Origin: Amycolatopsis alba DSM 44262
GTDB taxonomy: Bacteria > Actinomycetota > Actinomycetes > Mycobacteriales > Pseudonocardiaceae
Direction of reading: 5' to 3'
NCBI RefSeq assembly: GCF_000384215.1
Contig: NZ_KB913032.1
Coordinates: 186,001-250,000 of the forward strand
Length of the DNA stretch: 64,000 nucleotides
Of the stretch, positions 1 through 64,000 are shown piece after piece (positions within the stretch are counted from its first letter, which is position 1; every line of letters begins with the position of its first letter). The notes under the pieces were generated by a model, which was not told the origin of the DNA, did not search any database, and saw only the letters and a list, made by a program, of their open reading frames with translations. A program made the position numbers and the translations under genes.

Positions 1-231
1 GGCGCCGGTCAGGGTGACCTCGTTGCCCCGGACGTGGACGTCGGCGGCGAGGAGCTCTTCGGCGACACGGAGGTTTTCGTCCCTCGAGCCGAGCAGGCTG
101 AGCGCGGCGGCGTCGGGGATGGGGAATCGGGACTGGGCCGCTTCGGTGACGGCGGCCTCGTCGGCCTTCGACGGTGTGACGTCCGCGGGAACGTCGGGTC
201 GGGCGGCTTCACCCGGTACGGTTCCGGCCAC
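1..231 (-). CDS. phoH: PhoH family ATPase, N-terminal part (gene runs off window start)
   Basis: Only the first 77 codons are in the window; the ATPase domain lies beyond position 1. The visible part has a short charged lead and then the conserved PhoH N-terminal domain (LLGSRDENLRVAEELL followed by VHVRGNEVTLTG), which in this family precedes a P-loop ATPase/RNA-helicase-like domain. I chose the GTG at 231: an in-frame stop lies 15 bases upstream, and an AGGAAG stretch about 15 bases upstream could be a distant Shine-Dalgarno. It follows the HIT gene on the same strand; hit-phoH adjacency is common in actinobacteria, where phoH usually precedes ybeY. The precise function of PhoH is not settled; RNA metabolism is the usual inference. 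Confidence 0.85.
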   Translation of the reverse strand, partial: MAGTVPGEAARPDVPADVTPSKADEAAVTEAAQSRFPIPDAAALSLLGSRDENLRVAEELLAADVHVRGNEVTLTGA

Positions 232-345
232 GTGGCCTCGGGCCTACTTCCTGCGCTTACGCTGCGATTTTCAACAACACTGACAAGGTCGATGTTACTG
301 GTTGCGGGTGTCGGCACGCAGTCCGGTTTCTCCAGGCCGCGCGCT

Positions 346-696
346 TCAGCGTCCGAAATGCCCCAGCTGCTCGCCGCCGAGCACGTGCGCGTGCACGTGG
401 AAGACGGTCTGGCCGGCGTCACCGTCGGTGTTGAACACCACCCGATAGCCCGACTCCGCGATCCCCTCGAGCTCCGCCACCTTGCGCGCCGCCAAGGCGA
501 TGTCGGCGAGCACCTGCGGGTCCGCCGCCGCCAGCTCGGCGACGTTCCGGTACCGCTTCTTCGGCACCACGAGCACATGCACCCGCGCCTGCGGCGCTAT
601 GTCCCGAAACGCATACGTCGTCGCGTCCTCGTACACCTTGTCGGACGGGATCTCGCCCGCGATGATCCGCTCGAACAACGTCTCCGCGTCACTCAT
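346..696 (-). CDS. HIT family (histidine triad) nucleotide-binding protein
   Basis: A 116-residue HinT/Hit-like protein. The histidine triad HVHAHVLGG is near residues 98-106, its middle histidine being the AMP-transfer nucleophile of the family, and the N-terminus (TLFERIIAGEIPS) is typical of HinT purine nucleoside phosphoramidases, which hydrolyse AMP-lysine or AMP-NH2 type substrates in the cytosol. The length matches the family. The ATG at 696 follows a G-rich stretch (GGTGGGGGG) that can act as ribosome binding site; a TAGGGT just before it could be a -10 box giving a very short leader. It sits between rsmE and phoH, an arrangement common in actinobacteria. The physiological substrate cannot be read from the sequence. 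Confidence 0.93.
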   Translation of the reverse strand: MSDAETLFERIIAGEIPSDKVYEDATTYAFRDIAPQARVHVLVVPKKRYRNVAELAAADPQVLADIALAARKVAELEGIAESGYRVVFNTDGDAGQTVFHVHAHVLGGEQLGHFGR

Positions 697-754
697 CCCC
701 CCACCCTATCCCCCACCCGCCCCCCCAAGTACGTGAAGGCAGATGGCCGTCATC

Positions 755-796
755 CGTGATCAGACGGACGACACACGTGATCGGACGGACAACTCC
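755..796. repeat. Two tandem copies of a 21-bp unit
   Basis: Unit 1 (755-775) and unit 2 (776-796) share CGTGATC(A/G)GACGGAC and then diverge over the last bases. They sit about 60-100 bp upstream of the HIT start, a position where tandem regulator sites are often found. No known operator was recognised. Confidence 0.55.
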
Positions 797-902
797 CTCA
801 CCAGGCGAGGGCCGCCAGGCCCTACGCCGATACCAAAGACCAGCAGCCACCTACACGCTTCGCTGCGGGGCTGCCAACCGCCGCCGGACGCACCGTGGGG
901 GT

Positions 903-1040
903 CCGGGGGGCTCGGCCCCCCGGTGCAACACGCGGAACCGCGCCGCGGCGCGAATTTGGGGCGTAGCAATGAGCGAAGCGACTTGCGAAGCCCCCAAATG
1001 AAGACGCCGCGGCGCGGTGGAGCCTGGGGGTCGCTCCACC
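903..1040. repeat. Cluster of three strong hairpins
   Basis: Hairpin 1 (903-923) has a 9-bp stem CCGGGGGGC with a TCG loop. Hairpin 2 (937-1018) has 14-bp outer arms starting ACCGCGCCGCGGCG and an inner pairing ATTTGGGG/CCCCAAAT (954-961 with 992-999). Hairpin 3 (1016-1040) pairs GGTGGAGC with GCTCCACC. Together they could form a large structured transcript or cruciform. Part of this may be the rsmE terminator, but there is no T-tract and it is larger than a normal terminator. Confidence 0.6.
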
Positions 1041-1214
1041 GCCGCCGCGGCTCCGCCGGACCGAGGGGGGAGGTGCCCGGCGGGGATTCACGCACGCGAC
1101 TGGGCTTCAACCCCCAGTGGCGCGCCGAAACCGTGTGTTGCGCGTCAGTTAACGAGAGTAACGGCTGTTTGCGTGATCGCGCCATAACCGGCCGCAAATT
1201 AGTGGGGTGTTTTT

Positions 1215-1967
1215 TCACTTCCAGCGGTCGGTGAGAACTCCGAGTGCGCCCAGCGCGACGGCGGCGGCGGTGGAGGTGCGCAAAACGGTGGGGCCCAACC
1301 GGATGGCGGTCGCGCCGGCTTCGGTGAGGGTGGCGAGTTCTTCGTCGGTGATGCCGCCTTCGGGGCCGACGATGAGGAGGATGTCGCCTTGTGGCGGGAG
1401 TTCGATCTCGGTGAGCCGGGTGGTGATGCCGGATTCGAGGACGAGGGCGCGCGAAACGGTCTGGGCGAGTTCGGCGAGTTCGCGGGTGGTGGCGGGCTCG
1501 GCGACTTCGGGGACGTGGGCGCGGCGGGCTTGTTTGGCGGCGGCGCGGGCGGTGGTGCGCCAGCGGGTGAGGGCTTTGTCGCCGCGGGTTCCTTCTTCCC
1601 AGCGGGCGACGCTGCGGGCGGCGCGCCAGGGGACGATCGCGTCGGCGCCTGCTTCGGTGGCGAGTTCGACGGCGAGTTCGCCGCGGTCGCCTTTGGCGAG
1701 TGCCTGGGCGACGATGACGCGCAGTGCGGGCGGTTCCTCGGTCCAGTGTTCTTCGATGGCGAGGGTGAGTGCCGCGTCGCGGCCTGCCTGGACGGCCTCG
1801 ACGACGCAGCGCGCCATGCCGCCTTCGCCGTCGGAAAGCATGAGGCGTTCGCCGACGCGCAGCCGCCGGACGGTGGCGGCGTGCCGGGCTTCCTCACCGT
1901 CGAGCGTGGTGCGCCCGGAGCCGGGCAGCGCGTCGGTGAGGAAGACCGGCAGTGTCGTCTCTGGCAC
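1215..1967 (-). CDS. rsmE: 16S rRNA (uracil-1498-N3)-methyltransferase RsmE
   Basis: This 250-residue SPOUT-class methyltransferase should methylate U1498 of 16S rRNA using SAM. The C-terminal half shows the knot motifs: GDILLIVGPEGGITDEE (about 190-207) and RLGPTVLRTSTAAAVAL (about 220-236), both diagnostic for RsmE. The N-terminal part is the PUA-like domain with EARHAATVRRLRVGE. Length is normal. The GTG start at 1967 lies 3 bases after the dnaJ stop and has no clear ribosome binding site, so translation is probably coupled to dnaJ. The hrcA-dnaJ-rsmE order is standard in actinobacteria. Confidence 0.95.
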   Translation of the reverse strand: MPETTLPVFLTDALPGSGRTTLDGEEARHAATVRRLRVGERLMLSDGEGGMARCVVEAVQAGRDAALTLAIEEHWTEEPPALRVIVAQALAKGDRGELAVELATEAGADAIVPWRAARSVARWEEGTRGDKALTRWRTTARAAAKQARRAHVPEVAEPATTRELAELAQTVSRALVLESGITTRLTEIELPPQGDILLIVGPEGGITDEELATLTEAGATAIRLGPTVLRTSTAAAVALGALGVLTDRWK

Positions 1968-1970
1968 GGG

Positions 1971-3137
1971 TTACCGGTGGTTCTTGGTGCGCAGCTTGGA
2001 GAACAGCCCGCCGGGCTTGGAGCCGTTCGAGGAAAGCGAAGGCACGTCTTCGCCGCGCTGCTGGGCCAGTTCGACGAGGAGGTCGCGCTGGGCGTCGTCG
2101 AGTTTGGTCGGCACGACGACGTCGATGTGGACGTGCAGGTCGCCGCGGCCGTCGACGCGGCCGGAGGACCGCAGCCGCGGCATGCCCTTGGCGGTGAGCA
2201 CGAGTTCGGTGGCGGGCTGGGTGCCCGGTTCGATGTCGAGTTCGTAGTCGCCGTCGATGAGGGTTTCGATGGGCACCGTGGCGCCGAGGGCGGCGGTGGT
2301 CATCGGGATGCGGAAGTTGCAGTGCAGGTCGTTGCCCTGCCGGACGAACACCTCGTGCGGGGCCTCGTCGATCTCGACGTACAGGTCGCCCGCCGGGCCG
2401 CCGCCGGGGCCGACCTCGCCCTGGCCGGAGAGGCGGATGCGCATGCCGTCGCCGACGCCCGGCGGGATCTTGGCGGTGACGTTGCGGCGGGAGCGGACCC
2501 GGCCGTCTCCGCCGCACTGGCGGCAGGGGTCGGGGATGACCTCGCCGAAGCCGCGGCAGACCGGGCAGGGGCGGGCGGTGACGACCTGGCCGAGGAAGGA
2601 CCGCTGCACGGACTGGACCTCGCCGGCGCCGCCGCAGGTGTCGCAGGTCTTGGTGCCGGTGCCTTCGGCCGCGCCCGCGCCGCGGCACAGGTCGCAGACG
2701 ATGGCGGTGTCGACGGTGATCTCGCGGTCGACCCCGGTGGCGCAGTCCTCCAGCGTCAGGCCGAGGCGGATGAGCGCGTCGGAGCCGGGCTGCACCCGGC
2801 TGCGCGGGCCACGGCCGCGACCGCCGCCACCCCCTGCGGCACCGAAGAAGGCGTCCATGATGTCGCCGAGACCGCCGAAGCCCGAGAACGGGTCTCCGCC
2901 GCCTCCGCCTCGCGCCCCGCCGTCCATCGGGTCGCCGCCGAGGTCGACGACCTTGCGCTTCTGCGGATCCGACAGCACCTCGTACGCGGTGGTCACCTCG
3001 CCGAAGCGGTGCTGGGCGTCCTCCGACGGGTTGACGTCGGGGTGCAGTTCACGGGCCAGCTTGCGGTACGCGCGCTTGATCTCCTGATCCGTCGCGTTCT
3101 TCGCAACCCCGAGAATGCCGTAATAGTCCCTCGCCAC
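1971..3137 (-). CDS. dnaJ: Chaperone protein DnaJ (DnaJ2-type)
   Basis: The 388-residue co-chaperone stimulates the DnaK ATPase. In order: a J domain at about 1-65 with HPD (LHPDVNPS), a Gly-rich stretch with a GGxF-like region at about 78-110, four zinc-binding CxxCxGxG repeats ([32 protein letters not shown]) at about 145-215, and the C-terminal substrate-binding domains. The GTG start at 3137 follows GGAGACG. It is 42 bp downstream of hrcA and is the dnaJ of the hrcA operon; actinobacteria often have a second dnaJ with dnaK-grpE. Control by HrcA is expected, but I found no CIRCE element in the window. Confidence 0.96.
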
Positions 3138-3179
3138 CGTCTCCGCCTTCTCCTTCTGCCTTGGTCCTCAACGCCGCGT

Positions 3180-4205
3180 TCAGCGGCCGGAGAGGATCTG
3201 CCCCACGTAGTTCGCCACCGCTCGTACCGCGGCGATGGTGTTCGGGTAGTCCATCCTGGTGGGCCCGACGACGCCCATCCCGCCCAGCAGCAGGTCGTCC
3301 ATGCCGTAGCCGATGGACACCACCGAGGTGCTGCGCATCTGCTCGTCTTCATTTTCCTCACCGATGCGCACGGTGATCGCACCGGGGTTGCGGGCGGCCG
3401 CGAGCAGCTTGAGCACGATGACCTGCTCCTCGAGCGCCTCCAGCACCTGCCGCAGCGATCCGGGGAAATCCGAGACGTTGCGGGTGAGGTTCGCCGTGCC
3501 GCCGAGTACCAGCCGCTCTTCGGGGTGCTCGACCAGCGATTCCACCAGCACCGTGCAGACGCGGGTGAGGTTGTCGCGCAGCTCGCCCGGTGACTTCTCG
3601 GGCAGTTCGGCGACCGCCGCCGCGGCCTCGGAGAGACGGCGGCCCGCCAGCGCGCCGTTGAGCACCGTGCGCAGCCTGCCGACGTTCTCCTCGGTGATGA
3701 CGTCGCCGAGGTCGACGGTGCGCTGGTCGACCCGGCCGGAATCGGTGATCAGCACCAGCATCAGCCGGGCTGGGGTGAGCGGCACCACTTCCAGGTGACG
3801 GACGGCGGAGTTGGTCATCATCGGGTACTGGATGACCGCGACCTGCCTGGTCAGCTGGGCGAGCAGCCGGACGGACCGGCGCAGGACGTCGTCGACGTCG
3901 GTGCCGCTGTCGAGGAAAGCCGTGATGGCCCGGCGTTCGGCCGAGCTGAGCGGTTTGACCTCGGCGATCCGGTCGACGAACAGCCGGTACCCCTTGTCGG
4001 TGGGGATGCGGCCCGCGCTGGTGTGGGGCTGTGTGATGTAGCCCTCTTCTTCCAGCGCCGCCATGTCGTTGCGCACGGTGGCGCTGGACACGCCGAGGTT
4101 GTGCCGGTCGACGATCGCCTTGGATCCGACGGGCTCCTGGTTCGACACGTAGTCGGCGACGATCGCGCGCAGCACTTCGAAGCGGCGCTCTTCCGCGTTG
4201 GCCAC
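3180..4205 (-). CDS. hrcA: Heat-inducible transcription repressor HrcA
   Basis: A 341-residue repressor that binds CIRCE operators upstream of groE-type operons. The N-terminal winged helix (residues 1-75) contains [25 protein letters not shown], a recognition-helix region shared by HrcA proteins, followed by the family-typical [19 protein letters not shown] preferred the GTG at 4205 because AAGGAGG lies 7 bases upstream of it, while the GTG at 4211 is only one base from that site. It heads the hrcA-dnaJ-rsmE run. No CIRCE inverted repeat is visible in its own upstream region. Confidence 0.95.
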
Positions 4206-4285
4206 CTGCACACCTCCTTCGGCTCGTCCTCACAACGAGTTTACGGAAGGCATCGTGCCCAGGGGGCCACAGGACATCTTTGGGC

Positions 4286-4331
4286 CTCGTGAGTGGCTAG
4301 GACGGTTCTAACCGTCCTAGCCACTCACGAG
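4286..4331. repeat. 46-nt palindrome (22-bp arms, 2-nt centre)
   Basis: The arms match perfectly over 22 bp (left arm begins CTCGTGAGTGGCTAGGACGG) with only CT between them. It lies between the mmsA stop and the hrcA start, both on the minus strand, so it could act as the mmsA terminator; it has no T-tract. A twin-hairpin element follows within 13 bp. Confidence 0.8.
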
Positions 4332-4343
4332 ACCCGCGACCCG

Positions 4344-4399
4344 AGGTTGCGAAAGCCACTTTCGCAACCTTCAACGTTGCGAAAGTGGCTTTCGCAACG
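4344..4399. repeat. Twin-hairpin intergenic element, copy A
   Basis: Two consecutive hairpins, GTTGCGAAAG-CCA-CTTTCGCAAC (4346-4368, extendable to 12 bp) and GTTGCGAAAG-TGG-CTTTCGCAAC (4376-4398), are exact reverse complements of each other. The 53-nt core matches copy E (17015-17067) at 52 positions. It sits 3' of mmsA. It probably ends transcription in either direction, though that is inference. Confidence 0.8.
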
Positions 4400-4505
4400 C
4401 CCCTCCCCGACAGGCTTGAGGGGTAAGGCGAAGCGCGGCCCAGGGCACCGGAACCCTGGCGGGGCGTGACGCGAAGGGCGCGCACCCGTCACGCGTCCCG
4501 GCCGG

Positions 4506-6002
4506 TCAGCTGTTGCGCGGGAACCCGAGGTTCACGCCGCCCTGCGAGGGATCCGGCCACCGCGACGTGACGACCTTCGTCCGCGTGAAGAAGTGGAACC
4601 CCTCCGGCCCGTAGGCGTGGCTGTCCCCGAACAGCGAGTCCTTCCAGCCGCCGAACGAGTAGTAGCCGACCGGCACCGGGATCGGCACGTTCACGCCGAC
4701 CATCCCGACCTCGACCTCGTTCTGGAACCGCCGCGCGGCCCGCCCGTCGTTGGTGAAGATCGCGGTGCCGTTGCCGTAGGCGTTGGCGTTGATCAGCTCC
4801 AGCGCCGCGTCGTAGCCCCCGGCCCGCGCGACGGTCAGCACCGGGCCGAAGATCTCGTCGGTGTAGACCGACATGTCCGGCGTGACGTGGTCGAACAGCG
4901 TCGGGCCGAGCCAGAACCCGCCGTCCTCGCCGTCGACCTCGATGCCGCGGCCGTCGACGACGAGCCGGGCGCCCGCTTCGACACCCGCTTCCACATAGGA
5001 CTCGACGCGTTCGTGGTGGGCGGCGGTGACGAGCGGCCCCATTTCCGAGGTGGGCCGCCTGCCGTCGCCGACGCGCAGCCGCGTGATCCGCTCGGCGATC
5101 TTCGCGACCAGTTCGTCGCCGACCGGGTCGATCGCGACGACGACCGACACCGCCATGCACCGCTCCCCCGCCGAGCCGAAGCCCGCCGAGACGGCCGCGT
5201 CGGCCGCGAGGTCGAGGTCGGCGTCCGGGAGGACGACCATGTGGTTCTTCGCGCCGCCGAGCGCCTGCACGCGTTTCCCGTGCCTGGTCCCGGTTTCGTA
5301 GACGTACTTCGCGATCGGCGTCGATCCGACGAACGAGATCGCCTTGACGTCGCGGTGTTCCAGCAGCCCGTCGACGGCGACCTTGTCCCCGTGCAGGACG
5401 TTGAGGGCGCCGTCGGGCAGGCCCGCCTCGGCGAACAGTTCCGCGATGAACACGGCCGCGGACGGGTCCTTCTCGCTCGGTTTGAGCACGACGGTGTTGC
5501 CGCAGGCAAGCGCGTTCGGCACGAACCACAGCGGGACCATCGCCGGGAAGTTGAACGGCGAGATCACGCCGACCACGCCCAGCGGCTGCGAAATCGAGTA
5601 GACGTCGACACCGGTGGAGGCGTTCTCGCTGAACCCGCCCTTGAGCAGCTGCGCCGCGCCGCAGGCGTACTCGACGTTCTCGATGGCGCGCGCGATCTCG
5701 CCCGCCGCGTCGGATTCGACCTTTCCGTGTTCACTGGTCACGATCTTCGCCAGCTCGTGACGCCGCGCCGAAAGCAGCTCACGGAAGGCGAACAGCACCC
5801 GCGTCCGCCCGGCCAGCGACGTCCCGCGCCAGCCCGGCAGCGCACGAGAGGCGGCCGCGACGGCGGCGTCGACGTCGTCCTGCGACGCGAAGGGGACCTT
5901 CGCCCGCACCTGACCTGTGGCCGGATCGAACACGTCACCGGATCGATCGCTCACGCCTTCGCACGGTTTGCCGTCCATCCAATGAGTGATGCGGTCGGTC
6001 AC
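4506..6002 (-). CDS. mmsA: CoA-acylating methylmalonate-semialdehyde dehydrogenase
   Basis: This 498-residue aldehyde dehydrogenase oxidises methylmalonate semialdehyde (or malonate semialdehyde) to propionyl-CoA or acetyl-CoA with NAD and CoA. Visible are the nucleotide-binding segment FVGSTPIAKYVYETG, the catalytic cysteine in GSAGERCMAVS (about 283-293), and the MmsA-typical N-terminus THWMDGKPCEG. The GTG at 6002 follows GGAAGG with an 8-base spacer. It is divergent from a PucR regulator and 6 kb from a pyrimidine operon; because uracil catabolism ends in beta-alanine and malonate semialdehyde, it may serve that route as well as valine breakdown. A beta-alanine aminotransferase is not in the window. 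Confidence 0.93.
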   Translation of the reverse strand: MTDRITHWMDGKPCEGVSDRSGDVFDPATGQVRAKVPFASQDDVDAAVAAASRALPGWRGTSLAGRTRVLFAFRELLSARRHELAKIVTSEHGKVESDAAGEIARAIENVEYACGAAQLLKGGFSENASTGVDVYSISQPLGVVGVISPFNFPAMVPLWFVPNALACGNTVVLKPSEKDPSAAVFIAELFAEAGLPDGALNVLHGDKVAVDGLLEHRDVKAISFVGSTPIAKYVYETGTRHGKRVQALGGAKNHMVVLPDADLDLAADAAVSAGFGSAGERCMAVSVVVAIDPVGDELVAKIAERITRLRVGDGRRPTSEMGPLVTAAHHERVESYVEAGVEAGARLVVDGRGIEVDGEDGGFWLGPTLFDHVTPDMSVYTDEIFGPVLTVARAGGYDAALELINANAYGNGTAIFTNDGRAARRFQNEVEVGMVGVNVPIPVPVGYYSFGGWKDSLFGDSHAYGPEGFHFFTRTKVVTSRWPDPSQGGVNLGFPRNS

Positions 6003-6147
6003 GAGGTCCGCCTTCCTGATCTTCCGGGTGCCTGCTCCCGGTCGAGTCTGAGCGTGCGCGCCACACCGACGCCATCGGCAACGTGTACGGACTCCCGGTC
6101 CCGGCCGTACAGTCTGTCTCTCTGTGTTCCGACCTGGTGGGAGGCCG

Positions 6148-7779
6148 ATGTACCCGACCGTCGCCGAGGTGCTCGCGCTGCCGGTGCTGCGTCAGGGCAG
6201 GCCCCATGTGGTGGCGGGGGCGGCGGGGCTGGACGCGCCGGTCCGCTGGGCGCACGTCGCCGAGGTCGCGGACATCGCCCCGCTGCTGCGCGGCGGGGAA
6301 CTGGTGCTCACCACCGGGGTCGCGCTGCCCGACGACGGCTCCGCGCTCGCCCGGTACGTCGCCGACCTGGCGGGGGTCGGGGTGGCCGGGGTGGTCGTCG
6401 AGCTGGTCCGTCATTGGAGCGAAAAGCTGCCGCCCGCGCTGGTCGAGGCCGCGGACCGGCACGGCGTTCCGCTGATCACCCTTTCGCGGGAGACGCGGTT
6501 CGTGTCGGTCACCGAGGCGGTGAACGGGCTGATCGTCGACGCCCAGGTCGCCGAACTCCGGGCGGCGGAACGGGTCCACGAGACGTTCACCGCGCTGACG
6601 GTCGCGGGCGCCGAGCCGGGCGACATCCTGCGCGAGGTCGCGAGGCTCACCGAACATCCCGTCGTGCTGGAGACGCTGTCGCACGAGGTCCTCGCCTACG
6701 ACACGGCGGGCACCGACCCCGGCGAGCTGCTGCCCGGCTGGCCGTCGCGGTCACGGCCGGTGCAGGTCGGCGAGCGGACCGGTTTCCACGCGGGCGCGGG
6801 CTGGCTCATCACCGTGGTCGGCGCGCGCGGGCACGACTGGGGACGGCTGGTCGTCGTCTGCGGTGATCCGCCGCCGCACCGGCACGTCGTGGTCGCCGAA
6901 CGCGCCGCGTCCGCGCTCGCGGTGCACCGGCTGGTCGCCAAGGACACCGACAGCCTCGAACGCCAGGCGCACCGCGCGATCCTGACCGAACTGCTGGCGA
7001 ATCCGGTGCCGCCGGCCGAGCTGACCGCGCGGGCCTCCGCGCTGGGTGTCCCGCTGACGGGACGGCTGCTGGTCGGGGTCGCCGTGCGGCCCCGGATCAC
7101 CGTGACCACCAGGACCGCGCAGTCGACGCCGGTGCTGCTGAGGGAACTCGCCGAGGCGACCGCGCTCGCCGCCCGGCGCGCCAAGGTGTCCGCGCTCGTG
7201 GCCACCGACGACACGCAGGTGCGCGCGCTGATCGCGCTCTCGCGGGAGGCCGGGGTCGACGCGGTCCTGCGGCGGCTCGCCACCGACGTCCACGAGGCCC
7301 GCGCCGGCGCGCCCGCCGTGGTCGCGGTCGGGACCACCGGCAGCGGGCCCGCCGAGGCGCGCCGGACCCTCGTCGAAGCAGCCCAGGTCGCCGCCGCGGC
7401 GCTCGCGGAGAACATGGAGAACACGGAGCGGGTGGTCCACCGCCTCGACGACGTCCGGCTGCGCGGGCTGCTGCACCTGCTGGCCGGCGACGAACGGATC
7501 ACCGCGTTCGCCGCGCGGGAGCTCGGCCCGCTGCTGAGCCGGGACGCCGCGCAGGGCAGCAGACTCGTTCAGGCGTTGAGACATTACTGCGAGCACGGCG
7601 GCAACAAATCGGCAGCCGCGGCCGCCGCGCACACTTCCCGCACCGCCTACTACCAGCAGCTGGCCCGGATCGAGCAGGTGCTCGGGGTGCGGCTCGAAGA
7701 ACCGGAGTCGATGCTCTCCCTCTATGTCGCCTTGCTCGCCCACGATCTTCGGGAAGCGGACGACCACACGACCGGGTGA
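6148..7779 (+). CDS. PucR family transcriptional regulator
   Basis: A 543-residue regulator with an N-terminal PucR domain (about 1-120, MYPTVAEVLALPVLRQGRP and LVLTTGVALPDD), a GGDEF-like CdaR middle region, and a C-terminal PucR helix-turn-helix (TLRHYCEHGGN-like motif at about 465-475, then SRTAYYQQLARIEQVLG). Such proteins control purine, pyrimidine, GABA or proline catabolism. I chose the ATG at 6148, preceded by GGGAGG, over an upstream in-frame ATG at 6124. It is divergent from mmsA (145 bp between starts), which is its most likely target; the pyrimidine operon at 12 kb is a second candidate. The effector is not readable from sequence. Confidence 0.9.
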   Translation: MYPTVAEVLALPVLRQGRPHVVAGAAGLDAPVRWAHVAEVADIAPLLRGGELVLTTGVALPDDGSALARYVADLAGVGVAGVVVELVRHWSEKLPPALVEAADRHGVPLITLSRETRFVSVTEAVNGLIVDAQVAELRAAERVHETFTALTVAGAEPGDILREVARLTEHPVVLETLSHEVLAYDTAGTDPGELLPGWPSRSRPVQVGERTGFHAGAGWLITVVGARGHDWGRLVVVCGDPPPHRHVVVAERAASALAVHRLVAKDTDSLERQAHRAILTELLANPVPPAELTARASALGVPLTGRLLVGVAVRPRITVTTRTAQSTPVLLRELAEATALAARRAKVSALVATDDTQVRALIALSREAGVDAVLRRLATDVHEARAGAPAVVAVGTTGSGPAEARRTLVEAAQVAAAALAENMENTERVVHRLDDVRLRGLLHLLAGDERITAFAARELGPLLSRDAAQGSRLVQALRHYCEHGGNKSAAAAAAHTSRTAYYQQLARIEQVLGVRLEEPESMLSLYVALLAHDLREADDHTTG

Positions 7780-7838
7780 GCAAATCTCACCCAGGCGTGG
7801 AACACAGTGATCGGGTCACGTCAGCCGATAGGGTAGAC

Positions 7839-8204
7839 ATGGCTTTCTTCGAACCGATCGGCGCCTGCGTACTCGCGTTGGCCTGTATGGCCCCGGCGCA
7901 ACCCGCCGAATCCACGTTCCAGCTGACCAGCCACGACGCACGAGGCCGGGTCGGCACCGTCTCGCTCACCTGCGAGCCCACCGGAGGTTCCCACCCGACG
8001 CGCGGTGGCGCCTGCGCCAAACTGTCCGAAGTGGACGGAAAGTTCGACAGGCTGCGCGCGGAACCGCGGGCCTGCACCTTGGAGTACAACCCGGTGGACG
8101 TGTCCGCGGTCGGCAAGTGGCGCGGCGAACCGGTCACCTACCGCACCTCGTACGCCAACCGCTGCGTCGCCGACACCGAGTCGGCGGGTGTCTTCACCTT
8201 CTGA
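7839..8204 (+). CDS. Subtilisin inhibitor-like (SSI family) secreted protease inhibitor
   Basis: The 121-residue protein has a hydrophobic N-terminus (GACVLALACMAPAQPAES) and then the SSI fold: LTCEPTGGSHP, a four-cysteine pattern, ACTLEYNPVDV around the reactive loop, and the C-terminal SYANRCVADTESAGVFTF. By alignment with Streptomyces SSI (CPMVYDP loop) the P1 residue would be Leu in CTLEYNP, which fits inhibition of subtilisin/chymotrypsin-like proteases. Oddly, the signal peptide has no basic n-region from this ATG. No Shine-Dalgarno is seen; TAGGGT immediately upstream may be a -10 of a leaderless or short-leader transcript. An in-frame start further upstream (7776) has no support. Confidence 0.85.
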   Translation: MAFFEPIGACVLALACMAPAQPAESTFQLTSHDARGRVGTVSLTCEPTGGSHPTRGGACAKLSEVDGKFDRLRAEPRACTLEYNPVDVSAVGKWRGEPVTYRTSYANRCVADTESAGVFTF

Positions 8205-8217
8205 CCGGCGAGGCAGA

Positions 8218-8274
8218 ACGTCGCGAAAGCCACTTTCGCGACGTCTGATGTCCCGAAAGTGGCTTTCGGGACAT
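8218..8274. repeat. Twin-hairpin intergenic element, copy B (covarying arms)
   Basis: Hairpin 1 (8218-8244) has a 12-bp stem containing GTCGCGAAAG with loop CCA. Hairpin 2 (8248-8274) has a 12-bp stem containing GTCCCGAAAG with loop TGG. The G-to-C change is compensated inside each small stem but breaks the long inverted pairing between the two hairpins. It lies just after the SSI gene, between convergent genes. The gene-free stretch 8205-8565 holds this element, the one at 8331 and the terminator at 8515, and nothing else I can see. Confidence 0.8.
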
Positions 8275-8330
8275 GATCGCTGTCACCTCGGCCGCCGTCG
8301 GCACGAGAGGCGATCCGAGCCGAGGTCCGC

Positions 8331-8373
8331 GAAGGCCTCCTTCCCTACCCTCAAAGTAGGCAAGGAGGCCTTC
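8331..8373. repeat. GAAGG-type inverted repeat element, copy C
   Basis: GAAGGCCTCCTT pairs with AAGGAGGCCTTC across an inner stem CCTAC/GTAGG and a CCTCAAA loop. The left arm can also fold alone as GAAGG-CCT-CCTTC, the same small-hairpin plan as the twin-hairpin copies. It lies between convergent genes, so a two-way terminator role is likely. Confidence 0.7.
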
Positions 8374-8514
8374 ACCACCTTCCGCGCTCCACCTTTGCCC
8401 TGCCCTCAACGATTCTTCTCCGCGACAGGTCTTCAGTCCGATAAGGCCGGTCACGGCGCCCAGGCTTCCGCCGGGCCTCCCCCTCCATGGCCCGGCGGCC
8501 GGGGTTCACCACCA

Positions 8515-8550
8515 CCTTGATCGCCCTCACCCCCAAGAGGGCGATCAAGG
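8515..8550. terminator. Inverted repeat 3' of the DUF4173-type gene
   Basis: CCTTGATCGCCCTC (8515-8528) pairs perfectly with GAGGGCGATCAAGG (8537-8550) around an 8-nt loop. It lies 15 bp beyond the stop of the minus-strand membrane protein gene, the expected place for its terminator. No T-tract. Confidence 0.7.
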
Positions 8551-8565
8551 CCGTGGTGTCACTGC

Positions 8566-10119
8566 TCAAGGACGAGTCAGGTAGTGACATCCCGGCCTGT
8601 CCTGGGCGGCAACGGGGGTCTGACGCGCGAGGGACCGGCTCAGGTTCCATGCGCGCCAATCATCTTCCGAAATTCCTGTCACGACCGGTCCGAGCACACA
8701 GGACCGCAGCGGCTCCGGCAGCCGGTCCGCCGACGGGACGACGTCGGCGGAAAACCGGGACAGGTACCCGGTGTCGAGGGTCTTGCCCTGTGCGAGCCGG
8801 TCGATGTTGCGGTCGGCGATGAACCGTTCCGGATCGAGGACGGCCAGCCCCAGCAGCGCCACGACGGCGGCGCCGATGGCCGCACGCGGCAGCCAGGACG
8901 ACCGCAGCGGGATCAGGGATGCCAGTACCAGCAAGAAGATCAGGCCGATCAGGAGTTCACAGACCTCCACCAGCAGCCGCAGCACGGTGAAGCCGTACGC
9001 CTGCTGGTATGTCCACATGCGACTCAACGCCGACGCGGCCAGCACCAGGCTGAGCACGCTCAGCGCCCCGAGCAGCCCGCGCTGCCAGGCACGATCGGCC
9101 GCCGAGGACTTCGGCGCCCACCGCAGCGCGGCGGCGACCAGCAGCAGGGTCAGCACGGTGATGGCGGACAGCTGCCAGAAGCCGCTCCGGGCGTACTCGG
9201 CCGCCGTCAGCCCGCTCGTGGCCAGGACGTAGTCGGCGCCGCCGAACAACACGACCAGGCGGACCACGACGAAGCTCGTGAAGAGCAGCACCAGCACGCT
9301 CAGCGGCACTGTCCATTCGAGGCGATGCGCGAGCCGTTTGCGCGGGGCGTCTTCGTCGGCGGGCAGTGGCGGCGCCGCCAGCAGGTAACACGCGCCGGTG
9401 ACGGCGAACGCGGCCACCACGAACAGGAAACCCCAGCGCACGAACGTTCCGGGGTTCAGCTCGGGGATCACCGCGTCGACGACGCTCGCGAACGCGGCGT
9501 CCGCGCCACGCAGCAGCGGAACGAACACCAGCAGCAGCAAGGCGCTCACCAGGACGGGCACCAGGAACCTCGGCCTCGATCGGCCTTCCTGCTTCTTGCC
9601 GAGCTTCCCGAGCCCGCGCCCGATCCACGGGACCGAAAGCAGTGCCTCGATCGGGACCGCGAAGACGTCGTAGACGATCGTGTTGACGGTGCGTTTCCCG
9701 ACCACCGCGAGGGATCCCGCGACGCAGGCGGCCAGCACGCACAGCACGTTCAGCCACACCGAGGCGCGGAACATGCCGACCGCGAGCAGACCGAGCGCGG
9801 CCGCCGCCCACAACGCGCTGCTCAGGCGGAAGTGCGGTTCGGCGTCGCCGCGGGCGCGCTTGTCGGCGTAGTAGACGGCCGCCGCGAAGGCGAGCCCGGC
9901 CACGAACCAGCCGACTCCGGGGTCGTCCGGCATGACCACGGCGGCGATCAACCCGGCCGCGACCGCCGCGGGCAGCACCGAACCGGGCAGCGGGACGATC
10001 GCCGACTTCGGCGGCACCCGTGGCCTCGTCAACACCGGCACCTGCGGCGCGGGCGGCAAAGTGGTGGTCGCCGACGGCGGCGACGCGTGCGCTTGTTTCT
10101 CCTCTTGATCTTCGCTCAT
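8566..10119 (-). CDS. DUF4173/DUF4153-type polytopic membrane protein
   Basis: The 517-residue protein has an acidic, Pro/Ala-rich cytoplasmic N-terminus (about 1-40) and then roughly 12 hydrophobic segments. The pattern VNTIVYDVFAVPIEALLSVPWIGRG and the late FIADRNIDRLAQGKTLDTGYLSRFSADVVPSADRLP region are typical of the DUF4173 family, whose function is unknown. I chose the ATG at 10119 because GGAGGA lies 5 bases upstream, rather than the in-frame ATG at 10146. It is 77 bp downstream of a histidine kinase/response regulator pair on the same strand and could be part of that operon or its output. The C-terminal domain after the last membrane segment is probably extracellular. Confidence 0.8.
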   Translation of the reverse strand: MSEDQEEKQAHASPPSATTTLPPAPQVPVLTRPRVPPKSAIVPLPGSVLPAAVAAGLIAAVVMPDDPGVGWFVAGLAFAAAVYYADKRARGDAEPHFRLSSALWAAAALGLLAVGMFRASVWLNVLCVLAACVAGSLAVVGKRTVNTIVYDVFAVPIEALLSVPWIGRGLGKLGKKQEGRSRPRFLVPVLVSALLLLVFVPLLRGADAAFASVVDAVIPELNPGTFVRWGFLFVVAAFAVTGACYLLAAPPLPADEDAPRKRLAHRLEWTVPLSVLVLLFTSFVVVRLVVLFGGADYVLATSGLTAAEYARSGFWQLSAITVLTLLLVAAALRWAPKSSAADRAWQRGLLGALSVLSLVLAASALSRMWTYQQAYGFTVLRLLVEVCELLIGLIFLLVLASLIPLRSSWLPRAAIGAAVVALLGLAVLDPERFIADRNIDRLAQGKTLDTGYLSRFSADVVPSADRLPEPLRSCVLGPVVTGISEDDWRAWNLSRSLARQTPVAAQDRPGCHYLTRP

Positions 10120-10196
10120 CGAATCCTCCAGTTTGCGAAAGCACATATCGTGAGGTGCGGGGAGCCGCCGAAGAAACGCGGCAAGGAACTAAGGAA

Positions 10197-11234
10197 CTAG
10201 GGAACGGGGATCACGACGCGGATGACACAGCCCGTCCGCTTTTCGGGCGTGACGACGGCGATGCTGCCGTCGTGCAGGTCGACCACCCAGCGCGCGATCG
10301 CGAGGCCGAGGCCGGTGCCCCCACCGCCCGCCCGCTCGCCGCGGGTGAACCGTTCGAAGACACTGTCCCGCTCCCCCGGCGGGATCCCTGGCCCTTCGTC
10401 TTCGACCTCGATGACGACGTCGGCCCCGCGGGCCTCCGCCCGCACCCGGGCCTCTCCCCCGGCCGGTCCGTGCCGGACGGCGTTGTCGAGCAGGTTGACC
10501 ACGACCTGGTAGAGCCTGCCGCGGTCGGCGACGGCGGTCGCGCCGGGCGGCTGGACGTCGACGGCGAACCTCACGCCGCGGCCGGTCGCGGCGGCGGTCA
10601 CCCCCGCTTCGGCGGCGACCTCCTCCAACAGCAGTTCGAGGTCGAACTCCTCCAGCTGCAACGGGAACGCGCCGGCGTCGATCCGCGAGAGGTCGAGCAG
10701 CTCCGAGACCAGCCTGCCGAGCCGTTCGGTCTGCTGCAGCGCGGTCTTCAGCGTCGCCGGATCGGGCTCGGCGACCCCGTCGACCAGGTTCTCCAGCACC
10801 CCGTTCAGCGCGGTGATCGGGGTGCGGAGCTCATGGGAGACGTTCGCGATCAGTTCACGGCGGCGCTGATCCGAGGCGTCGAGGTCGGCGGCCATCTGGT
10901 TGAAGGCGTGCGACAGCTCCCCGACCTCGTCGCGGGCGGTCGCCCGGACGCGGCGGGTGTAGTCGCCCTTGGCCATCGCGCGGGCGGCGGCGGTCATCTC
11001 CCGCAGCGGCCTGGTCATCCCGTGCGCCAGGATCTGCGAGGTGACCACCGCGAGCACCATCGCGGCGATCGTGGTCCGCGGCGGCAGCCAGCCGATCTGC
11101 CAGTTGAAGAAGGCGAACGCGATACCGCCCGAGGACACCAGCAGGATCGCGAGCTTGAGCTTGATGGAGCGGACCGGGTCGAGCGGCCGCGGGAGCGCGT
11201 CGACGATCCGGCCGAACAACGGGCGGAGCTTCAC
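10197..11234 (-). CDS. Sensor histidine kinase (HAMP-HisKA-HATPase)
   Basis: A 345-residue membrane kinase. Two membrane segments (about 27-45 and 53-72) have almost no extracytoplasmic loop between them, then a HAMP domain (MTRPLREMTAAARAMAKGDYTRRV), the H-box ANVSHELRTPI at about 131-141, an N-box NLLDNAVRHGP, and G-boxes EVEDEGPGIPPGE and GTGLGLAIARWV. The near-absence of an external sensor suggests it senses the membrane or a partner protein. Its start overlaps the response regulator stop by 4 bases (ATGA), so the two are translationally coupled. Confidence 0.94.
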   Translation of the reverse strand: MKLRPLFGRIVDALPRPLDPVRSIKLKLAILLVSSGGIAFAFFNWQIGWLPPRTTIAAMVLAVVTSQILAHGMTRPLREMTAAARAMAKGDYTRRVRATARDEVGELSHAFNQMAADLDASDQRRRELIANVSHELRTPITALNGVLENLVDGVAEPDPATLKTALQQTERLGRLVSELLDLSRIDAGAFPLQLEEFDLELLLEEVAAEAGVTAAATGRGVRFAVDVQPPGATAVADRGRLYQVVVNLLDNAVRHGPAGGEARVRAEARGADVVIEVEDEGPGIPPGERDSVFERFTRGERAGGGGTGLGLAIARWVVDLHDGSIAVVTPEKRTGCVIRVVIPVP

Positions 11235-11935
11235 GATCCCACCTCCAGGGCGTAGCCGACGCCGTGCACGGTGCGGATGAGGTCCGCGCCCAGTTTGCGG
11301 CGCAACGCCTTGATGTGGCTGTCGACCGCGCGGGTGCCCGAACCGGTGCCCGCGACGTCCCAGTCCCAGACCTCGCTCAACAGGCGTTCCCGCGGCTGCA
11401 CCGCCCTCGGGCGCTTCGCGAAGTGGACGAGGAGGTCGAACTCGATCGGTGTCAGCTGGGCCTGGGTGCCCGCCCGCGTGACACGCCGCTGTTCGACGTC
11501 GATTTCGAGGTCGCCGAGCACGATCTTCGTGCCCGCTTCGCTCACGTCGGTGCGGGCCGACCGTTCGACGCGGCGCAGCAGCGCGTGCACCCTGGCCGAG
11601 AGCACCCGCATGGAGAACGGTTTGGTGAGGTAGTCGTCCGCGCCGACGCCGAGGCCGATCAGCATGTCCGTCTCGTCCGACCGGGCGGTCAGCATCAGCA
11701 CCGGGACCGGCCGGCGGGCCTGGATCCGGCGGCAGACCTCGAGCCCGTCGAACCCCGGCAGCATCACGTCGAGCACCACCAGGTCCGGCTCCCGCCCGGC
11801 GTCCGTCTCCACGCCGGAAGGGCCGTCATGCGCCAGGTCGACGGTGAAGCCCTCGGCCCGCAACCGCGCGGCGATGCTTTCGGCGATGGTCACGTCGTCC
11901 TCGACGACCAGCACCCGGCGTCCTCCCAGTTCCAT
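11231..11935 (-). CDS. OmpR/PhoB family response regulator
   Basis: The 234-residue regulator has a receiver domain with acidic pocket VVEDD and phosphorylatable Asp in LVVLDVMLPG (about 50-59), the conserved Thr/Lys region (MLTARSDE, YLTKPFSMR), and a C-terminal winged helix (RERLLSEVWDWDVAGTGSGTRAVDSHIKALRRKLG). I chose the ATG at 11935; a GTG at 11953 is also possible and neither has a good Shine-Dalgarno, so a leaderless message is conceivable. It is the first gene of the pair with the downstream kinase and is divergent from the NCS1 transporter gene. The regulon is unknown; the adjacent DUF4173-type gene is a candidate. Confidence 0.93.
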   Translation of the reverse strand: MELGGRRVLVVEDDVTIAESIAARLRAEGFTVDLAHDGPSGVETDAGREPDLVVLDVMLPGFDGLEVCRRIQARRPVPVLMLTARSDETDMLIGLGVGADDYLTKPFSMRVLSARVHALLRRVERSARTDVSEAGTKIVLGDLEIDVEQRRVTRAGTQAQLTPIEFDLLVHFAKRPRAVQPRERLLSEVWDWDVAGTGSGTRAVDSHIKALRRKLGADLIRTVHGVGYALEVGS

Positions 11936-12154
11936 GGGGATGACTGTAAGCACCGGCCGTGGAGACCATCCGGGTGAGCTGTGGAGATCCTGTGGAGATG
12001 TTTCACCCGGTTTGCCGGATTGCTACGCTCGTGTGTGTGACGCAGGTCATGCACCGTGATCCTTCGAAAGCAATCGACAGTCTGCGCTCCGACACCACCA
12101 ACGGTGAACAGTCTGCCAGTCCCACCCGCGCGGCGCGGCGAGCACGATTCCGCA

Positions 12155-13738
12155 ATGGAGCCGACGGCACGCGGAACGCAGCACGTGCACCCTGATGGCC
12201 GGGTCGAACTCGGCGAGGTCGAGTCCTTGCAGGACAGCCGCTTCTACAACGAAGAACTCGCCCCGGTTCCGGTCGAAAAGCGGACCTGGACCACGTACAC
12301 CTACTTCGCGCTGTGGATGGGCATGGCGCACAACATCCCGTCCTACGCGCTCGCCGCGTCACTGATCGCGCTCGGGATGAACTGGGTCCAGGCGCTGCTC
12401 ACGATCACCATCGGCAACCTGATCGTGTTGATCCCGATGCTGCTCAACAGCCATGCCGGGACGAAATACGGCATCCCGTTCCCGGTGTTCGCCCGCGCCT
12501 TCTTCGGGATGCGCGGCGCGAATCTGGCGGCGTTGCTGCGGGCGTTCATCGCGTGCGGCTGGTTCGGCATCCAGACCTGGGTCGGCGGTGAGGCGATCTA
12601 CATCATCGTCGGACGGCTGGCGGGCTCCGCCTGGAAGGACTCCGCGGTCGTCCTCGGCCAGCACTGGACGCTCTGGCTGTCCTTCGGGCTGTTCTGGCTG
12701 TTCCAGATGCTCATCATCTGGCGCGGGATGGAAGCGGTCCGCCGGTTCGAGAACTGGACGGCGCCGCTGGTGTCGGTCGGCTTCCTGATCCTGCTGGGCT
12801 ACGTGCTGGTCAAGGCGGGCGGACTCGGCCCGATCCTGTCCGAACCCGGCAAACTCGGCTGGGGACCGGACTTCTGGAAGGTGTTCGCGCCGTCGCTGAT
12901 GGCGATGATCGCGTTCTGGTCGACGCTTTCGCTGAACATGCCGGACTTCACCCGCTTCGGCGGCAGCCAGGGCAAGCAGGTCCGCGGCCAGCTCCTCGGC
13001 CTGCCGACCACGATGACGTTCATCGCGATCGTGGCGATCCTGACCACCTCGGGCGGCAGCGTCCTCTACGGCGAGCAGATCTGGGACCCGGCGAAGCTGG
13101 CCGACCGGTTCGACTCCCCCGTCGTGGTGGTGGTCGCGCTGATCGCGCTGGTGCTGGCGACCGTGTCCGCGAACCTCGCGGCCAACGTGGTCAGCCCGTC
13201 CTACGACTTCTCCAACGCATTCCCGAAGAAGATCACCTTCGCCGTCGGCGGGCTGATCACCGGGATCATCGGCATCCTCATCCAGCCGTGGCGGCTCTAC
13301 TCCGACCCGAACATCTACATCTTCGCGTGGCTCGGTTTCTACGGCGGCCTGCTCGGCGCCGTCGCCGGGGTGCTCGTCGCCGGCTACTGGGTGGTCAACC
13401 GCACCGAGCTGAAACTGCGGGACCTCTACTCCGAACGCGGCGTCTACTGGTTCAACGGCGGCTGGAACTGGCGCGCGCTCGTCGCGACACTGGTCGGGGC
13501 CGTGCTCTCCGTCGGTGGCGCGTACGGCGGGCCGTTCCCCGCCGACGGGCTGATCCCGGTCCTGAAGCCGCTCTACGACTACAACTGGGTCATCGGCCTG
13601 GCAGGCGCTTTCGTCGTCTACCTGCTGCTGTCCCTGCCCGAACGCAACCGCACCACCGTCAATGCCGTCAAATCAGAGGAGGATGCAAGTGAGCGACCTG
13701 GTCCGAGCCGGATTGATCCAGCAGCGGTGGACGGGTGA
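12155..13738 (+). CDS. NCS1 family nucleobase:cation symporter
   Basis: This transporter of about 527 residues and 12 membrane segments belongs to the NCS1 family, which imports uracil, cytosine, allantoin or hydantoins with a cation. Signature features are the N-terminal EKRTWTTYTYFALWMGMAHNIPSYALAASLI, LLNSHAGTKYGIPFPVFARAFFG, RAFIACGWFGIQTWVGG, and the NMPDFTRFG motif. I chose the ATG at 12155; the in-frame extension to 12056 has poor third-position GC and looks non-coding. Its 3' end overlaps the next gene by 50 bp, and the downstream genes fix its role: uptake of uracil, thymine, hydantoin or a related ring for ring-opening catabolism. Confidence 0.9.
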   Translation: MEPTARGTQHVHPDGRVELGEVESLQDSRFYNEELAPVPVEKRTWTTYTYFALWMGMAHNIPSYALAASLIALGMNWVQALLTITIGNLIVLIPMLLNSHAGTKYGIPFPVFARAFFGMRGANLAALLRAFIACGWFGIQTWVGGEAIYIIVGRLAGSAWKDSAVVLGQHWTLWLSFGLFWLFQMLIIWRGMEAVRRFENWTAPLVSVGFLILLGYVLVKAGGLGPILSEPGKLGWGPDFWKVFAPSLMAMIAFWSTLSLNMPDFTRFGGSQGKQVRGQLLGLPTTMTFIAIVAILTTSGGSVLYGEQIWDPAKLADRFDSPVVVVVALIALVLATVSANLAANVVSPSYDFSNAFPKKITFAVGGLITGIIGILIQPWRLYSDPNIYIFAWLGFYGGLLGAVAGVLVAGYWVVNRTELKLRDLYSERGVYWFNGGWNWRALVATLVGAVLSVGGAYGGPFPADGLIPVLKPLYDYNWVIGLAGAFVVYLLLSLPERNRTTVNAVKSEEDASERPGPSRIDPAAVDG

Positions 13739-14531
13739 CAAGGAGTCGATGATCGCGAACGCGGTCGAAGCCATCGGCAAGGCCGCGTCGCAGGGCGCCC
13801 AGGTCATCTGCCTGCAGGAGTTGTTCTACGGCCCGTATTTCTGCCAGGTGCAGGACACCGACTACTACTCCTACACCGAAGGCATCCCCGACGGGCCGAC
13901 CACGAAGCTCATGCAGGAGGTCGCCGAACGCCACGGCGTCGTGCTGGTCGTCCCGATGTACGAGGTCGAGCAGCCCGGCGTGTACTACAACACCGCCGCG
14001 GTGATCGACGCCGACGGCACCTATCTCGGCAAGCACCGCAAGAACCACATCCCGCAGGTGAAGGGTTTCTGGGAGAAGTTCTACTTCCGGCCCGGAAACA
14101 TGGGGTACCCGGTGTTCGACACCGCCGTCGGCCGCATCGGCGTCTACATCTGTTACGAGCGGCACTTCCCGGAGGGCTGGCGCGCACTGGGCCTGGCGGG
14201 CGCGAAGATCGTGTTCAACCCGTCGGCGACCAGCCGCGGCCTGTCGGAATACCTGTGGCGGCTGGAGCAGCCCGCGGCCGCCGTCGCGAACGAGTACTTC
14301 GTCGGCACGATCAACCGCGTCGGCGTGGAACCCTTGGGTGACAACGACTTCTACGGCCAGTCGTACTTCGCGGACCCGCGTGGCCAGCTGATCGGCGAAG
14401 CAGCTTCGGATACCGAGGAGGAGATCGTCATCCGCGATCTGGACATGGCGAAACTCGCCGAAGTACGGGATCTGTGGGCCTTCTACCGAGACCGTCGTCC
14501 CGACAGCTACGGACCCCTCGCGGAGGCGTGA
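13689..14531 (+). CDS. Beta-ureidopropionase (nitrilase-superfamily carbamoyl amidohydrolase)
   Basis: The 280-residue hydrolase should split N-carbamoyl-beta-alanine into beta-alanine, CO2 and ammonia. The Glu-Lys-Cys triad is visible: Glu in CLQELFYGPYF, Lys in GKHRKNHIPQ, Cys in YICYERHFPEG. The last motif and the ENYFVG-like ANEYFVGTINRVG segment are typical of beta-ureidopropionase and N-carbamoylputrescine amidase. GAGGAGG sits 6 bases before the GTG at 13689, which decides the start against the ATG at 13683. It overlaps the transporter gene, and its TGA overlaps the ATG of the dihydropyrimidinase, so it is in the middle of a tight operon. Confidence 0.88.
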   Translation: MSDLVRAGLIQQRWTGDKESMIANAVEAIGKAASQGAQVICLQELFYGPYFCQVQDTDYYSYTEGIPDGPTTKLMQEVAERHGVVLVVPMYEVEQPGVYYNTAAVIDADGTYLGKHRKNHIPQVKGFWEKFYFRPGNMGYPVFDTAVGRIGVYICYERHFPEGWRALGLAGAKIVFNPSATSRGLSEYLWRLEQPAAAVANEYFVGTINRVGVEPLGDNDFYGQSYFADPRGQLIGEAASDTEEEIVIRDLDMAKLAEVRDLWAFYRDRRPDSYGPLAEA

Positions 14532-15916
14532 TGACCACCCTCATCAGCGGCGGGCAGGTACTGTCCACGGCGGGCGCGTCGGCGGCGGACGTCCTCGTCG
14601 ACGGCGAGATCATCGTGGCGGTCGGCGCCCCCGGCACACTGGGACCGGCCGACGACACGATCGACGCCACCGGGAAGTACGTGCTGCCCGGCGGGATCGA
14701 CGCGCACACCCATATGGAGATGCCGTTCGGCGGGACACATTCCGTCGACACCTTCGGCACCGGGACGACGGCGGCGGCGTGGGGCGGCACGACCACGATC
14801 ATCGACTTCGCCGTCCAGGCGAAGGGCACCTCCCTTCTGTCCACAATGGACAAGTGGCACGAGAAGGCCGACGGCAACTGCGCCATCGACTACGGCTTCC
14901 ACATGATCGTCTCCGACGTCAACGATTCGTCGCTGAAGGAGATGCAGGCCTGCGTCGACGGCGGTGTCGGCAGCTTCAAGATGTTCATGGCGTATCCGGG
15001 GGTCTTCTACTCCACGGACGGCGAGATCCTGCTGGCCATGCAGAAGGCGCGCGAGATCGGCGCGACGATCATGATGCACGCGGAGAACGGCATCGCGATC
15101 GACCAGCTGGCCGCGCAGGCGTTCGCCGAGGGGAAGATCGACCCGGTGCAGCACGGCCTCACCCGGCCGCCGGAGCTGGAGGGCGAGGCGACCTCGCGCG
15201 CGATCCAGCTGGCGAAGGTGACCGGGGCGCCGCTGTACATCGTGCACCTTTCGGCGTCACAGGCGCTGGCGGCGGTCGCGGAGGCACGCAACGACGGGCA
15301 GAACGTCTTCGCGGAGACGTGTCCTCAGTATCTCTACCTGTCCATCGAGGACTTGGCGAAGCCGGATTTCGAGGGTTCCAAGTACGTCGCCTCTCCCCCG
15401 CTGCGCGAGAAATCGCATCAGGCGGATCTGTGGCGCGGGCTGCGCACCAACGACCTCTCGGTGGTGTCGACGGATCACTGTCCCTTCTGTTTCAAGGACC
15501 AGAAGGAACTCGGCCGCGGCGACTTCCGCGCGATCCCGAACGGGATCCCCGGCGTCGAACACCGGATGGACCTGCTGCACCAGGGTGTCGTGGCGGGCGA
15601 GCTCACCCTCGGCCGCTGGGTCGAGACCTGCTCGACCACCCCGGCGCGGATGTTCGGGCTGTACCCGCGCAAGGGGGTCATCGCGGCGGGCTCGGACGCG
15701 GACATCGTCATCTACGACCCGTCGGCGAAGCAGACCTTGTCGGTCGAAACGCATCACATGAACGTGGACTACTCGGCCTACGAAGGGCTGGAGATCACCG
15801 GCAAGGTCGAGACGGTGCTCTCGCGCGGCCGTGTAGTGGTGTCGCCGTCCGGGTTCTCGGGCAGTACGACGCACGGGAAGTTCCTCTCGCGCGACCTGAA
15901 CCAGTACCTGAACTGA
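14531..15916 (+). CDS. hydA: Dihydropyrimidinase / hydantoinase
   Basis: A 461-residue amidohydrolase that opens dihydrouracil, dihydrothymine or hydantoin rings. It has the metal-binding HTHMEMPFGG (about 59-68), the carbamylated-lysine region VGSFKMFMAYPG (about 147-158), further ligands in MMHAENG and IVHLSASQAL, and the metal Asp in VVSTDHCPF. It starts at ATG 14531 with GGAGGCGTG directly upstream and shares a base with the previous stop codon. Together with the preceding amidohydrolase it covers steps two and three of reductive pyrimidine degradation. Whether the natural substrate is a dihydropyrimidine or a hydantoin cannot be decided from sequence. Confidence 0.93.
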   Translation: MTTLISGGQVLSTAGASAADVLVDGEIIVAVGAPGTLGPADDTIDATGKYVLPGGIDAHTHMEMPFGGTHSVDTFGTGTTAAAWGGTTTIIDFAVQAKGTSLLSTMDKWHEKADGNCAIDYGFHMIVSDVNDSSLKEMQACVDGGVGSFKMFMAYPGVFYSTDGEILLAMQKAREIGATIMMHAENGIAIDQLAAQAFAEGKIDPVQHGLTRPPELEGEATSRAIQLAKVTGAPLYIVHLSASQALAAVAEARNDGQNVFAETCPQYLYLSIEDLAKPDFEGSKYVASPPLREKSHQADLWRGLRTNDLSVVSTDHCPFCFKDQKELGRGDFRAIPNGIPGVEHRMDLLHQGVVAGELTLGRWVETCSTTPARMFGLYPRKGVIAAGSDADIVIYDPSAKQTLSVETHHMNVDYSAYEGLEITGKVETVLSRGRVVVSPSGFSGSTTHGKFLSRDLNQYLN

Positions 15917-15926
15917 GGTGGTGGCC

Positions 15927-16916
15927 GTGGATTTCGGGATAGTTCTCCAGACCGACCCGCCCGCACGCGACCTCGTGCGGCTGATGAAGGCCGCCGAGGA
16001 CCAGGGGTTCCGCTACGGGTGGACGTTCGACTCGTGCGTGCTGTGGCAGGAACCGTTCGTCATCTACTCGCAGATCCTCGCGGCGACGTCGTCGATGATC
16101 GTGGGCCCGATGGTGACCAGCCCGGCCACGCGGGACTGGTCGGTGATGGCGTCGACCTTCGCCACGCTCAACGACATGTACGGCAACCGGACGGTCTGCG
16201 GTATCGGCCGCGGCGACTCGGCGCACCGGGTCGTCGGCATGGCACCGTCCACTTTGGCCACCGTGCGCGACTGCATGCACGTGGTCAAGGAGCTCGCCGA
16301 AGGGCGCGAAGTCCTGTTGCGGGACAAGCCGGTCCAGATCCCCTGGATCCGCAACGGCAGGCTCGAAATGTGGATGGCGGGATACGGGCCGAAGGCGCTG
16401 AAGACGGTCGGTGAGCACGCCGACGGCTTCATCCTCCAGTGCGCGGATCCGGCGATCGCCCGCTGGACCATCGGTTCCGTGCGTGAGGCGGCCCGTGCCG
16501 CGGGACGGGATCCCGGCGGGATCACGATCTGCCTCGCGGCCCCGGCGTATGTCGGGGACGATCTGGCGCATCAGCGGGAACAGCTGCGCTGGTTCGGCGG
16601 GATGGTCGGCAACCACGTCGCGGATCTCGTGGCGCGCTACGGCGATTCCGGGCCGGTGCCGCACGAGCTGACCGACTACATCCGTGAGCGTCAGGGTTAC
16701 GACTACTCGCATCACGGGCGGGCGGGGAATCCCTCGACCGACTTCGTGCCGGACGAGATCGTCGACCGGTTCTGCCTGATGGGCTCGGCGTCCGCGCATG
16801 CGGAGCGACTGGATGAGCTGGCCTCGCTGGGGGTCGACCAGTTCGCGCTGTACCTCATGCACGACCAGCGGGAAGAGACGCTGAAGCGGTACGGCTCGGA
16901 CGTCATCGGCCGCTGA
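15927..16916 (+). CDS. Luciferase-like (LLM class) F420/flavin-dependent oxidoreductase
   Basis: A 329-residue TIM-barrel oxidoreductase close to the TIGR03842-type family often found beside hydantoinases. Typical elements are the N-terminal DFGIVLQTDPPARDLVRLMKAAEDQGF, GPMVTSPATRDW, TVCGIGRGDSAHR and MWMAGYGPKALKTVGEHADGFI. I chose GTG 15927 because GAGG lies 8 bases upstream and the family begins at this point; GTGs at 15918 and 15921 are alternatives. It is the last gene of the pyrimidine operon. It might reduce the pyrimidine ring in place of a missing dihydropyrimidine dehydrogenase, or oxidise a side product; both are inference. Confidence 0.85.
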   Translation: MDFGIVLQTDPPARDLVRLMKAAEDQGFRYGWTFDSCVLWQEPFVIYSQILAATSSMIVGPMVTSPATRDWSVMASTFATLNDMYGNRTVCGIGRGDSAHRVVGMAPSTLATVRDCMHVVKELAEGREVLLRDKPVQIPWIRNGRLEMWMAGYGPKALKTVGEHADGFILQCADPAIARWTIGSVREAARAAGRDPGGITICLAAPAYVGDDLAHQREQLRWFGGMVGNHVADLVARYGDSGPVPHELTDYIRERQGYDYSHHGRAGNPSTDFVPDEIVDRFCLMGSASAHAERLDELASLGVDQFALYLMHDQREETLKRYGSDVIGR

Positions 16917-16941
16917 CCACCTGCGTTTCGTCGGGTGTTCT

Positions 16942-16994
16942 CGCGTGAAGGCTCCCTTCCCTCGGCTGAGTCGAGGGAAGGGAGCCTTCACGCG
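16942..16994. terminator. Large inverted repeat (GAAGG type, copy D) between convergent genes
   Basis: Arms of 23 bp match perfectly (left arm begins CGCGTGAAGGCTCCCTTCCC) around a 7-nt GCTGAGT loop. Within each arm GAAGG-CTC-CCTTC (or GAAGG-GAG-CCTTC) can fold alone. It starts 25 bp after the LLM gene stop and probably terminates that operon. Confidence 0.8.
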
Positions 16995-17014
16995 CCGCTG
17001 ATGTGATCCCTGGT

Positions 17015-17067
17015 GTTGCGAAAGCCACTTTCGCAACCCTCAACGTTGCGAAAGTGGCTTTCGCAAC
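17015..17067. repeat. Twin-hairpin intergenic element, copy E
   Basis: GTTGCGAAAG-CCA-CTTTCGCAAC (17015-17037) and GTTGCGAAAG-TGG-CTTTCGCAAC (17045-17067) are exact reverse complements separated by CCTCAAC. It differs from copy A by one base in 53. It is 14 bp beyond the stop of the minus-strand monooxygenase gene, in a convergent gap that also holds copy D. Confidence 0.8.
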
Positions 17068-17081
17068 CCCTCGTGCGCCCC

Positions 17082-18575
17082 TCAGCCGAACCAGGCAGCC
17101 AGCGCCTCGCGAAGGCCCTCGGCGTCGTCGTCCCCGGCCCAGGCGATGAAGCCGTCCGGGCGGATCAGGAGGACGTCGGCGGGCCGGTCCTCGGCCTTCG
17201 CGGTGTGGATCTCGACGCCCGCCGCTTCCGCGAGTTCGCGAAGGTCCGGCCGTCCGGCGAGGTCGAGCAGGACCGGTCGCGCCGAACGCAGCAGTGCGGC
17301 GACACTGGTCGTGCCCTGGTCGGTTTCCAGCGCGAGATCCGGGACGAACGTGCCGGAGAGCGCGTGCCGGGAGCCGGGCATCGGGTACCGCAGGTCGGTC
17401 CCGGCGACGTGGGAGGACAGCCGTCGCGCGGCCTGCTCGTCGTCCAGCAGTTCCTGGAAGACCGCGCGGAGCGCCTCGGCGGCCTCGTCGTGCCCGCGCC
17501 GCAACGCGACCTGAGCCTGGGACTGCAGGAGCGCGCGGGCACCGGCGGCGTGGCGTTCCGCGTGATAGGTGTCCAGCAGTCCTTCCGGAGCCCGCCCCTG
17601 GATCTCGGCGGCCAGCTTCCAGGCGAGGTTGACCGAGTCGGACATGCCGACGTTGATCGCCGTGCCGGTGGACGGCAGCAAGTGGGCCGCGTCGCCCGCC
17701 AGCAGGACCCGGCCCTCGCGGTAGCGCTCGGCCTGGCGGGCGGAGAACTGGTAGCGCGAGAGCCGGACAGGGTCACCCAGCGGGACGCCCTTGCCGAGGA
17801 TGCGGCGGATGCTGTCCCCGAATTCGGCGAGCGTCATCGGCACGTCGTCGTCGACCTCGCCGGGATCGTCCTCGGTGGTCTGGATGAACACGATCCCCGG
17901 TGTCAGCGAGCCGAGCGCGAACGTCCCGCTGTCGGTGCGGGTGAAGCCCGCCTTGATCCGGCCGAGTTCCGGTGCCTCGATGTCGCCGTTGTCGTGCACG
18001 GTCAGCCCCTCGGGGATCTTGACCTGCCCGATCCGGTTGACCTCGGGATAGGTGGTGCCGGGGAACCCGATCCCGGCCATCGACCGGACCGGGCTGCGCC
18101 CGCCGTCGCAGCCCACCAGGTACGGGGCGGTCACTTCGTACTCCCCCTCCGGCCCACGGACCTGGGCCGTCACGGAAGTGTCGTCCTGGGACAGTCCGAT
18201 GACCTCGTGCCCGCGGCGAACCTCCGCGCCGAGTTCGGTGGCGTGCTCCTCCAGCAGCGCTTCCAGCAGCGGCTGGCGCACCGAGAGCGCCTTCAGCGGG
18301 GGCTCCTCGAACCGGGTGAGGTCCACGTGCACCCCGCCGAACGGGAACCGGTGGGGCGGGACGGGGTCGGTGACGAGCCCCCGCACCTTCTCCAGCAGGC
18401 CGCGATGGTGCAGCAGGTCCAGGATCTGCCCGCTGAGGCCGTGGGCCTTCGGAGTCTTCCCCTGTTCCGGCCGCCGCTCCAGGACCAGCGGGCGCGCACC
18501 GGCCGACCGCAGTTCCGCGGCCAGCATCAGACCGGTCGGGCCTGCACCCACGATGATCACGTCGACGTCGGTCAA
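17082..18575 (-). CDS. FAD-dependent aromatic monooxygenase (PheA/TfdB-like, rifampicin-oxygenase related)
   Basis: This 497-residue class A flavin hydroxylase shows the FAD-binding GAGPTGLMLAAEL at the N-terminus, the DG motif in YLVGCDGGRSPVRSMAGI (about 157-174), and the second FAD motif GDAAHLLPSTGTAINVGMSDSVNLAWKLA (about 293-321). A C-terminal thioredoxin-like domain (about 390-497) is the form seen in polyketide hydroxylases and in rifampicin monooxygenases. The substrate is probably aromatic. It stands alone, divergent from the tripeptidyl-peptidase-like gene, so the neighbourhood does not name a pathway; detoxification is as likely as biosynthesis. Confidence 0.88.
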   Translation of the reverse strand: MTDVDVIIVGAGPTGLMLAAELRSAGARPLVLERRPEQGKTPKAHGLSGQILDLLHHRGLLEKVRGLVTDPVPPHRFPFGGVHVDLTRFEEPPLKALSVRQPLLEALLEEHATELGAEVRRGHEVIGLSQDDTSVTAQVRGPEGEYEVTAPYLVGCDGGRSPVRSMAGIGFPGTTYPEVNRIGQVKIPEGLTVHDNGDIEAPELGRIKAGFTRTDSGTFALGSLTPGIVFIQTTEDDPGEVDDDVPMTLAEFGDSIRRILGKGVPLGDPVRLSRYQFSARQAERYREGRVLLAGDAAHLLPSTGTAINVGMSDSVNLAWKLAAEIQGRAPEGLLDTYHAERHAAGARALLQSQAQVALRRGHDEAAEALRAVFQELLDDEQAARRLSSHVAGTDLRYPMPGSRHALSGTFVPDLALETDQGTTSVAALLRSARPVLLDLAGRPDLRELAEAAGVEIHTAKAEDRPADVLLIRPDGFIAWAGDDDAEGLREALAAWFG

Positions 18576-18637
18576 ATCTTCACTCCTGTTCGGCCTGTTC
18601 TCGCTACAGCCGAGGATTCTGCGGCAGCACCGGGGTC

Positions 18638-18666
18638 TTGCCGCAAGCCCCCCGGTGCGCTATATG
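18638..18666 (+). promoter_or_regulatory. Candidate promoter for the secreted tripeptidyl-peptidase-like gene
   Basis: TTGCCG (18638-18643) and TATATG (18661-18666) are separated by exactly 17 bp. The start of transcription would be near 18673, just upstream of GGAGGGG (18675-18681) and the chosen ATG at 18693. Confidence 0.55.
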
Positions 18667-18692
18667 TTGAACATGGAGGGGCTCGCCCCACC

Positions 18693-20219
18693 ATGTTTCC
18701 GGGTACGCGCACCAGGGTCCGCGCGCCTGTGAGGCGGGACGCTGGGCCGGTGACCACCCTCAGAGTCCGCACCGCGGCTTTGCTCACCCTCGCCGCACTC
18801 ACCGCCGTCACGATCGCTCCCGCGGTCTCGGCCGCGCCGAAGGGCATCGACTGGGGTCCCTGCCCCGCCGGTTCGCCATCGGGCTACGACTGCGCCGAAC
18901 TCGATGTCCCGCTGTCCTATCAGGACCAGGGCGGGCCTCGGATCACCATCGCGCTCGGCCGTCTTCCGGCGACCGACCAGAAGCACAAACGCGGCACGAT
19001 CTTCACCAACCCCGGCGGCCCTGGGAATCCTGGCCGCTTCGGCAAATTCCAGACCCCGTCGCTGCACCGGCAGTTCGACATCGTCGGTTTCGACCCGCGC
19101 GGGGTCGGCGCGAGCACACCGGTCCGTTGCTTCGCGAGCGACGCGGAAACCGAGCCGCTCAAACGCGTCCTGGGCACCTTCCCGATCACCACCGAGCAGG
19201 AGACCCGGCATACCGCGGACGTCCGCGAGGTCGCCGCCTCGTGCGGCCGCAACGCCGGGCCGCTGCTGAGCCACCTGTCGACCGCGAACGTCGCCCGTGA
19301 CCTCGACAGGCTGCGTGAGGCCGCCGGCGAACCCCGCCTGCGCTACTACGGCCTTTCCTACGGCACCTATCTCGGCGAGGTGTACGCCAACCTGTTCCCG
19401 AACCGTGTCGGCGCCCTGGCGCTGGACGCCGTCGACGATCCGATCGCCTGGACCACCGGGTACCGCCCGGAGGACGCGAACATCCCGTTCAGCGCCAGGC
19501 TCGGCGGCTTCCGGGACGCGGACCGGGCGCTGCAGGCGTTCCTCGACACGTGCGCGGCCGACACCCGGTGCGCGTTCCGCGAACCAGGGACGGACCTGCG
19601 AGCCAAGTACGACGCGATCCTCGACCGGCTCGAAGCCACCCCCGGCCCGATCACCTACCAGGAGGTCATCAGGCGCACCCACAACGCGCTGACCGACGAA
19701 GCCAACTCCCCCGCGCTGGCGGAGTTCCTTCAGGCCGCGACGAAACCCTTGTCCGCGAAGGGGATCGTCACGCCTTTCGACTCCGCGCTGGGTGGCGGAG
19801 GAACGTTGTGCGTGGACACCGCGAATCCGCGTGACCCGGCCGCGTGGCCCCGTGCGGCCCGCGACGCCGACCGGGAAAGCCGTGGTTTCGGCTCCTACGA
19901 CACGTATCTCTCGATGCCTTGCGCGTTCTGGCCCGTCACCGATTCAGCGCGCCACACGGGTCCCTGGAACCGGCCGACCGCGCCGATCCTGTTGCTGGCC
20001 AACGGCAAGGGTGACCCGGAAACGCCGTACGCCGGGGCGAAACGGACCGAACGCATCCTCGGCAACGCCCGGCTCCTCACGCTGGACGCCTGGGGGCACG
20101 GCGCCGCGAACCGCAGCGAGTGTGTCGACGCGGCACTCGACGCCTACCTGACCTACGGCCGTCTTCCGGCGCGCGGCACGGTCTGCGCTCCGGATCACGC
20201 GCCTTTCGACGCCAGGTAG
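18693..20219 (+). CDS. Secreted alpha/beta hydrolase, tripeptidyl aminopeptidase (TAP) family
   Basis: A protein of about 508 residues with a Sec signal peptide (Arg-rich start, hydrophobic core TAALLTLAALTAVTIAPAVSA, cut after about residue 47), a DWGPCP segment, an oxyanion region FTNPGGPGNPG, the nucleophile Ser in GLSYGTYLGEVYAN (about 224), and a C-terminal TAP-like domain with the acid in LLANGKGDPETPYAGA and the His in DAWGHGA. It should release tripeptides or amino acids outside the cell. I favour ATG 18693 because a promoter and GGAGGGG fit it; GTGs at 18729 and 18750 are possible. Its 3' end overlaps the convergent StyA-like gene by 25 bp. Confidence 0.88.
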   Translation: MFPGTRTRVRAPVRRDAGPVTTLRVRTAALLTLAALTAVTIAPAVSAAPKGIDWGPCPAGSPSGYDCAELDVPLSYQDQGGPRITIALGRLPATDQKHKRGTIFTNPGGPGNPGRFGKFQTPSLHRQFDIVGFDPRGVGASTPVRCFASDAETEPLKRVLGTFPITTEQETRHTADVREVAASCGRNAGPLLSHLSTANVARDLDRLREAAGEPRLRYYGLSYGTYLGEVYANLFPNRVGALALDAVDDPIAWTTGYRPEDANIPFSARLGGFRDADRALQAFLDTCAADTRCAFREPGTDLRAKYDAILDRLEATPGPITYQEVIRRTHNALTDEANSPALAEFLQAATKPLSAKGIVTPFDSALGGGGTLCVDTANPRDPAAWPRAARDADRESRGFGSYDTYLSMPCAFWPVTDSARHTGPWNRPTAPILLLANGKGDPETPYAGAKRTERILGNARLLTLDAWGHGAANRSECVDAALDAYLTYGRLPARGTVCAPDHAPFDAR

Positions 20220-21424
20220 GCACGGGCGATGCCCTCGTCGGTGAGCCATCCGGCGTAGTCGGCGGGGTCGGAGAAGATGCTCGCGAACCGGCGCGCCACC
20301 TCGGGCGCCGTCTGCGCGGCTTCCAGCGTGGCCAGCACGTGATCCGGCGGCGGGGCGAGCAGATCGTTGCTCAGCCGGGTCGCGTGCTGCGCCTTTTCCC
20401 AGTATTCGGCGAAAGTACCGCGCAGGAACGCCTCGTCGAACGGGCGGTCGCCGTGGTCGAGGATGCGCCGTTCGTAGACGGCGGCCGCGTGCGCCGCCAT
20501 GTTCGCGCCCTGTCCGGCGATCGGGTCGTTCGTCACCGCGGTGTCGCCCATCGCCAGCACTTTCGCCCCCGACGGCAGTGTCCCGACCGGGTCGCGCACG
20601 ATCGGCAGGACCCTGCCGCGCAGGGCGTCCAGCGGCCCGCTCGGGCGGGCGTCGGCGAGTGATTCCTCGACCCACGGGAACTGCTTGCGCAGCACCGTCT
20701 TCGCTCGTTCGAAATGCTCGTCGGTGTCGGTGACGTCGTCCCAGACGTCCATGGGGCCGCCGGGAACGCCGAAGAACCCGAGGCCGAAGACGGGGCCGCG
20801 CACGGAGTGGATCGGCAGCCCGAACAGTTCACCGGCCGGGGAGAGCCCGAACGTCAGGCCCGGATACACCGGGAGCGGCTCGTCGTTCCCGGACACGAGG
20901 TACATGATCCCGATGGTCCGCTGCGGCTCGCGGTACGGGGAACGTCCGTCGTCGCGCGGGAAGAGCGCGTCGAACTGCGGTCCCCGACCGGCCGCGACCA
21001 GGACGAGGTCGAATTCGCGGGCATACTCGTCCAGCCCGTCCGGTGTCACCTTGCCGAACCGCACCTCGCCGCCGCGATCGGCGAACGCGGTCAGCCAGTC
21101 CGACACCTTGACCCGCTGGTCGACCGACTGCGCGGGCTCGTCGAAACGGGCCTGCCACGCGACGGCCGGTTCCGCGGAGTCCCCGGCGAGCCCGAAGGAC
21201 GCGCCGAGGACCTCCGGGGCGATCCCGTCCCAGAAGTTGATGCCCAGCGCGCGTTCCCGTGTCAGAGCGGGGTGGAACACGCACTGGTTCGAGATGAGCC
21301 TGCCCGCGCGGATCGTTTCGGCGTCGCGGTCGGTGACCACGGTGACGGCGTATCCGTGCCGCTGCAGGCCCAGTGCCAGGACCAGGCCCGCTTGACCGGC
21401 CCCGACCACCACGATCCGGCGCAT
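20195..21424 (-). CDS. StyA-like FAD-dependent monooxygenase
   Basis: A 409-residue flavoprotein resembling the oxygenase component of styrene/indole monooxygenases (two-component, FADH2-dependent). It has the N-terminal RRIVVVGAGQAGLVLALGL Rossmann motif, the StyA-type segment RLISNQCVFHPALTRERALGINFW, and the second FAD motif VLAMGDTAVTNDPIAGQGANMAAHAA. The ATG at 21424 follows GGGGGAGGGGG. No StyB-type flavin reductase lies next to it; the flavin-containing siderophore-interacting protein two genes upstream is the only nearby reductase. It is 46 bp downstream of the serine hydrolase gene on the same strand. Confidence 0.85.
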   Translation of the reverse strand: MRRIVVVGAGQAGLVLALGLQRHGYAVTVVTDRDAETIRAGRLISNQCVFHPALTRERALGINFWDGIAPEVLGASFGLAGDSAEPAVAWQARFDEPAQSVDQRVKVSDWLTAFADRGGEVRFGKVTPDGLDEYAREFDLVLVAAGRGPQFDALFPRDDGRSPYREPQRTIGIMYLVSGNDEPLPVYPGLTFGLSPAGELFGLPIHSVRGPVFGLGFFGVPGGPMDVWDDVTDTDEHFERAKTVLRKQFPWVEESLADARPSGPLDALRGRVLPIVRDPVGTLPSGAKVLAMGDTAVTNDPIAGQGANMAAHAAAVYERRILDHGDRPFDEAFLRGTFAEYWEKAQHATRLSNDLLAPPPDHVLATLEAAQTAPEVARRFASIFSDPADYAGWLTDEGIARAYLASKGA

Positions 21425-21470
21425 GACGCCCCCTCCCCCTCGGCTGCGTCCCAGTGTGGCCGGGTTTCCC

Positions 21471-22706
21471 TCAGCCGACCAGGGCCTGGTACACGAGGTT
21501 GCGCAGTTCGCCACGGATCGGATGCGTCGACGACGGCAGCAACTGGGTGAAGAACAGCACCGTGACGTCCTCGTCCGGGTCGACCCAGAACGCGGTGCTG
21601 GCCGCGCCGCCCCAGGCGAACTCCCCCGCGCTGGCGAGGGTTTTGGCCTTCACCGGGTCGTCGAGCACCGAGAAACCCAGCCCGAAACCGTAACCGTGGT
21701 ACGGCGCCTCGGAGAACCCGACGCGTCCGTAGGTTTCCAGGTCCACTCCGCCCGGCAAGTGGTTGCTCGCCATGACCTGCACCGTGCGCGGGCCGAGCAG
21801 CCGGACGCCGTCCAGTTCGCCGCCGCGCAGCAGCATCTGTGTGAACCGGTGGTAGTCACCGGCCGTCGAGACCAGGCCACCACCGCCGGAGAGGCACGTG
21901 GGCGTGACGCGGCCGATGGCGCCCATCTCGTCGTGCCGGAACGGCGCCTTCGTCTTCGGGTGGGGCACGTAAAGGGCGGCCAGCCTTTCGAGGGCGCCGG
22001 GGTCGGCCTGGAAACCCGTCTCGTGCATGCCGAGCGGGGTGAAGATCCGCTCGGCGAAGAAGGTGTCGAGGGCTTGACCGGAGACGACCTCGACGAGCCT
22101 GCCGAGGATGTCCGTCGCGACCGAATAGTTCCATTCGGAACCGGGCTGGAACTGCAACGGCTGCCGCGCGATCGCTTCGGAGACACCGGCCAGGTCGAGC
22201 CCCGGCGCGGTGCCCCAGTCGAATCCGGCCTCGCGGTAGAGCGCGTCGACCGGATGCGTGCGATGGAATCCGTACGTCAGCCCCGCGGTGTGGGTGAGCA
22301 GATGCCAGAGCCGGATCGGCTCGGTCGCGGGCTCGGTCGCCATCCGGACGGTCGAGCCCGAGGTGAAGACCCGCGGTTCCGCGAACTCGGGAAGCCAGCG
22401 CGAGATCGGATCCCGCAGGTCGATGAGCCCGGCTTCGACGAGCATCATCGCGGCGACCGAAGTGACCGGCTTCGTCATCGAGAAGACACGCCAGATCGTG
22501 TCGGTCTCGACCGGGAGCCCGGCCTCGAGGTCGCGCATCCCGTTCGACGCGAGATGCGCGACCTTGCCGTTCCTGCTCACCACGGCCAGATACCCCGGCA
22601 GCAGGTTCCGCTCCAGGTACCCGTCGAAGTGCTTGTCGATCCGCTTCAGCCGCTCCGCGTCGAAACCCACCTCGGCCGGGTCGACGTCCACCTTCAGCTC
22701 GATCAT
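21471..22706 (-). CDS. Beta-lactamase family serine hydrolase (class C / EstB type)
   Basis: The 411-residue protein has the class C-type fold with the active-site SMTK (SxxK, in FSMTKPVTSVAAMML), a Tyr in NYSVATDILGRLVE in the place of the YxN motif, and a late GGAAST in the place of the KTG/HxG motif. EstB-type esterases and D-aminopeptidases have this layout. There is no signal peptide from the ATG at 22706, so it is probably cytoplasmic. It starts 10 bp after the stop of the siderophore-interacting protein gene, so co-transcription under iron control is likely; hydrolysis of an ester-linked siderophore is a reasonable but unproven idea. Confidence 0.88.
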   Translation of the reverse strand: MIELKVDVDPAEVGFDAERLKRIDKHFDGYLERNLLPGYLAVVSRNGKVAHLASNGMRDLEAGLPVETDTIWRVFSMTKPVTSVAAMMLVEAGLIDLRDPISRWLPEFAEPRVFTSGSTVRMATEPATEPIRLWHLLTHTAGLTYGFHRTHPVDALYREAGFDWGTAPGLDLAGVSEAIARQPLQFQPGSEWNYSVATDILGRLVEVVSGQALDTFFAERIFTPLGMHETGFQADPGALERLAALYVPHPKTKAPFRHDEMGAIGRVTPTCLSGGGGLVSTAGDYHRFTQMLLRGGELDGVRLLGPRTVQVMASNHLPGGVDLETYGRVGFSEAPYHGYGFGLGFSVLDDPVKAKTLASAGEFAWGGAASTAFWVDPDEDVTVLFFTQLLPSSTHPIRGELRNLVYQALVG

Positions 22707-22716
22707 GGGATCGAGG

Positions 22717-23517
22717 CTACGCGTTCCGCTCGGCCTGTTTCTCCAGTCGCCACGCCTCGTCGGTCTTCCCGATCCGCCAGTATCCGGAGATCGACAGCAG
22801 GTCGCGGCGCATCCCCCGGTCGTCCAGCAGGTGACGGCGCAGGTCCCGGACGAACCCGGCCTCGCCGTGGACGAACGCCTGCACGACACCTTCGTGCCAG
22901 TCGAGCGCGCGGACGGCGGCCGCGAGGTCGTCGCCCCGGCTCCGGTGCAGCCAGGTGATCCGCGCGTCACCCTTGGTGGTCAGCGGCTGCTCTTCGGCCG
23001 CGTCCTCCACGAGGATGACCGCGTGCACGGGAACGCCCGCCGGCATCGCCTCGAGTGAGGCGGCGATCGCCGGCAGGGCGCTCTCGTCCCCGGCGAGCAG
23101 ATGCCAGTCGGCCTCCTCGCCCGGCGCGTACGCCCCGCCGGGTCCGGAGATCAGCAGCTCGTCGCCGGGTTTCGCGGCGGCGGCCCACGGTCCGGCGACG
23201 CCGTCGTCACCGTGGTGGACGAAGTCGAGCACCAGTTCGCCGAGATCCCGGTCGAAGGCCCGGACGGTGTAGGACCGCATCCGCGGCCACTGCTCCCGCG
23301 GCAGTTCTTCGCGGGCACGCGCCAGGTCGAACGGTTCGGGGTAGTCGACGCCGGGCACCCGGAAGTGCACCTTGACGTAGGCGTCGGTGAATTCGTTGGG
23401 CTGGAACGAGGCGATCTCTTCGCCCCCAGCGACGATCCGGACCATATGCGGGGTGATCCGCTCGGTGCGCAGCACCCGCAACCGGGTCGCCGATACCGCT
23501 CTCCGCGCCTCGGCCAT
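22717..23517 (-). CDS. Siderophore-interacting protein (FAD-dependent ferric-siderophore reductase)
   Basis: This 266-residue SIP-type reductase should release iron from ferric siderophores in the cytosol using NAD(P)H. The FAD-binding motif RMRSYTVR (about 84-91) and DFVHHGDDGVAGPWA (about 103-117) are diagnostic, and the C-terminal SIP domain includes LAGDESALPAI and the final SGYWRIGKTDEAWR. The ATG at 23517 follows AAAGGAA. A DtxR/IdeR-type iron box lies 14 bp upstream of the start, so iron repression is expected. It is the first of three co-directional genes. Confidence 0.93.
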   Translation of the reverse strand: MAEARRAVSATRLRVLRTERITPHMVRIVAGGEEIASFQPNEFTDAYVKVHFRVPGVDYPEPFDLARAREELPREQWPRMRSYTVRAFDRDLGELVLDFVHHGDDGVAGPWAAAAKPGDELLISGPGGAYAPGEEADWHLLAGDESALPAIAASLEAMPAGVPVHAVILVEDAAEEQPLTTKGDARITWLHRSRGDDLAAAVRALDWHEGVVQAFVHGEAGFVRDLRRHLLDDRGMRRDLLSISGYWRIGKTDEAWRLEKQAERNA

Positions 23518-23530
23518 CCACGATTCCTTT

Positions 23531-23556
23531 CCTGGGTTAGGTGAACCTAACCCAGG
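23531..23556. promoter_or_regulatory. Iron box (DmdR/IdeR/DtxR-type operator)
   Basis: A near-perfect dyad with arms CCTGGGTTAGGT and ACCTAACCCAGG around GA. The core TTAGGTGAACCTAA matches the 3' half of the Streptomyces DmdR1 consensus (TTAGGCTCACCTAA) except at the centre. Its place just upstream of a ferric-siderophore reductase supports an iron-repressor site. Confidence 0.8.
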
Positions 23557-23601
23557 GTACGCCGTTCCTTGATCGGGCGGGCGGGCTCTCCCGGTATCCG
23601 G

Positions 23602-24018
23602 TCAGTCCGCGCTCGCGGCAGGGTCGCTCACCCGCGTGTTCTGGAAGGACGCGACGCGCCAGCCGCCTGCCTCCTCCACGAGCACGTAGGTCAGCGTCGA
23701 CTCCCTGCCCGGCTCGGGCTTGTCTCCGCCCGACAGCGACGACCCGCCGCCGGACACGACGATCGCGACGTCCGGCCGGATGAATCGGACCTTGGGCTCA
23801 CCGCCCCCGGACACCAGCTTCGACCCCTTCAGCGGCCCTTCGAACAGGGACCTGTGCGCGCTTTCGATGATCGCGCGGCCCGGCATGTTCATCCCGAAGA
23901 AGGTCACGTAGTCGGCGTCTTCGGTGAAGTGCGACGCGTACGCGGCCGCGTCGCCGTCGTTCCAGGCGTCGACGATCCGGTTCAGCACGGCCAGGACTTC
24001 GGTCTGTCGTTCGGTCAT
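23602..24018 (-). CDS. SgcJ/EcaC family (SnoaL/NTF2-like, DUF4440) protein
   Basis: A 138-residue NTF2-like protein with the family-typical start VLAVLNRIVDAWNDGDAAAYASHFTEDADYVTFFG and a C-terminal TYVLVEEAGGWRVASFQNTRV. The fold is used by polyketide cyclases, ketosteroid-isomerase-like enzymes and ligand-binding proteins; the function of the SgcJ group is unknown. The ATG at 24018 follows GGAGGACATC. Three GAACNNNGTTC sites lie directly upstream, shared with the divergent TetR gene, so it is the probable target of that repressor. Confidence 0.85.
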   Translation of the reverse strand: MTERQTEVLAVLNRIVDAWNDGDAAAYASHFTEDADYVTFFGMNMPGRAIIESAHRSLFEGPLKGSKLVSGGGEPKVRFIRPDVAIVVSGGGSSLSGGDKPEPGRESTLTYVLVEEAGGWRVASFQNTRVSDPAASAD

Positions 24019-24036
24019 GATGTCCTCCAGTTTGAC

Positions 24037-24083
24037 GAACAGCGTTCGTGTTACGAACACCGTTCTACAGACGAACGGTGTTC
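24037..24083. promoter_or_regulatory. Three GAACNNNGTTC operators at 18-bp spacing
   Basis: GAACAGCGTTC (24037-24047), GAACACCGTTC (24055-24065) and GAACGGTGTTC (24073-24083) start exactly 18 bp apart between the divergent SgcJ-type and TetR genes. They also make a longer inverted pairing between copies 2 and 3. They are the obvious binding sites for the TetR protein at 24132. Confidence 0.75.
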
Positions 24084-24131
24084 GCGTCAAGTAGAGTTCC
24101 CGGCGGAACCCAGGATCAGGAGGCAAACGAA

Positions 24132-24830
24132 GTGAGCAGGCCCCGGCGTCGCGCCGAGAAACCCGTGCTGTCCCAGGAGCTCGTGGTGAAGACGGCACTG
24201 GATCTCCTCGCCGCGGAGGGACTGGAGGCGGTGAGCATGCGGCGCGTGGCCCAGGCGCTGGAAACCGGTCCCGCGTCGCTCTACGCCCACGTCGCGAACA
24301 AGGAAGAACTCCACGAGCTGATGGTCGACCACGTCCTCGACTTCGGCCCGTTCCCCGAGCCCGATACGGAGCGATGGGTGGAGCAGGCGAAGGACCTGCT
24401 GCGGGACAACGTGCGCGCGCTGACGTCGTTCCCAGGGATCGCCAAGATCGCGTGGGCCATCGCCATACCGGTCGGCGCGAACGCCCTTCAGCAGGCCGAG
24501 GCCATGCTCGCGGTGCTGCGCGCGGGCGGCCTCGACCTCAAGCTGGCGTTGTTCGCGGCCGACGCGTTATGGCTCTACGCCAAGGCTTTCGCCTACGAGG
24601 GCGCCGGCTGGCAGCACGGTGACCTCGACCTGACCGAGCAGGAGGAACGCGGCAGGCGGATGGTCGAATACATGACGTCGTTCCCGCCCGGCACTTTCCC
24701 GAACCTGCTGCACTCGGGCGAATACTTCACCGAGGAGACCGCTCAGGAACGGTTCGAGTTCGCGATCGACATGTTTCTCACCGGTCTCGCGTCCAGGGCG
24801 TCCCTCAGCTCACGTGAGACGCCGCACTAA
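24132..24830 (+). CDS. TetR family transcriptional regulator (TetR_C type 1)
   Basis: A 232-residue repressor with an N-terminal helix-turn-helix (TALDLLAAEGLEAVSMRRVAQALETGPASLYAHVANKEEL, about 20-59) and a larger ligand-binding domain like that of tetracycline-type TetR proteins. AGGAGG lies 9 bases before the GTG at 24132. It is divergent from the SgcJ/EcaC-family gene with three candidate operators between them. Its last 21 bases overlap the convergent hemW gene. The inducer is unknown. Confidence 0.9.
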   Translation: MSRPRRRAEKPVLSQELVVKTALDLLAAEGLEAVSMRRVAQALETGPASLYAHVANKEELHELMVDHVLDFGPFPEPDTERWVEQAKDLLRDNVRALTSFPGIAKIAWAIAIPVGANALQQAEAMLAVLRAGGLDLKLALFAADALWLYAKAFAYEGAGWQHGDLDLTEQEERGRRMVEYMTSFPPGTFPNLLHSGEYFTEETAQERFEFAIDMFLTGLASRASLSSRETPH

Positions 24831-26024
24831 ACCGTCCGCCAGCAACCGCCCGCGGTCGGTCAGCACCGCTCGCCCCTGACCGTCCAAAACGGACTGATCC
24901 AGCAGCCCCTCGGCGGCGGCGACGCGGGCTTCGGCCCGGCCGTCGTCGTCGAGCGCGTCGAGTGAAAGGCCTTCGGACAGCCGGAGTTCCAGCATCACGC
25001 GTTCCAGATGCCGGTCCGCCTCGGTCAGCAGTTCGCGGCCCGCGGCCGGTGAGTCACCGGCGGCGAGCGAGGCGGCGTACCGGGCCGGATGCTTGACGTT
25101 CCACCAGCGGACGCCGCCGACGTGGCTGTGCGCGCCGGGTCCGGCGCCCCACCAGTCGCCGCCGCGCCAGTAGCCGATGTTGTGCCGGCAGCGGGCTTCT
25201 TCCGACGTCGCCCAGTTGGAGACCTCGTACCAGCGCAAACCCGCCGTGGCGAGGACGCGGTCGATCATCTCGTAGTCGGCGGCCAGCACGTCGTCGTCCG
25301 GCGCGGGCAGCTCGCCGCGGCGGATGCGGCGGGCGAGCGCGGTGCCCTCTTCGACGATCAGCGCGTAGGCCGAGACGTGGTCGACGCCGGCGGCGAGCAC
25401 CGCGTCCAGCGAGGCCTGGAGGTCTTCGATCCGCTCCCCCGGCGTGCCGTAGATGACGTCGAGGTTGACGTGCTCGAACCCGGCGGCGCGCGCCTCTTCG
25501 GCGGCCGCCACCGGACGGCCCGCCGTGTGCACCCGGTCGAGGATCTTCAAGACGTGCTGCGCGGCGGACTGCATCCCGAGCGAGATCCGGTTGTACCCGG
25601 CGTCGCGGATGCCCGCGAAGAACTCGGGCGAGGTGGACTCCGGATTGGACTCGGTCGTCACCTCGGCGCCGGGCGCGAGACCGAAAGTGTCACGGACCGC
25701 GTCGAGGACACTTCGGAGTCCTTCGGCGCCGAGCAGGGACGGAGTGCCTCCGCCGACGAAGACGGTGTCGACCGCGGGAGGCTTCCCCAGCACACGCGCG
25801 GCCAGGTCGAACTCGCGTTTGAGGCCTTCGAGCCAGGACTGCGGCGACGAATCGCTGTCCAGCTCTCCGGCGGTGTAGGTGTTGAAGTCGCAGTAGCCGC
25901 ATCGGGTCGCGCAGAACGGGACGTGCACGTAGACGCCGAACGGCCGGGTGCCGAGCCCTTCCAGCGCGCTCTCGGGGAGCGCCGACTCGACGGGCGTGGT
26001 GGTTTCGGGCAGCAGCGCGGGCAC
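24810..26024 (-). CDS. hemW: HemW, radical SAM heme chaperone (HemN-like)
   Basis: The 404-residue radical SAM protein has the Fe-S motif CATRCGYCDFNTY (CxxxCxxC) at about 38-50, FVGGGTPSLL at about 90-99, and the HemN-like C-terminal domain. Such proteins were long annotated as oxygen-independent coproporphyrinogen III oxidases, but without the HemN-specific extra cysteine in the motif (CxxxCxxCxC) they are regarded as HemW, which carries heme to acceptors. Here the residue after the third cysteine is Asp, then Phe, so HemW is the better call. The MPALLPETTTPVESALPESALEG lead is actinobacterial. Downstream of lepA/hrcA in many actinobacteria; here it stands between two TetR loci. Confidence 0.9.
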   Translation of the reverse strand: MPALLPETTTPVESALPESALEGLGTRPFGVYVHVPFCATRCGYCDFNTYTAGELDSDSSPQSWLEGLKREFDLAARVLGKPPAVDTVFVGGGTPSLLGAEGLRSVLDAVRDTFGLAPGAEVTTESNPESTSPEFFAGIRDAGYNRISLGMQSAAQHVLKILDRVHTAGRPVAAAEEARAAGFEHVNLDVIYGTPGERIEDLQASLDAVLAAGVDHVSAYALIVEEGTALARRIRRGELPAPDDDVLAADYEMIDRVLATAGLRWYEVSNWATSEEARCRHNIGYWRGGDWWGAGPGAHSHVGGVRWWNVKHPARYAASLAAGDSPAAGRELLTEADRHLERVMLELRLSEGLSLDALDDDGRAEARVAAAEGLLDQSVLDGQGRAVLTDRGRLLADGLVRRLT

Positions 26025-26039
26025 ACCCCAGTGTCCCTC

Positions 26040-26085
26040 ACGCCGTGAAGGCCTCCTTCGCGGGGGAAAGAGGCCTTCACGGCGT
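26040..26085. terminator. Inverted repeat 3' of the VOC gene (GAAGG type, copy F)
   Basis: ACGCCGTGAAGGCCTC (26040-26055) pairs with GAGGCCTTCACGGCGT (26070-26085) over 16 bp around a 14-nt loop. The left arm also folds alone as GAAGG-CCT-CCTTC, as in copies C and D. It ends 4 bp before the VOC gene stop side and 16 bp upstream of hemW. Confidence 0.75.
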
Positions 26086-26088
26086 ATC

Positions 26089-26502
26089 TCAGGCCAGCCC
26101 GTTGGCGGCCAGCCACTCCGGGGACGGCGGGATCACTTCGATGATGTCGATCAGGAAGCCGTTCAGGTCCTCGATGTAGAAGTGCCGCTGACCGAATTCC
26201 TCGTCCACGAGCTCCGTGACGATCTTGACTCCCTCTCCGCGCAGCCGTTCGTACTCGGCCGCCGCGTCGTCGACCATGAACCCGACCATCGATCCGGCCG
26301 CCTCCTGCGCCCGCCATGGCTCCGGCGTGGCCTTGTGGCCGCGCTTCACGAAGCTCATTTCATAGCCCGGAACTCCGACGTTGAGGCTGGAGAACCAGTC
26401 GAGCTCGATCGTCACCGTCAACTGCAGGTGCCGCTTCCACCAGGCGGTGGTCTCGGCGATGTCGTCGACGAGCAGGCCGGCACCGAAACCGCTGAGTTGC
26501 AT
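26089..26502 (-). CDS. VOC family (glyoxalase/bleomycin-resistance-like) protein
   Basis: A 137-residue vicinal-oxygen-chelate protein with two beta-alpha-beta-beta-beta repeats: GFGAGLLVDDIAETTAWWKRHLQL, and later GFMVDDAAAEYERLRGEGVKIVTELVDEEFGQRHFYIEDLNGFLIDIIE. The Glu in HFYIEDLNG-type position and the final IIEV are the usual metal-side residues. The ATG at 26502 follows GGAGGA. It is divergent from a TetR gene and separated from it by a long dyad, so it is the likely repressor target. Family members detoxify, bind antibiotics or act as dioxygenases; the substrate is unknown. Confidence 0.88.
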   Translation of the reverse strand: MQLSGFGAGLLVDDIAETTAWWKRHLQLTVTIELDWFSSLNVGVPGYEMSFVKRGHKATPEPWRAQEAAGSMVGFMVDDAAAEYERLRGEGVKIVTELVDEEFGQRHFYIEDLNGFLIDIIEVIPPSPEWLAANGLA

Positions 26503-26523
26503 CTGGTGTTTCCTCCCAGTTCG

Positions 26524-26559
26524 AACCACTTGATGTGTAGTACTATAAACATAGTGGTT
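26524..26559. promoter_or_regulatory. 36-bp dyad operator between VOC and TetR genes
   Basis: AACCACT (26524-26530) and AGTGGTT (26553-26559) are symmetric about the palindrome TAGTACTA (26538-26545). The dyad covers a TATAAA that could be the -10 of the TetR gene. A TetR operator is the natural reading. Confidence 0.65.
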
Positions 26560-26584
26560 TGATCGAGGCAAGGAGAATGTTCCG

Positions 26585-27157
26585 ATGCGACAGAATCCGG
26601 AGCGCCGGACCGCGCTCACCGACGCCGCCATCGCCGTCCTCGCCCGCGACGGCGCGCGCGGGCTCACCTACCGCGCCGTGGACGTCGAGGCGGACGTCCC
26701 GCCGGGAACGACGTCCAACTACTTCCGCAACCGGGACCAGCTGCTCGGCGAGGTCGGCGTCCGCGTGCAGGAACGGTTGTCGGCGCCGGCCGACGTCATG
26801 GCGAACCCCCAGGCGGAGACGCCGTCACACGACCGGGTCGGCGTCCTGCTCGGCGAGCTCATGGGACGGCTGACCGGCCACCGCGAGCCCTATCTCGCCC
26901 TGCTCGAACTCCGCCTCGAAGCGACCCGGCGCCCGGAACTGGCGGTCGAGCTGACCAAGACGATCCGCGAGGGCATCGACATGAGTGTCGACTGGCACGT
27001 CGCGGCGGGAATGCCGGGCGGGCGCGCCGAGGTACTGCTGATGTACCTCGCGCTGACCGGGCTCACCGTCGAACGGCTCACCCTGCCGGACGTACTGGCG
27101 GACGTCACCGACGAAGACGTCATCCGCGTCATCGTGGACCGCGTGCTCCCGTCTTGA
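26585..27157 (+). CDS. TetR family transcriptional regulator
   Basis: A 190-residue TetR protein. The N-terminal DNA-binding region is ALTDAAIAVLARDGARGLTYRAVDVEADVPPGTTSNYFRNRDQLL (about 10-54), with the recognition helix PPGTTSNYFRN typical of actinobacterial TetR proteins. AGGAG lies 11 bases before the ATG at 26585. It is divergent from the VOC gene and probably controls both through the dyad at 26524-26559. No ligand can be inferred. Confidence 0.9.
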   Translation: MRQNPERRTALTDAAIAVLARDGARGLTYRAVDVEADVPPGTTSNYFRNRDQLLGEVGVRVQERLSAPADVMANPQAETPSHDRVGVLLGELMGRLTGHREPYLALLELRLEATRRPELAVELTKTIREGIDMSVDWHVAAGMPGGRAEVLLMYLALTGLTVERLTLPDVLADVTDEDVIRVIVDRVLPS

Positions 27158-27309
27158 ACCGTGCGCGTTCTGCGTCACAGTGGCGGCGACGAACCAGGGC
27201 TTGACCTTCGAAACAGGCTTCCGACCAGCGGAAACAGTCGCATTCGGACTTCGTTCCCAGCATTCGGACCGGCCTAGACCACATAGTGGGCGCGTGGCAC
27301 GCTGAATGA

Positions 27310-27396
27310 ATGACCCGCGCCGGAATCACCCTCGTGGCCCGCCGCCACGTGGATCTCCGTCGTGTGGCGAGCGCGCTCTGTGCGACGAACCGCTGA
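27310..27396 (+). CDS. Cysteine-type leader peptide of the sulfate-reduction operon (28 aa)
   Basis: A 28-codon open reading frame encodes MTRAGITLVARRHVDLRRVA followed by SALCATNR. The RRHVDLxRVxSxxC signature is that of small leader peptides known upstream of sulfur-assimilation genes in actinobacteria. It ends 36 bp before the sulfite reductase ATG and has a single Cys codon (TGT at 27379-27381) near its end. Ribosome stalling at that codon when cysteine is scarce would alter folding or translation of the downstream message, raising expression; that mechanism is known for similar mycobacterial leader ORFs and is inferred here. A second ATG at 27306 in another frame is a shadow. Confidence 0.8.
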   Translation: MTRAGITLVARRHVDLRRVASALCATNR

Positions 27397-27432
27397 CTCC
27401 CCGCCACCACCACGATAAGCCGGAGGACTCCC

Positions 27433-29127
27433 ATGTCGTCGCCCACGCGCGAGACCCCTGCCCGCACACCCCGTGTCAAACAGAAACGGGGCGAGGGACA
27501 GTGGGCACTGGGCTACCGCGAGCCGCTGAACCCCAACGAGCGGTCCAAGAAGGACGACAACCCGCTCAACGTCCGGGCGCGGATCGAGAACATCTACGCC
27601 CACGGCGGGTTCGACTCGATCGACCCCGGTGACCTCCGCGGCCGGTTCCGCTGGTTCGGTCTCTACACCCAGCGCAAGCCGGGGATCGACGGCGGCCGCA
27701 CCGCGACGCTGGAGCCCGAGGAACTCGACGACCGCTACTTCATGCTGCGGGTCCGGCTCGACGGCGGCGCGCTGACCACCGAACAGCTGGCCGTGCTCGC
27801 CGAGATCTCACAGACCCACGCGCGCGACACCGCCGACATCACCGACCGGCAGAACATCCAGTACCACTGGATCCAGATCGAGGACGTCCCGACGATCTGG
27901 GCGAAGCTGGAGAAGGCCGGGATGACCACGTTGGAGGCGTGCGGCGACAGCCCGCGCGTCATCCTCGGCTCCCCCGTCGCCGGTATCGCCGCCGACGAGA
28001 TCATCGACGGCACACCCGCGATCGACGAGATCAAGCGCCGCTACATCGGCGACCCGCGCTACTCGAACCTGCCGCGCAAGTTCAAGACCGCGGTCTCCGG
28101 TCAGCAGGACGTCGCGCACGAGATCAACGACGTCGCTTTCGTCGGCGTGAACCATCCCGAGCACGGCCCCGGCTTCGACGTCTGGGTCGGCGGCGGGCTG
28201 TCCACCAACCCGATGATCGGCCAGCGCCTGGGCGCCTGGGTCTCGCTCGACGAGGTCCCGGACGTCTGGGAAGGCGTGATCAGCGTCTTCCGCGACTACG
28301 GCTACCGGCGGCTGCGCGCCCGCGCCCGGATCAAGTTCCTGGTGAAGGACTGGGGTGTCGCGAAGTTCCGCCAGGTACTGGAAGACGAGTACCTCAAGCG
28401 CAAGCTGACCGACGGCCCCGCGCCCGAGGTGCCCGCGGCCCAGATCGACCACGTCGGCGTGCACCCGCAGATCGACGGCAAGTTCTACGTCGGCGCCGCC
28501 CCGGTCGCCGGTCGTGTCTCCGGGGCAACGCTGCTGGCGGTCGCCAAGGCCGCCGAGCGCGCCGGGTCGAACCGCGTCCGACTGACGCCGCACCAGAAAC
28601 TCGTGGTCCTCGACGTCCCCGAGGCCGAGGTGGGCGGGCTGAAGACCGAACTGGCCGACCTGGGCCTGCAGACCGAGCCGTCGCCGTGGCGGCGCGGGGT
28701 GATGGCCTGCACCGGCCTGGAGTTCTGCAAACTCGCGATCGTCGAGACCAAGGCCCGCGCGATCGAGCTGGTCACCGACCTGGAGAAGCGGCTCGCCGAC
28801 ATCCAGGCCGAGATCGAGAACCCGGTGACCGTGCACCTCAACGGCTGCCCGAACTCCTGCGCCAGGGTCCAGACGGCCGACATCGGGCTCAAGGGCCAGA
28901 TCGTCACCGACGACGACGGCAAGCAGGTCGAAGGCTTCCAGGTGCACCTCGGCGGTGGCCTCGGCCTGGACGCGGGCTTCGGCCGGAAACTGCGCGGGCA
29001 CAAGGTGACCGCGTCGGAACTGACCGCGTACGTCGAACGGCTCGTGCGGGCGTACCTCGCCGGCCGCGAACCCGGCGAGCGGTTCGCCCAGTGGGTCCTG
29101 CGGGCCGAGGAAAGCGTGCTGCAGTGA
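27433..29127 (+). CDS. sirA: Ferredoxin-dependent sulfite reductase
   Basis: The 564-residue siroheme/[4Fe-4S] enzyme reduces sulfite to sulfide with six electrons from ferredoxin. The two homologous halves are seen, as are RQNIQYHWIQIED (about 138-150), the Tyr/Cys pair region near GLYTQRKPG and LEACGDSPR that forms a crosslink in the M. tuberculosis enzyme, and the cluster ligands CTGLEFCKLA and NGCPNSCA (about 430-475). Start ATG 27433 follows CCGGAGGA. It is the first large gene of the operon, behind the Cys leader peptide, and its siroheme could come from the chelatase at the end of the operon. M. tuberculosis calls this gene nirA/sirA; a nitrite reductase role is less likely with cysH-cysDN beside it. 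Confidence 0.95.
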   Translation: MSSPTRETPARTPRVKQKRGEGQWALGYREPLNPNERSKKDDNPLNVRARIENIYAHGGFDSIDPGDLRGRFRWFGLYTQRKPGIDGGRTATLEPEELDDRYFMLRVRLDGGALTTEQLAVLAEISQTHARDTADITDRQNIQYHWIQIEDVPTIWAKLEKAGMTTLEACGDSPRVILGSPVAGIAADEIIDGTPAIDEIKRRYIGDPRYSNLPRKFKTAVSGQQDVAHEINDVAFVGVNHPEHGPGFDVWVGGGLSTNPMIGQRLGAWVSLDEVPDVWEGVISVFRDYGYRRLRARARIKFLVKDWGVAKFRQVLEDEYLKRKLTDGPAPEVPAAQIDHVGVHPQIDGKFYVGAAPVAGRVSGATLLAVAKAAERAGSNRVRLTPHQKLVVLDVPEAEVGGLKTELADLGLQTEPSPWRRGVMACTGLEFCKLAIVETKARAIELVTDLEKRLADIQAEIENPVTVHLNGCPNSCARVQTADIGLKGQIVTDDDGKQVEGFQVHLGGGLGLDAGFGRKLRGHKVTASELTAYVERLVRAYLAGREPGERFAQWVLRAEESVLQ

Positions 29128-29276
29128 CCGAGCGGGCGACGCCGTACTACTGCCCTTTCTGTGGCGATGAAGACCTGCGCCCCGAGGAGGGCGGCTCCTG
29201 GCTGTGCTCGGGCTGCCGCCGGGTCTTCACCGTGAAGTTCCTCGGACTGTCCTTCCCGGAGGTGTCACCAGGATGA
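29124..29276 (+). CDS. Small zinc-ribbon protein between sirA and cysH (50 aa)
   Basis: A 50-residue protein with two CxxC pairs: YYCPFCGDED and LCSGCRRVF, followed by TVKFLGLSF. This is a zinc-ribbon or rubredoxin-like metal knuckle. The GTG start overlaps the sirA stop (GTGA) and its TGA overlaps the cysH ATG (ATGA), so it is firmly in the operon and probably real. A similar small gene occurs at this place in Streptomyces sulfate-reduction clusters. Function unknown; an iron-sulfur or zinc accessory role for SirA or CysH is a guess. Confidence 0.8.
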   Translation: MTERATPYYCPFCGDEDLRPEEGGSWLCSGCRRVFTVKFLGLSFPEVSPG

Positions 29277-29968
29277 CCGCCACTGCCGACTACAAGACCC
29301 TCGCCGAACGAGCCTCGAAGGAACTCGCGGAGGCGACCGCGACCGAGGCCCTGCGCTGGACCGCGGAGACGTTCGGCGACGACTTCATCGTCGCGTCGAA
29401 CATGCAGGACGCCGTCCTCGTCGATCTGGCCACCCAGGTCAAACCTGACGTCGACGTGCTGTTCCTGCAGACCGGCTACCACTTCCCGGAGACCATCGGC
29501 ACCCGTGACGCGGTGCAGGCGGTCTACCCCGGTGTGCGGATCGTCAACGCCGAAGCCGAACAGAGCGTCGCCGACCAGGACGCCGAGTACGGCCCGAAAC
29601 TGCACGAGCGTGACCCGAACCGGTGCTGCCACCTCCGCAAGGTCGTGCCGCTGCGGAACACGCTCGCCAAGTACTCGGCGTGGGTGACCGGCGTCCGCCG
29701 CGTCGACGCGCCGACCCGCGCGAACACCCCGATCGTCACCTGGGACGACCGCAACGGGCTGGTGAAGATCAACCCGATCGCGCCGTGGTCCGACGACGAG
29801 TTCAACGGCTATATCAGCGAACACGGGATCCTCGAGAACCCGTTGGTGTCCATCGGTTATCTGTCGATCGGCTGCGCGCCGTGCACCGCCAAGGTCGCCG
29901 CGGGCCAGGACCCGCGCAGCGGCCGCTGGGCCGGGCAGGGCAAGACCGAATGCGGCCTGCACGGGTGA
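29273..29968 (+). CDS. cysH: Adenylyl-sulfate (APS) reductase, [4Fe-4S] type
   Basis: A 231-residue CysH. The two pairs of cysteines needed for the [4Fe-4S] cluster, CC in NRCCHLRKVVPL and CxxC in GCAPCTAKV, mark it as an APS reductase rather than a cluster-free PAPS reductase, and the catalytic Cys is in the C-terminal KTECGLHG. P-loop-like and substrate motifs (FIVASNMQDAVLVDL, FLQTGYHFPET) are intact. It reduces APS to sulfite and AMP with thioredoxin. This agrees with the absence of an APS kinase (cysC) in the operon. The ATG at 29273 overlaps the zinc-ribbon stop. Confidence 0.95.
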   Translation: MTATADYKTLAERASKELAEATATEALRWTAETFGDDFIVASNMQDAVLVDLATQVKPDVDVLFLQTGYHFPETIGTRDAVQAVYPGVRIVNAEAEQSVADQDAEYGPKLHERDPNRCCHLRKVVPLRNTLAKYSAWVTGVRRVDAPTRANTPIVTWDDRNGLVKINPIAPWSDDEFNGYISEHGILENPLVSIGYLSIGCAPCTAKVAAGQDPRSGRWAGQGKTECGLHG

Positions 29969-29979
29969 GAAGGGACGAA

Positions 29980-30900
29980 ATGACCACGCTCGAACCGGCC
30001 ACTGACGCCACTCAGGACAACCTGGCGGCGCTGGAATCCGAGGCCATCCACATCTTCCGCGAGGTGGCGGGTGAGTTCGACCGGCCGGTGATCCTGTTCT
30101 CCGGCGGCAAGGACTCGACGCTCCTGCTGCACCTGGCGATCAAGGCGTTCTGGCCCGCTCCGGTGCCGTTCCCGTTGCTGCACGTGGACACCGGGCACAA
30201 CTTCGACGAGGTCATCGACTTCCGCGACCGCGTGGTCGAGCAGCACGGGCTCCGGCTGGTCGTGGCGAAGGTCCAGGACTGGATCGACGACGGCAGGCTC
30301 GAAGAGCGCGCCGACGGGATGCGCAACCCGCTGCAGACCACCCCGCTGCTCGACACGATCGCCGAGAACAAGTTCGACGCGGTCTTCGGCGGCGGGCGCC
30401 GTGACGAGGAACGCGCCCGCGCCAAGGAGCGGATCTTCAGCCTGCGCAACGCTTTCGGCCAGTGGGAGCCGCGACGGCAGCGCCCCGAGCTGTGGAACCT
30501 CTACAACGGGCGGCACCGCCCCGGCGAGCAGGTCCGCGTCTTCCCGCTGTCCAACTGGACCGAGGCGGACGTCTGGAACTACATCGCGCGGGAGAAGGTC
30601 GAACTGCCGTCGATCTACTACGCGCACCGGCGCGAGGTCTACCAGCGCGACGGCATGTGGCTGGCCGAGGGCCCGTGGGGCGGGCCGAGGCCGGACGAGG
30701 CCGTCCAGGAACTGACGGTGCGTTACCGGACCGTCGGCGACGGTTCGTGCACCGGCGCCATCGAATCGACCGCCGCCACGGTGGACGAGGTCATCGCCGA
30801 GGTCTCAGCCTCCCGGCTCACCGAACGCGGCGCCACCCGCGCCGACGACCGGATGTCGGAGGCGGCGATGGAAGACCGCAAGCGGGAAGGGTACTTCTGA
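29980..30900 (+). CDS. cysD: Sulfate adenylyltransferase subunit 2
   Basis: The 306-residue CysD carries the ATP-pyrophosphatase P-loop SGGKDST (in ILFSGGKDSTLLLHLAIKAF, about 38-57), LHVDTGHNFDEVIDFRD, FGGGRRDEERARAKERIFSLR, and the C-terminal RYRTVGDGSCTGAIESTA, all standard. With CysN it activates sulfate to APS at the cost of ATP and GTP. AGGGACGAA precedes the ATG at 29980, and the TGA overlaps the cysN ATG. Confidence 0.97.
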   Translation: MTTLEPATDATQDNLAALESEAIHIFREVAGEFDRPVILFSGGKDSTLLLHLAIKAFWPAPVPFPLLHVDTGHNFDEVIDFRDRVVEQHGLRLVVAKVQDWIDDGRLEERADGMRNPLQTTPLLDTIAENKFDAVFGGGRRDEERARAKERIFSLRNAFGQWEPRRQRPELWNLYNGRHRPGEQVRVFPLSNWTEADVWNYIAREKVELPSIYYAHRREVYQRDGMWLAEGPWGGPRPDEAVQELTVRYRTVGDGSCTGAIESTAATVDEVIAEVSASRLTERGATRADDRMSEAAMEDRKREGYF

Positions 30901-32162
30901 TGTCCAGCCTCCTCAGGCTCGCGACCGCGGGCAGTGTGGACGACGGGAAGTCGACCCTGGTCGGGCGGCTCCTGTACGACACCAAATCCGTGCTCGCCGA
31001 CCAGCTGGACGCGGTCACCCGCGCCAGTGTCGACAAAGGACTGTCCACACCGGACCTTTCACTGCTCGTGGACGGCCTGCGCTCGGAACGCGAGCAGGGC
31101 ATCACGATCGACGTGGCGTACCGGTATTTCGCGACCCCGAAGCGCAGTTTCGTGCTCGCGGACACTCCCGGCCACGTGCAGTACACACGGAACACGGTGA
31201 CCGGGGCGTCCACCGCGCAACTGGCCGTGCTGCTGGTCGACGCGCGCAAGGGCGTCATCGAGCAGACCCGCCGTCACGCCGCGGTGCTCGCCCTGCTGGG
31301 CGTCCCGAATCTGGTGCTGGCGGTGAACAAGATCGACCTCGTCGACTACGACGAGGCGACGTTCACCGTGATCGCCGAGGAGTTCGCCGAGCACGCCGCG
31401 TCCCTGGGCTACGAACGGGGTTCCGTGCTCGCGGTGCCGGTTTCGGCGCTGGTGGGCGACAACGTGGCGGAGAAATCGGACAGGACCCCGTGGTACTCCG
31501 GCCCGACCCTGCTGGAGCATCTGGAAACCGTGCCCGTGGCACCGGATCCGCACGATTCGGCGTTCCGGTTCCCGGTGCAGTACGTGATCCGGCCGCGCAC
31601 GGCCGACCACCCCGACTACCGCGGGTACGCGGGGCAGATCGCGGCGGGCACCGTCCGGCCGGGCGACGAGATCGTCGTACTCCCGCAAGGACTCCGCAGC
31701 CGGGTGGAGAGCATCGACACCGCCGACGGGCCACTCGCCGAGGCCGGCGCGGGCACCTCGGTGACCCTGTTGCTCACGGACGACCTCGACATCTCGCGGG
31801 GCGACCTGATCGCCGCCGCCGACCGGCAGCCGACGGTGACCGACGAGATCACCGCGACCCTCTGCTGGCTGTCAGCCAAGGCGCTCAAACCGGGCGCGCG
31901 GGTGCTGGTGAAGCACGGCACCCGGACCGTGCAGGCCCTGGTCGGCGAGCTCCACGCCCGGTTCGACGAGCAGACGCTGTCCAGTGTGGACGATCCGGCC
32001 ACCTTGGAGCTCAACGACATCGGCCGGGTGACGCTGAGGCTGGCCGAGGAGATCGGCGTGGACGACTACGGGGTGAGCCCGCGAACAGGCGCGTTCCTGG
32101 TCATCGACCCGAAGGACGGCGACACCCTCGCCGCCGGACTCGTCGGCGAAAGGTTCGCATGA
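30900..32162 (+). CDS. cysN: Sulfate adenylyltransferase subunit 1 (GTPase), CysN without CysC
   Basis: A 420-residue EF-Tu-like GTPase with G1 AGSVDDGKST, switch region REQGITIDVAYRYF, G3 DTPGHVQYTRNTV, G4 NKIDLVD, and G5 VSAL in order. GTP hydrolysis drives APS formation by CysD. In many actinobacteria (and mycobacteria) CysN is fused to an APS kinase (CysC); here the protein ends after the elongation-factor-like domains, so no PAPS is made from this operon. This matches the APS-type CysH. Stop overlaps the next start (ATGA). Confidence 0.96.
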   Translation: MSSLLRLATAGSVDDGKSTLVGRLLYDTKSVLADQLDAVTRASVDKGLSTPDLSLLVDGLRSEREQGITIDVAYRYFATPKRSFVLADTPGHVQYTRNTVTGASTAQLAVLLVDARKGVIEQTRRHAAVLALLGVPNLVLAVNKIDLVDYDEATFTVIAEEFAEHAASLGYERGSVLAVPVSALVGDNVAEKSDRTPWYSGPTLLEHLETVPVAPDPHDSAFRFPVQYVIRPRTADHPDYRGYAGQIAAGTVRPGDEIVVLPQGLRSRVESIDTADGPLAEAGAGTSVTLLLTDDLDISRGDLIAAADRQPTVTDEITATLCWLSAKALKPGARVLVKHGTRTVQALVGELHARFDEQTLSSVDDPATLELNDIGRVTLRLAEEIGVDDYGVSPRTGAFLVIDPKDGDTLAAGLVGERFA

Positions 32163-32920
32163 CCCCACGCCCGGCCCCAAGTCTCACTCCGCCTCTGGTC
32201 GCCGTCGCTCACGGCAGCCGCGATCCGCGGTCCGCGGCGACCATCCGCGCCCTGCTCGAGGTTTCCCGCGGGCTGGCACCGGATCTCGACATCCGCGAGT
32301 CCTTTTTGGATCTCTCGGAGCCGTCGCTGACCGATGTCTTGCGCGGCCTCCACGCCGAGGGGCACCGCGAGGTCGTCGTGGTGCCGCTGCTACTGGGCGT
32401 CGCGTACCACGCCAGGGTCGACCTGCCCGCGCTCGTCGCCGAGGTGATCGCGGACTGCCCCGGCCTCGACGTGCGGGTTTCCGGGGTGCTGGGCATCGAC
32501 CCGATCGTCGAGACGGTCGCGCTGGACCGGCTCACCGAGGCGGGCGCCGACCTGGACGACCCCGAGCTGGGGGTCCTGCTGGCGGGTGTCGGTTCGTCGA
32601 ACGTCGCGGCGAACGACGCGGTCGCGGGCATCACCACCCGCTGGCATCTGCGTCGCGGGCTGCTCGCGACCCCTGCCTTCGCCAGTGCCGCGCAGCCGGA
32701 CGTGCCCGCCGCCATCGCGCGGTTGCGGCTCAACGGCGCGCGGCGGCTCGCGGTCGCGGGCTGGTTCCTCGCGCCGGGGCTCTTGCCGGACCGGATCGCG
32801 CGTCTGGCCCGCGAAGCCGACCCGTCGGTGATCGTCGCCGGACCGCTGGGACCGGATCCGCGGATCGCCGGGCTCGTCCTCGAACGCTACGACGTCGCCG
32901 CCGCCCGGCTCGCTGCCTGA
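32159..32920 (+). CDS. Sirohydrochlorin chelatase (CbiX/SirB family)
   Basis: The 253-residue protein has the CbiX fold in two halves: LVAVAHGSRDPRSAATIRALL with the metal-binding His, VVVVPLLLGVAYHARVDLP with a second His, then GVLLAGVGSSNVAANDA and RLAVAGWFLAPGLLPDRIA. Family members insert Fe2+ or Co2+ into sirohydrochlorin; in a sulfite-reductase operon, iron insertion to make siroheme is the sensible role. Its ATG overlaps the cysN TGA, which makes it the sixth gene of the operon. No other siroheme-synthesis gene is nearby. Confidence 0.9.
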   Translation: MTPRPAPSLTPPLVAVAHGSRDPRSAATIRALLEVSRGLAPDLDIRESFLDLSEPSLTDVLRGLHAEGHREVVVVPLLLGVAYHARVDLPALVAEVIADCPGLDVRVSGVLGIDPIVETVALDRLTEAGADLDDPELGVLLAGVGSSNVAANDAVAGITTRWHLRRGLLATPAFASAAQPDVPAAIARLRLNGARRLAVAGWFLAPGLLPDRIARLAREADPSVIVAGPLGPDPRIAGLVLERYDVAAARLAA

Positions 32921-32947
32921 TCATTCATCGGCAATCATTCATCGGCA
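32920..32947. repeat. Two tandem 14-bp copies of ATCATTCATCGGCA
   Basis: The copies are identical and directly adjacent (32920-32933, 32934-32947), and the first base pair overlaps the TGA stop of the chelatase gene. ATCGGCA in copy 2 can pair with TGCCGAT at 32981-32987, so the repeat may be part of a 3' structure of the sulfur operon transcript. Confidence 0.6.
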
Positions 32948-32998
32948 CAGTAGAGCGGCTTGTCCCGTTCGGGCGCTTGATGCCGATCTTCGGTGGGT

Positions 32999-33038
32999 TC
33001 CGTTCCCAGTTCCGTGACGCCCCGCGTATGGGAACGGA
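32999..33038. terminator. Inverted repeat downstream of the sulfur operon
   Basis: TCCGTTCCCA (32999-33008) pairs with TGGGAACGGA (33029-33038) over 10 bp around a 20-nt loop. It is 80 bp beyond the chelatase stop and just before the promoter of the next gene. The large loop makes a terminator call moderate at best. Confidence 0.5.
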
Positions 33039-33044
33039 GATTTC

Positions 33045-33074
33045 TTGACGAGTTACTTAACTTGCCGGTAACTC
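33045..33074 (+). promoter_or_regulatory. Candidate promoter with overlapping operator for the secreted protein gene
   Basis: TTGACG (33045-33050) and TAACTC (33069-33074) lie 18 bp apart, pointing at the gene that starts at 33130. GAGTTAC (33050-33056) and GTAACTC (33068-33074) form an inverted repeat across the spacer and the -10 box, so a repressor site may overlap the promoter. Confidence 0.5.
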
Positions 33075-33129
33075 TCTAAACGCTGCGCAGCACCCTTTCT
33101 CCCCCATCGAACCCCCTGGTAGGTGGAAC

Positions 33130-33753
33130 ATGAAGGCTGCCATCCGTGCCCTCGTCTGCGCTTCGGCCGTGCTCGTCCCATTCGTCGGCATAGCCGCTCC
33201 GGCTTCGGCCGCGACGACCGTCGTTTTCGACTGCGAGGCGAAGCCGCCGCTCGTCGGCAACAAGTACCTGAAACTGAACCAGGACGCCGACGTCGCCGCG
33301 CCGGCCACGGTCGCGCCCGGTGCCGCGCTCGACGTCGTCATCGACCCGGCGGCCAACACCGTCCCGGCCGAGGTCAGCGGGTACAAGGTCAAGAACATCA
33401 AGGACTTCTCCCTGAAGATCCCGATCCCGGCGAACTCGACCTGGGTGAGCGCCGATCTCGCCGGTGGCTCCGGCATCGGCTCGACCCCGCCGAAGATCAC
33501 CGTCTCGGGCAGCGTCGCGACGCTGAGCTTCCCCGGCCCGATCGCGGGCGGCTCGACATTCGAACTGCCGACCGTGACAGCGCATCTCACCGCGGGCTCG
33601 TCTGGCACCATCGAGACGAAACTGGGCGGCTCCAGTTACGCCGACCCCGGCCTGACGTTCACCGCGGTGGTCAGCGCGGGCTTCGACGTGTCGGCGCCGA
33701 CAGCCTGTTTCCCGAACCCGAGCCCGACCTTCAGCACGACGAAGATCGGCTGA
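33130..33753 (+). CDS. Secreted protein of unknown function (mycobacterial/actinobacterial type)
   Basis: A 207-residue protein with a clean Sec signal peptide (KAAIRALVCASAVLVPFVGI then APASAATT, cut near residue 28), and after that a Thr/Ser/Gly/Pro-rich, beta-strand-like mature part with two cysteines (FDCEAKPP and TACFPNPSP) that could form one disulfide bond. It resembles secreted proteins that are sometimes named dehydratase or cyclase in actinobacteria, but I see no catalytic motif. GGTAGGTGG precedes the ATG. It has its own promoter and terminator, so it is a single-gene unit. Confidence 0.75.
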   Translation: MKAAIRALVCASAVLVPFVGIAAPASAATTVVFDCEAKPPLVGNKYLKLNQDADVAAPATVAPGAALDVVIDPAANTVPAEVSGYKVKNIKDFSLKIPIPANSTWVSADLAGGSGIGSTPPKITVSGSVATLSFPGPIAGGSTFELPTVTAHLTAGSSGTIETKLGGSSYADPGLTFTAVVSAGFDVSAPTACFPNPSPTFSTTKIG

Positions 33754-33758
33754 GCAGC

Positions 33759-33791
33759 GCCTGCGCCACCATCCCCCATGGTGGCGCAGGC
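33759..33791. terminator. Strong hairpin terminator after the secreted protein gene
   Basis: GCCTGCGCCACCAT and ATGGTGGCGCAGGC pair over 14 bp around CCCCC, 6 bp after the stop codon. No T-tract follows, as is common in high-GC actinobacteria. Confidence 0.75.
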
Positions 33792-33828
33792 CACTGCCCG
33801 GCCCGACCGTGCTGTGCGAAGGTGTGGC

Positions 33829-34602
33829 ATGGCTGACGAACTGGTGCACTACGACGTGGTGGGCGGCACCGCCACGATCACCTTGGACTCCCCGCACAAC
33901 CGCAACGCGCTCTCCGCCCAGCTGCGGCGTGAACTGAGCGAGTCGCTGGACAAGGCGCAAGCCGACGACGCGGTCCGGGTCATCGTGCTCACCCACACCG
34001 GCCCGGTGTTCTGTGCCGGCATGGACCTCAAGGAGGCCCGCGGCGCCGGCGCGGGCGACCAGGGCGTCAACGAGTTCCCGAAGATCCTCGAGCAGCTGTG
34101 GACCAGCCCCAAGCCTGTCGTGGCGAAGCTGGCGGGCCCCGCGCGGGCAGGCGGCATCGGCATGGTGGCCGCGACGGACATCGCCGTCGCGGTGCACGAA
34201 GCGACCTTCGCCTTCTCCGAGGTTCGGATCGGCGTCGTCCCCGCCGTCATCTCGCTCACCGTGCTGCCGCGCCTCAACGCTCGCGCCGCGCACGAGCTGT
34301 TCCTGACCGGCGACACCTTCGACGCGAAGCGCGCCGTCGAGATCGGCCTGCTCAACTCGGCCGTCGCCGCCGACGAACTCGACGGCGAGGTCACCCGCTA
34401 CGTCAAAGCTCTCGCCCTCGGCGGGCCGAAGGCGCTCGCGGCGACGAAGGACCTGCTCGGCAAGCCGCGTCCGGCGACACCGGGCGAGGGTTTCGAGGCC
34501 ATGAACAAGTTGTCCGCCGGGTTCTTCGCGAGCGAAGAGGGCCAGGAGGGCATCACGGCTTTCGCGCAGAAGCGCAAGCCGAACTGGGTCCCCGAGAGCT
34601 AG
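33829..34602 (+). CDS. Enoyl-CoA hydratase/isomerase family protein
   Basis: The 257-residue crotonase-fold protein has the CoA/oxyanion region HTGPVFCAGMDLKEARG (about 56-72) and GPARAGGIGMVAATDIAVAVHEATFAFSEVRIGVVPAVIS (about 103-142). The Glu equivalent to Glu164 of rat crotonase (in FSEVRIG) is present, but the Glu144 position (GGGxEL in hydratases) is Gly in AGGIGM. This suggests an isomerase or another crotonase activity rather than simple hydration. The ATG at 33829 is my choice because codon bias and family alignment start there; the upstream in-frame part lies in a terminator hairpin. Its stop overlaps the convergent barstar gene by 4 bases. Confidence 0.87.
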   Translation: MADELVHYDVVGGTATITLDSPHNRNALSAQLRRELSESLDKAQADDAVRVIVLTHTGPVFCAGMDLKEARGAGAGDQGVNEFPKILEQLWTSPKPVVAKLAGPARAGGIGMVAATDIAVAVHEATFAFSEVRIGVVPAVISLTVLPRLNARAAHELFLTGDTFDAKRAVEIGLLNSAVAADELDGEVTRYVKALALGGPKALAATKDLLGKPRPATPGEGFEAMNKLSAGFFASEEGQEGITAFAQKRKPNWVPES

Positions 34603-34955
34603 TCCGGCAAGACCACGGTGAGGCGCCGGGAGTCCGTCCGGTCCCCGGACGGCCCCAGCGCCCGCTGCGCGTCCGAAAGCACACTCCGGACGGCCAGGTA
34701 CGCCTTCGGATCATGCTCCTTGAGCGCCGAGGAACCGGCCCAGATCAGCACGTGCTCACCCGGCGGAAGCCAGGACAGGTCGGTGAGGCAGTCATAGAGC
34801 GCGTCGAGGTTCTTCCCGAAGTAGTCGGGGAAGGACAGCGCCTCCGCGATCGCGTCGAGCGTGGAGGCCTTGTCGACCGTCCGGCCGCTCTCGATCGGAT
34901 GCGGATACGCGCCGCGGGAGAACGCCTTGTCCGCCGCTTCCTCGCCCGCGCTCAT
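34599..34955 (-). CDS. Barstar family ribonuclease inhibitor
   Basis: A 118-residue barstar-like protein: IESGRTVDKASTLDAIAEALSFPDYFGKNLDALYDCLTDLSWLP covers the inhibitory helix, whose Asp/Glu side chains block the active site of barnase-type RNases (Asp39 of barstar lies in the matching FGKNLDALYDCLTD segment). It would act in the cytosol. Its start overlaps the stop of the secreted RNase gene (ATGA), so toxin and inhibitor are made from one message, with the RNase encoded first. Confidence 0.93.
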   Translation of the reverse strand: MSAGEEAADKAFSRGAYPHPIESGRTVDKASTLDAIAEALSFPDYFGKNLDALYDCLTDLSWLPPGEHVLIWAGSSALKEHDPKAYLAVRSVLSDAQRALGPSGDRTDSRRLTVVLPD

Positions 34956-35422
34956 CGGCTGGGGTCCACTACGACGAAGGACTTGTAGTGGTCCTCGGTG
35001 TAGTACAGCTCCTTGCCGGTGCCGGTCACCAGCCGCCTCGCCCCGCGATCCGGGCTGCCCGGCGTCTTGACCGTGTATTCCCGGTAGTAGCCGGAATTCT
35101 TGGCAGGCAGGACCTTCTCCCGGTTCTGGAAGGTGACGTCGTCGTTGCGCGGATACGGGTACGGCCCGCCCGCTTCGATGAGCTTCCAGGTGTCGGAGGC
35201 CTGCGACGGCAATCCCGTGAGCGGTTTGACCGGCAGACCGGAATCCTCGCCCGCGACCTTGCCTTTGGCCGCGCCCGACGGTTTGGCCTGGGCGGACGAA
35301 CTCGCCGGCGCCGGAGCGCTCTTCGTGTCGTCGCCGCTGATGCCGTCCTTGACGAACCAGCCTGCGAGCACCAGCACGATCAGGCCGATCAGGGCGGCGG
35401 TGATCCGCCTACGGTTGAACAT
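34952..35422 (-). CDS. Guanyl-specific ribonuclease (barnase/N1 type) with N-terminal membrane/signal segment
   Basis: A 156-residue protein with a basic N-terminus and hydrophobic helix (ITAALIGLIVLVLAGWFV, about 7-24), a Ser/Ala/Lys-rich linker to about residue 70, and a microbial RNase domain. The three barnase catalytic residues are visible in order: Glu in YYREYTVKT, Arg in GARRLVTG, His in YTEDHYKSFVVV. It is secreted or anchored. The ATG at 35422 is chosen because the signal segment begins there; the in-frame extension to 35614 is antisense-like noise. The barstar gene follows with 4-base overlap. Confidence 0.93.
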   Translation of the reverse strand: MFNRRRITAALIGLIVLVLAGWFVKDGISGDDTKSAPAPASSSAQAKPSGAAKGKVAGEDSGLPVKPLTGLPSQASDTWKLIEAGGPYPYPRNDDVTFQNREKVLPAKNSGYYREYTVKTPGSPDRGARRLVTGTGKELYYTEDHYKSFVVVDPSR

Positions 35423-35433
35423 GGTGTGCCAGC

Positions 35434-35637
35434 TTAGGAGGACCGGTCGGGGTCGTTCGCATCGCGGGCCGCGCCGAAGAGCCGGGCGACCTTTCCGAAC
35501 AGCGTGTCGAGCAACCAGGCCGCGACCAGGCACAGCGGCACCACGACCGCCATGACCAGCACGAACTGCACGGGAAACGGGGCCTGCGCGAGCCACAGCT
35601 CCACGCCGTCCCACCAGTCAGCAAGCCCGTTGAACAC
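35434..35637 (-). CDS. Small membrane protein (67 aa), function unknown
   Basis: A 67-residue protein with an amphipathic start (NGLADWWDGVELWL) and one long hydrophobic segment (FPVQFVLVMAVVVPLCLVAA, about 21-42), then a charged tail ending NDPDRSS. It is 11 bp upstream of the RNase gene on the same strand and so may share its transcript. Small proteins like this are conserved in Amycolatopsis-type genomes, but I know no function; a role in RNase export or anchoring is a guess. Confidence 0.65.
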   Translation of the reverse strand: MFNGLADWWDGVELWLAQAPFPVQFVLVMAVVVPLCLVAAWLLDTLFGKVARLFGAARDANDPDRSS

Positions 35638-35696
35638 GTAGTGAGCCTACGCCCGCACCCACTGCCTCCGCCGGTCAGGCCATGTAGGTTGCTGGC

Positions 35697-36662
35697 ATGT
35701 TCGCCGTTTACGCTTCCGAACCCAACGCCGAAAAGCCGCTGGACTCGCTCGTGATCGGCGAGCGGCCCGAGCCCGAGGTGCCCGAAGGCTGGGTACGGGT
35801 CAACGTCAAGGCAGCCAGCCTCAACATGCACGACCTGTGGACGCTGCGCGGCGTCGGCATCAAACCCGAGCAGTTCCCGATGATCCTGGGCTGCGACGGG
35901 GCAGGCACCCTCGACGACGGCACGGAGGTCGTCCTCCACTCGGTGATCAACGCCCCTGGCTGGCAGGGCGACGACACACTCGACCCGAAGCGCTCCCTGC
36001 TCACCGAGAAGCACCAGGGCAGCTTCGCCGAGCAGGTCGTGGTCCCCGCGCGCAATGTCGTGCCGAAGCCGGCGAGCCTGAGCTTCGCCGAAGCCGCGAC
36101 CATGGGCACGGCCTGGCTGACCGCGTACCGGATGCTGTTCGTGAAGTCCGGGCTGCGGCCGGGGCAGACGATGCTCGTCCAAGGCGCCTCCGGCGGCGTC
36201 TCGACCGCCCTCGTGCAGCTCGGGCGTGCGGCCGGATTCCGGGTTTGGGTCACTGGGCGTAGCGAAGAAAAGCGTGCGCTGGCAGAGAATCTGGGCGCAC
36301 ATCAGACCTTTGAGTCCGGCGCGCGGCTGCCGGAGCGGGTCGACGCGGTCTTCGAAACCGTCGGGAAGGCGACCTGGTCCCATTCGGTGAAGTCGCTCAA
36401 ACCGGGCGGGATCATCGTCGTTTCGGGCTCGACCAGCGGCCCGGATGCTCACGCGGAGTTGCAGCACGTGTTCTTTCTGCAACTACGTATCGCGGGTTCG
36501 ACGATGGGGACCAGGGACGAACTGACCGATCTCCTCACCTATCTGGAGCTCACCGGGGTCCGTCCGCAGATCGGCGCCGAATTGCCGTTCGCGGATGCCG
36601 AAACCGGGTTTAAGAACATGCTCGACGGGGAAACTTCGGGAAAGGTCGTCTTCGCTCATTGA
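35697..36662 (+). CDS. Zinc-independent medium-chain dehydrogenase/reductase (quinone oxidoreductase-like)
   Basis: A 321-residue MDR enzyme with a GroES-like N-terminal domain (RVNVKAASLNMHDLWTLRGVG) and a Rossmann domain with the nucleotide motif GASGGVSTALVQLGRAAG (about 162-179). The structural zinc cysteines of alcohol dehydrogenases are missing, as in quinone oxidoreductases. GFR-VWVTGRSEEKR suggests NADPH preference through the Arg after the second strand. It stands alone between the minus-strand RNase locus and the next hydrolase gene. The substrate is unknown. Confidence 0.88.
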   Translation: MFAVYASEPNAEKPLDSLVIGERPEPEVPEGWVRVNVKAASLNMHDLWTLRGVGIKPEQFPMILGCDGAGTLDDGTEVVLHSVINAPGWQGDDTLDPKRSLLTEKHQGSFAEQVVVPARNVVPKPASLSFAEAATMGTAWLTAYRMLFVKSGLRPGQTMLVQGASGGVSTALVQLGRAAGFRVWVTGRSEEKRALAENLGAHQTFESGARLPERVDAVFETVGKATWSHSVKSLKPGGIIVVSGSTSGPDAHAELQHVFFLQLRIAGSTMGTRDELTDLLTYLELTGVRPQIGAELPFADAETGFKNMLDGETSGKVVFAH

Positions 36663-36846
36663 TCGGATGAGTGCGGATCTTGCCGCCGCCGTGACCAAGC
36701 GCGCACATTTGCGCACACCCGCGCGTTCCATGCAGGTCAACCAGTCATTTCGCGGCCTTGTCAAGTGTCAAGAACGTTATGACTCAGCAAGATTCTCACG
36801 ACCAAAGTTCAACCAAAATCCGACCTCTCGCGGTTAACCTGGAACC

Positions 36847-37890
36847 ATGACCGCATCGCAGCGGCCCGAACCGGCGGAACCGGGGGGCCGGAACACCACC
36901 GACACCGACCCGATCCGCGTCTCGTTCCGACGCTACGCCGGTGTCCGCACCAGAGTGCTGGAAGTCGGACCGCAGGCACCTGCGTCCACCGACCGCGCCC
37001 CTCGGCGGGTACTCGGGAAGCGGGCCACCGCGCGCGGGCACGCCAAGCCGACGGCACCGAGGCTGGTGCTGCTGCACGGCTACTGCGACAGCGGCGACAC
37101 CTGGCGCCCGGTTCTGGAGCTGCTCGCGGCCGCCGGTGTTCCGGCGGTCGCGGTCGATCTGCCCGGATTCGGTGACGCTCAGCCACTCCGGCCGGGCCCG
37201 ATGCTCCCGCAGCTGGACGCGTTCGCCGCGGCCGTGATCAAAGAGCAGGCCGTACTCGGCACGGTGGTGCTCGCCGGCAACTCGCTCGGCGGCACGATGA
37301 GCCTGCGTGCCGCCGAGAACCACCGGCTGCCGATCTCGGGCGTGGTATCGATCGCCGCACCCGGTTTCGTGGACAGCTGGCTCATCCGCACCGTGGCCCG
37401 GTACCCGCTGCCGCTGCGGATGTACTCGGCCCTGCCGCTGCCGATCCCCGGCTTCCTCGTGCGCGCCGTCGCCGAGCAGGTCGTCCCCCGGCTGCTGTAC
37501 GCCAACGCCACCGCCGCGGACGCCGACCAGGTGCGCCGGTTCACGGCGTTGTTCCCGGACTACCGCTCCACCACCACCAGGCTCGAACAGGCGAGGCAAC
37601 TCGTCGAGGAGCTGGCGAACGCGTACCGGCTGGAAGAGATCCGTGTCCCGCTCCTGGTGGTCGTCTGCGGCAAGGACAAGCTGGTCAGCGCCGCTTCCGG
37701 GCGGCAGCTGCACGCGCTGGTCCCGCACAGCAGGCTGATGGTGCGCGAGGACTGGGGCCACTGCCCGCAGCTGGACGACCCCGTCGAGATCTCGGAACTG
37801 CTGACCTACTTCTCCGCCGGCGCGTCCAGGCCGTCGAAGATCGCCGCCCGCGTGGCCGCCGAAGTGAGCGAGGACACCGTCGCCGGGTAG
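36847..37890 (+). CDS. Alpha/beta hydrolase fold protein
   Basis: A 347-residue hydrolase with the oxyanion motif LLHGYCDSGDTW (about 75-86), nucleophile Ser in LAGNSLGGTMSLRAA (about 141), the acid Asp in VVVCGKDKLVSA (about 278), and the His in EDWGHCPQLDD (about 305). An Arg-rich basic lead of about 60 residues precedes the core. The core layout is that of epoxide hydrolases, esterases and haloalkane dehalogenases; no more exact activity can be given. TAACCT lies 9 bp upstream of the ATG at 36847 and no Shine-Dalgarno is seen, so the transcript may be leaderless. Confidence 0.87.
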   Translation: MTASQRPEPAEPGGRNTTDTDPIRVSFRRYAGVRTRVLEVGPQAPASTDRAPRRVLGKRATARGHAKPTAPRLVLLHGYCDSGDTWRPVLELLAAAGVPAVAVDLPGFGDAQPLRPGPMLPQLDAFAAAVIKEQAVLGTVVLAGNSLGGTMSLRAAENHRLPISGVVSIAAPGFVDSWLIRTVARYPLPLRMYSALPLPIPGFLVRAVAEQVVPRLLYANATAADADQVRRFTALFPDYRSTTTRLEQARQLVEELANAYRLEEIRVPLLVVVCGKDKLVSAASGRQLHALVPHSRLMVREDWGHCPQLDDPVEISELLTYFSAGASRPSKIAARVAAEVSEDTVAG

Positions 37891-37903
37891 GTCTGGCCGC
37901 GCT

Positions 37904-38755
37904 TCACTGGTGAACGAGCTCTTTGACGATGGAGAGGAAGTCGCGAAGGGCGGGATGCGCGGAGCTGGGCGGCCACGCCAGATACACCGCGACCGGAGGC
38001 GCGTCGCGGAGCGGGAGATAAACGATCTCGGGACGTTGGTACAACTGGCTACTGGGATCCGGCGTGATCCCGAGCCCCGCGCCCGCGGCGATGTTGCTGA
38101 GCCAGTCGTCGACGGTGGCCACTTCGACCTTGACCGTGGGCCGCTGGCTCTCGTCCCACAGGTGGTCCGTCGTTCCGGAAGCGGTATTGACGACCAGGTC
38201 GTACCGGGCGAGGTCCCCCAGGGTCACCGACAGGCGGTCCGCCAGTTCGTGCTGCGCGGGGGCGGCCACCAGACGATTCTCCCGGTAAAGCAGCGCGTGC
38301 CGGTAGCGCGGCCCTGGCCGCTGTCCTCTCACCACCGCGATATCGATGGCGGCCTCGTCCAGCTTGACGTAGAGGTCGTCGACCTGCCGCAACTGCAACC
38401 GGTATTCCGGGTGCTCGACCGGCCACCGCCGGATCAGACCGGTGGTGAATCGCCCCAGTGCGGCCCAGGCATGTCCCACACGCAGAGGTCTCGGTGCGTC
38501 GAATGGGCTGGACACCGCCTCGGTGAAAGCGTCGACGGCCTGAGTCGCCTTCCTCCGAAAGGCCATTCCCTCGGCGGTGAGTTCCACACCTTTCGCCGAC
38601 CTGCGCAGCAATGTGGCGCCGACCTGCTGTTCGAGCTGGGACAGCGTGCGTGACAGGGCAGGCTGGGTCACCCTCAGCAGTCGCGCCGCACGGCTGATGC
38701 TGCCTTCCTCGGCTGCCGCGAGAAACGCTTCCAAGTGCCGGAGCTCGACCCCCAT
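37904..38755 (-). CDS. LysR family transcriptional regulator
   Basis: A 283-residue LysR protein with the N-terminal helix-turn-helix (ELRHLEAFLAAAEEGSISRAARLLRVTQPALSRTLSQLEQQVGATLLRRSAKGVELTAEG) and an effector domain (about 90-283). I chose the ATG at 38755, which gives the usual short lead before the helix-turn-helix, over the ATG at 38782. It is divergent from a proline 3-hydroxylase and separated from it by 162 AT-richer bases. By the LysR habit of controlling the divergent gene, it probably governs the hydroxylase-EamA unit; proline or hydroxyproline would be a sensible effector. Confidence 0.92.
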   Translation of the reverse strand: MGVELRHLEAFLAAAEEGSISRAARLLRVTQPALSRTLSQLEQQVGATLLRRSAKGVELTAEGMAFRRKATQAVDAFTEAVSSPFDAPRPLRVGHAWAALGRFTTGLIRRWPVEHPEYRLQLRQVDDLYVKLDEAAIDIAVVRGQRPGPRYRHALLYRENRLVAAPAQHELADRLSVTLGDLARYDLVVNTASGTTDHLWDESQRPTVKVEVATVDDWLSNIAAGAGLGITPDPSSQLYQRPEIVYLPLRDAPPVAVYLAWPPSSAHPALRDFLSIVKELVHQ

Positions 38756-38917
38756 AACCTCGAAGCATACCGTCATTCCCAAACAGCATTATCACGGGCC
38801 TTTCGAACAGTGCTACAAAATAGTCGCACCCACTCGGAGAGAAAAGCGCGTTCAGGCGGCCACGACATGACCAGCCGCGCGCAAGTCCGGAAATACCAAC
38901 TCATGTGGAGGAAATCG

Positions 38918-39784
38918 GTGCGCTCTCACATCGTGGGCAAAGTCGAGCTGGACAAGGCCCGGCTCCAGCATGACCTCGAGGCGCTTGCCGCGGTTCCGCG
39001 CGTCGAGGAAGAGTACGACGAATTCAGCTCCGGCTACTGGAAGAACCTCTCCCTCTGGAACTCCAGCGGCGAGGCGGACGACACCATGTACCGGGACATC
39101 CAGGGATCCGCGAAACCGACCGCTCACGCCGCCAAGGCCCCTTACCTGGACGAATTGATCCACACGGTGTTCGACTCGAAGATCGTGAAGATGGCCCGCG
39201 CCCGTAACCTGGTGGACGCCATGGTCATCCCACACCGGGACTTCATCGAACTGAACAAGGACAACGATCAGTATTTCCGCACCTTCATGGTGCTCGAAGA
39301 CAACGGATCCGCGTTCCATTCCGACGATGACACCGTTATCCACATGCGCCCCGGCGAGATCTGGTACCTCGACGCCGCCGCACCGCATTCCGCGGTCAAT
39401 TTCTCCTCGGACAGCAGGCAGGCCCTGTGCGTCGACTTCGCTTTCGAAGGATCGTTCACGGAAGATCAAATCTTCGCCGACAAATCGTTCTACCGGCCCG
39501 ACCTGGAGCCGGAAATCGTAGTCAGGAAGCCCTTCACGACCGATCACCGCGACAAGCTCGTCCAGCTCGGCGGGATCATCGACAACGACAACTTCAAAGA
39601 CATCTTGTTCCTGATGTCGCGAGTGCACTACCGGTACGACGTGCCCGCCGCCGAGACCTACGAGTGGTTCGTCGAAGCCTGCCGCCTTGCCGACGACACG
39701 ACGTTGACGGCGAAGGCGGAAGGGGTGCGCGACTACATGATCGGGCAGCGTGCCCTCGGCGAACGGCTCGTCGCCGCCGCCTGA
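38918..39784 (+). CDS. L-proline cis-3-hydroxylase (2-oxoglutarate/Fe(II) dioxygenase)
   Basis: The 288-residue enzyme matches the free-proline 3-hydroxylase of Streptomyces sp. TH1 closely along its length as I recall that sequence: VEEEYDEFSSGYWKN, VIPHRDFIEL, FHSDDDTVIHMRPGEIW, NFKDILFLMSRVHYRYDV. Iron ligands His106 and Asp108 (PHRDF) and His157 (APHSAVNF) are intact, with Arg167 as likely 2-oxoglutarate binder. GGAGGAAATC precedes the GTG at 38918, which also begins the family's RSHI motif. It should form cis-3-hydroxy-L-proline from free proline. The neighbour is an EamA exporter-like gene, not a peptide synthetase. Close relatives also include cis-4-hydroxylases, so the position hydroxylated needs assay. 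Confidence 0.92.
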   Translation: MRSHIVGKVELDKARLQHDLEALAAVPRVEEEYDEFSSGYWKNLSLWNSSGEADDTMYRDIQGSAKPTAHAAKAPYLDELIHTVFDSKIVKMARARNLVDAMVIPHRDFIELNKDNDQYFRTFMVLEDNGSAFHSDDDTVIHMRPGEIWYLDAAAPHSAVNFSSDSRQALCVDFAFEGSFTEDQIFADKSFYRPDLEPEIVVRKPFTTDHRDKLVQLGGIIDNDNFKDILFLMSRVHYRYDVPAAETYEWFVEACRLADDTTLTAKAEGVRDYMIGQRALGERLVAAA

Positions 39785-39810
39785 CATCACCGATCGGATC
39801 ACCTCGAGCA

Positions 39811-39840
39811 GTGGGGGGCCCAGCCGCACGGGCCCCCCAC
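39811..39840. terminator. Hairpin between proline hydroxylase and EamA genes
   Basis: GTGGGGGGCCC (39811-39821) pairs with GGGCCCCCCAC (39830-39840) around an 8-nt loop, 26 bp after the hydroxylase stop and 27 bp before the EamA ATG. It may partly stop transcription or shield the 3' end, giving less transporter than enzyme. Confidence 0.7.
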
Positions 39841-39866
39841 CCAAGCCCGGAAGAACACTGCCACCG

Positions 39867-40760
39867 ATGTCCGAAGTCACGACCCGAACGAGCAACTGGC
39901 TCAAGTTCGGCGCACCGACCGCATTCGTCCTGATGTGGTCCAGCGGCACGATCGCCGTGCTGTACGGACTCCAAAACTCCTCGGTGGTGACGTTCCTGCT
40001 TCTGCGCGCCACCGGTGCGGCCGCCGTCTCCTGGGCGGTCTGGCTGGTCGTCCGCGACCCCCTCCCGGTCCACCGGAGGCAATGGACCCGCCTGATCACC
40101 GTGGCGCTCCTGCTGCAGGTGTTCTACCAGGGGTTCTTCTTCCTGGCCCTGGGTAGCGGAACACCAGCCGGAGTCGTCGCGGTTCTGGTCGGGTTTCAGC
40201 CGGTCCTGACCGCGATCCTGGCTCGCCCCGGCTACAACCCCACTTTGTACGCGGGTTTGGCGCTGGGCTTCGTCGGGGTCGTCGTGACCTCCGCGGCGGG
40301 GATCGACCTGAGCGAGGTCGGGAGCGTGCTGGGCGTGGTGTTTTCCCTCGCCGCACTGGTCGGTATCACGGCCGGAACGCTGGTGCAGGGGCGAACGACC
40401 GGCGTCGGGGTGTGGAGTTCCCTGGCTCTGCAAAGCACCATCAGCGCCATCGTCTACGCCGTCATCGCACTCACCACCGGGCAACTGCGCGCGCAGATCA
40501 ACCACCAGCTCGCCGCGGCGGTGGGGTGGATGGTTCTCGTCGTGTCCGTGGGAGCGACAGCGTTGCTCTACGTCATGATCGGCAGAGGTGAAGCAACCAA
40601 GGTGACCAGCCTGTTCTACTGCGTTCCCCCGGTCACCGCGTTGCTGGACTGGGCATTCTTCGGTCGGTTCCTGAATGCCTGGGAGATGACGGGCGTCGTT
40701 CTCGTCTCCTTGGCGGTCGCATTGACTCAGCGGTCCAAGGAAAGCGACGAATCGGCCTAA
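39867..40760 (+). CDS. EamA/DMT family transporter (possible hydroxyproline or amino-acid exporter)
   Basis: A 297-residue transporter with ten hydrophobic segments in two EamA repeats (FVLMWSSGTIAVLYGL near the start, FYCVPPVTALLDWAFFGRFLNAWEMTG in the second half). Many family members export amino acids or their derivatives. ATG 39867 has a weak upstream site. It is 82 bp downstream of the proline 3-hydroxylase and on the same strand, and nothing else is attached, so export of cis-3-hydroxyproline is a natural hypothesis. I cannot show transport direction or substrate from sequence. Confidence 0.85.
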   Translation: MSEVTTRTSNWLKFGAPTAFVLMWSSGTIAVLYGLQNSSVVTFLLLRATGAAAVSWAVWLVVRDPLPVHRRQWTRLITVALLLQVFYQGFFFLALGSGTPAGVVAVLVGFQPVLTAILARPGYNPTLYAGLALGFVGVVVTSAAGIDLSEVGSVLGVVFSLAALVGITAGTLVQGRTTGVGVWSSLALQSTISAIVYAVIALTTGQLRAQINHQLAAAVGWMVLVVSVGATALLYVMIGRGEATKVTSLFYCVPPVTALLDWAFFGRFLNAWEMTGVVLVSLAVALTQRSKESDESA

Positions 40761-40952
40761 GCGGACAGGAATCGCGGCAAAGTCACGGGGCGTGGCAGTC
40801 GGCGCTCCTCCCGCCCCGGCCCCGATCGGGCTGAGATCAACATCACCCGGCCGCACATTGTGAGACACCCAGGTCAACCACTTACAGCGAACGGCTTAGT
40901 CTCCCATCGGACTGTGACCCAGTCCGACAGCACAACCTGTTGGGAGACGACG

Positions 40953-42428
40953 ATGTCCGCACCGCGCAGCCTGGGCTCGGGATCCGGGATATTCCGCCGC
41001 AAACCGATCGAGCAGATCGAAGAACTCAGCGGGGGCGGCGGGCTCCACCGCACGCTGGGGCTGCGGCAGCTGACCGCGATCGGGGTCGGCGGCATCATCG
41101 GCGCGGGGATCTTCTCCCTGGCAGGCGCGGTCGCGAACAAGACGGCGGGCCCCGCCGTGCTGATCTCGTTCCTCATCGCGGGTATCGCCAGCGCGGCCGC
41201 CGCGTTCTCCTACGCCGAGTTCGCCGGCCTGATCCCCCGCGCCGGGTCCGCGTACACCTACGGCTACACCGTGCTCGGCGAGATCGTCGGCTGGTTCATC
41301 GGCTGGGACCTGCTGCTGGAGTACACCGCGATCGTGGCGGTGGTCGCGATCGGCATCTCCGGCTACTTCAACGAGCTGCTGGGCTACCTCGACATCGACC
41401 TCCCGACGTGGATGCTCGGCGCCCCTGGCACCGAAAAGGCAGGCGTCGAACCGGGGTCCTACAAGATCAACCTGTTCGCCGTGCTGCTGTGCCTGCTGAT
41501 CGCCTTCATCCTCAACCAGGGCATGAAGAACGCGGCCCGGTTCGAGACGCTGCTGGTCTATCTGAAGGTCGGCCTGGTCCTGCTGGTGGTCGTCGTCGGC
41601 GTCTTCCACATCAACACCGACAACTACTCGGACTTCTTCCCGTTCGGCCTCAGCGGCGCGTTCACCGGAGCCGCGACGGTGTTCTTCGCCGTGTTCGGAT
41701 ACGACGCCATGTCGACCGCCGCCGAGGAGTCGACCGACTCCCAGAAGCACATGCCGAAGGCGATCATCTACTCGCTCGCCATCTCGATGGTGCTCTACGT
41801 GCTGGCCTGCCTGGTCCTGACCGGAATGGTCAACTACAAGGACATCGACAGCGAAGCCGCCTTCTCGAGCGCCTTCGCCGGCATCGGGATGAAATGGCTC
41901 GGCCTGATCATCGCGGTCGGCGCGATCATCGGTATCACCACGGTGCTGTTCACCTTCATGATGGGCGCGAGCCGCGTCGGTTACTCGATGAGCCGCGACG
42001 GCCTGCTGCCCAAGTGGTTCGGCAAGACGCACCCGGTACGCAAGGTGCCGAACCGGATGACCTGGGTACTCGGCGGCGCCTCGGCGCTCATCGCCGGGCT
42101 GCTGCCGATCGGCGAGGCTGCGGAGCTGACGAACATCGGCATCCTGCTCGCGTTCGTCGTCGTCTGTGTCGCGGTGATCGTGCTGCGCTACAAGCAGCCG
42201 GATCTGCCCCGGTCCTTCAAGACCCCCGGCATGCCGATCGTGCCGATCATCGGAATCGTCTTCTCGATCTGGCTGATCACGTTCCTGAACCCGGAGACCT
42301 GGCTTCGGTTCGCGGTCTGGTTCGCCATCGGCCTGATCATCTACTTCGCCTACAGCCGCCGTCACTCCGCCATGAACGCGGACAACGGCAACGCGAAGCA
42401 GGTCAGCGGAGACGACTCAAACGCGTAG
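40953..42428 (+). CDS. Amino acid permease (APC family, cationic amino-acid-transporter-like)
   Basis: The 491-residue, 12-segment permease has the APC signature at the start (LGLRQLTAIGVGGIIGAGIFSLAGAVANKTAGPAVLISF), YAEFAGLIPRAGSAYTYGY and a middle FFAVFGYDAMSTAAEESTDSQKHMPKAI as in YfnA/CAT-type transporters. GGGAGA lies 6 bases before the ATG at 40953. It follows the EamA gene by 192 bp on the same strand, probably with its own promoter. Likely imports amino acids by proton coupling. Its last 26 bases overlap the convergent nitronate monooxygenase gene. Confidence 0.9.
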   Translation: MSAPRSLGSGSGIFRRKPIEQIEELSGGGGLHRTLGLRQLTAIGVGGIIGAGIFSLAGAVANKTAGPAVLISFLIAGIASAAAAFSYAEFAGLIPRAGSAYTYGYTVLGEIVGWFIGWDLLLEYTAIVAVVAIGISGYFNELLGYLDIDLPTWMLGAPGTEKAGVEPGSYKINLFAVLLCLLIAFILNQGMKNAARFETLLVYLKVGLVLLVVVVGVFHINTDNYSDFFPFGLSGAFTGAATVFFAVFGYDAMSTAAEESTDSQKHMPKAIIYSLAISMVLYVLACLVLTGMVNYKDIDSEAAFSSAFAGIGMKWLGLIIAVGAIIGITTVLFTFMMGASRVGYSMSRDGLLPKWFGKTHPVRKVPNRMTWVLGGASALIAGLLPIGEAAELTNIGILLAFVVVCVAVIVLRYKQPDLPRSFKTPGMPIVPIIGIVFSIWLITFLNPETWLRFAVWFAIGLIIYFAYSRRHSAMNADNGNAKQVSGDDSNA

Positions 42429-43452
42429 CGGCTTCGCGGGCTTCGGCCTGGAGGCGTTCGACGATCGACGCCGCCGGGCCGGAGCCCGCGAGTTCATAGG
42501 TCTGCCCCGCGTAGAGAGACATGATTTCGGGGTCCCCCGCCTTCCCCGCCGCCGCGCGGATCGGTTTGGTCAAGTTGTTGACCTGCGGATACGCGGACGG
42601 CGCGGTAGCCGAAAAGTCCGCGACCACGCGATTGACCAGAGACCGGGCGGGACGTCCGCTGAACGCCCTGGTGAACGCCGTCGGCCTTCCGCCGTCCGCG
42701 AGTGCTTGCCGGTGCGCGGGCTGTGTCCCGGCCTCGTCCGCACGAAGGAACGCCGTCCCCAGCTGGGCCGCGACAGCACCCGCCGCCAGCACCGCCGCGA
42801 TGTCGGCACCGTGCACGAGCCCACCGGTCGCGACGAGCGGCAGATCCGTCCGCGCCGAGACCAGGCGAAGCAGACTGAGTGCGCCGTACTGCGCTCCCCC
42901 GCCTTCGGCTCCCGGCTCGTCAGCGAAGAGTCCTCGATGCGCCCCGGCCTCGAATCCCTGGACCACGAGAGCGTCCGCGCCGACCGCCACGGCCTGATCT
43001 GCTTCCGCCGGGCTGGTGACGGTGACGGCCACCTTGCTCCCGTTGGCATGCAGGCGTTCGACGTCCTCGGGCGAAGGCGTGCCGAAGGTGAAGGAAACAA
43101 CCGGCACCGTCCGCTCCAGCACGACCTCGAGCTTCGCGGCATAAGCGTCGTCATCCCAGCGCGGCTCGCCGGGCTCGACGCCGTAGCGCTCGGCCTCCGC
43201 GCGCCAGCGCTCGACGTGGCCACCGAGATCCGCCTCGGCCGCGCCACTTGGGACGAAGAGGTTCACACCGAAGGGCTCACTGGTGAGTTCGGCGGTCTTC
43301 ACTATCCGGCTCTGGAGAGCATCAGCACTCAGATAGCCGCCCGCCAGAAAGCCGAACCCGCCCGCCGCGGTCACCGCGGCCACCAGCTCGGGAGTGGTCG
43401 GCCCACCGGCCATCGGAGCCGCTATCACCGGGAAACGCAGGTCTTCGAACAC
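42403..43452 (-). CDS. Nitronate monooxygenase (2-nitropropane dioxygenase family)
   Basis: A 349-residue FMN-dependent TIM-barrel enzyme with the N-terminal FPVIAAPMAGGPTTPELVAAVTAAGGFGFLAGG, DALVVQGFEAGAHRG (about 168-182) holding the family's catalytic-region His, and the FMN-phosphate-binding LVATGGLVHGADIAAVLAAGA (about 205-225). It oxidises propionate-3-nitronate or similar alkyl nitronates, often for detoxification. It stands alone between two plus-strand genes, with a 26-bp tail overlap with the permease gene. Confidence 0.9.
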   Translation of the reverse strand: MFEDLRFPVIAAPMAGGPTTPELVAAVTAAGGFGFLAGGYLSADALQSRIVKTAELTSEPFGVNLFVPSGAAEADLGGHVERWRAEAERYGVEPGEPRWDDDAYAAKLEVVLERTVPVVSFTFGTPSPEDVERLHANGSKVAVTVTSPAEADQAVAVGADALVVQGFEAGAHRGLFADEPGAEGGGAQYGALSLLRLVSARTDLPLVATGGLVHGADIAAVLAAGAVAAQLGTAFLRADEAGTQPAHRQALADGGRPTAFTRAFSGRPARSLVNRVVADFSATAPSAYPQVNNLTKPIRAAAGKAGDPEIMSLYAGQTYELAGSGPAASIVERLQAEAREAATRLSRLR

Positions 43453-43520
43453 GTTTCCGACGATAGTCCTCTCGCGATGACACGGAATGTGACCTTCGAG
43501 TCACCCCAAGGTTCCCTCTT

Positions 43521-43536
43521 GGTGGTCTAGACCTTT
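43521..43536. promoter_or_regulatory. DasR-type dre operator upstream of the chitobiase gene
   Basis: The palindromic core TGGTCTAGACC (43523-43533) matches the Streptomyces DasR-responsive element (ACTGGTCTAGACCAGT) at 12 of 16 positions, including the whole centre. It lies 70-85 bp upstream of a secreted beta-N-acetylhexosaminidase, a typical GlcNAc-regulon gene, so DasR control fits. DasR itself is not in the window. Confidence 0.75.
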
Positions 43537-43605
43537 AAGGCCGAAGATGCGACGATCTGACCAGTCGTGACGTGCGTCACGTCCCCGTGCCCCCTGGAGG
43601 CCCCG

Positions 43606-45369
43606 GTGAAGAGCTTGAGAGCGCGGCTGGGCCGCGCCTTCGTCGGGGTGGCGCTGCTCGCCGGCGTCACCACCGCAGCCGCACCCGTCGCCGGAGCGGC
43701 CACCCCGCCGCTGCAGGCGATAGTCCCGGTACCGGTCTCGGCCCAAGCGGTCACCGGCGCCGACCACGCCCTGACCGCGAACACCAAGATCTACACCGCA
43801 GCCGGTTCGGCGCAGGCCAAGGCCGTCGGCGAGTACCTCGCCGGAATCCTCCGCACGTCCACCGGGTTCGCCCTGCCCGTCACCGACGCCCCGGCGGGCA
43901 CGCCCACCGACGGCATCTCGCTCCTGCTGTCCGGCGCCGACACGCGTGTCGGCGACCAGGGCTACCAGCTGAACTCGACGTCCGCCTCGGTCATCCTGCG
44001 TGCGACCACAGCGCAAGGCCTCTTCGGCGGCGTGCAGACGCTGCGCCAGTTGCTGCCCGGCAAGATCGAAAGCTCCACGGTGCAGCAAGGGCCCTGGACG
44101 ATCCCTGGCGCCAACATCCTGGACTACCCGCGCTTCGGCTACCGCGGCGCGATGCTCGACGTCGCCCGGCACTTCCACCCGGTCGCCACGGTCAAGCGGT
44201 ACATCGATCAGCTCGCGCAGTACAAGATCAACAATCTGCACCTGCATCTGGCCGACGACCAGGGCTGGCGCATCCAGATCGACAGCTGGCCGCGGCTGGC
44301 CACCTACGGCGGCAGCACCCAGGTCGGCGGCGGAGCCGGTGGCTACTACACCAAGGCGCAGTACTCGGAGATCGTGAACTACGCGGCTTCGCGGTTCATC
44401 ACGGTCATCCCGGAGATCGACATGCCCGGCCACACCAACGCGGCCCAGGCGTCATACGCGGAACTGAACTGCAACAACACCGCTCCCCCGCTGCGCACCG
44501 ACACCGCTGTCGGTTACAGCTCGCTCTGCATCTCGAAGGAGAACACCTACACCTTCGTCAACGACGTCATCCGGGAGATCGCCGCGCTGACCCCCGGACC
44601 GTACTTCCACCTCGGCGGCGACGAGGCCCAGGCCACCAGCGACACGGACTATCGCACCTTCATGAACCGGGTGCTGCCGATGGTGGCCGCCGCGGGCAAG
44701 CAGGTCGTCGGCTGGCACGAGATCGGCAAGGCCACCCTGCCCGCCACGGCGACCCCGCAGTTCTGGGGCACGACGACGTCCAGCACCGAGGTCTCGAACG
44801 CCGTCGCCCGCGGCAGCAAAGTGATCCTGTCGCCGGCGAACAAGGCGTACCTGGACATGAAGTACAACTCCAGCACGCCGATCGGGCTCTCCTGGGCGGG
44901 CTACATCGAGGTCCAGGACGCCTACAACTGGAACCCTGGCGCCTACCTCTCCGGTGTATCCGAATCCGCCGTCCGAGGTGTCGAATCCCCGTTGTGGACC
45001 GAAACCGTGGTGACCCCGGCGAACATCGACTACCTCGCGTTCCCTCGGCTCCCGGCGCACGCCGAACTCGGGTGGTCACCGTGGTCGACGCACGACTGGA
45101 ACACCTTCCGGGTGCGCCTCGGCGCCCAGGCCCCGCGCTGGCAGGCGCAGGGCCTCGGCTATTACAAGTCGAGCCAGGTGCCCTGGGAAACCGGATCCGG
45201 CAATCCGGGCACCTGCTCGCTCCCGGCCTGGGACCGCGCTGCCACCTACACCGGCGGCATGAGCGTCTCCCACAACGGGCACAAGTGGTACGCGAAGTGG
45301 TGGACGCGGGGCGAAGAACCTGGCACCACCGGCGAATCGGGTGTCTGGCGCGACGACGGCACCTGCTGA
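43606..45369 (+). CDS. Secreted GH20 beta-N-acetylhexosaminidase with C-terminal chitin-binding module
   Basis: A 587-residue exported enzyme. In order: a signal peptide (KSLRARLGRAFVGVALLAGV then APVAGA, cut near residue 33), the GH20b domain to about 145, the GH20 barrel (RFGYRGAMLDVARHF to about 515) with the catalytic Asp-Glu in FHLGGDEAQATS (about 340), and a C-terminal CBM5/12-type chitin-binding module (AWDRAATYTGGMSVSHNGHKW, WWTRGEEPGTTGESGVWRDDG). It should release GlcNAc from chitobiose and chitin ends. The GTG at 43606 follows CTGGAGG. A dre-type site upstream points to DasR control. Confidence 0.95.
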   Translation: MKSLRARLGRAFVGVALLAGVTTAAAPVAGAATPPLQAIVPVPVSAQAVTGADHALTANTKIYTAAGSAQAKAVGEYLAGILRTSTGFALPVTDAPAGTPTDGISLLLSGADTRVGDQGYQLNSTSASVILRATTAQGLFGGVQTLRQLLPGKIESSTVQQGPWTIPGANILDYPRFGYRGAMLDVARHFHPVATVKRYIDQLAQYKINNLHLHLADDQGWRIQIDSWPRLATYGGSTQVGGGAGGYYTKAQYSEIVNYAASRFITVIPEIDMPGHTNAAQASYAELNCNNTAPPLRTDTAVGYSSLCISKENTYTFVNDVIREIAALTPGPYFHLGGDEAQATSDTDYRTFMNRVLPMVAAAGKQVVGWHEIGKATLPATATPQFWGTTTSSTEVSNAVARGSKVILSPANKAYLDMKYNSSTPIGLSWAGYIEVQDAYNWNPGAYLSGVSESAVRGVESPLWTETVVTPANIDYLAFPRLPAHAELGWSPWSTHDWNTFRVRLGAQAPRWQAQGLGYYKSSQVPWETGSGNPGTCSLPAWDRAATYTGGMSVSHNGHKWYAKWWTRGEEPGTTGESGVWRDDGTC

Positions 45370-45423
45370 TCCCCTCCCGCCCGCTCGGCCCCCTTCACCG
45401 GCCGGGCGGGCTACGGTGGATCC

Positions 45424-45870
45424 ATGGCCGCAGACCTCGAACTCGCCCGCACTCTTTCCTTGCGCGAAAACGGACTCGCGACCGTCTCGACGGTCCGGGC
45501 GGACGGCACCGTCCACTCCTCGGTGGTCAACGCCGGGGTCTTCGAAGACCCGGTCACCAAGGCACCGGGAGTCGCCTTCGTCGCGATGGGCGGGGTGAAG
45601 AAGCTCGACCTGTTCCGCAAGGCAGGCCACGCCACGATCACTTTCCGGCGTGGCTGGGAGTGGGCGGCGGTCCAGGGAAGCACCCACCTCATCGGCCCGG
45701 ACGACCCGGACCCTGGCTTCGACCCGGCCGGGCTCCCTCGGCTGCTGCGCGACGTCTTCATCGCGGCGACGGGGACCCATGACGACTGGGACGAGTACGA
45801 CCGCGTGATGGCCGCCGAACGCCGCGTCGCCGTCTTCGTCACGGCGAACCGCGTCAGCGGGAACAGCTGA
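45424..45870 (+). CDS. Pyridoxamine 5'-phosphate oxidase-like split-barrel protein (F420/FMN)
   Basis: A 148-residue PNPOx-like protein: GLATVSTVRADGTVHSSVVNAGVF near the start, then KKLDLFRKAGHATITFRRGWEWAAVQGSTHLIGPDD, the flavin-facing strands of PPOX-class F420- or FMN-dependent reductases. The DWDEYDRVMAAERRVAVFVTANRVSG tail is typical of the actinobacterial group. Substrates are unknown. It sits 55 bp after the chitobiase gene and ends at a strong two-way terminator facing lepA. Confidence 0.85.
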   Translation: MAADLELARTLSLRENGLATVSTVRADGTVHSSVVNAGVFEDPVTKAPGVAFVAMGGVKKLDLFRKAGHATITFRRGWEWAAVQGSTHLIGPDDPDPGFDPAGLPRLLRDVFIAATGTHDDWDEYDRVMAAERRVAVFVTANRVSGNS

Positions 45871-45872
45871 CG

Positions 45873-45912
45873 CGAAAAGGCCGCCCGGATCAGGATCCGG
45901 GCGGCCTTTTCG
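45873..45912. terminator. Bidirectional terminator between PPOX-like gene and lepA
   Basis: Perfect 19-bp arms (CGAAAAGGCCGCCCGGATC and its complement) around AG, with AAAA/TTTT tracts at the stem base so that both strands have a T-run. It lies 3 bp after one stop and 11 bp from the other. Confidence 0.92.
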
Positions 45913-45922
45913 TGAGTATCGC

Positions 45923-47761
<1,839 letters not shown>

Positions 47762-47874
47762 CGGGTTTCCTCGCGAAGGTCGGGGTGTGCCACGTCTATG
47801 GTCCCATGCCGCTCCGGGTGCGAGTGGGGGTCATCCCCGATGCGGCCCGTGGCGCGCTGTGGTGCCCTCGAAGT

Positions 47875-48462
47875 ATGAGCAATTCACTGACCCAAATCCT
47901 CGACAAGACGTTCGGCCATCCCAGGGGACTGCTCGGCCGGTTCGGTGGCCTGGCGATGGCGCACGGCAACGCTGCCACCGAACTCCGCATCGTCGAACTG
48001 GCGTCGATCGAATCCGGCGAAACCGTCCTGGTCGTGGGGCCCGGACCTGGCGTCGGCCTGCAGGCCGTGGCCGGACGCGCGCGCCGCGCGATCGGCGTCG
48101 AGCCGTCCCCGGAGATGCTCGCCCGCTCCCGCCGCCGATGCGGCGACAAGGTGGAGCTGCGGAGCGGCGCCGCGGACTCCACGGGTGAGCCGGACGAGAG
48201 CGTCGACGTGGTCCTGACGGTCAACAACGTGCAGCTGTGGGAAGACCGGGCGGCCGGGTTTACCGAGCTGTTCCGCGTACTGCGGCCCGGCGGCAGGCTG
48301 CTGCTGTCGTCGCACGAGAAGTGGCTGCCGGTGTCCCGGCACGAACTGGCCGACGAGGCAGCGGCCGCCGGCTTCACCGACCTGCAGACCTGGACCTGGG
48401 ATCCGCCGGGCTTCGGCGCCTCACTCGCCGCTCAGCTGCGCGCGGTCAAACCCAGGGCCTAA
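47875..48462 (+). CDS. Class I SAM-dependent methyltransferase
   Basis: A 195-residue methyltransferase with motif I VLVVGPGPGVGLQAVAG (about 50-66), motif II VEPSPEMLARSRRR, and the SVDVVLTVNNVQLWEDRAAGFTELFRVLRPGGRLLLSSHE segment. The ATG at 47875 starts the family alignment; the in-frame upstream part is not supported. It is divergent from lepA and its stop overlaps a convergent VOC gene by 4 bases. The substrate is unknown. Confidence 0.88.
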   Translation: MSNSLTQILDKTFGHPRGLLGRFGGLAMAHGNAATELRIVELASIESGETVLVVGPGPGVGLQAVAGRARRAIGVEPSPEMLARSRRRCGDKVELRSGAADSTGEPDESVDVVLTVNNVQLWEDRAAGFTELFRVLRPGGRLLLSSHEKWLPVSRHELADEAAAAGFTDLQTWTWDPPGFGASLAAQLRAVKPRA

Positions 48463-48833
48463 CGCGGGTCGGTACGCAGCGGATGCTCACGCGGCACCTC
48501 GACCAGCACGATCCTGGTGCCGTCCGGATCGGCGATCCACGCTTCGTCCAGGCCCCACGGTTCACGACGCGCTCCGCGAACCGGGTCCACGCCCTTCGCG
48601 GCGAGCTCCTCAAGCGCCGCGGGCAGGTCCCGGACCTGGAGCCACAGGGCGACGTCGGGAGTCGGGCCGGTCTTCCCGGTACCGACGATCTCGATCGACC
48701 CGTTCCCGGCGAAGAACACGGTCCCGCCGGGGAACTCCTTGTCGATCGCGAGCCCCAGGGTGTCCCGATAGAACGCCGTCGACACGTCGAGGTCCTTCGG
48801 ATGGATCAGCACCCTGCTGCTCAGCACGTTCAT
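48459..48833 (-). CDS. VOC family protein
   Basis: A 124-residue glyoxalase-fold protein: VLIHPKDLDVSTAFYRDTLGLAIDKEFPGGTVFFAGNGSIEIVG in the first half and LWLQVRDLPAALEELAAKGVDPVRGARREPWGLDEAWIADPDGTRIVLVEVP in the second, with the metal-site Glu near IVLVE. It might be a glyoxalase-type or resistance protein. The ATG at 48833 follows AGGGATGTGAGCC. A DMT transporter gene lies 24 bp upstream on the same strand, so the two may be co-transcribed. Confidence 0.88.
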   Translation of the reverse strand: MNVLSSRVLIHPKDLDVSTAFYRDTLGLAIDKEFPGGTVFFAGNGSIEIVGTGKTGPTPDVALWLQVRDLPAALEELAAKGVDPVRGARREPWGLDEAWIADPDGTRIVLVEVPREHPLRTDPR

Positions 48834-48857
48834 GGCTCACATCCCTACCTGATGGGT

Positions 48858-49736
48858 TCAAGCCATCGCAATCGCGGTGATGCCTACCAGCACGACACCG
48901 GACCCGACCAGCCTGCGGACGGCGTTCGCCTCTCCCAGGACCAGCCAGGCGGCCAGGCCGCCCAGGACGATGCTCAGCTCCCTGGCAGGTGCGACGAGGC
49001 TCACCGGGGCGACCTGGAGCGCGTAGAGGACCAGCAGGTAGGCGACAGGTGAGAGCAGGCCGACGATGAGGACTTCGCGCTTGTGCTCACGCCAGAGCCA
49101 CAAGACCTCTTCACGGTCCTTCAGCGCGTAAGGCGCCATGAGCAGGCTCTGCACGATCGCGCCGGTTCCGAAGTAGACGATCGGAGGGACGCCGAGACCG
49201 GTGACCGAATGTGCGTCCCACAGGGTGTAGGCGGCGATCGTGAGCCCGGTCAGCAGTCCGTACGCGACGCCTTTGCGTCGTGCCGCATGGTCAGCGGCGT
49301 CAGCCTGCGCCGGTGCCCGCCCGGTGCCGATGACCAGCACTCCGGCGACCACGAGGAACGCACCCACCAGGCCGAGTAACCCCGGCCGCTCGCCGAGCAG
49401 CACGACGGCCGCGAACACCGAGATCAGCGGTCCGGTCCCACGAGCGACGGGATACACGACGGACAGATCACCGACGGCGTATCCCCGCTGGAGGACGACC
49501 CCGTAAGTGACGTGGAACACCGCCGTGACCGCGGCGGCGAACAGCCAGCTCCACTGTGGACGTTGCGGCTCCACGGCCAGCGAAACCGCCATGACGGGAA
49601 GGAGCAGGACCGCGGAGAGGGTGTAGTAGGCCCAGACGAATCGGGCCCCGCCGCGGCGGATCCGCTTGGCGGCCAGGTTCCAGCCCGCGTGGATGACGGC
49701 GGCGACGATGACGAAAGACAGGGCGGTGACGTTCAC
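48858..49736 (-). CDS. EamA family DMT transporter
   Basis: A 292-residue, ten-segment transporter: IVAAVIHAGWNLAAKRIRRGGARFVWAYYTLSAVL near the start, QRGYAVGDLSVVYPVARGTGPLISVFAAVVLLGERPG ending repeat one, and PVSLVAPARELSIVLGGLAAWLVLGEANAVRRLVGSGVV ending repeat two. Exporters of metabolites or drugs have this form. I prefer the GTG at 49736 (AAAGG six bases upstream) to the ATG at 49763, which lies in a 20-bp palindrome. With the VOC gene downstream it may form a small resistance or efflux unit. Confidence 0.85.
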   Translation of the reverse strand: MNVTALSFVIVAAVIHAGWNLAAKRIRRGGARFVWAYYTLSAVLLLPVMAVSLAVEPQRPQWSWLFAAAVTAVFHVTYGVVLQRGYAVGDLSVVYPVARGTGPLISVFAAVVLLGERPGLLGLVGAFLVVAGVLVIGTGRAPAQADAADHAARRKGVAYGLLTGLTIAAYTLWDAHSVTGLGVPPIVYFGTGAIVQSLLMAPYALKDREEVLWLWREHKREVLIVGLLSPVAYLLVLYALQVAPVSLVAPARELSIVLGGLAAWLVLGEANAVRRLVGSGVVLVGITAIAMA

Positions 49737-49750
49737 GACGGACCTTTCAC

Positions 49751-49770
49751 GTTTTCCGCGCATGCGGAAA
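49751..49770. promoter_or_regulatory. 20-bp perfect palindrome upstream of the DMT transporter gene
   Basis: GTTTTCCGCATGCGGAAAAC is symmetric without a spacer and sits 15 bp upstream of the chosen GTG start. Perfect spacer-free 20-bp palindromes of this kind are commonly repressor sites; no regulator gene is adjacent. The gene-free stretch 49771-50096 holds otherwise only the hairpin at 49807 and the rpsT leader. Confidence 0.6.
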
Positions 49771-49806
49771 ACACCGGTCCTCCAGGCTTTTGTCCCGTCA
49801 GATGAA

Positions 49807-49829
49807 CGGCGGCGCTTCCGGCGCCGCCG
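49807..49829. repeat. GC-rich hairpin in the gap upstream of rpsT
   Basis: CGGCGGCGC and GCGCCGCCG pair over 9 bp around TTCCG, a UUCG-like tetraloop context. It may end a transcript that reads out of the transporter promoter region or belong to an rpsT leader; no start site can be fixed. Confidence 0.5.
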
Positions 49830-50096
49830 ATGGTGCCGCTCGGACCTGTCCCACCTGCCCTGATTGTGTGGTTCGCTGAACGGGCAGGTGGCGGAACCCT
49901 AGGCACTACGATCTGCACCGTACCTCAATCGCCCGCCCGGAGGCGGCCGCGATCCGTCACGGGGCGGCTGTTAGGCTGGCCATTCACCGCTGTGTGGCAT
50001 TCCGTCATGGAGGAAACCCGCGCCGCTTTCACGAGCGCGCAGGGCCGGTCACAGCGCGGCGGTGAAACCACCGAGAGATTCAAGAGGAGCGCCCCC

Positions 50097-50357
50097 GTGG
50101 CCAACATCAAGTCGCAGATCAAGCGCATCACCACCAACGAGAAGGCGCGTCAGCGCAACCAGGCGATCCGGTCCTCGGTGAAGACCGCGATCCGCAAGTT
50201 CCGCGAGGCCGCCGACGCCGGCGACAAGGCCAAGGCCATCGAGCTGCAGAAGGACGCGGCCAAGAAGCTGGACAAGGCCGTGACCAAGGGCGTTCTCCAC
50301 GCCAACCAGGCCGCCAACAAGAAGTCCGCGCTGGCGAAGCGCGCGAACTCTCTCTGA
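50097..50357 (+). CDS. rpsT: 30S ribosomal protein S20
   Basis: The 86-residue, Lys/Ala-rich protein is a standard S20: [20 protein letters not shown] at the start and [20 protein letters not shown] at the end. It binds 16S rRNA early in 30S assembly. AAGAGGAG lies 7 bases before the GTG at 50097. It is convergent with holA, the same arrangement as rpsT and holA in M. tuberculosis. Its 5' leader is long; S20 often controls its own translation. Confidence 0.97.
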
Positions 50358-50365
50358 TCGGCTTT

Positions 50366-50403
50366 CGAAGGGCCCCGGTGACTCGCGTCACCGGGGCCTT
50401 TCG
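50366..50403. terminator. Terminator between rpsT and holA
   Basis: CGAAGGGCCCCGGTGAC pairs with GTCACCGGGGCCTTTCG around TCGC, with one G-T pair in 17, ending in a short T-run on the plus strand. It starts 8 bp after the rpsT stop. Confidence 0.9.
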
Positions 50404-50409
50404 CTGTGT

Positions 50410-51393
50410 TCAGCGACTTGTGCCGTGGGCGTCGACGACTTCCAGGACAGCGCGCTCCAGCGCGTACTCCGGGTTGGCCGCGGCACCCTTGACCTCGGCG
50501 TTGAGCCGGGCGACGATCCGCATCGCGGTGGCGAGGCCGTCCTGCCCCCAGCCACGAGCCTGCCCTTGCGCCTTGCGGACCTTCCACGGCGGCATCCCCA
50601 GCTCGCCCGCCATCTGGTTCGGGTTCCCGCGACCAGCTCCCGACACCCGCGCGATCGTCCGGACGGCGTCGGCGAGGGCATCCGCGACCAGCACGTGCGG
50701 AACACCCAGCTGCATCGCCCAGCGCAGCGACTCCAGCGCCGCCGTCTTGTCGCCGGCGACGGCTTTCTCGGCGACGGCGAACCCGTTCACGTCCGCACGG
50801 CCTCGGTGGTAGCGCCGGACGGCCTGCTCGTCGACCGTTCCACCGGCGTCCGCGACGAGCTGGGTCGCGGCCGACGAAAGCTCGCGCAGATCCGAGCCGA
50901 CGGCGTCGATCAGGGCGAGCACGGCCGCACCGTCGATCTTCCCGCCGACCCGGCGGACCTCGTTACGGACAAAGGATTCGCGCTCCGCGGGTTTGGTCAG
51001 TTTCGGGCACTCGACGACCTCCGCCCCTGCCTTCTTCAAGGCCGCGGGAAGCGCCTTCGCGGCCTTGCTCCGGCCGCCTCCGCTGTGCACGACGACGAGC
51101 ACGATGCCCTCGGCGGGTGCCTTGACGTAGGCCATCACCCCGTCGGAGAGCTCCTGCGAGATGTCGTGCGCCGATTCGAGGACGATCACCCTGCCCTCGG
51201 CGAACAGTGAAGGGCTGACCATCTCCGCGAGTGCGGGGACTGTGAGGTCCGACACCCGGATCCGGGTCAGATCCGCCGTCGGATCGGCCGCTTTGGCCGC
51301 GTCCGAGGCGCTGCGGATCGCGCGTTCGATCAGCAGCTCTTCCTCACCGAGAACCAGGACCAGCGGCGATGGGGCGGAAGCTTGCGTCGTCAC
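50410..51393 (-). CDS. holA: DNA polymerase III subunit delta
   Basis: A 327-residue clamp-loader subunit: LVLVLGEEELLIERAI at the start, ILVVHSGG-like IVLVVVHSGGGRSKAAKALPAALKKAGAEVVECPKLT in the middle, DLRELSSAATQLV and the C-terminal KVRKAQGQARGWGQDGLATAMRIVARLNAEVKG. It opens the beta clamp for loading. GGGAGGA lies 8 bases before the GTG at 51393. Order with rpsT and comEC/EA is that of mycobacteria. Confidence 0.95.
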   Translation of the reverse strand: MTTQASAPSPLVLVLGEEELLIERAIRSASDAAKAADPTADLTRIRVSDLTVPALAEMVSPSLFAEGRVIVLESAHDISQELSDGVMAYVKAPAEGIVLVVVHSGGGRSKAAKALPAALKKAGAEVVECPKLTKPAERESFVRNEVRRVGGKIDGAAVLALIDAVGSDLRELSSAATQLVADAGGTVDEQAVRRYHRGRADVNGFAVAEKAVAGDKTAALESLRWAMQLGVPHVLVADALADAVRTIARVSGAGRGNPNQMAGELGMPPWKVRKAQGQARGWGQDGLATAMRIVARLNAEVKGAAANPEYALERAVLEVVDAHGTSR

Positions 51394-51530
51394 GGAGAGG
51401 ATCCTCCCACTCCTCCTCTCGTGTGCTTTGTCCGGTGATGTGTTCCGGGCACTGTGGCCCCACCTGAGCCTCATGTCGTACGGTGTTGGCGAGGCGACGC
51501 GATCATGTGCGTGCCGACAATCGAATACCG

Positions 51531-51659
51531 CTCATCCAGAGGGGCAGAGGGAACGGCCCGATGAAGCCCCGGCAACCGGCGTCAGCCTGTCATCCCGCGA
51601 TCGCGGGATAGCTGACGAACACGGTGCCAATTCCGGCCCGCCATGGCGGGGCAGATGAG
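51531..51659 (+). ncRNA. SAM-I (S-box) riboswitch
   Basis: The conserved S-box elements appear in order: CTCATC (51531-51536, P1 5' strand), AGAGGGGCAGAGGGAACGGC-type P2/internal loop region from 51538, CCCGATGAAGCCCCGGCAACC region at 51558-51578, the variable P3/P4 stem with GCGATCGC (51596-51605), GGTGCCAATTCC (51623-51634), and GATGAG (51654-51659, P1 3' strand). The 3' P1 strand runs into the Shine-Dalgarno of the following gene (AGGAAAGGA, 51658-51666), so SAM binding should hide the ribosome binding site and switch off translation. Confidence 0.95.
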
Positions 51660-51673
51660 GAAAGGACCTCGCG

Positions 51674-52939
51674 ATGACCGCAACCCTCGGCACGACCTCC
51701 ACCACCAAGACCCCGGATCTCGGACCGGCCGTCGAACTGGTGTCGAAGGAAGAGGGACACCGGCAGCCGCTCGCCCCCGAATTCGTTTCCGCCGAGGACT
51801 TCTCGCCGCTCGAGGTCGCCTACGACTTCGGCCGCGTGCGTCGCGAGGACATCGAATCCGGGCCGAACAACATCTGGCGCTACAAGAAGCTCCTTCCCGT
51901 TCCGTCGAACGTCGAAGAAATCCCCAACACCGAACCCGGCGCCACCCGGCTCGTCCAAGCCGACAGGCTCGCGAAAGCCTTGGGTGTCAAGAAGGTCTGG
52001 GTCAAGGACGACACCGGCAACCCCACTCACTCGTTCAAGGACCGCGTGGTCGCCGTCGCACTGGCCGCCGCCCGTGAGTTCGGGTTCGACGTGCTCGCCT
52101 GTCCGTCGACCGGCAACCTGGCCAACGCCGTCGCCGCCGCGGCGGCCCGCGCCGGCTGGCGGTCGGTCGTGCTGATCCCGAAGACCCTCGAGCGCGCCAA
52201 GATCCTCACCACCGCCGTGTACGACGGCGACCTGATCGCGGTCGACGGCAACTACGACGACGTGAACCGGCTCGCCACCCAGCTCGCCGCCGAGCAGGAG
52301 AGCTGGGCGTTCGTCAACGTGAACGTCCGGCCCTACTACTCGGAAGGCTCCAAGACGCTGGCCTTCGAGGTCGCCGAGCAGCTCGGCTGGCGGCTTCCCT
52401 CGCAGATCGTGGTGCCGATCGCCTCCGGTTCCCAGCTCACCAAGGTGGACAAGGGTTTCCGCGAGTTCGGACAGCTCGGCCTCGTCGACGAGACGCCGTA
52501 CAAGGTGTTCGGCGCGCAGGCCACGGGCTGCTCCCCCGTCTCGGCGGCCTTCCGCGCGGGCCACGACGTCGTCCAGCCGGTCAAGCCGGACACGATCGCC
52601 CGGTCGCTGGCGATCGGGAACCCGGCGGACGGCCCCTACGTCCTGGACGTGGTCAACCGCACCGGCGGCGCGATCGAAGACGTCACCGACGAAGAGGTCG
52701 TCGAAGGCATCCGGCTGCTCGCCCGCACCGAGGGCATCTTCACCGAGACCGCCGGCGGGGTCACCGTCGCAACGGCCAAGAAGCTCATCGAGGCAGGCAA
52801 ACTCAACCCGGACGAGGAGATCGTCCTGCTGATCACCGGCGACGGTCTCAAGACCCTCGACGCCGTCGAGGACAAGGTCGGCCCGAAGGCCACCGTCAGC
52901 GCCTCGGCAGACGCGGTCCGCGAGGCTCTCGGCATCTGA
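51674..52939 (+). CDS. thrC: Threonine synthase family protein under SAM riboswitch control
   Basis: The 421-residue PLP enzyme of fold type II has the PLP lysine in NPTHSFKDRVVAVALAAARE (about 117-136), STGNLANAVAAAAARAGW with the phosphate-binding loop, and a C-terminal EGIFTETAGGVTVATAKKL. It should convert O-phosphohomoserine to threonine. It stands alone, not in a hom-thrC-thrB operon, and is preceded by a SAM-I riboswitch 14 bp upstream. That makes a methionine-linked role possible: threonine-synthase homologues that make homocysteine from O-phosphohomoserine and sulfide have been reported in Streptomyces, as far as I recall. Sequence alone does not separate the two activities. Confidence 0.85.
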   Translation: MTATLGTTSTTKTPDLGPAVELVSKEEGHRQPLAPEFVSAEDFSPLEVAYDFGRVRREDIESGPNNIWRYKKLLPVPSNVEEIPNTEPGATRLVQADRLAKALGVKKVWVKDDTGNPTHSFKDRVVAVALAAAREFGFDVLACPSTGNLANAVAAAAARAGWRSVVLIPKTLERAKILTTAVYDGDLIAVDGNYDDVNRLATQLAAEQESWAFVNVNVRPYYSEGSKTLAFEVAEQLGWRLPSQIVVPIASGSQLTKVDKGFREFGQLGLVDETPYKVFGAQATGCSPVSAAFRAGHDVVQPVKPDTIARSLAIGNPADGPYVLDVVNRTGGAIEDVTDEEVVEGIRLLARTEGIFTETAGGVTVATAKKLIEAGKLNPDEEIVLLITGDGLKTLDAVEDKVGPKATVSASADAVREALGI

Positions 52940-52947
52940 GTTCCCGC

Positions 52948-52975
52948 CGGCCCGCCTCAAGAACGAGGCGGGCCG
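52948..52975. terminator. Terminator between thrC and comEC
   Basis: CGGCCCGCCTC and GAGGCGGGCCG pair over 11 bp around AAGAAC. The comEC stop codon (52957) lies inside the stem, so the structure serves thrC and overlaps the end of comEC. Confidence 0.8.
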
Positions 52976-55362
52976 CGGGGCTCACCCCGGCGCACCAGGG
53001 AGAGTCCTCGCGCGTCGGCGACGACAGCGGTGTCGCCATCCGTGTCCGTTCTGGCCACGGAAGCACCGACCGCCGTCAGATTGTCCAAAGTGGACTTGTT
53101 CGGATGGCCGTAAGTGTTTCCGGCGCCGACACTCACCAGCGCGAGCCGCGGCGCGACGGCGTTGAGGAAGTCCGGTGCGGTGTAGCGGCTTCCGTGGTGC
53201 GGGACCTTCAAGATCTCGGCACGCAGATCGGCGCCCTCGGCCATCAGGTCGGCCTGCGCGGCGAGTTCGACATCGCCGGTCAGCAGCACCCGGCCCGCCG
53301 GGGTTCCGGCGCGCAGGACGACGGACCCGTTGTTGATCACCGTGCCGTCCTGTTCACGGGCCGATCGCCGGGTGACATAACGCGGCCCCAATACATCCAG
53401 CGACAGCCCCGGCCAGTCCAGCCGTTGCCCGATCCCCAGTTCCAGCAAGGGAATCCCGCGACGTGCGGTCTCGTCCGCGATCTGCTGCCATGCCCACGCG
53501 GGAGCACGACCCGGACCGACGGCGACCGCCCCGACCGACCTGCCCTCGAAGACGGATTCGAGACCGCCGATGTGGTCGGCGTGCAGATGACTCAGCACGA
53601 TCAGCGGAACCCGGTCCACGCCGAGCCTGCTCAGGCATTCGTCGACCGGCCCAGGTTCCGGCCCGGTGTCGACCAGGACCGCCCTTCCCGGCTCGCCCGT
53701 CGCGAGAACGACGGCATCGCCCTGTCCGACGTCGCAGGCGACGGCACTCCACGACGCCGGTGGCCATGCCGGAGCCAGCACGCGGACCGGCACGAAAACG
53801 AGCAGCCCGCCAGCCAGCGCAACAGCCAGCAGGATCCTGGCGTGCCGCAGCCGGATGGCGACGAGCAGCACCACGAGCAGGCCGGCCGCCAGAAGCCCGC
53901 CCCACCAGCCACCCGGCCAGTCCACGACCGCTCCCGGCGCACGGGCGCCGTGGCGGGCCACGGTGATGAGCCAGCTCGCCTCGGGTTCGGTCAGGCGGAC
54001 CAGCAGCCTGCCCGCCGACGGCCACCAGGGCCCGACGACGGTCGCGAGGACACCGAACACGGTGGCCGGGGCGACCACCGGCGCGGCGAGCACGTTGGTC
54101 ACCACCGAGACGAGACTGATCGATCCCGCCATGCCTGCGATGATCGGTGCCGTCATCACGAACGCGGCCAGCGGGATGGCCAGCCCCTCGGCGTAGCCGG
54201 CCGGAACTCCGCGTCCGACCAGCCACTCTGCCCACCGCGGCGCCAGCAGCACGAGCCCTGCCGTGGCCAGCACCGAAAGGGCGAACCCGAAGTCGGCGGC
54301 CATCGCGGGATCTACCACGACGAGCCCCGACACCGCGAACGCCAGCGCCGGCAGCGCCGAACCCCGGCGTCCCATGGCCAGCGCCAGCAGCCCGACCGCC
54401 CCCATCACCCCGGCGCGGAGCACGCTGGGCGCGGGTCCGGCGAGGACCACGAACCCGGCGAGCCCCGCGGCGGCCGCGGCGGCGGACGTCCGCGGCCCGA
54501 CCCGGAGCGCTTTCAACAGGAGAAGGATCGAGCCGCAGACGATCGCCACGTTCCCACCGCTCACGGCCATCAGGTGGGACATGCCGGAGTCCGTGAACTC
54601 GTGCTCGACCCTCGGGGACAGCGTGCTCGTGTCCCCCACGACCAGTCCGGGCACAAGACCGGCCTGCTCCTCCGGGAGGACGGAGCACAGGCCCCGGAGC
54701 CCGGTGCGCAGCGATTCCGCGGCTCGCTGCCACCAGGGCGCCGGTGCGAGGACAGACGGCGGACCTCGCACCGAGAGGACCGCGACCGTCAGTTCGCCCC
54801 CCTTCGCCGGTGCCAGCCGTCCGGAGGCGGTGACCTGCTGCCCAGGCAGCAGGTCCGTCCACCCTTCGGCGGGAGCGAGCAGGAGGATCCGGCCGTCCGA
54901 ATCAACCACCCGCTCATCCGTCTCCGCGGTGTCCACCGTCGCGGCGATGACCACCAGGCGGATGCCCGCCCGGCGATCGGCGTATCCGGCGCCGCGGACC
55001 GGACGTGGCCGCTCGGTGACCACCGCCCTCGTGGTGACTTCGCTCCCCCGTGCGGCGGCGGCACGGAGGTCGTCGTGTTCGGCGGCCCGGATCCTCAGCG
55101 CCACCGGACCGGCGGTGAGCACACCGAGGATCGCGAGCGCGCCCAGGCCCGTCACCCACCGGGACGCCGTCCGGCGGGCGCGGACACCGGTGATGATCGC
55201 GAGCACCACGGCGGCCGCACCGCAGAGCATCGCGATCCACCAGCCGACGAGCAGCCCGGAAAGAGTGCCGAGCCAGGCCGTCGCCGCGGCCGGTATCAGC
55301 CGCAGGTCCTGCCCTCGCCACGACGTGGTGTCCACTTCGGACGGATCGGCGGACGGGTTCAT
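52957..55362 (-). CDS. comEC: ComEC/Rec2 family DNA-uptake channel
   Basis: An 801-residue polytopic membrane protein. An N-terminal DUF4131 region (about 1-190), the competence membrane domain (about 240-500, VVGDTSTLSPRVEHEFTDSGMSHLMAVSGGNVAI), then a metallo-beta-lactamase-like domain with SHLHADHIGGLESVF (about 590-604) and a VLLTGDVE...VPHHGSRY pair of metal motifs. In competent bacteria ComEC carries single-stranded DNA inward; its role in actinobacteria without known competence is unclear. Stop and start with comEA overlap by 4 bases. Confidence 0.93.
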   Translation of the reverse strand: MNPSADPSEVDTTSWRGQDLRLIPAAATAWLGTLSGLLVGWWIAMLCGAAAVVLAIITGVRARRTASRWVTGLGALAILGVLTAGPVALRIRAAEHDDLRAAAARGSEVTTRAVVTERPRPVRGAGYADRRAGIRLVVIAATVDTAETDERVVDSDGRILLLAPAEGWTDLLPGQQVTASGRLAPAKGGELTVAVLSVRGPPSVLAPAPWWQRAAESLRTGLRGLCSVLPEEQAGLVPGLVVGDTSTLSPRVEHEFTDSGMSHLMAVSGGNVAIVCGSILLLLKALRVGPRTSAAAAAAGLAGFVVLAGPAPSVLRAGVMGAVGLLALAMGRRGSALPALAFAVSGLVVVDPAMAADFGFALSVLATAGLVLLAPRWAEWLVGRGVPAGYAEGLAIPLAAFVMTAPIIAGMAGSISLVSVVTNVLAAPVVAPATVFGVLATVVGPWWPSAGRLLVRLTEPEASWLITVARHGARAPGAVVDWPGGWWGGLLAAGLLVVLLVAIRLRHARILLAVALAGGLLVFVPVRVLAPAWPPASWSAVACDVGQGDAVVLATGEPGRAVLVDTGPEPGPVDECLSRLGVDRVPLIVLSHLHADHIGGLESVFEGRSVGAVAVGPGRAPAWAWQQIADETARRGIPLLELGIGQRLDWPGLSLDVLGPRYVTRRSAREQDGTVINNGSVVLRAGTPAGRVLLTGDVELAAQADLMAEGADLRAEILKVPHHGSRYTAPDFLNAVAPRLALVSVGAGNTYGHPNKSTLDNLTAVGASVARTDTDGDTAVVADARGLSLVRRGEPRGPPRS

Positions 55363-56081
55363 CCGACGGACACCATTTCCCGGACCTTCTTGAATTTGGA
55401 TTCGCCGATCCCTTCTACGTCACGGAGTTGCTCGACCGTGGTGAACCCGCCGTGCCCGGACCGCCAGTCGACGATGCGTTTGGCCATCACTTCGCCGACC
55501 CCTGGCAGAGTGTCGAGTTGTTCGGCCGTGGCCGTGTTCAGGTCGAGCTTCCCCGGCGGTGTTCCTGGTCCGGCCGCGGCCGGACCAGGAACACCCACGG
55601 CCACCTGCTCGCCGTCGGTGAGCCGCCGGGCCAGGTTCAGCCCGGTCAGATCCGTTCCGGGCGGTGCCCCACCGGCCGCCGTGAGGGCATCGGCGACCCG
55701 TGCGCCCGGAGGGATCGTGACCAGGCCGGGTTTGAGCACCCTGCCGACGACGCTGATCACCAGAGGCGCCTTGGCCGCCGCGGCGGGGACGTCTCCGGCG
55801 GCCTTCGCCGACGGCAAGGGCGGCGGGGTCTCCGCCCCTGGCCGGTGTCCGAACAAAGCGATCGCGCCGGTCACGATCACGGCCGCCGCGATCAGCACGG
55901 CCACCACGACGAACCACCGCCTGTTCACCGGGACCCCGTCCGCCGTGAACCGGGCGGGCACCCAGCGGCGTACGAGCCTGCCCACGGGCGGGCCCTGGGT
56001 GGGTGGCGACAGCTGCGCGGCCAGCCACGCCAGCCTGGCGTTGACGGAGGGACCCGATGGACGGGCGGTTTGGTCGAACAC
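55359..56081 (-). CDS. comEA: ComEA family DNA-binding protein (SLBB + helix-hairpin-helix)
   Basis: A 240-residue protein with a cytoplasmic lead of about 52 residues, one membrane helix (WFVVVAVLIAAAVIVTGAIAL, about 55-75), an SLBB domain (APLVISVVGRVLKPGLVTIPPGARVADALTAAGG, about 108-141), a Gly/Pro/Ala linker (about 163-176) and a double helix-hairpin-helix (DLNTATAEQLDTLPGVGEVMAKRIVDWR, about 180-207). It binds double-stranded DNA outside the membrane for ComEC. The linker is encoded by a 38-bp perfect palindrome. Confidence 0.93.
   Translation of the reverse strand: MFDQTARPSGPSVNARLAWLAAQLSPPTQGPPVGRLVRRWVPARFTADGVPVNRRWFVVVAVLIAAAVIVTGAIALFGHRPGAETPPPLPSAKAAGDVPAAAAKAPLVISVVGRVLKPGLVTIPPGARVADALTAAGGAPPGTDLTGLNLARRLTDGEQVAVGVPGPAAAGPGTPPGKLDLNTATAEQLDTLPGVGEVMAKRIVDWRSGHGGFTTVEQLRDVEGIGESKFKKVREMVSVG
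55558..55595. repeat. 38-bp perfect palindrome inside comEA
   Basis: Arms of 19 bp (left arm GGTGTTCCTGGTCCGGCCG, 55558-55576) are exact complements without spacer. It encodes the VPGPAAAGPGTP linker between the SLBB and helix-hairpin-helix domains of ComEA. As RNA it would form a very stable hairpin in the coding region. Confidence 0.9.
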
Positions 56082-56227
56082 GTGAACGACGCTACGGAGC
56101 GGGGATGGCGGGCGGGAGTGGTGAATTCCGAGGCTGTGGACAAGTGGGGTGTTGTGGACAACTCGGTCCCGGCCGAGACCGGATCACCGGTTTTCGTCGG
56201 AGCCGTATGGGACGCTGCCGGGTTTCC

Positions 56228-57073
56228 CTAGCCCGCCCGCTGGATCACGACGCCGAGCACACCGGGGCCGGTGTGGGCCCCGATGACGGCGCCGATCTCC
56301 GAGACGACACACCCCTCCGGGCAGGTGATGGACTCCTCCAGCCGGTTGGCCAGTTCGACGGCACGCTCCGGTGAGGCCAGGTGGTGAACGGCGATGTCGG
56401 CGAGGCCACCTTCGGCCGCCTTCACGGCGAGTTCGACCAGCCGCGCCACCGCGCGGTTCATCGTCCGCACCTTCTCCAGCGGCTGGATCCTGCCTTCGGA
56501 CATGTGGAGCACCGGTTTCACCGCGAGCGCCGTGCCGAGCAGAGCCGCCGCCGGGCCGATCCGCCCGCCGCGGCGCAGGTATTCGAGGGTCTCGACGGCG
56601 AACAAGGTCTCCGAGCGGCTCACCGCGTCGACCGCCGCGGCCTCCACCTCGGCCGGATCGGCCCCGTCCGCGGCGGCGCTCGCCGCTCGCAGGGCGGCGA
56701 AGCCCAGTCCCATGGCGGTGCTGCGGGAATCGACCACGCGCACCTTGTCCGGCCCGACCTCCTGGGCCGCGAGCACGGCCGCCTCCCACGTCCCGGACAA
56801 CTCACGGGACAGATGGACCGACACCACGGCGTCCGCGCCCTCGGCCAGCGCCGCCCGGAACTCCTTGACGAACTCGGCGGGCGTCGGCCGGGAAGTCGTC
56901 ACCAGTCTGCGTTTGCCGAGCGCTTCGGCCAGGGCCGCGGGACCCATTTCGACGCCGTCGAGGAAGACGACGCCGTCCACGAGGACGTGCAACGGGACCA
57001 CCCGGATCCCGTTCCGTTCGGCGAAGCCTTCCGGCAGGTGGGCGGTGGAATCCGTGACTACGGCGACCGACAC
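56228..57073 (-). CDS. DegV family fatty-acid-binding protein
   Basis: A 281-residue DegV (FakB-like) protein: VAVVTDSTAHLPEGF (1-18), DGVEMGPAALAEAL, TTSRPTPAEFVKEF (about 77-90), VVDSRSTAMGLGFA and a C-terminal GAVIGAHTGPGVLGVVI (about 260-277). These residues form the fatty-acid carboxylate site and fold of FakB proteins, which present fatty acids to a kinase. No fakA-like gene lies in the window. It is 10 bp downstream of octT and in the order of mycobacterial Rv2417c. Confidence 0.92.
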   Translation of the reverse strand: MSVAVVTDSTAHLPEGFAERNGIRVVPLHVLVDGVVFLDGVEMGPAALAEALGKRRLVTTSRPTPAEFVKEFRAALAEGADAVVSVHLSRELSGTWEAAVLAAQEVGPDKVRVVDSRSTAMGLGFAALRAASAAADGADPAEVEAAAVDAVSRSETLFAVETLEYLRRGGRIGPAAALLGTALAVKPVLHMSEGRIQPLEKVRTMNRAVARLVELAVKAAEGGLADIAVHHLASPERAVELANRLEESITCPEGCVVSEIGAVIGAHTGPGVLGVVIQRAG

Positions 57074-57083
57074 GGCAGCCAGC

Positions 57084-57812
57084 CTACGTTGCCGCGGGGC
57101 GCAGCACCGGGGCCATCAGGCGGGCCATTTCCACGCCAACGGAGGCATGGCCTTCCCAGCCCCAGTGCATCCCGTCCGGATTGCCCCGGCCGCTCAGCAC
57201 GTGGTCACCGACGACGGCTCCGAGATCCAGCAGCGGGACATCCGCGCGTCGCCCCCATGCGGCGACGGCGGCGACGGCCCCGGCCCGTGCGGTGTGCACG
57301 CGGCCGTAGGCCTCGGACCGGTGAACGGACGGCAGGATGCCGAAGATCGGCAGTTCCGGCCGCAATACCCGCAGAGCTCCGACAGCTGTTTCGAGGTAGT
57401 GGACGGTCAGCTTCGACGGCAAGACCACCGGACGCCCGCGAAGGGCGATCGCGAGCCTCGGCTGAGCGGCGAGATACGTCTTGCGCACCACCCGCCGCAG
57501 CGGGTCGGGACGCAGGTAGCGCAGGCCGGTGCGCAGATAGGTGGGCAGCGGCGACGGCAGGGTGTCCATGCTTCCGACGGCCAGGACGACGGCGTCGGCG
57601 TGGTGGAGATCGGCCCAGACACGCGGGTCCCCGATCAGCGACCACCAGGCGTCACGGGCGGTCCAGCCGAATCCGGCGACGAGGTCCACCCCGCCACCGC
57701 CGAGCGCCTCGGCGGCGATGTTGGGCCACAGGCGCGCGTCGTCGGCGGCGAGCGGACCGTCCGGGCCGTGGAAACTGAGGGAATCGCCGAACACCAGCAG
57801 GCGCGGGGCCAT
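57084..57812 (-). CDS. octT: SGNH hydrolase-type octanoyltransferase (OctT-like)
   Basis: A 242-residue SGNH protein with block I FGDSLSFHGPDGPLAADD (Ser in GDS, about 8-12), block III VVLAVGSMD and the catalytic DxxH in NPDGMHWGWEGH (about 215-226). It matches the position and character of M. tuberculosis Rv2418c, the diglucosylglycerate octanoyltransferase of methylglucose lipopolysaccharide synthesis, with gpgP, rsfS and nadD following upstream. The assignment rests mostly on gene order. It is 3 bp from gpgP on the same strand. Confidence 0.82.
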   Translation of the reverse strand: MAPRLLVFGDSLSFHGPDGPLAADDARLWPNIAAEALGGGGVDLVAGFGWTARDAWWSLIGDPRVWADLHHADAVVLAVGSMDTLPSPLPTYLRTGLRYLRPDPLRRVVRKTYLAAQPRLAIALRGRPVVLPSKLTVHYLETAVGALRVLRPELPIFGILPSVHRSEAYGRVHTARAGAVAAVAAWGRRADVPLLDLGAVVGDHVLSGRGNPDGMHWGWEGHASVGVEMARLMAPVLRPAAT

Positions 57813-57815
57813 GGA

Positions 57816-58430
57816 TCAGCCGGTGATTCCCGCGTTGTAGGCGGCCAGACGCCAGTTTCCGTCACGCCGGGTCAGCTCGACCCAGTGGCAGTTCGCGATC
57901 CCGCCCAGCGTCGGCCAGGACGTGACCGGCAGGCCGAGCAGTTTCGCGGTCAGCGCGATGATCAGACCGCCGTGCGTCGCCAGCAGCACGGCATCACCGG
58001 CGTCGGAGTTGGGCTGGTCCAGGTCCGCGACGACCTCCAGGGCACGTTCGGCGACGTCCACCCGCGACTCACCGCCGGGCGGCGCCCAGGTCGCGTCGAC
58101 GCGCCAGCGCGCGCGTTCACCGGGGTACGCCTCATCGACCTGCTGGCCGGTGAAACCCTGCCATTCACCCAGATGGGTTTCCCGAAGGCGCTTGTCGATC
58201 CGCAGCGGGACACCGATGGCCTCCGTGAGCACGGTGGCCGTGTCGGTCGCGCGGCGCAGATCCGAGGCGATCACCAGATCCGGTGAGAACCGGGCGAGCG
58301 CCGGTACGGCGAACCTGGCCTGGTTCCAGCCGACCGGCGTCAACGCGGAGTCCAGATGCCCCTGCATCCGGCCCGCCGCGTTGTAGTCGGTCTCGCCGTG
58401 GCGCCAGAGCACCAGCCGCCGCGGGCTCAC
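57816..58430 (-). CDS. gpgP: Histidine phosphatase, glucosyl-3-phosphoglycerate phosphatase (GpgP-like)
   Basis: A 204-residue phosphoglycerate-mutase-fold phosphatase. The catalytic RHG is in LVLWRHGETDYNAAGRMQGHLDSALTPVGWNQA, the partner Glu in ETHLGEWQGFTGQQVDE, and the second His in VLLATHGGLIIALT. By place and family it corresponds to Rv2419c (GpgP), which removes phosphate from glucosyl-3-phosphoglycerate. Its start overlaps the rsfS stop (ATGA). Confidence 0.88.
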   Translation of the reverse strand: MSPRRLVLWRHGETDYNAAGRMQGHLDSALTPVGWNQARFAVPALARFSPDLVIASDLRRATDTATVLTEAIGVPLRIDKRLRETHLGEWQGFTGQQVDEAYPGERARWRVDATWAPPGGESRVDVAERALEVVADLDQPNSDAGDAVLLATHGGLIIALTAKLLGLPVTSWPTLGGIANCHWVELTRRDGNWRLAAYNAGITG

Positions 58431-58831
58431 GAGGCGCCTTGCGCGTCGGCGGGGTCCTCCTCGGCGGGTGTCTCCAAACCGGCGACCTCGATCCGCGGGC
58501 AGTCCTTCCAGAGCCGCTCGAGACCATAGAAGGAGCGTTCCTCCTGGTGCTGGACGTGGATGACGACGTCGACGTAGTCCAGCAGGACCCAGCGGCCCTC
58601 CCTGGCGCCTTCACGGCGGACCGGCTTGTGCCCGCCGAGCCGCAGCTGCTCCTCGACGTTGTCGACGATGGCGCCGACCTGGCGCTCGTTGGGCGCGGAC
58701 GCGATCACGAAGGCGTCGGTGATGACAAGCTGGTCGGACACGTCCAGCACGACCACGTCGCTCGCCTTCTTGTCCGCCGCCGCATGGGCGGCCGCTACGG
58801 CCAGCTCTCGTGCCTCGGACGTGGCTGTCAC
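58427..58831 (-). CDS. rsfS: Ribosome silencing factor RsfS (Iojap)
   Basis: A 134-residue RsfS: ARELAVAAAHAAADKKASDVVVLDVSDQLVITDAFVIASAPNERQVGAIVDNVEEQL and EGAREGRWVLLDYVDVVIHVQHQEERSFYGLERLWKDCPRI are classic. It binds L14 and blocks subunit joining under starvation. GAGGAG lies 4 bases before the GTG at 58831. The nadD-rsfS-gpgP order is conserved in actinobacteria. Confidence 0.96.
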   Translation of the reverse strand: MTATSEARELAVAAAHAAADKKASDVVVLDVSDQLVITDAFVIASAPNERQVGAIVDNVEEQLRLGGHKPVRREGAREGRWVLLDYVDVVIHVQHQEERSFYGLERLWKDCPRIEVAGLETPAEEDPADAQGAS

Positions 58832-58886
58832 AGTTCTCCTCAAACAGATGGCTTTACTCGCGGGTGCGCCCGACGAGGGTACCCGG

Positions 58887-59486
58887 TCAGGCACCCCGGT
58901 CTTTGCGATAGAGGTCCTTTTTGGCGATGTAGCGCACCACACCATCGGGAACGAGGTACCAGACGGGTTCCCCGCCCTCGACCCGCTCGCGGCAGGCGGT
59001 GGACGAGATCGCCATCGCGGTCACCTCCACCAGGCTCACCTTCCCACTGGGCAGATGCTGGGAATTGAGGCGGTAGCCGGGCCTGGTGACGCCGATGAAA
59101 TGCGCCAGGTCGAACAGCTCGTCGGCGTTGCGCCAGGTGAGGATCTGTTCGAGTGCGTCCGCGCCGGTGATGAAGAACAGCTGGTCGTCCGGGTACTCCG
59201 CGCGTAGATCGCGCAGGGTGTCGACGGTGTAGGTCTGCCCGACGCGGTCGATGTCGACGCGGCTGACCGAGAACACGGGGTTGGACGCCGTCGCGATCAC
59301 CGTCATCAGGTAGCGGTCCTCGGCGCGGGTGACCACCCTGTCGGACTTCTGCCACGGCTGGCCGGTGGGCACGAAGATGACCTCGTCGAGTGCGAACCGG
59401 GACTGGACCTCACTGGCCGCGACGAGGTGCCCATGGTGAATGGGGTCGAACGTGCCGCCCATGACCCCGATCCTGCGTGGTGACAT
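58887..59486 (-). CDS. nadD: Nicotinate-nucleotide adenylyltransferase
   Basis: A 199-residue NadD with the nucleotidyltransferase motif [15 protein letters not shown] (about 7-21) and the late SSTACRERV (ISSTxIR-type, about 159-167), plus [15 protein letters not shown]. It makes deamido-NAD from nicotinate mononucleotide and ATP. The ATG at 59486 follows GTCACCACG-type sequence without a strong Shine-Dalgarno. It is the first gene of the nadD-rsfS-gpgP-octT-degV-comEA-comEC run and is divergent from the RecQ gene. Confidence 0.96.
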
Positions 59487-59647
59487 GGGTCGTGAGCCTA
59501 TACAGCGCGGATGGCTTCACGCTCGGGTCGCCGAACCCACCGATCAGTGGTGATCTGGATCACATTACGCTCCGTTCCATGGATGAACGGTCCGTTCACG
59601 ACATGCCGATCGCGACTTCGTCGGTGGCATGGGGTAGAGGTGGGGAC

Positions 59648-61753
59648 GTGGACACATCGACTCTCCGGGACCGCGCCGAGACACTCCTCCAGTCTTTGGC
59701 GGGCGAAGGCGCCCGGCTGCGCGAAGACCAGTGGACGGCCATCGAGGCCCTGGTCGCGCACCGCCGACGCGCGCTCGTCGTGCAGCGCACCGGGTGGGGG
59801 AAGTCCGCGGTGTACTTCCTGGCAACCGCGCTGCTGCGGGAACGCGGCGAGGGCCCGACCGTGATCATCTCGCCGCTGCTGGCGCTGATGCGCAACCAGA
59901 TCTCCGCGGCGGCGAGGGCGGGTATCCACGCGGCGACGATGAACTCCGCGAACCCTCAGGAGTGGGATCAGGTCCAGGCCGCGATCGCGGCGGGCGAGGT
60001 CGACGTCCTCCTGGTCAGCCCGGAGCGGCTGAACAACCCGGACTTCCGCGACACCGTGCTGCCGAAGCTGACCGCGAGCGCCGGCCTGCTCGTGGTCGAC
60101 GAGGCCCACTGCATCTCGGACTGGGGTCACGACTTCCGGCCGGACTACCGGCGGCTGCGGACCCTGCTGAAGGATCTGCCCGAGGGTGTTCCCGTGCTCG
60201 CCACCACCGCGACCGCGAACGACCGGGTGGCCACGGACGTCGCCGAGCAGCTCGGCATCGGCAACGGCGGCGACACCCTCGTCCTGCGCGGCACGCTGGA
60301 CCGCGAAAGCCTCTATCTGTCGGTGGCGAAGCTGCCGACGTCGCAGGCCAGGCTCGCGTGGCTGGCCGAGCGCCTGGAGGAACTCCCCGGATCGGGGATC
60401 ATCTACACGCTCACCGTCGCGGCCGCGCACGATGTGGCGGGCCTGCTGACCGAACGCGGCTATCCGGTCGCCGCCTACACCGGGAAGACCGACCCGGCGG
60501 ACCGGCAGGCGGCCGAAGACGACCTGCTGAACAACAACGTCAAGGCACTGGTGGCCACTTCGGCGCTGGGCATGGGGTTCGACAAGCCGGACCTGGGTTT
60601 CGTCGTCCACCTCGGCGCCCCGTCCTCCCCCATCGCGTACTACCAGCAGGTCGGCCGTGCCGGCCGTGGTGTCGATCGCGCCGAAGTGATCCTGTTGCCG
60701 GGCCACGAGGACAAGGACATCTGGGCGTACTTCGGCTCGCTGGCGTTCCCGGACGAACTGCGGGTGACCCAGGTGCTCAACGCGCTGGCGTACGCGGACC
60801 GTCCACTGTCGACACCCGCTCTGGAACCGTTCGTCGAGCTGTCCCGCTCCCGGCTGGAGATGGTCCTCAAGGTGCTGGACGTCGACGGTGCCGTCCGCCG
60901 GGTGAAGGGCGGCTGGGAAGGCACCGGCGAAGAGTGGCAGTACGACAAGGAACGCTACGCGCGAGTGAGCGCGGCACGCACCAACGAGCAGAACGCTATG
61001 CTCTCGTACCTCGAAACCACCGGCTGCCGGATGGAGTATCTGCGAAAGCAGCTGGACGATCCCGAAGCGACGCCCTGCGGACGGTGCGACAACTGCACCG
61101 GAAAGCACTGGGACACCACGATTTCCGACGACGTCGTCGACGCCACCCGGCAGCGGCTGCGCCGTCCCGGTGTCGAGGTCGCGCCGCGGAAGATGTGGCC
61201 GACCGGGATGGCCGGGCTGGAGGTCCCGCTCTCCGGGCGGCTTCCGGCGGGCGAACAGGCCGAAACCGGCCAGGTCGTCGGCCGAGTGACCGACGTCGGC
61301 TGGGGCACGCGGCTGCGCGAGCTCGTCGGCCCGTCCGCGGCGGACACCGAACTCCCCGATCCGGTCTTCCAAGCCTGTATCGAGGTCCTCAAGGGCTGGC
61401 AGTGGACCGAACGTCCGGTCGCGGTGGTGGAAGTGCCGTCCGCCACCCGGCCTCAGCTGGTCCACAGCCTGGCGGCGAAACTCGCCTCGATCGGGCGGCT
61501 GGAATATCTGGGCGCCATCGCCTCGGCGGGGCCGCCTCCGCGTCAGGCGAACAGTGCGCAACGTCTGGCCGATCTGTGGAAACGCCTCAGCCTGCCCGAC
61601 GAATTCGCCGACAGGGTCGCCACGGCCGAGGGCCCGATCCTGCTGGTCGACGACCTGATCGACACCGGATGGACGATGACGCTGTCCGCGCGCCTGCTGC
61701 GCCAGGCCGGTGCCCGCGCCGTGCTGCCGTTCGCTCTGGCCAGCACCTCGTAG
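59648..61753 (+). CDS. RecQ family ATP-dependent DNA helicase with C-terminal phosphoribosyltransferase-like domain
   Basis: A 701-residue helicase. Motif 0/I is REDQWTAIEAL...QRTGWGKSAVYF (about 28-60), motif II VVDEAHCISDWGHDFRPDYRRLR (DEAH, about 150-172), motif III TATAND, motif VI YYQQVGRAGRGVDRAE (about 332-347), and a zinc motif with CGRCDNC (about 478). After that a winged-helix-like stretch and then a PRTase-like domain with ILLVDDLIDTGWTMTLSARL (about 664-683), the PRPP-loop motif of phosphoribosyltransferases. GAGGTGGGG precedes the GTG at 59648; an in-frame ATG at 59602 is an alternative. The tail is not found in ordinary RecQ helicases such as the E. coli enzyme. Confidence 0.9.
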   Translation: MDTSTLRDRAETLLQSLAGEGARLREDQWTAIEALVAHRRRALVVQRTGWGKSAVYFLATALLRERGEGPTVIISPLLALMRNQISAAARAGIHAATMNSANPQEWDQVQAAIAAGEVDVLLVSPERLNNPDFRDTVLPKLTASAGLLVVDEAHCISDWGHDFRPDYRRLRTLLKDLPEGVPVLATTATANDRVATDVAEQLGIGNGGDTLVLRGTLDRESLYLSVAKLPTSQARLAWLAERLEELPGSGIIYTLTVAAAHDVAGLLTERGYPVAAYTGKTDPADRQAAEDDLLNNNVKALVATSALGMGFDKPDLGFVVHLGAPSSPIAYYQQVGRAGRGVDRAEVILLPGHEDKDIWAYFGSLAFPDELRVTQVLNALAYADRPLSTPALEPFVELSRSRLEMVLKVLDVDGAVRRVKGGWEGTGEEWQYDKERYARVSAARTNEQNAMLSYLETTGCRMEYLRKQLDDPEATPCGRCDNCTGKHWDTTISDDVVDATRQRLRRPGVEVAPRKMWPTGMAGLEVPLSGRLPAGEQAETGQVVGRVTDVGWGTRLRELVGPSAADTELPDPVFQACIEVLKGWQWTERPVAVVEVPSATRPQLVHSLAAKLASIGRLEYLGAIASAGPPPRQANSAQRLADLWKRLSLPDEFADRVATAEGPILLVDDLIDTGWTMTLSARLLRQAGARAVLPFALASTS

Positions 61754-61840
61754 GCCGGATCGTCCCGGTATCCGCCAGGTTCTTTCCTGCTTGAAGACTT
61801 TCTGGCAAGGTTCCGTCCACGCGCGAGCACGGAGGTACCG

Positions 61841-63127
61841 ATGGCGGAGTCAACGACCGAGCGGCTAGGGCATCGGCTCCCGGTGAAGAAGCTGTTCGCC
61901 GCCAGTGTCGGGAACGCGCTGGAATGGTTCGACTGGACCATCTACGCCACCTTCAGCATCTACTTCGCCAGCGAGTTCTTCCCGAAGGGCAACGAAGCCC
62001 TGGCCTTGATCAACACCTTCGCCACGTACGCGCTGGCGTTCTTCTTCCGGCCGCTCGGCGGGATGTTGCTCGGCCGCTTCGCCGACGTCAGGGGCCGGAA
62101 GCCGGCGATGATCCTGACCATCGTGCTGATGGCGGGCGGTTCGGTGGCCATCGGCCTCCTGCCGACGTTCGACCAGGTCGGCTGGCTGGCCCCGATCCTG
62201 TTGCTGCTGGCGAGGGTGGCACAGGGGTTGTCGCTCGGCGGCGAAGTCTCCAACGCTTCGGCGTACTTGGGCGAGATCGCGCCGCCCACCCGCCGTGGGC
62301 GGTACTCCGCGTTCTTCTACATCTCGACGGGCTCCGCCGTCCTTCTCGCTTCGATCCTCGGGTTCGTGCTCGCACGGACGATGTCCAAAGCGGACCTGAC
62401 GGCTTACGGCTGGCGGATCCCGTTCCTGCTCGGCGGCGTTCTCGGCATCATCGGGCTGTGGCTCCGGCGCAGTCTCGCCGAAACCGAGATCTTCGAAGAG
62501 AAGAAGTCGACCGCGCGCCGGGTCGAGCGGCCGCTGCGCACCACCCTTCGCGAGCACCCTCGCGCTGTCGCGCAGCTCGTGGGTTTCTCGATGCTGTCAA
62601 CCCTTTGCTACTACACGTTCTTCAGCGCGATGACCTCGTTCGCGGTCAAAACCCGCAAGGCCGACGACGTCGACGTGTTCCTCGCGTTGTCGATCGCGAC
62701 GGCGTTGTTCGTCGCGCTCCAGTACCCGATGGGAGCGCTGTCGGACCGTTTCGGCCGCAAACCCCAGCTGCTCGTCTGGTCGGCGGCGACCGCGATCCTC
62801 ATCGTCCCGCTGTCCACTTTGGTCAGGCCGGGACTGCCTGGGCTGCTGGTCGTGTTCTGCGTCGGACTCTGCCTGTACACGGCGATGACGTCGATCGCGC
62901 CCGCGATCATGAGCGAGCTGTTCCCCACCGAACTGCGCGGTCTGGGCATCGGCGCCTGGTACAACCTGACCGTCGCCCTGTTCGGCGGCACCGCTCCCCT
63001 CGTGCTCACCGCGCTGTCCGACTCCGGGCTGTCGACGCTGTTCTTCTGGTACGTGGCCGTCGGCGCGGCGATCGCGTTCTTCGTGATCCGGACCCTGCCG
63101 GAGACCAAAGGCAGTGACCTGCGCTGA
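61841..63127 (+). CDS. MFS transporter, metabolite:proton symporter (MHS) type
   Basis: The 428-residue, 12-segment transporter has the MHS-typical start ASVGNALEWFDWTIYATFSIYFASEFFP, the loop 2-3 motif GRFADVRGRKPAM, ARVAQGLSLGGEVSNASAYLGEIAPPTRRGRYSAFFYIS, and the repeat loop motif GALSDRFGRKPQ. Relatives carry alpha-ketoglutarate, proline/betaine, citrate or shikimate. GGAGGTACCG precedes the ATG at 61841. It stands between RecQ and argS on the same strand, 88 bp after RecQ; its substrate is not evident. Confidence 0.9.
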   Translation: MAESTTERLGHRLPVKKLFAASVGNALEWFDWTIYATFSIYFASEFFPKGNEALALINTFATYALAFFFRPLGGMLLGRFADVRGRKPAMILTIVLMAGGSVAIGLLPTFDQVGWLAPILLLLARVAQGLSLGGEVSNASAYLGEIAPPTRRGRYSAFFYISTGSAVLLASILGFVLARTMSKADLTAYGWRIPFLLGGVLGIIGLWLRRSLAETEIFEEKKSTARRVERPLRTTLREHPRAVAQLVGFSMLSTLCYYTFFSAMTSFAVKTRKADDVDVFLALSIATALFVALQYPMGALSDRFGRKPQLLVWSAATAILIVPLSTLVRPGLPGLLVVFCVGLCLYTAMTSIAPAIMSELFPTELRGLGIGAWYNLTVALFGGTAPLVLTALSDSGLSTLFFWYVAVGAAIAFFVIRTLPETKGSDLR

Positions 63128-63199
63128 AAACTCCGTCGCCGATGACGTGACGAGGTGGCTACCCTCGCGTTCCTACGACGAGCGCGAAGGAGGGGCACC

Positions 63200-64000
63200 G
63201 TGTTGTTCGGCGATGTGAGCGAGGAATTGGCACGACGCGTGGTGGACGCCCTTCGCCAGGTCACCGATATCGAGCCGCCCCCCACCCTGGTGCGGATCTC
63301 CTCGCGGAGCGGGGTCGACTATCAATGCGATCTCGCGATGAGCCTGGGCAAACGGCTCGGCAAGCCGCCGAGGGAGATCGCCGCCGCCATCGCGGCACGG
63401 CTCGACATCGCCGACATCGCCGAACCACCGGAGATCGCCGGGCCGGGCTTCCTCAACTTCACGCTGCGCTCGTCCTGGCTGGAAGAGCGGGTGACCGCGC
63501 TCAACGATGATCCACGGCTGGGTGCCGCGGTGACATCGCGGCCGCGGCGGATCGCCATCGACTACAGCAGCCCGAACGTGGCGAAGGAAATGCACGCCGG
63601 GCACCTCCGGTCCACCGTCATCGGTGACGCGATCACACGGCTGCTGCGGTTCGCCGGGCACGACGTGATCCCGCACAACCATCTCGGTGACTGGGGTACG
63701 CCGTTCGGCATGCTGATCGAGCATCTCCTCGATGAACGCCCTTCGGGTCCGTACACGATCCGAGATCTCAACGGCTTCTATCGGGCGGCCCGGTCGAAGT
63801 TCGACGCCAACGAGGGCTTCGCGACGCGGTCGAGGGAGCGTGTGGTGCTCCTTCAGAGCGGTGACGAAGAGACCTTGTCGTTGTGGCGGCATCTGGTCGA
63901 CGAGTCGGCACGACATTTCGCCCTGGTCTACGAACTCCTCGGGATCGGCCTGTCGAGTGAGGACGTCTACGGCGAGAGCTTCTACAACCCGTTCCTCGCC
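63200..64000 (+). CDS. argS: Arginyl-tRNA synthetase, N-terminal part (runs off window end)
   Basis: The first 267 codons of a class I synthetase. The N-terminal tRNA-binding domain includes GKPPREIAAAIAARLD and GPGFLNFTL, and the ATP-binding HIGH-type motif is in DYSSPNVAKEMHAGHLRSTVIGD (HAGH, about 130-133), followed by NHLGDWGTPFGMLIEHL, an ArgS hallmark. GAAGGAGGGG lies 5 bases before the GTG at 63200. The open frame continues to the last base. It is an otherwise ordinary housekeeping gene and might be one of two argS copies; the rest is needed to tell. Confidence 0.93.
   Translation, partial: MLFGDVSEELARRVVDALRQVTDIEPPPTLVRISSRSGVDYQCDLAMSLGKRLGKPPREIAAAIAARLDIADIAEPPEIAGPGFLNFTLRSSWLEERVTALNDDPRLGAAVTSRPRRIAIDYSSPNVAKEMHAGHLRSTVIGDAITRLLRFAGHDVIPHNHLGDWGTPFGMLIEHLLDERPSGPYTIRDLNGFYRAARSKFDANEGFATRSRERVVLLQSGDEETLSLWRHLVDESARHFALVYELLGIGLSSEDVYGESFYNPFLA

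Follow-up and report, generated by a model that had tools for sequence, protein, structure and literature searches.

In the Mec-CysO-CysM carrier system of Mycobacterium, CysO feeds cysteine synthesis, and in Streptomyces albulus the carrier gene metO reportedly lies downstream of metM, with the sulfur being supplied as a thiocarboxylate. According to PMC12172450, Hasebe et al. (2024, doi 10.1128/aem.01247-24) identified MetM of Streptomyces as an enzyme that synthesizes homocysteine; PMC12172450 also places a SAM riboswitch upstream of metM in S. albulus, states that MetM guards this species against methionine auxotrophy and names metO in connection with a gene of the carrier family. It further describes a protein of Microcystis that is 51.6% identical to MetM and whose gene has an adjoining metO-like gene and no riboswitch; in vitro this protein had threonine synthase and threonine deaminase activity, and its behavior agrees with that of MetM only in part. 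The Microcystis case illustrates that neighborhood and homology are no proof of function and, since it combines a carrier neighbor with threonine synthase activity, it slightly lowered our confidence in the assignment made below. T-box control of thrC in Bacillota, as presented in PMC12452182, is a different case, and passages of PMC13257386 contain nothing on MetM. Our search found no paper on the Amycolatopsis gene analyzed here or on a MetM without MetO, a weak negative result as most subscription papers lay outside the search.

The window, that is, the whole 64-kb stretch of DNA that was analyzed (G000:C1:186001-250000 of a 9.8-Mb genome), contains a gene which we consider highly probable to encode a MetM ortholog that makes homocysteine from O-phosphohomoserine under the control of a SAM-I riboswitch, with CysO as its likely sulfur source. 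By this mechanism, a fold-type-II PLP enzyme of the threonine synthase family would divert O-phosphohomoserine from the threonine branch and would exchange its phosphate for sulfur, yielding homocysteine. The aptamer in the leader would sense SAM, the end product, and SAM would stabilize the P1 helix and thereby lower translation, as the Shine-Dalgarno sequence overlaps the 3' strand of this helix. The sulfur would probably be delivered by the CysO-type carrier of a mec-cysO-cysM cluster.

The Locus and Its Product

In the ORF list of the window, a 421-residue reading frame begins with the ATG at 51674 and ends at 52939 on the + strand; its product is a PALP-family protein. Both flanking genes, holA-like upstream (50410-51474) and comEC-like downstream (52957-55362), are on the opposite strand and the gene therefore stands alone, as had been said in a reading of the sequence without database searches (hereafter, the sequence-only reading), which noted that it has no hom-thrB partners. 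The features of the locus are:

51529..51661, + strand: SAM-I (S-box) riboswitch aptamer (RF00162, 80.2 bits; gathering cut-off 44.4)
51531..51536, + strand: P1 5' strand, CTCATC (from the sequence and the Rfam alignment)
51654..51659, + strand: P1 3' strand, GATGAG, which shares bases with the Shine-Dalgarno region (from the sequence, the Rfam alignment and the position of the anti-Shine-Dalgarno duplex)
51657..51670, + strand: possible small hairpin, GAGG-AAAGGA-CCTC, which excludes P1 and has the Shine-Dalgarno sequence in its loop; found in the ligand-free minimum free energy fold
51658..51667, + strand: Shine-Dalgarno region (site of the strongest pairing to the 16S tail, -10.0 kcal/mol)
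51674..52939, + strand: MetM-type threonine-synthase-like PLP enzyme of 421 residues, proposed to be an O-phosphohomoserine-dependent homocysteine synthase
51743..51799, + strand: N-terminal ribbon region, with Ser, Glu, Ser and Asp at the cysteine positions 24, 27, 39 and 42
52037..52039, + strand: codon of Lys122, which aligns with the PLP lysine of threonine synthases

Among the best 80 of at least 569 relatives, the proteins of A. azurea and A. decaplanina are each 99% identical to the window protein. A Foldseek search with the AlphaFold model (mean pLDDT 84.4) returned threonine synthases as the top matches.

The SAM-I Aptamer and the Ribosome-Binding Site

The aptamer matches RF00162 over its full length (model positions 1-108 of 108, E 2.9e-17), is the sole element in the whole 64 kb to reach an Rfam gathering score and stops 12 bases short of the start codon. 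The sequence-only reading had called the S-box elements complete, with CTCATC and GATGAG as the P1 strands, and this description stands; the two outermost pairs of the Rfam P1 are non-standard here, which leaves CTCATC/GATGAG. It had further tied the Shine-Dalgarno sequence to the 3' strand of P1. To score this, the most stable pairing to the 16S tail, using what we take to be its sequence, was located within the 20 bases before the ATG. In the window this duplex (about 51658-51667) includes the final two bases of the P1 3' strand, in agreement with that reading, and among 130 sequences tried the best duplex overlaps P1 in 123 of the 127 that could be scored. In the remaining four, all from genus g22, it starts one base past P1. 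The 3' P1 strand, as picked by script, starts 14-26 nt before the start codon in 127 of the 130 sequences; of the three left unscored, L071 and L191 miss the search pattern yet have an Rfam match, and L189 is without such a gene.

The + strand between 51400 and 53000 showed no terminator-like site and this, along with a P1 that runs into the ribosome-binding site, fits control at the level of translation, in which SAM is expected, judging from the layout of the leader, to close the ribosome site. In the ligand-free minimum free energy fold of the leader P1 is not formed, which counts against a P1/Shine-Dalgarno switch. The small GAGG/CCUC hairpin of that fold is possible in 91 of 127 sequences (75 of the 80 rows comprising the window and 79 near relatives, and 16 of the 47 others); since it is not general, we draw no mechanism from it.

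Covariation gives weak support for the SAM-I structure. The stored structure has its pairs formed in 95.7% of alignment cells, compared to 39-45% when the structure is slid along the alignment, and the covariation score of the whole structure beats that of 500 out of 500 shuffles. Two-sided changes occur in five of the 27 pairs, a count that was reached by 37 of 500 shuffles, and four of these five pairs are in P4, two of the four being mostly unpaired. Further pair types show no excess over shuffles (489/500). P1 is nearly invariant and so covariation cannot test it.

The genome has one other SAM-I match (L012 7727-7817, - strand; G000:C1:2570726-2570816), situated 199 bases before a gene whose product, an ABC ATPase that resembles MetN and carries a NIL domain, scores below the NCBIfam MetN cut-off. 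The P4 hairpin of this second match is almost absent in the alignment.

Linkage of SAM-I to the MetM-Type Gene

In a survey of 246 genomes from the same class as the source, evidently Actinomycetes, SAM-I was detected in 170 (E 0.001) and a MetM-type protein in 162 (best E < 1e-100), all 162 being among the 170 with SAM-I. The 1e-100 cut was our choice: the other genomes have best matches of about 1e-42 to 1e-64 or no match, and the range from 1e-64 to 1e-100 is empty. Coordinates were available for 150 of the 162 genomes, and SAM-I lies upstream of the MetM-type gene in every one of them. In 139 the two share a strand and 2-112 nt separate the end of the aptamer from the matched protein, and in the other 11 (5 + 6) a SAM-I above gathering score is found upstream on the same strand in the extracted stretches. 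Additionally, a model built from 17 aptamers, including that of the window, gave a single match, located upstream, in all 80 of the nearest relatives (the best 80 of at least 569, nearly all of them Pseudonocardiales).

In three stretches (L180, L246, and L248) a long insert places the end of the Rfam match more than 200 nt upstream of the gene; the GGTGCCA core and the P1 3' strand nevertheless lie directly before the start codon. Such an insert, between GGCAACC and the GGTGCCAATTCC core, occurs in five stretches of genus g57 (L180 1656-1989, L246, L248, L181, and L247), in which the starts of GGCAACC and GGTGCCAATTCC are 96 to 245 nt apart, compared to 52 in the window, with both P1 strands intact.

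Candidate Sulfur Carriers

Beyond the 80 nearest relatives, 33 of 48 genomes have a gene for a CysO/MetO-like carrier adjoining the MetM-type gene (flanks of 1.5 kb in 29 of the 48). None adjoins it in the 80 nearest relatives, for 76 of which about 4 kb downstream was covered and for four 1.6-3.1 kb, and none adjoins it in the window. The window's genome has three ThiS-family proteins (E 0.001), none encoded near 51674-52939. One is CysO-like, its gene being in a row with JAB-domain and CysM-like genes (L030), and the sequences of the other two look ThiS- and MoaD-like; a MetO-type carrier was not found among the matches of this ThiS-family search. In a carrier tree the CysO-like protein falls on the side of the MetO group, a placement that is unsettled as the deep forks are weak, and it was its CysM-like and JAB neighbors that led us to call it CysO-type. 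The genome's CysO and the MetO-like proteins have a common PAVAGG end.

Four genomes (G008, G029, G082, and G175) have a MetM-type gene with neither MetX nor an adjoining carrier gene. They encode two, one, three and three ThiS-family proteins, respectively (the G029 genome being 94% complete), one in each being of CysO type and located next to a CysM-like motif. In G029, G082, and G175 the CysO-type carrier has residues after Gly-Gly, so that trimming would be needed.

Given that no MetO-type gene was found in the window's genome, CysO is the most probable donor for a MetM that lacks MetO, the alternative being free sulfide. A MetM of the window's clade that used free sulfide instead of a carrier protein would explain the missing MetO gene, and since such a proposal keeps the MetM enzyme and changes the sulfur donor only, we treat it as a variant of the best explanation. 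It draws on the lack of a MetO-type carrier, on the single CysO-type carrier in each of the four genomes above and on the trimming required in three of them. Set against this are the position of that carrier beside a CysM-like motif in all four and the PAVAGG end common to CysO and the MetO-like proteins, and we regard the use of free sulfide as rather unlikely and CysO as the better candidate.

Separation from Canonical Threonine Synthase

The sequence-only reading had proposed looking for a second thrC in the genome, and one is present in a separate hom-thrC-thrB locus (L011, with the genes in a row); the window gene is thus not the only thrC homolog. An L31-Actinobacteria ribosomal protein leader occurs in the same stretch (L011 1813-1848, - strand). 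The window protein and the canonical ThrC are 33.4% identical over 350 aligned positions. A search of 23 genomes found canonical ThrC elsewhere in the genome in all 23, the MetM type being present in 21 of them; G224 gave one match only to the window protein at E 1e-30 and a separate ThrC is not evidenced there. Both proteins of the window's genome pass the NCBIfam model TIGR00260 (thrC), the window protein with 282.6 bits and ThrC with 297.4 bits at a cut-off of 167.1, and so this model does not separate the two.

A tree does separate them. Among 99 rows (76 of the 129 MetM-type sequences and 23 ThrC) analyzed by a quick method, MetM type and ThrC are split by one long inner branch with an SH-aLRT support of 100, drawn as 4.4 + 5.0 changes per column; in this comparison with ThrC, part of the tree suggested by the sequence-only reading, the window protein falls in a separate clade. 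Thr89, Ser156, Arg161, and Asn189 of the genome's own ThrC are replaced by Leu149, Asn217, Tyr222, and Ser251 in 129 of 129 MetM-type sequences, and ThrC Asn158 by Arg, likewise in all 129. The O-phosphohomoserine site of ThrC is not conserved in the window protein, which has Leu, Asn, Tyr, and Ser instead; in the Thermus enzyme, several of the replaced positions are binders of the substrate phosphate. All 129 MetM-type and 23 ThrC sequences retain the PLP lysine and Asn215, and 127 of the 129 retain Thr388.

In plants, threonine synthase is activated by SAM. An alternative for the window gene is that it encodes a second threonine synthase and that SAM does no more than keep the threonine branch in balance with that of methionine, a proposal to which the TIGR00260 score and the threonine synthases among the nearest folds lend some weight, as does the cyanobacterial MetM relative with threonine synthase activity in PMC12172450. 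We judged threonine synthase to be the less likely function based on the presence of a canonical ThrC and the replaced substrate-site residues, and the frequency with which MetM-type genomes lack MetX (below) and have an adjoining carrier gene also argues against it; overall, we consider this proposal improbable. A homocysteine role instead of a threonine role, the central idea of the sequence-only reading, is very likely for the window gene when the separate clade, the SAM-I linkage (150/150), the lack of MetX in 87 of 162 genomes and the adjoining carrier (33/48) are taken together.

Other Routes to Homocysteine

MetX (E 1e-60, 246 genomes) was detected in 75 of the 162 MetM-type genomes, leaving 87 without it, and in 79 of the 84 genomes without the MetM type. 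Five genomes have neither (G007, G010, G069, G071, and G180), of which G069 has MetA. MetA (E 1e-20) is present in four of the 246 genomes and in none of the 87 MetX-less MetM-type genomes; HcyBio was found in 0 of 246 at the cut-off used. In genus g22, 17 of 23 genomes are without MetX. The association of MetM and MetX has a Fisher p of 5.8e-15, which ignores relatedness and is not taken as proof, the counts of this census being burdened by the kinship of the genomes.

The possibility that the window's genome is without other homocysteine routes was rejected, as it encodes MetX (520 bits) and MetY (797 bits) in addition to a cystathionine gamma-synthase (647 bits), each above its NCBIfam cut-off. 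Since MetX and MetY are present here, and MetX in 75 of 162 MetM-type genomes, the window gene may be dispensable. The genes for MetX and MetY are side by side at G000:C1:2285124-2287504. No known RNA element that could control metXY was found, as nothing in L023, L016, or L022 reached an Rfam gathering score; the parallel MetM-type gene has SAM-I and the metXY stretches are without any element at that threshold.

Plant cystathionine gamma-synthase acts on O-phosphohomoserine. That MetX-less genomes make homocysteine in some other way, for example by a cystathionine gamma-synthase, and that the SAM-controlled gene has a different substrate finds room in the fact that Cys_Met_Meta_PP enzymes were surveyed in the window's own genome only, and is made very improbable by the invariable SAM-I linkage and by the S. 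albulus auxotrophy result given in PMC12172450.

A MetM-Type Variant Without Ribbon Cysteines

Eighty-one of 129 MetM-type sequences have a CX2C-X11-CX2C arrangement near the N terminus, which would be predicted to form a zinc-binding ribbon with its four cysteines; 45 lack all four cysteines and three retain a single one. A single branch (support 99) sets apart all 17 sequences in the tree with none or one, and hence a single loss explains them. We tentatively propose, at somewhat less than even confidence, that in Amycolatopsis and its relatives MetM gave up MetO and draws on CysO, that one clade (Amycolatopsis, Prauserella, Haloechinothrix, Saccharopolyspora, Actinopolyspora, and Actinoalloteichus) lost three to four ribbon cysteines once, and that the enzyme runs beside MetX-MetY as a SAM-controlled route. 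If true, one thiocarboxylated protein would feed both cysteine and homocysteine synthesis.

The acceptance of the window protein by TIGR00260 means that automatic annotation will tend to name it a threonine synthase, a name that is probably wrong for the MetM type, given that this type is paired with SAM-I, often occurs without MetX and has other residues than ThrC at the substrate site. These residues are simple markers for distinguishing the MetM type from ThrC. Moreover, the MetM route is not confined to MetX-less genomes, as 75 of 162 carriers have MetX, including that of the window; this coexistence makes the purpose of each route testable, along with the identity of MetM's carrier where metO is missing.

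Comparison with Known Systems

The MetM system, with its O-phosphohomoserine-dependent homocysteine synthase, is already known from Streptomyces (PMC12172450), and an enzyme of the kind that the sequence-only reading had in mind for that genus exists. To it, our analyses add class-wide counts, a variant without MetO and the ribbon cysteines, and the coexistence with MetX-MetY. As with S. albulus MetM (GenBank BHXC01000007, as cited in PMC12172450), the window protein is a threonine synthase homolog with an upstream SAM riboswitch and a likely role in methionine synthesis. Proteins from four genomes of one genus, with 63-65% identity and an adjoining carrier gene, served as stand-ins for S. albulus MetM and are not MetM's own sequence. 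Unlike S. albulus MetM-MetO, the window gene is without an adjoining carrier gene, its product has all four N-terminal cysteines replaced, and MetX and MetY are present in the genome.

The window protein shares with the ThrC of hom-thrC-thrB loci its membership in the PALP family and the PLP lysine, but differs in having neither a hom nor a thrB neighbor, in the SAM-I upstream and in four changed substrate-site residues. Compared to the SAM-I family (RF00162), the aptamer is a full-length match whose P1 leads straight into the ribosome-binding site. Finally, the row of JAB-domain, CysO-like, and CysM-like genes in this genome is like the Mec-CysO-CysM system of Mycobacterium, and here we propose a second use of CysO together with MetM.
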